Assembly: GCA_027021085.1 (NCBI GenBank)
Contig: JALUVB010000042.1
Location: 1 to 15,905, forward strand
Length of the DNA stretch: 15,905 bases
DNA from: a bacterium
GTDB taxonomy: Bacteria > CAIJMQ01 > JAADFP01
Reading direction: 5' to 3'
The translations under genes were made by a program, and so were the position numbers. Shown here in pieces: positions 1 to 15,905 of the stretch (within the stretch, counting starts at the first letter, position 1; each line of letters opens with the position of its first letter). The notes beneath the pieces are model-generated. The model saw nothing but the letters and a program-made list of their open reading frames with translations. It searched no databases and was not told the origin of the DNA.

Positions 1-242
1 TCTCCCCTCAGCCCTGTATACCCCCCGGCCCGTTCTATCTGCAATTCCGCCCCGGAAATCTTCCTGATGTAATCCCTGAATTCCTTCGCTGCATACTCTG
101 CCGTCCTTGTCGGCTGCTGAGCAATAACAATTTTTGCCCGGGGAATACCTTTCTCCACGATTACCATGGCTTCTGCGTTAACCAGCGAGAAACAGATAAC
201 TACAAAACTTATTATGAGTACTCCAATTAATCTATTCTTCAT
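1..242 (-). CDS. Secreted GH67N/DUF4838-like protein, N-terminal part (runs off window)
   Basis: Only the first 80 codons are present; the gene continues beyond base 1. The start is ATG at 242, with AAAGGAGGG nine bases upstream. Residues 1-25 form a signal peptide: basic MKNR, a hydrophobic stretch, and an Ala-Glu-Ala end. The mature part begins MVIVEKG and continues IPRAKIVIAQQPTR, then AAKEFRDYIRKISGAEL. This matches the N-terminal domain of alpha-glucuronidases and of DUF4838-type proteins, in which a short strand with a 'G.P.A.IV' pattern is followed by an 'AA.EF..Y..KISGA.L' helix. That domain is accessory, so the catalytic type cannot be told from this fragment. The gene follows the giant beta-helix gene by 25 bp and is very likely cotranscribed with it. 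Its 22-bp translation start region is identical to that of the upstream gene. Confidence 0.72.
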   Translation of the reverse strand, partial: MKNRLIGVLIISFVVICFSLVNAEAMVIVEKGIPRAKIVIAQQPTRTAEYAAKEFRDYIRKISGAELQIERAGGYTGLRG

Positions 243-259
243 CAAGATATCCCTCCTTT
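238..259 (-). repeat. Translation-start repeat, copy 1
   Basis: A 22-bp block covering the Shine-Dalgarno sequence (AAAGGAGGG), spacer ATATCTTG, the ATG and the next two bases is identical to 4958-4979. It drives translation of the GH67N/DUF4838-like gene. Flanking bases on both sides differ. Confidence 0.8.
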
Positions 260-267
260 ATTGTTAA

Positions 268-3200
268 TTATTCAGATGCCCCACTACGATAATGCTCATA
301 CACCTCATCTGCACTCAAAGCCCGCTTGTAAATCCTCACCTCATCAATAACTCCCTTGAATTGATGGAAACCACCGGAGGGAGTTCCGGCCCCTATAACC
401 ACATTATACGCACTGGATTCAGGAGTCTGCCCCGGCTCGTTGTTTACCTCTACACCGTTCAGGTAGATATGCTCTCTTGTCCCATCCAGCACTCCTACCA
501 CGTGATACCATCTCCCGGTTTCTGTTATTGAATCAGGCGGAGTAATTACGGAGCGCTGTAAGCCAGCAATATCGTAAATAAAGTAGGCTTTTTTATCCTC
601 AATCCGTATGGCATATCCTCCCACTTTCCACTGGTCATTAGCCACCAGAGACTGCCGGGAGATTATATCCTCGGGCTTAAACCAGACTTCCACTGTTAAC
701 GGCCCGGTAATATCCAGGCCACTCCCTTCCTCCACCTTTACATAATCGTCCACACCATCAAAGGCTAATCCCTTCCCTATCCTTCCTTCCACCCAGCTGC
801 TGGATGGATCCATGTTCTTGAGGGTAGCATGATTATGATACCCGGAAGAATCCTGTGCAGTACTGCCTTCCCCTTCTTCAAAACGCCATTTACCCCGGGT
901 ATCTGCTGCAAGATAATGCTCATAGACCTCATCAGCGCTCAGGGCCCGGTTGTAAATCCTCACCTCATCAATAACTCCCTTGAACTGATAGAAACCACCG
1001 GAGGGAGTTCCGGCCCCTATAACCACATTATACGCACTGGATTCAGGAGTCTGCCCCGGCTCGTTGTTTACCTCTACACCGTTCAGGTAGATATGCTCTC
1101 TTGTCCCATCCAGCACTCCTACCACGTGATACCATCTCCCGGTTTCCGTTATTGAATCAGGTGGTGTGATTACAGACTGTTGCGCACCTGCAATGTTATA
1201 AATAAAGTAGGCTCTTTTATTCCCTATCCTTACCGCATATCCCCCCACTTTCCACTGGTCATTAGCCACCAGAGATTGCCAGCTGTTTATATCCTCGGGC
1301 TTAAACCAGACTTCCACTGTTAACGGCCCGGTAATATCCAGGCCACTCCCTTCCTCCACCTTTATATAATCGTCCACACCATCAAAGGCTAATCCCTTCC
1401 CTATCCTTCCTTCTACCCAGCTGCTGGATGGATCCATGTTCTTGAGGGTACCATGGTTGCTGTTGGGTGAATTGTCCCTGGCTACAAGCCCTTCCCCTTC
1501 TTCAAAATGCCACCTCCCCACAGGCAGAGCTGTCTTTTGTTTAATCAGTATCTGCCCGCTTAAAGGCTCCAGAGTGATTGAGCTCCCTACATCGTTCCCG
1601 TAAAGGTCATCATATTTCTGGTCAAGTATTACTTCTTCATTGGAAACCCTGTCATAATTTATGAAAATTGAGGAGTAGTCAGCTAAGTTATTAGCATAAG
1701 TTTCCACCTCATAAAGAGTAATATTGTCCAGCCAGAAGGTTGTATCCAGTGAGTTGAACTTAAACTCTAACCGGGCATCCGGCTCATTATCAGAAGCCTT
1801 CAGGATGAGAGCATATTCCTGCCTCTCCGGTTTCATGTCTACCGTCTCGGTTTCACTTAAGTAAGTGTAAGGAGATACATTGCTCCGCAGGGATACTTTC
1901 AGGGTATCTTCCTTGTAAGAATAAACACTGAAAGATATGCGGTAGTATTTATCCTTTTCAACCGGAAAACGGTAATAAACAAGACCTACATCCGACTGGG
2001 AATTATCATTTGAATACACCTTTAAAGCATTCCCATCCAGAGGAGAATTCTCGTCTATTGATATTTCAGTAGTGGAGGGCCAGGGCGTCCAGCCGGCAGT
2101 GGTGGGACTATCGAATTTACCATTCTCAATAAAATCAACCCCTCGATAAACCGTCTCATAGGGCTCAAAAGTGAAAAAGTTATCCAGGCTTTCTGAATAA
2201 ATATCTTCACCGGAATAAGCCTGCCATTCCGAAAGATGAAGCAGTTCTGTAACCCAACCATCTGCCACATATTTTCGTTTAAAGGCATAATTATTCAATG
2301 GCTGGGCATAGTAATTATATTCATAGTCCGCATACTCATCTATATTACCCAGCGAACTGGCATGTTCACTTACAGCAGCATCAGCAAAAGGAGCAGTGTA
2401 AAAGGTATTGTTTTCCACAATATTGCCGGAAATATCACCGGATGAAATCCGGAGAGCAGCTTTTCTGGCAGAATACACTAAATTTCCTCTTACAGTATTA
2501 TTGGAGGCATCATGCAGAAAAATACCCCAGGAGGCATTCCGTACAGTATTATCAGTAACAGTTACATCGCGGGAACGGTCATCCAGGTAAATACCCACAG
2601 CCTCTGAGGCTATAGTATCATCTTCCGGCCGGCCGTCCGCATTACCTATAACGTCTTCCACAATATTGTTACTAATGGTATCCCTATGGATAAATTGCCC
2701 ATAAATACCACCCCCGTCATCCAGGGTCAAACAGGTGCGTTTTACAATGTTACCCGTTATTAAATTATTCGAATCCGGACTATCCTCATATCCGCCTATG
2801 CGGATACCTATATAACCTATATCATATACTAAATTATCCTGAATAATTCCTTCCGAACCATTCCAGTACCAGATACCTTCGTTAGCGCAGTTAAACACTT
2901 CATTCCCGATGATTTTGGACAGGTAAGGACTCCTCAGAACAATGGCCCCGTCCTGTCCGTATCCTTGATATATATTCCATACCTTATTATTTTCCACGCT
3001 AATCTCACTACCGTTGCATAATCTTATCCCCTGCAACCCAATATTAGAAATATCGTTATTCACAATCTCTATATTGCTCGGCTTAGCCACATCTGAGAAA
3101 ACTATCCCGTACTGGGAAAAATTACGAATATCCAGATCTTCTATCCGCACATATTCAATACTTCTCTCACTGCTAAAACAGCTTGCTATGGTAGATACTT

Positions 3201-4962
3201 CCACTTTCTCTGTGTTAAGGTCTGTCCCAGCAGGCGGCCAGAAGTATAATTTGTCTGTACTTTCATCATAGTACCACTCTCCCGGCGAGTCCAGTTCCTC
3301 AAACTTGTTCTCCAGGTAATATCCCCAGCCTTCCCGGTTGCTAGAGGCAGTCTCACTATCTAATGTAATCAGACCATCATTTTTTATATAATCAATAACT
3401 TTCTTTTTCTCAATTCTCCAGGCCCAGGTGCGCATATATATATCAGCTCCATTCCAGTAATCATCCGGCTGGGTTAAATCATAGTCAACCACCTGGTTTG
3501 CCGGACTGTCCGCGTCTATGGTTAAATACCCCCTATTGGGATAACGCGCCAGGGTCTGCCTTTCCCCATTCAAAAACAACTGCGTAATTTTCTCTCCTAC
3601 TCCCGAAGCTACATAGATATTACTATCATATGCTGTCCATCCGGTTATTACCCTCGCACCGTTGATGATGGGTTTCGCTCCCTCCCCATACGCTCCAAAG
3701 GTAACCAACCTATCAGGAGCACCGAAAAAGTTTGTAATGCTACCATGCCACTCCCCCCCTCTCTTGAACAAAACCGTGGCACCCGGGCCAATATCATATT
3801 CGTTCAGCTTATCCAGGGTCCGCCAGGCAGTAGCCTCTGTAAGGCCGTCATTAGCATCATCTCCTCCCTCCGAATCAAGATAGACGGTCCCCAGTATTGT
3901 AGGCTTGCTCAAATTAAACATTGATACTTTATCCACACAAAGTTTCCCGCTATCGGTAGTAAACGTTATGAGAAATCTGGCATCTTCATCTGAGCCATTG
4001 CTTATTGCAGTAAATTCGTAGGGAGCCCACTTGGAAGTTATATTAAAACTCCGGGAGAAGTAGGTTGTATAGGGACTTGTATTTTTTCTTACCTTGACCA
4101 CAACTTCATTGCTGAGATTACCTTTCATCCATAAACGGATCTTATACTCGTCCCCCGCATTGACAGGAATACCGGTTTGGTAGAACTCTACGGTCCCACT
4201 CTCTGAGCTTGTGCGTTCTATTTCCTGGGCATTAACACCTTCATAGGGTGTACTACAATTTGTATAAATGTCTGCTCCCCAGGATAGCCATGAATAAGCT
4301 ATCCCGTTCCAGGATCTAAATCCCTGCTCAAAATCTCCGTTGATAAGTAAATTTAAACTCGTGGGAATGACCGAAACCTCCAGGTATGGATGCTTAGCAG
4401 TATCAGGATTTTCCTTGCTGTAGAAAGATACCAGGCGGTTGGCATCTGAGGGCTCATCGATTGTAGCCTGTTTCAGGCCCAGGCTGAGAACATCATCCTC
4501 CGCATTATTATTGCTCTCTACCAGCGACGTAACATCCCAGCTATACCAGCCGGCCTGGCTGATAAGCTTCTTTTCGCTGTACGAAGCATCCATCGGCGGC
4601 TCATTGATACCTGTTAACGTTTCTTCATCCCAGTTATCATCGCTAACCCCATATACTCCCAGATCTACCGGAGTGCCATCACTCAGACTACCAGAGAGCA
4701 TATGCAATGTTGCCGAGCTAATAATCCATCCATCCGGGATACTACTTAGAGAAAACTTGAGATACCCAAACATCTGCGTCTGCTTCCACTTTTCCCACCC
4801 CACTTTAAACCAGGTAGCCGTGCCTCCCGTCAAATCATATCCATCGTAAATTCCGGCATCGTCCGAAGGTTCAATGGTATAGATGTCTGCCTGAACTAAC
4901 CCACCAGTACTTACCAGCAAAATCACAGCAAAAAACAACCCCATCATAATACCTTTTTTCAT
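268..4962 (-). CDS. Giant secreted beta-helix protein with CBM96, CBM4/9-like and tandem LamG domains
   Basis: 1564 residues from ATG 4962; an upstream in-frame start at 5055 is rejected because ATG 4962 has AAAGGAGGG at good spacing and opens a clean signal peptide (residues 1-25, cut near VQA/DIYT). Domains in order: 26-200 DNRLRE/CBM96-like beta domain; 204-350 CBM4/9-like jelly roll (NLLINGDFEQG ... LCVDKVSMF); 358-590 beta-helix entry region (VYLDSEGGDDANDGLTEATAW, later LNGERQTLARYPN); 600-870 about nine parallel beta-helix coils with asparagine-ladder NN/GN turns; 940-1085 a second CBM4/9-like module; 1090-1145 small beta domain; 1149-1356 and 1357-1564 two near-identical LamG/concanavalin-like modules. 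The beta-helix plus binding modules fits an extracellular polysaccharide lyase or hydrolase (GH141- or PL-like), but the catalytic family and residues cannot be assigned by eye. No C-terminal anchor is seen. The gene lies between the prepilin and GH67N-like genes in the LacI-controlled operon. Confidence 0.85.
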   Translation of the reverse strand: MKKGIMMGLFFAVILLVSTGGLVQADIYTIEPSDDAGIYDGYDLTGGTATWFKVGWEKWKQTQMFGYLKFSLSSIPDGWIISSATLHMLSGSLSDGTPVDLGVYGVSDDNWDEETLTGINEPPMDASYSEKKLISQAGWYSWDVTSLVESNNNAEDDVLSLGLKQATIDEPSDANRLVSFYSKENPDTAKHPYLEVSVIPTSLNLLINGDFEQGFRSWNGIAYSWLSWGADIYTNCSTPYEGVNAQEIERTSSESGTVEFYQTGIPVNAGDEYKIRLWMKGNLSNEVVVKVRKNTSPYTTYFSRSFNITSKWAPYEFTAISNGSDEDARFLITFTTDSGKLCVDKVSMFNLSKPTILGTVYLDSEGGDDANDGLTEATAWRTLDKLNEYDIGPGATVLFKRGGEWHGSITNFFGAPDRLVTFGAYGEGAKPIINGARVITGWTAYDSNIYVASGVGEKITQLFLNGERQTLARYPNRGYLTIDADSPANQVVDYDLTQPDDYWNGADIYMRTWAWRIEKKKVIDYIKNDGLITLDSETASSNREGWGYYLENKFEELDSPGEWYYDESTDKLYFWPPAGTDLNTEKVEVSTIASCFSSERSIEYVRIEDLDIRNFSQYGIVFSDVAKPSNIEIVNNDISNIGLQGIRLCNGSEISVENNKVWNIYQGYGQDGAIVLRSPYLSKIIGNEVFNCANEGIWYWNGSEGIIQDNLVYDIGYIGIRIGGYEDSPDSNNLITGNIVKRTCLTLDDGGGIYGQFIHRDTISNNIVEDVIGNADGRPEDDTIASEAVGIYLDDRSRDVTVTDNTVRNASWGIFLHDASNNTVRGNLVYSARKAALRISSGDISGNIVENNTFYTAPFADAAVSEHASSLGNIDEYADYEYNYYAQPLNNYAFKRKYVADGWVTELLHLSEWQAYSGEDIYSESLDNFFTFEPYETVYRGVDFIENGKFDSPTTAGWTPWPSTTEISIDENSPLDGNALKVYSNDNSQSDVGLVYYRFPVEKDKYYRISFSVYSYKEDTLKVSLRSNVSPYTYLSETETVDMKPERQEYALILKASDNEPDARLEFKFNSLDTTFWLDNITLYEVETYANNLADYSSIFINYDRVSNEEVILDQKYDDLYGNDVGSSITLEPLSGQILIKQKTALPVGRWHFEEGEGLVARDNSPNSNHGTLKNMDPSSSWVEGRIGKGLAFDGVDDYIKVEEGSGLDITGPLTVEVWFKPEDINSWQSLVANDQWKVGGYAVRIGNKRAYFIYNIAGAQQSVITPPDSITETGRWYHVVGVLDGTREHIYLNGVEVNNEPGQTPESSAYNVVIGAGTPSGGFYQFKGVIDEVRIYNRALSADEVYEHYLAADTRGKWRFEEGEGSTAQDSSGYHNHATLKNMDPSSSWVEGRIGKGLAFDGVDDYVKVEEGSGLDITGPLTVEVWFKPEDIISRQSLVANDQWKVGGYAIRIEDKKAYFIYDIAGLQRSVITPPDSITETGRWYHVVGVLDGTREHIYLNGVEVNNEPGQTPESSAYNVVIGAGTPSGGFHQFKGVIDEVRIYKRALSADEVYEHYRSGASE
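291..888 (-). repeat. LamG tandem repeat, C-terminal copy
   Basis: This is the downstream copy of an in-frame direct repeat with an exact period of 624 bp (208 codons); the other copy is 915-1512. Bases 367-522 are identical to 991-1146 (156 bp), and 663-740, 742-789 and 791-826 are also identical to the other copy. The patch 523-662 is clearly more divergent. Confidence 0.95.
915..1512 (-). repeat. LamG tandem repeat, N-terminal copy
   Basis: This copy encodes residues from about 1149 of the giant protein (GRWHFEEGEG ...), with the motifs FDGVDDYIKV, VEVWFKP, GRWYHVVGVLDG and GVIDEVRIYNRAL typical of LamG/Laminin_G_3 modules. It is repeated 624 bp away. Confidence 0.95.
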
Positions 4963-4979
4963 CAAGATATCCCTCCTTT
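4958..4979 (-). repeat. Translation-start repeat, copy 2
   Basis: Identical over 22 bp to 238-259 and located at the start codon of the giant beta-helix gene. It fixes the start at ATG 4962. Confidence 0.8.
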
Positions 4980-5009
4980 TTCCTCTCCAAGATTTTTGCC
5001 CAATTATGA

Positions 5010-5042
5010 ATCTTCCCCGCAGTTTGTTGCTGCGGGGAAGAT
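5010..5042 (-). terminator. Strong 13-bp hairpin between prepilin and giant gene
   Basis: Bases 5010-5022 pair perfectly with 5030-5042 (core CTTCCCCGCAG / CTGCGGGGAAG) around a 7-base loop. It sits 45 bp after the prepilin stop and 48 bp before the giant gene's ATG. On the minus strand the stem is followed by TTCATAATTGGG, not a run of T. It is therefore a poor intrinsic terminator and may instead be an mRNA stabiliser, a processing site or a partial attenuator. The hairpin is certain; its role is inferred. Confidence 0.55.
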
Positions 5043-5086
5043 ATTTACTCCTCAATTTCCCTCTCTCTGGCTATAATCTACATTCT

Positions 5087-5839
5087 CTACCTGATTCTCC
5101 ACGGGCCCGAATCCCAGTGCGACTGTCCCACATAAGGATCCCAGATAGTGGCCTTATCCATAGGCTTTACATGACCATCACAGAAAAGAATGTTCACCAT
5201 CCCATTATGGCGGAAGTCTATGTTCATAAGCACAGGGTTAGGATCATTTAGACCATAAATCCCGTAGTCGGGATAATTGGGCATAAAATGGGTATCTGCT
5301 ATCAAAACCTGCTCAGAAGGGGCAACTATCTGGGCTTCCCTGCGATATCCGGAATAACCACTTCCTGAATCGAGCCCTCCTACAGCACGCTGGTACATCC
5401 CGTAAGCAGAATACACGGCATAAAACCTCTTTCCATCGTTGAGTGTAGTATTTTTATTTAAAGCCGGGTCCCAGAAAACACCCCCTACCCTGACAGTGTC
5501 AAACCGGCCAGCCCCATAATTGGGCGCTAAATCGCCCACGTAGGACTTCAACATGGTTACCCAGGTATAGTCATGCACAAGGTCATGCTGAGGATTATCC
5601 CAGTAACCCGAGGTTTTTAGCGGGAGATACCCATGGTAGTCGGTAATGTACATCCGCCAGCCCAGCCCTATTTGCTTCAGGTTGTTCATACAGACCGCCT
5701 GCCTGGCTTGTGCCCTGGCTCTCTGCAAGGCAGGCAGCAGCATGGCAGCCAGTATCGCTATTATTGCGATAACCACCAGGAGCTCTATCAGCGTGAAAGC
5801 TCCTTTTGCTCCCCACAACTTACGAATCTTACCCATCAT
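5087..5839 (-). CDS. DUF1559-type prepilin with H-X9-DG C-terminal motif
   Basis: 250 residues. The N-terminus is a type IV prepilin signal: basic leader ([11 protein letters not shown]), then [24 protein letters not shown] at 15-38 with Glu at +5 of the mature protein. The residue before the predicted cut is Ala rather than the usual Gly. The rest is a pseudopilin globular domain (NNLKQIGLG ... at 52-60) ending in the H-X9-DG motif: His211, nine residues, Asp221-Gly222 ([16 protein letters not shown]). This family is abundant in Planctomycetes, Lentisphaerae and related phyla; individual functions are mostly unknown, but they are thought to be processed by a prepilin peptidase and shown at the envelope. 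Start ATG 5839 has GGAGGTG six bases upstream and overlaps (ATGA) the end of a 25-codon ORF. It lies 132 bp after GH130 and before the secreted beta-helix gene, so it may help display or export that enzyme (inference). Confidence 0.93.
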
Positions 5840-5930
5840 CTCGCACCTCCTTTTTTCCTTCCCGATGTGTATCGGGATAGAAACCAGTTTTGCCTAACAA
5901 GTGCATACCTCATAACCCACTTTTTGCCAT
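5836..5930 (-). other. Two tiny overlapping leader ORFs before the prepilin gene
   Basis: An ideal Shine-Dalgarno (AAGGAGG, six-base spacer) precedes ATG 5930, opening a six-codon ORF (MAKSGL, stop at 5910). Its stop overlaps (ATGA) the ATG at 5913 of a 25-codon [23 protein letters not shown] and five more residues, whose own stop overlaps (ATGA) the prepilin ATG at 5839. The chain could couple prepilin translation to a leader, or be a relic of a lost gene, or be chance. The strong ribosome site is the solid part. Confidence 0.3.
5860..5877. repeat. 7-bp inverted repeat upstream of the prepilin gene
   Basis: TCCCGAT and ATCGGGA arms flank a GTGT loop. It lies 10 bp upstream of the prepilin Shine-Dalgarno sequence (5845-5850) and inside the 25-codon leader ORF. 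It could be an operator or a small mRNA hairpin next to the ribosome site. Confidence 0.4.
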
Positions 5931-5971
5931 TCCTCACCTCCTTATCCTGACTTCTATATTTACTTACCATT

Positions 5972-6958
5972 TCATCTAACATTATTTACGCAGAGACTTA
6001 TCAAATCATCCACCCTCGCCGTGGCTAAACAGACGCATTGGTCTGAAGCTCCATAGTAAATTCTTATTGTTTCCCCATAATCATCAAGAACAGCTCCTCC
6101 CGCAAACACCACGTTACCCACATCACCACTGCGCTCGTAGGGTTCTTCCGGAGATAAAATGTAGGGCATCGCCCGGCCAATAATTCTTGCAGGGTCGTTT
6201 AAATCAAGCAAAACGCACCCCAGCCTGTAAATATCCCCTGCTACTGTCTTGCGTACCCCATGATAAATCTCCAGCCACCCTCTTTCCGTTTTTATGGGAG
6301 GAGCTCCAGGCCCGATTTTGTTGCAATCCCAGTGCACGGGACGAGGCCCCATGACAAATTGATGCTTCCCCCAGTAAACAAGGTCCGGAGAATAGGAAAT
6401 CCATATACCCGGGGCAGTGTTAATCTCTCCCATGGGCCTATCAAGTCGCACATACTCTCCATTTATCAACTCGGGAAACAGGACAACATTACGATTGTCG
6501 GGTTCTGCTATCAGCGAGATTCTTTCAAAAGAGATAAAATCATAAGTCCTGGCAACAACCGGATGCACACCCAGCTCACTGTAAGCAGCATAAACAAGAT
6601 AATATGCTTCTCCAATTTTGCTCACCCTGGGATCAGAGAGTCCATAAACTTCATAGCGAGCAAAAGGTTCTTCCGTACTCGGAAGTAAAATCGGCTCGGG
6701 ATATATCTCAAAATGGACACCGTCTTTACTCCGGGCCAGCCCCAGGGCAGAAAATCCCACCTTATTTTCTACCCTGAAAACAAGTATTGTTTCTTCTCCA
6801 TACATGACAGCAGCAGGATTAAAAATTGAATTGCAGGAATAGGGAGTATCTTTAGCAGTCAGGATAGGATTCTCCGGGCATCTCTGCACAATATTCCCGC
6901 TGTCTTCCATCGGATAACGGATATCACTATTAAAATTTCCCGTTATAATCTGCTCCAT
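5972..6958 (-). CDS. GH130 family mannoside phosphorylase or mannosidase
   Basis: 328 residues, the usual length for the family, no signal peptide, so cytoplasmic. It shows the five-bladed propeller signature of GH130: NPILTAKD then NSIFNPAAV (30-51), a FRVEN strand (61-65), YGLSDPRV with the expected catalytic Asp109, NRNVVLFPE (155-162), KIGPGAPPI and LEIYHGV (214-235), YRLGCVLLDL, and NVVF...IRIYYGASD near the end. Family members act on beta-mannosides, commonly by phosphorolysis to give mannose 1-phosphate, for example from Man-beta-1,4-GlcNAc. Arg156, Asn157 and Lys214 sit where phosphate contacts are expected, but RLDRP (171-175) carries Asp where I recall phosphorylases having His (RLHRP). 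Phosphorolysis and hydrolysis cannot be separated here. The ribosome site is weak. It is the first gene after the predicted LacI-controlled promoter at 7005-7047 and so probably leads the operon. Confidence 0.92.
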   Translation of the reverse strand: MEQIITGNFNSDIRYPMEDSGNIVQRCPENPILTAKDTPYSCNSIFNPAAVMYGEETILVFRVENKVGFSALGLARSKDGVHFEIYPEPILLPSTEEPFARYEVYGLSDPRVSKIGEAYYLVYAAYSELGVHPVVARTYDFISFERISLIAEPDNRNVVLFPELINGEYVRLDRPMGEINTAPGIWISYSPDLVYWGKHQFVMGPRPVHWDCNKIGPGAPPIKTERGWLEIYHGVRKTVAGDIYRLGCVLLDLNDPARIIGRAMPYILSPEEPYERSGDVGNVVFAGGAVLDDYGETIRIYYGASDQCVCLATARVDDLISLCVNNVR

Positions 6959-7004
6959 CTTTTCTCTACCACCGCTTTATGCTTCAATTTTATGTAATTA
7001 TTTC

Positions 7005-7047
7005 TGCAATCGTTTACAGTTTAACATGACAAAACTACTTTTGTCAA
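7005..7047 (-). promoter_or_regulatory. GH130 operon promoter with LacI-type operator
   Basis: On the minus strand: -35 TTGACA (7047-7042), 18-bp spacer, -10 TAAACT (7023-7018), then operator TGTAAACGATTGCA (7018-7005), whose first T is the last base of the -10. The operator is a pseudo-palindrome around a central CG (five of seven pairs), as bound by LacI-family dimers, and would cover the start of transcription. A perfect 8-bp inverted repeat (TGACAAAA / TTTTGTCA, 7027-7046) overlaps the -35 and spacer and could be a second protein site. The matching copy at 8124-8166 makes this assignment strong. Confidence 0.75.
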
Positions 7048-7063
7048 GTCTTTTTCTCATTTT

Positions 7064-8101
7064 TTATCTTTTTATTGCCTGGCAGCTCTCCCGGATTATC
7101 AATCTTGTAGGAAGCACTATTTTAACTCCCAGGGATTTTTCCCCGTTTATGCGTGCCATAATCTTTTTGGCGGCCTCTTCTCCCATAGCATAGCGGGGAA
7201 CTTTTACGGTAGTAAGATTGGGGTCAGTGACCAGGCAGACATGGATATCATCAAAACCAATTATACTCATTTGCTCCGGCACCTTTACCCCTGCTTCCTT
7301 GCAGGCTTTTAACGCTCCCACAGCCACAATGTCATTACAGCAAACCACGGCTGTGAGTAGATGGGAGGGGCTTTTTAACCTGTTCAGGAGATGCAATTTA
7401 GCCTCTTCTATATCTGCCATGCAGTCAAGTACTAGCTCTTTGCTAAAAGGTAAACCACTTTTCTCCAGCGCCTTTTTATATCCGGTAAACCTTTCTTCCC
7501 AACCAGGCATTCCCTTTGTTGAACCAAGATAAGCGATTTTTCTGTGGCCAAGGCTTATTAAATAGTCCATAGCCTGCAATATGCCATCTTCATTGTTAGG
7601 AATTACCCAATCAATGTTTGCATCCCCGGGGTCATCATCCACCACCACCATCGGTTTATGAGCAGCACGATAGTAATTCATAACCTCTTCATGCCTTTCC
7701 CCCACCAGAATCACTCCATCACACTCCAGCAAGTCTGCACTCACCGGCTCAGTAAACTTCTCAAACCCGGAGATAATAGTATGATAGCCCTGGTCAGATA
7801 AAGTGGCATTAATCCCATCCAGGATTATATGGAAGAACTTCAGTTCTGCTTCCGGGTAACTCCTGCTAAAAACCCGAATAAGTTTCGTGCGCCATAATAC
7901 CCTGTTCTTGCTTTTGTTTTCCGCCAGGACTCGGGCTGCCAAATGTGGCTGGTACTGGATGCTGTTTATAACCTTTAATACCTTTTCCCGGGTTTTCTTG
8001 CTTACGTTAGCATGCCTGTTTAAAACCCGGGAAACCGTAGCTATGGAAACTCCTGCTTCTCGGGCAACATCCAGTATGTTTACCTGTTTTTTATTTTTCA
8101 T
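7064..8101 (-). CDS. LacI-family transcriptional repressor
   Basis: 345 residues. The N-terminal DNA-binding domain is classical: VNILDVAREAGVSIATVSRVLNR at 7-29 (helix-turn-helix), then a hinge YQPHLAARVLAEN where Leu59 is the residue that intercalates at the central CG of the operator in this family. Residues 64-340 are a periplasmic-binding-protein-like sensor domain (LLECDGVILVG, GHRKIAYLG, CCNDIVAVGAL, MSIIGFDDI, then PTRLIIRESC). No signal peptide. The ligand is not predictable but is probably a sugar derived from the neighbouring enzymes' substrate. It reads into the GH130 operon 105 bp downstream, and predicted operators of the same sequence lie in its own promoter and in the GH130 promoter, implying autoregulation. 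The start ATG has only a weak ribosome site; no better in-frame start exists because TAG lies just upstream. Confidence 0.95.
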   Translation of the reverse strand: MKNKKQVNILDVAREAGVSIATVSRVLNRHANVSKKTREKVLKVINSIQYQPHLAARVLAENKSKNRVLWRTKLIRVFSRSYPEAELKFFHIILDGINATLSDQGYHTIISGFEKFTEPVSADLLECDGVILVGERHEEVMNYYRAAHKPMVVVDDDPGDANIDWVIPNNEDGILQAMDYLISLGHRKIAYLGSTKGMPGWEERFTGYKKALEKSGLPFSKELVLDCMADIEEAKLHLLNRLKSPSHLLTAVVCCNDIVAVGALKACKEAGVKVPEQMSIIGFDDIHVCLVTDPNLTTVKVPRYAMGEEAAKKIMARINGEKSLGVKIVLPTRLIIRESCQAIKR

Positions 8102-8123
8102 TTCTACCCGATGAAATCATCCA

Positions 8124-8166
8124 TGAAATCGCTTACATGGTAGCATAAGAACAACACTCCTGTCAA
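8124..8166 (-). promoter_or_regulatory. Repressor gene promoter with matching LacI-type operator
   Basis: On the minus strand: -35 TTGACA (8166-8161), 18-bp spacer, -10 TACCAT (8142-8137), then operator TGTAAGCGATTTCA (8137-8124). It matches the GH130 operator at 12 of 14 bases and shares its placing exactly: same -35, same spacer length, and the last T of the -10 is the first base of the operator. This predicts autorepression of the LacI-family gene. Confidence 0.75.
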
Positions 8167-8306
8167 GATTAACACCCTGTAGGCCGTAGATTATCATGAA
8201 ATTAACGCCATGTGCGACTTTTAAAGGTAACTGTTCGAGATGCCCTACCCGCTTCCTGGGGTAACATCGGGGCAGGCAGACAACTTACTGTTCCCTATCC
8301 TCCCCC

Positions 8307-8330
8307 CTCACTACTAACTACTCACTACTG
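8307..8330. repeat. Heptamer array A (CTCACTA type)
   Basis: Units CTCACTA, CTAACTA, CTCACTA and a partial CTG. Followed by the spacer TTCCTCCTTTCCCC (8331-8344). Confidence 0.85.
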
Positions 8331-8344
8331 TTCCTCCTTTCCCC

Positions 8345-8376
8345 GTCTACAGTCTATAGTCTAAGGTCTATAGTCT
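8345..8376. repeat. Heptamer array B (GTCTATA type)
   Basis: Units GTCTACA, GTCTATA, GTCTAAG, GTCTATA and a partial GTCT. Followed by the spacer TTCCTGCTTTCCCC (8377-8390), which matches the previous spacer at 13 of 14 bases. Confidence 0.85.
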
Positions 8377-8389
8377 TTCCTGCTTTCCC

Positions 8390-8434
8390 CTCGCTACCCG
8401 CTACTCACTACTCGCTACTGATTATTCGTCATTC
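8390..8434. repeat. Heptamer array C (CTCGCTA type)
   Basis: Units CTCGCTA, CCCGCTA, CTCACTA, CTCGCTA, then the more degenerate CTGATTA, TTCGTCA and a partial TTC. Its first base is the last base of the preceding spacer. Confidence 0.85.
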
Positions 8435-8637
8435 AAAAGAAAAGTTGCACATAGCGTGAAATTAGGCATCCTGTTTCTTCCAAAGAGCTCATGCTCATTT
8501 TATTTAGGTAAATTAAAAACCTGAAAGAATACTTACGTTATGATAGAATCTGGAAGTTTCGTTTTCCGGGCAATGAAAAGAACAAATAATCTCGTTAATT
8601 TCAGGTTAGCCATATTTTTTTACTGTAGGGAGGAGAA

Positions 8638-11379
8638 ATGCAGGAAATAAAAGAAAAAATTGAAGCCATAGAGAAGAAATGGAGAGAAGGGGGTAAAAGC
8701 AAAGAATTGGAGCCTCTCATTATTTCTCTAAAGGTATCATGTTCTCTTATTGATAATGATATTACTCAGAGACTCTGCTTTCTGAGATATAAAGCCGCGG
8801 TAAATCGTTCTTCCCTTCCCGAGGCAAGAAGAAAAGAACTGAAGAAAGAATTGAGGAATATAGTCAATTCTATCTCTTTACAGGAAGGAAAGAAAAAATT
8901 CTTAAAGAGCCTGGAAGATATACGCGGCGGACTTAATCCTTTTTCAGAGCTTGCCAGGAATTACACCATAAGTCTGGTTGCACAGGCTCATATTGATTTG
9001 GCCTGGCTGTGGCGCTGGCGGGAAACCGTAGAAATCTGCCGGGGAACTTTTCAGGGGGTACTGGATAGAATGAAGGAGTATCCAGAGTTTATTTATGCGC
9101 AGAGTCAACCCAAGACTTATGCATGGATGGAGGAATTTTATCCGGAAGTTTTTTCCCGCATAAAGGAAAGAGTAAGAGAAGGCCGCTGGGAAATCGTAGG
9201 GGGTGGCTGGGTTGAGTACGATGCGAATCTTCCCGATGGAGAATCCGTTATCCGCCAGTTGGAACAGGGAATGGTATACTATCAGGACAAATTTTCCGTT
9301 AGACCGGCAGTGGAATGGCTCCCTGACTCCTTCGGCTATAATTGGAATCTTGCCCAGATACTCTCTCGGGCTGGCATAAAGTATCTTATAGCCCAGAAGA
9401 TGAACTGGAACGATACAAATCCTTTTCCTCACCGTTTTTTCTGGTGGGAGGGGCCGGATGGCTCCCGCATCCTGTGTCTCATTCCCTGCACTATGAACCA
9501 GCCTATTGACCCGCTTTCCATGGTAGATTACCTAAAGCAGATGGATATAGCCACCGGATACCCGGACCTTCTCTGGCTCTTTGGAGTAGGAGACCATGGA
9601 GGGGGTCCCACCCGGGAAATGATGGAAGAGGTAGAAAAGTTAAAAAGAATCCCGGTTTTCCCCAACTTGAGGTACATAAGGGCTGAAGAGTATTTCCGGG
9701 AATTGGCGCACCAGCCAGATATCCCGGTCTGGAAGGACGAACTCTATTTAGAGTACCACCGCGGAACTTTCACCACACAATCGGAGGTGAAAAGATGGAA
9801 CAGGGAAACCGAAGTGCAATTACAGAACCTGGAAAAACTGGAAACTTTTATTAAGCCTTCTTCCGGTAACTTAGACCTGAGGAAAGAATGGCAAACCCTG
9901 CTTTTCCATCAGTTTCATGATATTCTTCCGGGAAGCAGCATCCGTCCCGTGTATGAGGATGCAAAAAAAGAATTTGAGGGTTTATGGGGAACTCTGGAAG
10001 CAAAAAAGAACAAACTTCTTTCTTCCCTGGAGAAGACAGAAGAGCAAAAGGGAGATATTATCTTGCTATGGAACCCTCTTCCCTGGGAACGAATTCATCT
10101 TTTAATAATAGATAAGAAGGGAGATAACGGCAGCCTATTTAATAAAGCAGGTAAGGTGTATCCCACCTGGGAAGCACAAGGTAAAATAAAAGCAGCGGTA
10201 AAACTTGCTCCCTGTGGAATTTCCACCTTTTACATTTCCAAGAGTGAAAATTATCCTTCCCCAGTAAAAACAACCTCGTTCTCCCTGGAAAACGAGTACT
10301 TTTATGTAGAATTAAATCCGAAAACGGGAAACTTATCCCGCATATATGACCGCAAAAGGAAAAAAGATATTCTCTCCGGTGAAGGCAACCGATTAATACT
10401 GCGGGAGGATAAGCCCAAAGATTGTGCTTCCTGGAACATAGAGTACACGGGGAGAGCGGGTGAAGCATGGAAAATTAGTTGTGAAAAGGGAGAAGACAAT
10501 TTTGAGGGAGTGCTCAAAGTTGAGAAAGGGTTTGTCTGGAAAGACAGCAAAAAGAAATATTTAGGGGACTTGCTTTTATCCCTTCCCGGAGGAGATTACC
10601 CCACTTCTTTCTTCACCCAGGAAATAATTCTTTATCCCGGCATCCCCTGGATTGATTTCCGAGTAAAAGTAGACTGGTGGGAAGACGAGCAACTTCTCAA
10701 GTTAGTGTTTCCCTTCAATGTAAACTCCACCCATGCCCTTTACCGGATGCCATACGGCATTATCAATAGGCCGGTTAAAAGAGAGACTCCCCGGGAAAAA
10801 GCAAAATTTGAGGTTCCTTCCCAGGGAATGGTAAGCCTAAGGGGGGAAGATATAGGGATAACTTTTCTTATAAAAGCAAAGTATGGATTCGAAGTAGAGA
10901 AAAACGAGGTAAGAGTGTCCCTTCTGAAATCCCCCTATTCAGAAAATAGAATCTCCTGTCCCGATATAGTAGTGGATAGAGGAGAGCATGTTTTTCACTA
11001 TCGCATTCATACCCATGACCCGGAAGAGAACCCGGTAAAACTGTGGTATGATTTCAACTATCCCCCTCTCTTCCTTCCTGCAGGCATCCAGGAAAATGAA
11101 CCACTATTCGCATTAGAGCCAGAAAATCTAATACTTGCTCACTATAAAAAACAGGGGAAGGAAATCCTGCTCAGGCTGGAAGAGACAAGAGGAAAGAGCG
11201 GTAAGGGAATTATCAGGACTTCTCTACCGGTAAAAGAAGCTTTTGAGTGTGATATCCTGGGTAAAACAGGAAAGAAGCTCACCACTAAAGGGAAAAACAT
11301 TTACCTTTCTTTCTCACCTTTTGAGATTCTCACCCTGCTCTTGAGAGTTTCTCCTCTTCTTCAAAAAGAAGAGAAATGA
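8638..11379 (+). CDS. GH38 alpha-mannosidase
   Basis: 913 residues with no signal peptide, so cytoplasmic. After a helical N-terminal region (1-105) the catalytic domain starts with the zinc motif AHIDLAWLWRWRETV (His118, Asp120). WVEYDANLPDGESVIRQ follows at 191-207, then WLPDSFGYN, in which Asp230 is the expected nucleophile and zinc ligand, and QKMNWNDTNPFPH. GVGDHGGGPTR is at 316-326. The fourth zinc ligand is His427 in LLFHQFHDILPGSSI. A three-helix middle domain (about 375-455) and a beta-rich C-terminal domain (about 530-905) complete the family layout, and length is normal. It hydrolyses terminal alpha-linked mannose, so with GH130 it could dismantle a mannose-rich oligosaccharide (inference). 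Start ATG 8638 has GGGAGGAG upstream. It diverges from the LacI-type gene, but no matching operator is seen before it. The HD-GYP gene follows on the same strand. Confidence 0.95.
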   Translation: MQEIKEKIEAIEKKWREGGKSKELEPLIISLKVSCSLIDNDITQRLCFLRYKAAVNRSSLPEARRKELKKELRNIVNSISLQEGKKKFLKSLEDIRGGLNPFSELARNYTISLVAQAHIDLAWLWRWRETVEICRGTFQGVLDRMKEYPEFIYAQSQPKTYAWMEEFYPEVFSRIKERVREGRWEIVGGGWVEYDANLPDGESVIRQLEQGMVYYQDKFSVRPAVEWLPDSFGYNWNLAQILSRAGIKYLIAQKMNWNDTNPFPHRFFWWEGPDGSRILCLIPCTMNQPIDPLSMVDYLKQMDIATGYPDLLWLFGVGDHGGGPTREMMEEVEKLKRIPVFPNLRYIRAEEYFRELAHQPDIPVWKDELYLEYHRGTFTTQSEVKRWNRETEVQLQNLEKLETFIKPSSGNLDLRKEWQTLLFHQFHDILPGSSIRPVYEDAKKEFEGLWGTLEAKKNKLLSSLEKTEEQKGDIILLWNPLPWERIHLLIIDKKGDNGSLFNKAGKVYPTWEAQGKIKAAVKLAPCGISTFYISKSENYPSPVKTTSFSLENEYFYVELNPKTGNLSRIYDRKRKKDILSGEGNRLILREDKPKDCASWNIEYTGRAGEAWKISCEKGEDNFEGVLKVEKGFVWKDSKKKYLGDLLLSLPGGDYPTSFFTQEIILYPGIPWIDFRVKVDWWEDEQLLKLVFPFNVNSTHALYRMPYGIINRPVKRETPREKAKFEVPSQGMVSLRGEDIGITFLIKAKYGFEVEKNEVRVSLLKSPYSENRISCPDIVVDRGEHVFHYRIHTHDPEENPVKLWYDFNYPPLFLPAGIQENEPLFALEPENLILAHYKKQGKEILLRLEETRGKSGKGIIRTSLPVKEAFECDILGKTGKKLTTKGKNIYLSFSPFEILTLLLRVSPLLQKEEK

Positions 11380-11427
11380 AACAGGAGAAAATTTGAAAGC
11401 CAGTATCATTTGTGCTACATTTATCCA

Positions 11428-13710
11428 GTGAGAGACGATTCTCCAGAAAAGAAAGTAGCTGAAGCTTTATCCGGAAAGGAAAGGAATCCCGGAGATTGGA
11501 AGAAGGTCTTTCTCTTCTTGGTTCCTCTCGTACTCTTTCTTTTTTCTTCCTGGGCATCCAACCTGAGATTAATCAAACGGACAGACGATTTTATATACGA
11601 TTTCTTTTTCCGCTGGAATTACGCTCCCAGAGAGAATGACATAGTGCTGGTCGGGATAACCCAGGAATCTCTCAAGGTATTAGGCAAGTATCCCTGGCCC
11701 CGTACAATATACGCAAAACTTATTGAGAAGCTCACTGACATGGGTGCCAAGATTATTGTATTTGACATATATTTCAGCGCACCTTCCGGCAATAAGAATG
11801 AAGACAAAATATTTTCGGAAAGCATAAAAAAATCGGGCAGAGTTATTTTGCCTATCTATGCCAAGTTAGAGGAAAAAGATAACGTGGGTGGGATATACCG
11901 GGTAGGGAAATGGAAAGTAACCCACAATATCCCCTCCCTGGAAAGAAATACCCTGGGAGTAGGGCATATCAATGTAATTCCCGATGAGGATGGAGTAGTG
12001 CGCACCGCTCCCATATTTATTCAAGAAGATAAACAGCTTTACCCATCTATTCCCCTTATTACCTACATGAGATTTCGAAACATACAAAATATCCAGTTAA
12101 AAAAGGGATACCTTCTCAGCCAGGGCAATAAAATCCCTTTAGATTCGCATAACCGCCTGATAATAAATCATTACTCCAGGCTGTCCATCCCCCTCTTTCC
12201 CTTTTACAAGGTTTTACAGGGCAAAGTCTCCCCTTCTTACTTCAAAGGGAAAATAGTAATAGTGGGACAGACCACAGAAGGATTGCCCAATGCTGATATA
12301 TTGAATACGCCGGTGGGAAGAAGATTTGGTGTACTTATTCTTGCGAACACCCTTTCTTCCCTCCTTGCCCATGACTTTATCCGCCCCGTGCCGGACACTG
12401 TTTACAAGTTATTTTCCCTAATCTTCATTTACGGACTCTTTGTGATTTTTCTTGTTTCCAGGAAACTATCTTTTTCCATGTTCATGTTTCTGGTCTCCAT
12501 GATTCTTTTAGAAGGGATTTCTTTTCTGGTATTCTTTAACCTGTCATACACCTTTAAATTCATGCCTATTGCCCTTACCGTATTCCTGCAACTCTGGTAC
12601 ACCACTTACCTGAATTACCGGAACATCTCCCTCTTACTTACCCACCGCGATACCCAGTTGAAAACCGTGGAAGCAGTTTCGCAGATTGCCAAAGAGGTAA
12701 AGGGGATACCATTAATGAAAACATTGATAGAAACATTGGGGAAAACCTTAAAAGTTTCCTGCGGTATACTAAGAGAAAAAGGAGAAAGCGGAGATAAGTA
12801 TCCTCCCCTTGCCTACTACCTTCCCACAAATATTCCTCGCATAGAATTATTCCACATAGATTCTGAGATAATAAACCGTCTAAGCCAGCACAAAATCGAG
12901 CTTATAGAAAACGCCACCACCATCCAGAATGAAGGATTTATTTACATAGCGTCTCTTCTTAAAGTAGGCGACGAAATAGTGGGAGCTCTCTCCCTGTACA
13001 GAAAAGGAAAGAAAAGATTTACTCTGGAAGAAAAGCGTCTCTATATCACCATCGCACCCCAGATATCTGTTGCTCTTAAGAACCTGCAGCTATATCGGGA
13101 TACCAGAAGGCTGTTTATTGAATCCATACAGGCACTAACTGCTGCAATCGATGCGAAGGACCCCTACACAGAGGGACATTCAGAAAGAGTAACCAAGCTT
13201 TCCTTACAGATTGCAAAAAAGATGGGCTTTACAGAAGAAGAGCTTGAAAGGCTGAGGTTAGCCGCATTACTGCATGACATAGGTAAAATCGGCGTGGAGG
13301 AAAGGATACTCAGAAAAGAGGTTCCCCTCAATGACGAAGAATACGAAAAGATAAAAATGCATCCTGATGTAGGAGCACGCATACTTCTTCCCATAAGAGA
13401 ACTTAAGGAAGACGTAATTCCTGCCATGCGTTCACACCATGAGAGATGGGATGGGAAAGGTTACCCGGGGAAATTGAAAGGGGGCAAAATACCCCTTTTT
13501 GCCAGGATAATCGCTGTAGCAGATGCATTCGACGCCATGACCTCTGACCGTCCTTATCGAAAAGCCAAGAGTGACCAGGACGCCATCGAAGAAATCCTGA
13601 AGAATTCCGGCACTCAATTTGACCCAAAAGTAGTAGAAGTTTTCAGGGAGCTGGTAAAAAAGGAAAAAAAGAAACCGGGGAGGGAAGCAGGAAGTGTCGA
13701 TGAAGGGTAA
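11428..13710 (+). CDS. Membrane CHASE2-GAF-HD-GYP cyclic-di-GMP phosphodiesterase
   Basis: 760 residues from GTG 11428. Layout: TM1 at about 26-43; extracytoplasmic CHASE2 sensor 44-319 (DIVLVGITQESL, PWPRTIYAKLI, KIIVFDIYFS, GVGHINVIPDEDGVVR, GKIVIVGQT); three TM helices at about 327-344, 348-366 and 376-394; GAF-like domain 409-554 (ASLLKVGDEIVGALSLYRKG); HD-GYP domain 559-749. All key HD-GYP residues are present: HD at 616-617 in LHDIGKIG, HHE at 670-672 and DGKGYP at 675-680, so it should hydrolyse cyclic di-GMP. The basic tail KKEKKKPGREAG is encoded by DNA that also forms the opposite-strand terminator. The start is uncertain: TTG 11410 is in frame but far from AGGAG at 11383-11387; GTG 11428 overlaps (GTGA) the end of a 12-codon ORF that does follow that AGGAG. 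The gene is in the same frame as GH38, separated by its TGA. Confidence 0.93.
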   Translation: MRDDSPEKKVAEALSGKERNPGDWKKVFLFLVPLVLFLFSSWASNLRLIKRTDDFIYDFFFRWNYAPRENDIVLVGITQESLKVLGKYPWPRTIYAKLIEKLTDMGAKIIVFDIYFSAPSGNKNEDKIFSESIKKSGRVILPIYAKLEEKDNVGGIYRVGKWKVTHNIPSLERNTLGVGHINVIPDEDGVVRTAPIFIQEDKQLYPSIPLITYMRFRNIQNIQLKKGYLLSQGNKIPLDSHNRLIINHYSRLSIPLFPFYKVLQGKVSPSYFKGKIVIVGQTTEGLPNADILNTPVGRRFGVLILANTLSSLLAHDFIRPVPDTVYKLFSLIFIYGLFVIFLVSRKLSFSMFMFLVSMILLEGISFLVFFNLSYTFKFMPIALTVFLQLWYTTYLNYRNISLLLTHRDTQLKTVEAVSQIAKEVKGIPLMKTLIETLGKTLKVSCGILREKGESGDKYPPLAYYLPTNIPRIELFHIDSEIINRLSQHKIELIENATTIQNEGFIYIASLLKVGDEIVGALSLYRKGKKRFTLEEKRLYITIAPQISVALKNLQLYRDTRRLFIESIQALTAAIDAKDPYTEGHSERVTKLSLQIAKKMGFTEEELERLRLAALLHDIGKIGVEERILRKEVPLNDEEYEKIKMHPDVGARILLPIRELKEDVIPAMRSHHERWDGKGYPGKLKGGKIPLFARIIAVADAFDAMTSDRPYRKAKSDQDAIEEILKNSGTQFDPKVVEVFRELVKKEKKKPGREAGSVDEG

Positions 13711-13728
13711 AACTTCTTCCCTCCCCGG
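13655..13728 (-). terminator. Intrinsic terminator of the small minus-strand operon, inside the HD-GYP gene end
   Basis: A perfect 13-bp stem, CCGGGGAGGGAAG (13675-13687) with CTTCCCTCCCCGG (13716-13728), encloses a 28-base loop. Read on the minus strand it is followed at once by TTTCTTTTTTTCCTTTTTT (13674-13656), a textbook U-tract. It starts 9 bp after the stop of the coiled-coil gene. The left arm and the T-tract are coding for the last residues of the convergent HD-GYP protein. On the plus strand no U-tract follows, so it is mainly a minus-strand terminator. Confidence 0.85.
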
Positions 13729-13737
13729 ATAGCTAAT

Positions 13738-14196
13738 TTACTGTAAATCCTCGATCTTATTTTCCAGATTTTCTACCTTGTGAGATAGTTTCTTTATTGC
13801 CTCTTCCTGTTCTTTGAGTTGTTTATTCAACCTGCCAATCATCTGTACCAATCTCTTCTCTCTTTTCTCCTTCTCACGTGCAAGCGATTGCAATCTTTCT
13901 CTTAACTCTCCCCTGGGCAAAGCTCCTCCGCGTTTCTCCAGACCTCTCTTGGGAACTCTCCCCTGTGGTGTCTGCTGCCATTGGCGACCCTTCTGCAACT
14001 GCATACCAGGCTTCATCATGTTCTGCCCTTTCCAGGGACGCTGCACCAGTGACCTGCGCATCATGAGAAACCTGCTGGGCTTTATCACTTTACTTCTTAT
14101 CAGGTGATTGTTAACTATCGAAATAGTTGTCCCGGCAGCTCCCAGAAGAAACGCAAGAGTTACAAAGATACTGAGGATTCTGGTTTCCTTATTCAT
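13738..14196 (-). CDS. Membrane-anchored basic coiled-coil protein, function unknown
   Basis: 152 residues from ATG 14196, chosen because AGGAGG lies exactly 8 bases upstream; the longer GTG start at 14205 overlaps that Shine-Dalgarno. A single N-terminal hydrophobic segment (about 5-27, ILSIFVTLAFLLGAAGTTISIV) is followed by a region rich in Arg, Lys, Gln, Met and Pro (about 35-95) and then a long charged helix, about 95-152, with heptad spacing (LREKRLVQMI-like, LNKQLKEQEEAIKKL, VENLENKIEDL) that should form a coiled coil. I do not recognise a family. The gene overlaps the upstream exported-protein gene by 8 bp (ATGAATAA), implying translational coupling. The terminator at 13655-13728 follows. 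Confidence 0.8.
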   Translation of the reverse strand: MNKETRILSIFVTLAFLLGAAGTTISIVNNHLIRSKVIKPSRFLMMRRSLVQRPWKGQNMMKPGMQLQKGRQWQQTPQGRVPKRGLEKRGGALPRGELRERLQSLAREKEKREKRLVQMIGRLNKQLKEQEEAIKKLSHKVENLENKIEDLQ

Positions 14197-14695
14197 AGCA
14201 CTCACCTCCTTTTCTCATTCTTCTTTTTCCTTCTCCCCTTCTCCCGGGAGAAAGCAGGTAAAGACGGTAACTTTCTCCTTCCAGCACTAATTTTCCCGTG
14301 ATAACTTTTTCCTGTCTTTTCTCTCCCACCTCTTTCACCTGGAGGGAAATATCTCCTACTTCTTCTCTGCCTTCTTTCTGGAGCAGTACCTTTCCAGAGA
14401 ACTCCCCGTCACCTGTTTTTTCTACATCGAGGAAATATTTTTCTCCTTCCAGGAAAAGCATCCCCCGCAACCTGCCTACCCCTTCTCCTTCTACTTCTTT
14501 TTCTGTAACAATTATCTTAACTAATCGGTACTCATCCTGCATTACAGCAAATCCTTTTCCCATCAATACCGGGGCAGGTCTTTCTCTGGCTACATCTCCC
14601 ATGTTTCGGGCATATAGGAGGGTGGGTAAAAGCATCATCATCCCAGCCAGAATACATAGGGGAACTTTGCTCTTTGGGTAAATCAATTGTTTCAT
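14189..14695 (-). CDS. Exported beta-rich basic protein, function unknown
   Basis: 168 residues. ATG 14695 has AAGGAGGTGA at good spacing. Residues 1-29 are a signal peptide (KQLIYPKSK, then LCILAGMMMLLPTLL, cut near LYA/RNM). The mature protein alternates short strands: GKGFAVMQDEYRLVKIIV, GRLRGMLFLEGEKYFLDVEK, FSGKVLLQKEG, then ITGKLVLEGESYRLYLLS, so it looks like an all-beta fold with two related GxLxLEGExYxL segments (about 75-90 and 134-150). It ends in a strongly basic tail (RRGEGKRRMRKGG). No family is recognised. It overlaps the next gene by 8 bp, so the pair probably works together at the membrane, for example a secreted domain with an anchored coiled-coil partner (inference). Confidence 0.8.
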   Translation of the reverse strand: MKQLIYPKSKVPLCILAGMMMLLPTLLYARNMGDVARERPAPVLMGKGFAVMQDEYRLVKIIVTEKEVEGEGVGRLRGMLFLEGEKYFLDVEKTGDGEFSGKVLLQKEGREEVGDISLQVKEVGEKRQEKVITGKLVLEGESYRLYLLSPGRRGEGKRRMRKGGECYE

Positions 14696-14815
14696 ATTTT
14701 CACCTCCTTCTGTATACTAAGGGGACAAATTTCATGCCAATCCCTGAAAGTAAGGAAAGAAAAGGAAAATTGAAGAATTACAGGAGGAATTAACTCAGGA
14801 TTACTGTTCCATATG

Positions 14816-14828
14816 GTACACCGTGTAC
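14816..14828. promoter_or_regulatory. 13-bp palindrome, possible operator
   Basis: GTACAC and GTGTAC flank a single central base, in the 145-bp gap between the broken decarboxylase-family gene and the exported-protein gene. It lies 13 bp beyond the stop of the broken gene. A protein-binding site is possible, but a single copy is weak evidence. Confidence 0.3.
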
Positions 14829-14840
14829 TCTTTAATACTG

Positions 14841-15454
14841 TTATCTTCCGGAAAGTTTTAAGTACGCTTCATTGTAATAGAGTGCATTATCCACGGGAGT
14901 GTTCGCGGGGATATGATTTCCCACTGCCATGATAAACCCGGGGTATTTCTTGCCTATATCCATGCAGCGTTTTACCTCGCTGTAGATATCCTCCTTGCTC
15001 CCGCTAAGCAGAATCCTGCAATCTGCATTACTTACAAACCCATGGGTTTTGCCGTATTTTTCCGCGAATCCCGCCATATCGCAACTCGGCTCCATAACCA
15101 CCATATGCACACCACACTCTACAATATCAGTAAAAAACATATCGTACTTTCCATCCGAAGTAAGAATCAACTTTTTACCTGCCTCCAGAATAGGTTCCCA
15201 TAACTTTTTATAGTAATGGAAGTTGTTTTCCCGTATTTCTTAATATCCGGCCCCGTGGGACACATCCACATAAAAACATAATCCCACATTCTCACAAATT
15301 CCTTGCTGGCTATTTCCCTGTCTTCCTCCCGGGAAGTATCAATCCCGGTTACTGCTTTGACCAGTTCCCAGTGCCGATGTGCTGAGTACTCTGTTCTTGG
15401 CACTCTTTCCGCAAACCTTAAGTTTATTGCCTCCCATCCGCTTTCACAACTCAT
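14841..15454 (-). pseudogene. Uroporphyrinogen-decarboxylase-family gene with internal deletion and frameshift
   Basis: Two fragments of one protein are joined out of frame. The first (15454-15167 reading frame) gives the family N-terminus: GWEAINLRFAERVPRTEYSA, then HWELVKAVTGID and MWDYVFMWMCPTGPDIKKYG. The second frame picks up at about 15234-15170 (FHYYKKLWEPILEAGKKLIL) and continues TSDGKYDMFFTDIVECGVH, VMEPSCDMAGFAEKYGKTH, VSNADCRILLSGSKEDIY, then VGNHIPANTPVDNALYYNEA to stop 14841. Family members are about 330-350 residues; about 130 residues of the middle, including most of the barrel core, are missing between about 15215 and 15245. Related proteins act in methyl transfer or haem synthesis, but this copy should be inactive. 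Its ATG overlaps the DUF1844 stop (ATGA). A sequencing or assembly error is less likely than decay, since a deletion is needed as well as a shift. Confidence 0.8.
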
Positions 15455-15759
15455 TTCTTCTCTTTGCCTTTCTCTTTTTTCGCTTCTTCCTTCTCTGGGC
15501 CTTTTTTATTAAACTCCTCCACATAGTTAAGCTGGAGATTGGTAAGGAAACTTTTAAGCATATTTTCTTCTTCCCTGGAAAGATTACCCCTGGTTTTTCT
15601 CTCCACCATTCTTAATGTCTCTATGGTCTCATGCACTATCTCCAGGTTTTTTTCTATCTTGCCAGTGGCCGGATTAGGCAACTTACCCAGGTGAGCCATA
15701 CCTCCCAGATACAACTGGTTTATGAAGGCTAAGAATCTCGCATCACTTTCTTTCTCCAT
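15451..15759 (-). CDS. DUF1844 family protein
   Basis: 102 residues. It matches the DUF1844 pattern: FLAFINQLYLGGMAHLGKLP near the start, then LEIVHETIETLRMVERKTRGNL, EEENMLKSFLTNLQLNYVE, and a Lys/Glu-rich tail (KKGPEKEEAKKEKGKEKK). The family is small, helical and of unknown function, widespread in PVC, Acidobacteria and delta-proteobacterial groups; no signal or membrane segment is seen. Start ATG 15759 has AAAGGAGG eight bases upstream. The stop overlaps the start of the broken decarboxylase-family gene by four bases, so the two were translated together. Confidence 0.88.
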   Translation of the reverse strand: MEKESDARFLAFINQLYLGGMAHLGKLPNPATGKIEKNLEIVHETIETLRMVERKTRGNLSREEENMLKSFLTNLQLNYVEEFNKKGPEKEEAKKEKGKEKK

Positions 15760-15774
15760 ATCCTTCGCCTCCTT

Positions 15775-15905
15775 TCATTGTATTAAGAGAGATTTTCCGC
15801 CGTAAGTAAGCAACGACACCACTATACCTGCTATCAGCACACCGCCAATTATAGCAGGCAAGGCATACTTAAATCTAATGCGAAAAAGCACAGCAGCCAC
15901 ACAAC
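15775..15905 (-). CDS. C-terminal end of a membrane protein (runs off window)
   Basis: The last 42 codons of a gene whose start lies beyond the window. The translated end (VAAVLFRIRFKYALPAIIGG, then VLIAGIVVSLLTYGGKSLLIQ) contains one transmembrane helix of about 20 residues near the C-terminus after a basic stretch. Its TGA stop is 15 bp upstream of the DUF1844 start and touches the Shine-Dalgarno of that gene, so they share an operon. The family cannot be told from this part. Confidence 0.6.
   Translation of the reverse strand, partial: CVAAVLFRIRFKYALPAIIGGVLIAGIVVSLLTYGGKSLLIQ

Follow-up and report, generated by a model that had tools for sequence, protein, structure and literature searches.

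Genes for a repressor of the LacI or GntR family, for a prepilin of the DUF1559 (H-X9-DG) family, and for a giant, secreted, carbohydrate-active protein stand next to each other on the same strand, and their sequences indicate that they very probably form one co-regulated cassette. The window considered here, a stretch of 15,905 nucleotides, is the complete contig C42 of a 1.93-Mb genome in 307 contigs (G000, ~94% complete). The link between prepilin, repressor, and glycan enzyme drawn in the original prediction is real, and recurs in G000 and in at least three other lineages. In several little-studied bacterial phyla, the pilin gene is placed time and again between a sugar-sensing repressor and a large secreted enzyme that degrades sugars, which suggests that the cell produces the pilin only while a particular polysaccharide is eaten.

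On the minus strand of the window, the genes follow the order LacI, GH130, H-X9-DG (DUF1559) prepilin, and 1564-residue secreted protein (Table 1). All the parts of the arrangement first described, with the prepilin between a GH130 enzyme and a secreted beta-helix protein, were confirmed on that strand. The beta-helix of the giant protein scores 77.9 bits, and its GH141_M match (PF21231) is borderline (27.3 bits for a cut-off of 27, over 32 residues). We saw no signal peptide in GH130, whose closest solved structures are TM1225 and the mannooligosaccharide phosphorylases; it reached none of the equivalog HMM cut-offs for substrate specificity. The divergently encoded GH38 has the Ams1-type alpha-mannosidases as its nearest solved relatives and is, by its family, a probable substrate partner of GH130. 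The presence of these two families is what suggests a mannose-containing target glycan.

Table 1. Features of the prepilin locus in the window.
Feature	Position	Strand	Evidence or remark
N-terminus of another secreted protein, cut off by contig end	3..245	-	ORF list
Secreted protein, 1564 aa	ATG 4962, stop 268	-	CBM96 - CBM4_9 - GH141-like beta-helix - CBM4_9 - 2x LamG
H-X9-DG (DUF1559) prepilin, 250 aa	5087..5839	-	PF07596, PF07963, TIGR04294
Prepilin 5' leader with hairpin CCCGATACACATCGGG and strong Shine-Dalgarno AAAAAAGGAGGTGCGAG	5840..5880	-	common to other cassette prepilins of the genome
GH130 mannoside phosphorylase family enzyme	5972..6958	-	PF04041 1e-58, 199 vs cut-off 26 bits
LacI-type operator TGTAAACGATTGCA before GH130	7005..7018	-	abuts -10
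Predicted sigma-70 promoter of GH130-prepilin-beta-helix operon, TTGACA-18-TAAACT	7018..7047	-	10/12 match + TG extension
LacI-family repressor, 345 aa	7064..8101	-	PF00356 5.8e-19, PF13377 2.4e-37
LacI-type operator TGTAAGCGATTTCA before lacI	8124..8137	-	abuts -10
Predicted sigma-70 promoter of lacI, TTGACA-18-TACCAT	8137..8166	-	10/12 match + TG extension
GH38 alpha-mannosidase, divergently encoded	8638..11379	+	PF01074 2.4e-80

Other parts of the window have features of their own. The 81 residues encoded at the contig end have no Pfam match. A plasmid search gave no match. Right behind GH38 lies a CHASE2 - HD-GYP protein (11410-13710), likely a c-di-GMP phosphodiesterase with an extracellular sensor. 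Two short overlapping ORFs on the minus strand (14841-15454), one of them weakly similar to methylcobalamin:coenzyme M methyltransferase, look like a broken gene for a UroD-type methyltransferase. Arrays of short intergenic repeats with a spacing of ~7 or 14 nt (AGTAGTGAGTAG, GTCTATAGTCTA, CAGTGAACAGTGA) are dispersed over this genome (8304-8426 in the window; L011, L012, L015, L054, L055) and over that of a relative of the same genus (L088, L089 of G001).

Joint control of the locus had been proposed in the form of one predicted repressor-controlled promoter, and this is well supported by the region's best promoters. A scan of 8.5 kb returned 21 promoter-like sites, of which the top two on the minus strand are those before lacI and GH130, and each runs into a LacI-type operator: the position where the -10 element ends (8137 and 7018) is also the first base of the operator. 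Exact TGTAARCGATTNCA operators occur in the window only at these two starting points, with a third site at 13879 that has one mismatch. A relaxed pattern, TGTAANCGNTTNCA, has only 4 sites in the entire genome, and the two outside the window flank an 85%-identical lacI copy on contig C261. Between GH130, the prepilin, and the giant gene, the minus strand showed no terminator-like site, and sites within genes are at chance level. GH38 is no more than a candidate for regulation by the same LacI. The lacI copy on C261 (L050, 1542-2679) has both operators and lacks GH130, prepilin, and enzyme genes behind it; it is apparently a stripped or decayed cassette.

We defined cassettes by a LacI or GntR repressor that lies upstream of a prepilin on its strand and is separated from it by no more than one gene. 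G000 has nine PF07596 prepilins, and six of them have such a repressor where 0.09 would be expected under random placement (p 9e-11; this and the following p-values for repressors presuppose that regulators are placed uniformly, and the positive genomes were in part reached through leads, so that the values should be read as a ranking of strength and not as exact). The repressor is the immediately preceding gene in five of the six cassettes, the window being the one with an intervening gene (GH130), and on contigs C258 and C33 the stop of the regulator meets or overlaps the ATG of the prepilin. A secreted protein of at least 400 residues follows the prepilin in 4 of 10 cases, compared with 4 of 165 other genes of the genome (p 3e-4). 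The giant gene is directly downstream in four cassettes and second downstream on C107, while the cassette on C292 stops at the contig edge. The partners include GH123 with LamG (C258), F5/8C (C101), a GH42-type protein (C107), and CBM9 (C33). A sigma-70 pattern stands directly before the first gene in 7/7 cases, against 10/164 ORFs overall. A palindrome scan at a strict threshold found nothing, and a later search for inverted repeats gave good candidates for C33, C258, and C292 only.

The arrangement extends beyond this genome. Prepilins of a genome of the same family (G002) adjoin GH98, glycoamylase, and probable solute-binding proteins. In a genome of another phylum (G021), a repressor lies upstream of 8 of 28 prepilins (p 2e-8), and a large secreted protein comes after the prepilin in 9 of the 16 cases scored, compared with 12 of 64 other genes. 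Upstream repressors were also found for 11 among the 61 prepilins listed, of 106, in Capsulimonas sp. RYN_270 (G045; p 5e-9), and for 11 of 18 in Phycisphaerae bacterium SMBSF08 (G049; p 7e-15). Lentisphaerae (G041, 3/33) and UBP3 (G046, 2/12) gave weaker signals. In SMBSF08 the genes are ordered as LacI, PEP-CTERM protein, prepilin, and then a PL8 lyase, a heparinase II/III, or another giant. One of its loci (L299), with LacI, CBM96, prepilin, a protein of 1044 aa, and GH130, has the gene set of the window in a different order, and its GH130 is 39% identical to that of the window over 322 aa. Overall, the partner families comprise GH123, GH42, GH98, glycoamylase, CBM9, F5/8C, PL8, and heparinase II/III. 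The PEP-CTERM proteins of SMBSF08, several with LamG or a CBM (CBM96), are encoded immediately 5' of the prepilin in all 11 cassettes checked (L295-L310), which puts exosortase-anchored glycan binding beside a pilin.

Conservation of the neighbourhood in relatives holds in part: the cassette recurs across several lineages but is limited to some of them. The genome of the same genus (G001, 86% complete) lacks LacI, and no cassette was seen at its four prepilins. None was seen in the sister family (f2) either, where prepilins adjoin housekeeping genes; in the f2 genomes a secreted giant is downstream in 1 of 23 cases. As cassettes were seen in neither, prepilins of this protein family must have other uses too. 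Two further genomes (G042, G043) showed no arrangement of repressor and prepilin. Among 80 named DUF1559 loci, mostly of Planctomycetes and Verrucomicrobia, LacI or GntR is found within 8 kb in three. These results led us to reject the idea that DUF1559 is a general glycan-operon gene, and the neighbourhood cannot account for most of the orphan H-X9-DG prepilins. In the tree, the syntenic housekeeping prepilins common to the family of the window (f1) are apart from the cassette prepilins, which have no orthologues.

The protein itself is a recognisable prepilin. It matches PF07596 (46.3 bits, cut-off 23.3; 7.6e-12), which places it in the H-X9-DG/DUF1559 family, the N_methyl profiles PF07963 (29.7 vs 21.2 bits; 4e-7) and TIGR02532 (27.3 vs 16.3), and, at its C-terminus, the H-X9-DG motif profile TIGR04294 (21.4 vs 19 bits). 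Its class III leader ends before FTLIEL. At the predicted cleavage site (5797-5839), the residue at position -1 is Ala instead of the usual Gly, as also on C101, C107, and C33, and hence in 4 of the 6 cassette prepilins of the genome. The scores are far below the cut-offs of the T2SS pseudopilin equivalogs (GspG, 30.6 vs 88.85; GspH, 25.6 vs 80), and below those of the major-pilin equivalogs as well. The AlphaFold model is weak (mean pLDDT 65): it has a long helix (17-67) and four strands, with the H-X9-DG motif on a small sheet, and we saw no glycan-binding site in a model of this quality. All its structural neighbours with Z of at least 2 are type IV pilins, the best with a Z of only 5.2; Foldseek gave no significant match in the PDB, and a PDB profile search returned pilins only, via the helix.

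The paralogous prepilins of G000 have the ribosome site, leader, and helix almost in common, and their bodies diverge: the 5' modules, including the same Shine-Dalgarno region, are up to 85% identical in DNA over 168 nt. A hairpin of -11 kcal/mol or lower before the ribosome site is found in four of the six cassette prepilins (window, C258, C33, C292) and in ~16% of 73 control genes, a suggestive enrichment at most; it possibly serves the mRNA stability of an abundantly made subunit. The T2SS and T4P clusters are on other contigs (C25, C79, C155), and the machinery for export or pilus assembly in the genome includes GspE and GspK over cut-off, four secretins, and one prepilin peptidase. One of these clusters (L052, C25, 12601-14491) has four GspG-like pilin genes in tandem behind GspE/GspF, an unusual multiplication of a gene of pseudopilin type in one operon.

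On balance, the prepilin may well be a subunit of a fibre or pseudopilus that serves the use of glycans. With slightly better than even confidence, we read the whole as a modular cassette for polysaccharide use, with a substrate-induced and exchangeable pilin built by common machinery. A sugar freed from the target glycan, in the window probably one containing mannose, would bind LacI, and release of the repressor would turn on the enzyme genes and the prepilin together. The prepilin would then be cut by the one prepilin peptidase detected in the cell and assembled by the common type II secretion or type IV pilus machinery. As the N-terminal module is common across the genome, one machine can take all these prepilins, while their bodies vary between cassettes. 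The resulting subunit, exchangeable and induced by the substrate, could bring the cell surface and the secreted binding and degrading proteins to the glycan. We favour an inferred role in attachment to the substrate and display there over the export of a particular enzyme.

Enzyme-specific export was the earlier idea: the body of each prepilin would recognise the giant protein of its own cassette and form a dedicated T2SS pseudopilus, or its tip, to export it. Most cassettes do have one prepilin per enzyme, the giants have Sec-type signal peptides and no anchor that we noticed, and T2SS parts are present in the genome. Furthermore, the GH123 cassettes of two phyla have prepilin bodies that are reciprocal best matches (32% over 156 aa). 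A first all-genome test of pilin and enzyme was confounded by neighbouring pilins and by poor ORF calling in high-GC genomes. A cross-phylum permutation test of the match between pilin and partner gave p 0.011 for the four closest partner pairs but p 0.22 for all homologous partners. In SMBSF08, prepilin bodies that are 91% identical accompany a PL8 lyase in one case and a heparinase II/III in another, and PL8 lyases that are 50-64% identical are paired with unlike prepilins, which argues against a fit to one enzyme and for an exchangeable, co-induced part. Strict co-evolution is thus not supported, and pilin bodies generally do not track the enzyme. From the original notion of a substrate-specific pseudopilin, produced jointly with an enzyme that it may export or present, the joint production remains, as promoters and operators fit joint control, but enzyme-specific bodies are not supported. 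We regard a dedicated pseudopilus as unlikely.

A little less likely again is the absence of any functional link, in which the genes of an expanded pilin family, each preceded by the strong ribosome site and leader, hitchhiked on duplicating operons of repressor and enzyme. The highly alike 5' modules of the paralogues, the C261 lacI copy that has both operators and no operon, and the lack of visible cassettes in G001 are consistent with this. Yet separate lineages show the same order while their repressors (LacI, GntR) and enzymes differ, and the family's syntenic prepilins stay by housekeeping genes, outside cassettes. Finally, it is improbable that DUF1559 is an envelope sugar-binding protein, for sensing or capture, instead of a fibre subunit, as the Pfam name SBP_bac_10 and some papers would have it: ABC sugar-binding proteins are near some cassettes (L217, SBP_bac_1; L092 and L096, judged by their N-termini), DUF1559 genes of R. 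baltica were described as a solute-binding family (PMC2754498), and detergent-soluble fractions of Tuwongella contained 25 such proteins (PMC8567305), but the prepilin has an intact class III leader and an intact pilin helix, its profile and fold neighbours are pilins, and the Pfam scan gave no periplasmic-binding-protein match.

There is a broader proposal, to which we give somewhat less than an even chance: a DUF1559/H-X9-DG pilin in the place of SusC/SusD would be the hallmark of a multi-phylum type of polysaccharide utilisation locus (PUL), made of a repressor, a surface glycan-binding protein (CBM or LamG; PEP-CTERM in Phycisphaerae), a substrate-induced pilin, and a giant lyase or hydrolase. 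If true, this would give part of one of the largest orphan pilin families of the PVC group its first testable role. For DUF1559 prepilins, which count among the most expanded protein families in Planctomycetes and related phyla, no role is known. Their repeated presence in an operon with a sugar repressor and a named enzyme tells, for each prepilin concerned, on which substrate and under which growth condition a phenotype can be sought. In phyla without the SusC/SusD marker, the cassette also offers a genomic marker by which to find loci for glycan use.

Several known systems share some of these traits. The pullulanase secreton of Klebsiella has maltose-regulated pul genes, including that of the pseudopilin PulG. 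Like the cassettes, it puts a glycan enzyme and a pseudopilin or prepilin under the same sugar control, but its regulon takes in the entire T2SS gene set, whereas the cassettes have single prepilins, one per enzyme, away from the machinery clusters. In the PULs of Bacteroidota (SusC/SusD), each substrate has its own set of genes for a regulator that responds to sugar, for glycan binding at the surface, and for degradation. This per-substrate organisation is common to both, and the differences lie in the prepilin, in a regulator that is LacI or GntR, and in SusC/SusD, of which no protein of the type was found among the cassette proteins scanned. In Ruminococcus albus, pilins or cellulose-binding proteins linked to pili are tied to the attachment to polysaccharides, as are the tapirins of Caldicellulosiruptor, and these pilus-type proteins are encoded near glycan-degradation genes; unlike the cassette prepilins, they are not DUF1559 and do not come as one pilin per substrate with its own repressor.

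The modular type IV pilins PilB and PilC of S. sanguinis serve to present parts that bind ligands, among them concanavalin A-like lectin domains (PMC8179133). There the ligand-binding part is on the pilin, whereas in the cassettes LamG and CBM domains are on neighbouring secreted proteins and are not grafted on the prepilin. The expanded SBP_bac_10/DUF1559 prepilins of Planctomycetes (PMC8567305; PMC10632474) belong to the same protein family as that of the window: P. limnophila has 68 DUF1559 paralogues, two of them essential (PMC10632474), and T. immobilis has 91 proteins with both domains (PMC8567305). Signal-peptide genes flanking the DUF1559 genes of Tuwongella have been described in the literature. 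Most of the Planctomycetes loci sampled here lack a repressor, unlike the cassettes. We found no description of the unit of repressor, prepilin, and enzyme in the accessible literature (subscription papers were outside its scope), and priority is uncertain. In summary, the unit is a CAZyme gene cluster that comes with a pilin of its own; the cassette itself is firm, and the function of the pilin is what we infer.

Follow-up and report, generated by a model that had tools for sequence, protein, structure and literature searches.

The repressor gene, its neighbours and two promoters

The stretch of DNA analysed here (15,905 nucleotides; below, the window) carries on its minus strand a gene for a LacI-family repressor of 345 residues (7064..8101), followed by a gene for a GH130 enzyme (5972..6958), its predicted target. 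The repressor combines an N-terminal helix-turn-helix (HTH; Pfam LacI, PF00356, 5.8e-19 at residues 9-52) with a periplasmic-binding-protein-like ligand domain (Peripla_BP_3, PF13377, 2.4e-37 at residues 179-340), and it has both a recognition helix of the TVSR type (VSIATVSRVLN, that is VS-IA-TVSRVLN) and a hinge with the expected leucine (AARVLAENK); all of its NCBIfam matches lie below the cut-offs. The GH130 protein resembles the known beta-mannoside phosphorylases of this family (TM1225, UHGB_MP and the beta-1,2-mannobiose phosphorylases) in its full-length family match (Glyco_hydro_130, PF04041, E=1e-58), and its best solved relatives are TM1225, a beta-1,4-mannooligosaccharide phosphorylase (1.8e-63), and UHGB_MP. 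Unlike those enzymes it falls below all NCBIfam equivalog cut-offs, and we therefore leave the cleaved linkage unassigned.

Two further genes lie beyond on the same strand. The first, for a pseudopilin-like protein with DUF1559 and H-X9-DG matches in Pfam and NCBIfam (5087..5839), is separated from the GH130 gene by a 132-bp gap in which a simple scan revealed neither a terminator nor a minus-strand promoter; the second encodes a large secreted-looking protein of 1595 residues with CBM96/DNRLRE, CBM_4_9, beta-helix and LamG matches in Pfam (268..5055). Co-transcription of both with the GH130 gene is plausible from this arrangement. A GH38 alpha-mannosidase gene runs divergently from 8638, and its upstream region contains no operator-like site within two mismatches.

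Each of the first two genes is preceded by a promoter whose -35 element was found by direct reading and by pattern matching and whose -10 element by direct reading. That of the repressor gene (minus strand, 8166-8124) reads TTGACA-GGAGTGTTGTTCTTATGC(18)-TACCAT-GTAAGCGATTTCA, with the -35 at 8161..8166, the -10 at 8137..8142 and an operator, O1 (TGTAAGCGATTTCA), at 8124..8137, its centre near the predicted transcription start. That of the GH130 gene (minus strand, 7047-7005) reads TTGACA-AAAGTAGTTTTGTCATGT(18)-TAAACT-GTAAACGATTGCA, with the corresponding elements at 7042..7047 and 7018..7023 and operator O2 (TGTAAACGATTGCA) at 7005..7018. The 14-bp site common to both, TGTAANCGATTNCA, begins with a T that is also the last base of the -10, so the geometry given in the preliminary description (TTGACA, an 18-bp spacer, a -10 and an operator sharing its final base) is exact at both promoters. 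O1 and O2 agree at 12 of 14 positions, the mismatches being confined to positions 6 and 12, and both are imperfect palindromes (TGTAANCG.NTTNCA) of the even type with a central CG that is characteristic of LacI-family operators. Both -10 elements are also of the extended kind (TGTTAAACT, TGCTACCAT; TGC ahead of TACCAT and TGT ahead of TAAACT), a feature absent from the earlier account, and both promoters score 10/12 in a promoter scan with TG before the -10.

The likeness of the two promoters extends beyond these motifs: outside the hexamers and the operator, 27 of 58 aligned columns are shared (shuffle P = 0.0003). The two are thus probably descendants of one promoter, and their operators are better regarded as duplicates than as the independent occurrences they had been taken for, all the more since the cassette as a whole has been duplicated elsewhere in the genome. 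The case for operator function survives this loss of independence because it is based on conservation after divergence.

A duplicated cassette and the conservation of its operators

We scanned the genome assembly (1.93 Mb in 307 contigs, 93.9% complete, 3.87% estimated contamination) by pattern searches and took as chance expectation a first-order Markov model derived from its own DNA. The operator consensus TGTAANCGNTTNCA has four exact sites against 0.49 expected, and the full pattern of promoter plus operator (TTGACA-18-TANNNT-operator) occurs three times against about 2e-5 expected. The reversed control of the full pattern gave no match in this genome, and the full pattern itself has none in the 59 other genomes among the 60 genomes of relatives searched. 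A chance origin of the shared pattern is excluded. Contig C261 carries the remaining one of the three full patterns and two of the exact operators, placed around a copy of the repressor gene that is 85% identical, so that all four exact sites flank two paralogous repressor genes.

The homologous block takes in the repressor gene together with its promoter, and the second promoter with its operator. It starts 4 bp ahead of the repressor gene's TTGACA and ends ~30 bp past the second operator (6975..8170 in the window, minus strand; about 1509-2709 on C261). The repressor promoter of the copy is intact (TTGACA-18-TAGGAT-GTAAACGGTTTCA), and the 11 specified bases of its operator (C261:1542-1555) are identical to those of O1. 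The second promoter, now CTGACC-18-TGAAAT, has decayed, and the operator there is nevertheless perfect (L006:2637-2679), its alignment with O2 (C261:2666-2679) showing one change, at an N position. A search downstream of the copy for remnants of GH130 or of the other window genes produced none that was convincing; the nearest frames, an ORF of 102 aa on the plus strand and one of 160 aa on the minus strand, have no Pfam matches, and a URO-D-type gene follows.

Comparison of the two repressor genes (window 7064-8101 and L006:1578-2624) reveals a mosaic in which near-identical tracts (codons 61-190 and 276-345) lie between strongly diverged ones. Silent third-base differences affect 13 of 190 same-residue codons in the former and 19 of 46 in codons 1-60, and this clustering (permutation P=0.0007) suggests that the copies have exchanged sequence by gene conversion. 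With an estimated contamination of 3.87% in the bin, one of the two contigs might belong to a close relative or related strain; the heptamer repeats typical of this genome, which both contigs carry, count against a foreign origin of either. These repeats, built of GTCTATA, ACTACTA and CTCGCTA units, occupy 8304-8426 in the window (for example 8352-8375) and L006:1199-1282. They form a dispersed heptanucleotide family: with up to two mismatches, GACTATAGACYWTAGACTATAGAC has 145 matches in this genome against 0 for the control, 55 in a genome of the same genus and six in one of the same class, and is absent from another genome of the same family.

Two such similar cassettes could form one circuit in which each repressor recognises all four sites and the one from C261 serves as a second sensor for the GH130 operon, an arrangement that would extend, and not exclude, local control by the window repressor. 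Ala-16, the TVSRVLNR stretch and the specified operator bases are identical in both cassettes, and most of the ligand domain is near-identical even at silent sites, in contrast to the diverged HTH segment. On the other hand, residue 15 differs (the pair before TVSR is Ile-Ala in the window repressor and Thr-Ala in the copy), residues 191-275 differ strongly (29 replacements), so that the ligands may too, and the two contigs may derive from related strains that were binned together. We regard cross-regulation as a serious possibility whose chances fall slightly short of even.

For local control by the window repressor, the duplicate supplies a footprint. Among the aligned non-coding bases of the two promoter pairs, none of the 22 specified operator bases (11 per operator, two operator pairs) has changed between the cassettes, as against 45 of the 114 others (Fisher P=5e-5), where two of the three N positions were taken from O1 and O2, and position 9, at which the first C261 site differs, was left open following the general LacI-type consensus; over all 14 operator positions the comparison gives P=0.003. 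All three operator differences fall at N positions of TGTAANCGNTTNCA. As the specified bases are kept even where the C261 promoter has decayed, this comparison is our best evidence that the operator itself, beyond the promoter alone, is under selection. It draws on one paralogous pair, window and C261, because no orthologue of the repressor was found outside this genome: the best match in the 59 genomes of relatives has about 35% identity, and a scan of 84,980 named genomes returned four remote relatives at about 31%.

The same comparison bears on whether the window sites might be alike solely through promoter copying, the operator having no function. The shared ancestry is real, as the matching columns outside the motifs and the duplication of the whole cassette attest, yet where neighbouring bases have diverged by ~40% the specified operator bases are unchanged, even beside a decayed promoter, and the motif also agrees with the recognition residues and is found again ahead of LacI genes in relatives; copying without function is accordingly very improbable.

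Recognition residues, relatives and the extent of the regulon

An alanine at recognition position 16 pairs with TGNAANCGNTTNCA, as in GalR and CcpA. In LacI proteins, operator bases NT-5 and NT-4 are set by residues AA-15 and AA-16, with AA-16 having the strongest effect, and Arg-20 accompanies a conserved operator G (Camas et al. 2010, PMC2978694). The Ile-Ala before TVSR in the window repressor fits the class of its operators. In agreement with the pairing of Ala-16, among 20 LacI-type HTHs that we screened, full upstream matches occur only in the Ala-16 class (IA, TA, KA and PA; five genes) and in none of the others; several Ala-16 genes are without a full match.

Relatives show the same association. 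In G002, of the same family, the only TGNAANCGNTTNCA in the genome lies directly before its LacI gene, which is of the Ala-16 class, and in G003, of the same class of bacteria, one of three does so and reads TGCAAACGTTTGCA. Unrelated IA-class LacI genes (loci L038 and L091) have TGNAANCGNTTNCA just upstream, and before one IA-class gene of an unrelated genome the site reads TGTAAGCGTTTACA. The preliminary description had proposed comparing the two promoters in relatives. LacI genes of this class there carry the motif, though without the one-base overlap with the -10: in G002 and G003 some 4 or 10 bp separate the site from the -10, and the overlap is therefore a feature local to this genome. 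The one promoter-plus-operator match in 299 genomes of another phylum was rejected; the operator does precede an IA-class LacI gene, and the -35 and -10 run in the opposite direction, through the gene start, so the geometry is coincidental.

The motif had also been put forward as a means of finding a wider regulon, an expectation that the genome scan disappointed: exact sites occur only at the two lacI cassettes, and other palindromic matches are coding. Beyond the four cassette sites, TGNAANCGNTTNCA matches only within reading frames (window 13879 and C291:6286). The window match belongs to a perfect palindrome of the operator class, TGCAAGCGATTGCA (13879-13892), inside the ORF at 13738-14205, and is probably due to chance. 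Near matches on C291, C233, C246, C215, C163, C51, C62 and C247 were likewise rejected, as they are inside long reading frames and lack promoter geometry. Three of these (C51:3297, C62:3068 and C247:19) are one sequence, in the context TATAAACGATTTCA, located at contig ends, which suggests that a repeated gene interrupts the assembly. No such site lies upstream of any further LacI-type gene in the genome. In the part of the genome covered by the assembly (93.9% complete, 307 contigs), the regulon consists of the two local cassettes.

This small regulon also bears on the idea that the sites serve a global regulator of the CcpA type, as cre-like elements, and that the local repressor does not use them as operators. 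TGTAANCGNTTNCA resembles the cre consensus and has the form of the GalR/CcpA-type operator, and the closest solved relatives of the repressor include CcpA. A global regulon would, however, have many sites, whereas the only four exact ones all lie beside two paralogous repressor genes; the window protein scores 163 bits against a CcpA equivalog cut-off of 442, and it alone was scored with that model in a genome with only six LacI-type HTH matches. We consider a global regulator of this type a very unlikely explanation. The local repressor does share with GalR and CcpA the alanine at position 16 and an operator of the form TG..AA.CG.TT..CA, and differs from them in lying far below both equivalog cut-offs and in having a tiny local regulon instead of a global one.

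A probable local autoregulated circuit

Sites that stand at the repressor's own promoter and at that of the adjacent operon, and that are conserved above their surroundings, are most simply accounted for by a local LacI repressor that would control its own gene and also repress the downstream GH130 operon by promoter occlusion, and we hold this reading with high confidence. In this circuit, a repressor dimer would bind the two 14-bp TGTAANCGNTTNCA sites. If transcription begins about 7 nt past the -10, each operator, whose first base is the final base of the -10, would extend over ~-7 to +7 with its CG centre on the predicted start. Bound repressor would therefore block RNA polymerase from the core promoter, occlusion being the simplest mechanism. 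The releasing ligand would be a sugar, with a mannoside or one of the products of GH130 catalysis as the probable candidates given the nature of the target enzyme, and release would induce GH130, possibly the two genes behind it, and the repressor itself, closing a negative feedback loop.

The earlier claim that the repressor controls itself and the whole glycan operon therefore holds in part. Control of itself and of the downstream GH130 promoter is supported by the paralogue footprint, the recognition residues and the motif before LacI genes of relatives; the divergent GH38 gene, having no site, falls outside, and "whole glycan operon" can cover only GH130 and the same-strand pilin-like and beta-helix genes.

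The circuit is ordinary, of a known textbook type that is common in bacteria, and it is well supported by what the sequence shows: the sites, their geometry, the cassette duplication, the base-level conservation and the recognition residues. Of about 1300 LacI regulators studied, 72% are autoregulated and about 90% local (Ravcheev et al. 2014, PMC4052901), and local control, in which a repressor acts on its own and a downstream unidirectional promoter, is common enough to be used in locating sites (PMC2978694). The present system is like these local sugar-operon repressors (PMC4052901, PMC2978694) in its TVSR-group HTH, its even near-palindrome with a central CG, its sites at its own promoter and that of the downstream adjacent operon, and its carbohydrate target; it is unlike them in the exact start of both operators at the final -10 base, in the duplication of its cassette and in belonging to a hardly sampled lineage.

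The cassette has been duplicated once, the C261 copy keeping its repressor and own operator-promoter intact while the second promoter decayed and, with GH130 absent, left its operator behind. This offers a counterpoint to the circuit: operator and promoter need not act together, judging from a second operator on C261 that outlasts its promoter. A more speculative suggestion, which we think improbable, is that this orphan operator serves a separate function for which it has been retained, titration of the repressor or its looping over about 1.1 kb, and that the two paralogous repressors work as a single dual-sensor circuit.

Repressor, operator and target enzyme are thus assigned, from sequence, in a hardly sampled bacterial lineage, with an internal duplicate supplying the footprint where orthologues were not found. 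The pairing of a decayed promoter with an intact operator in the duplicated cassette constitutes a small natural experiment in the breakdown of a local regulon.
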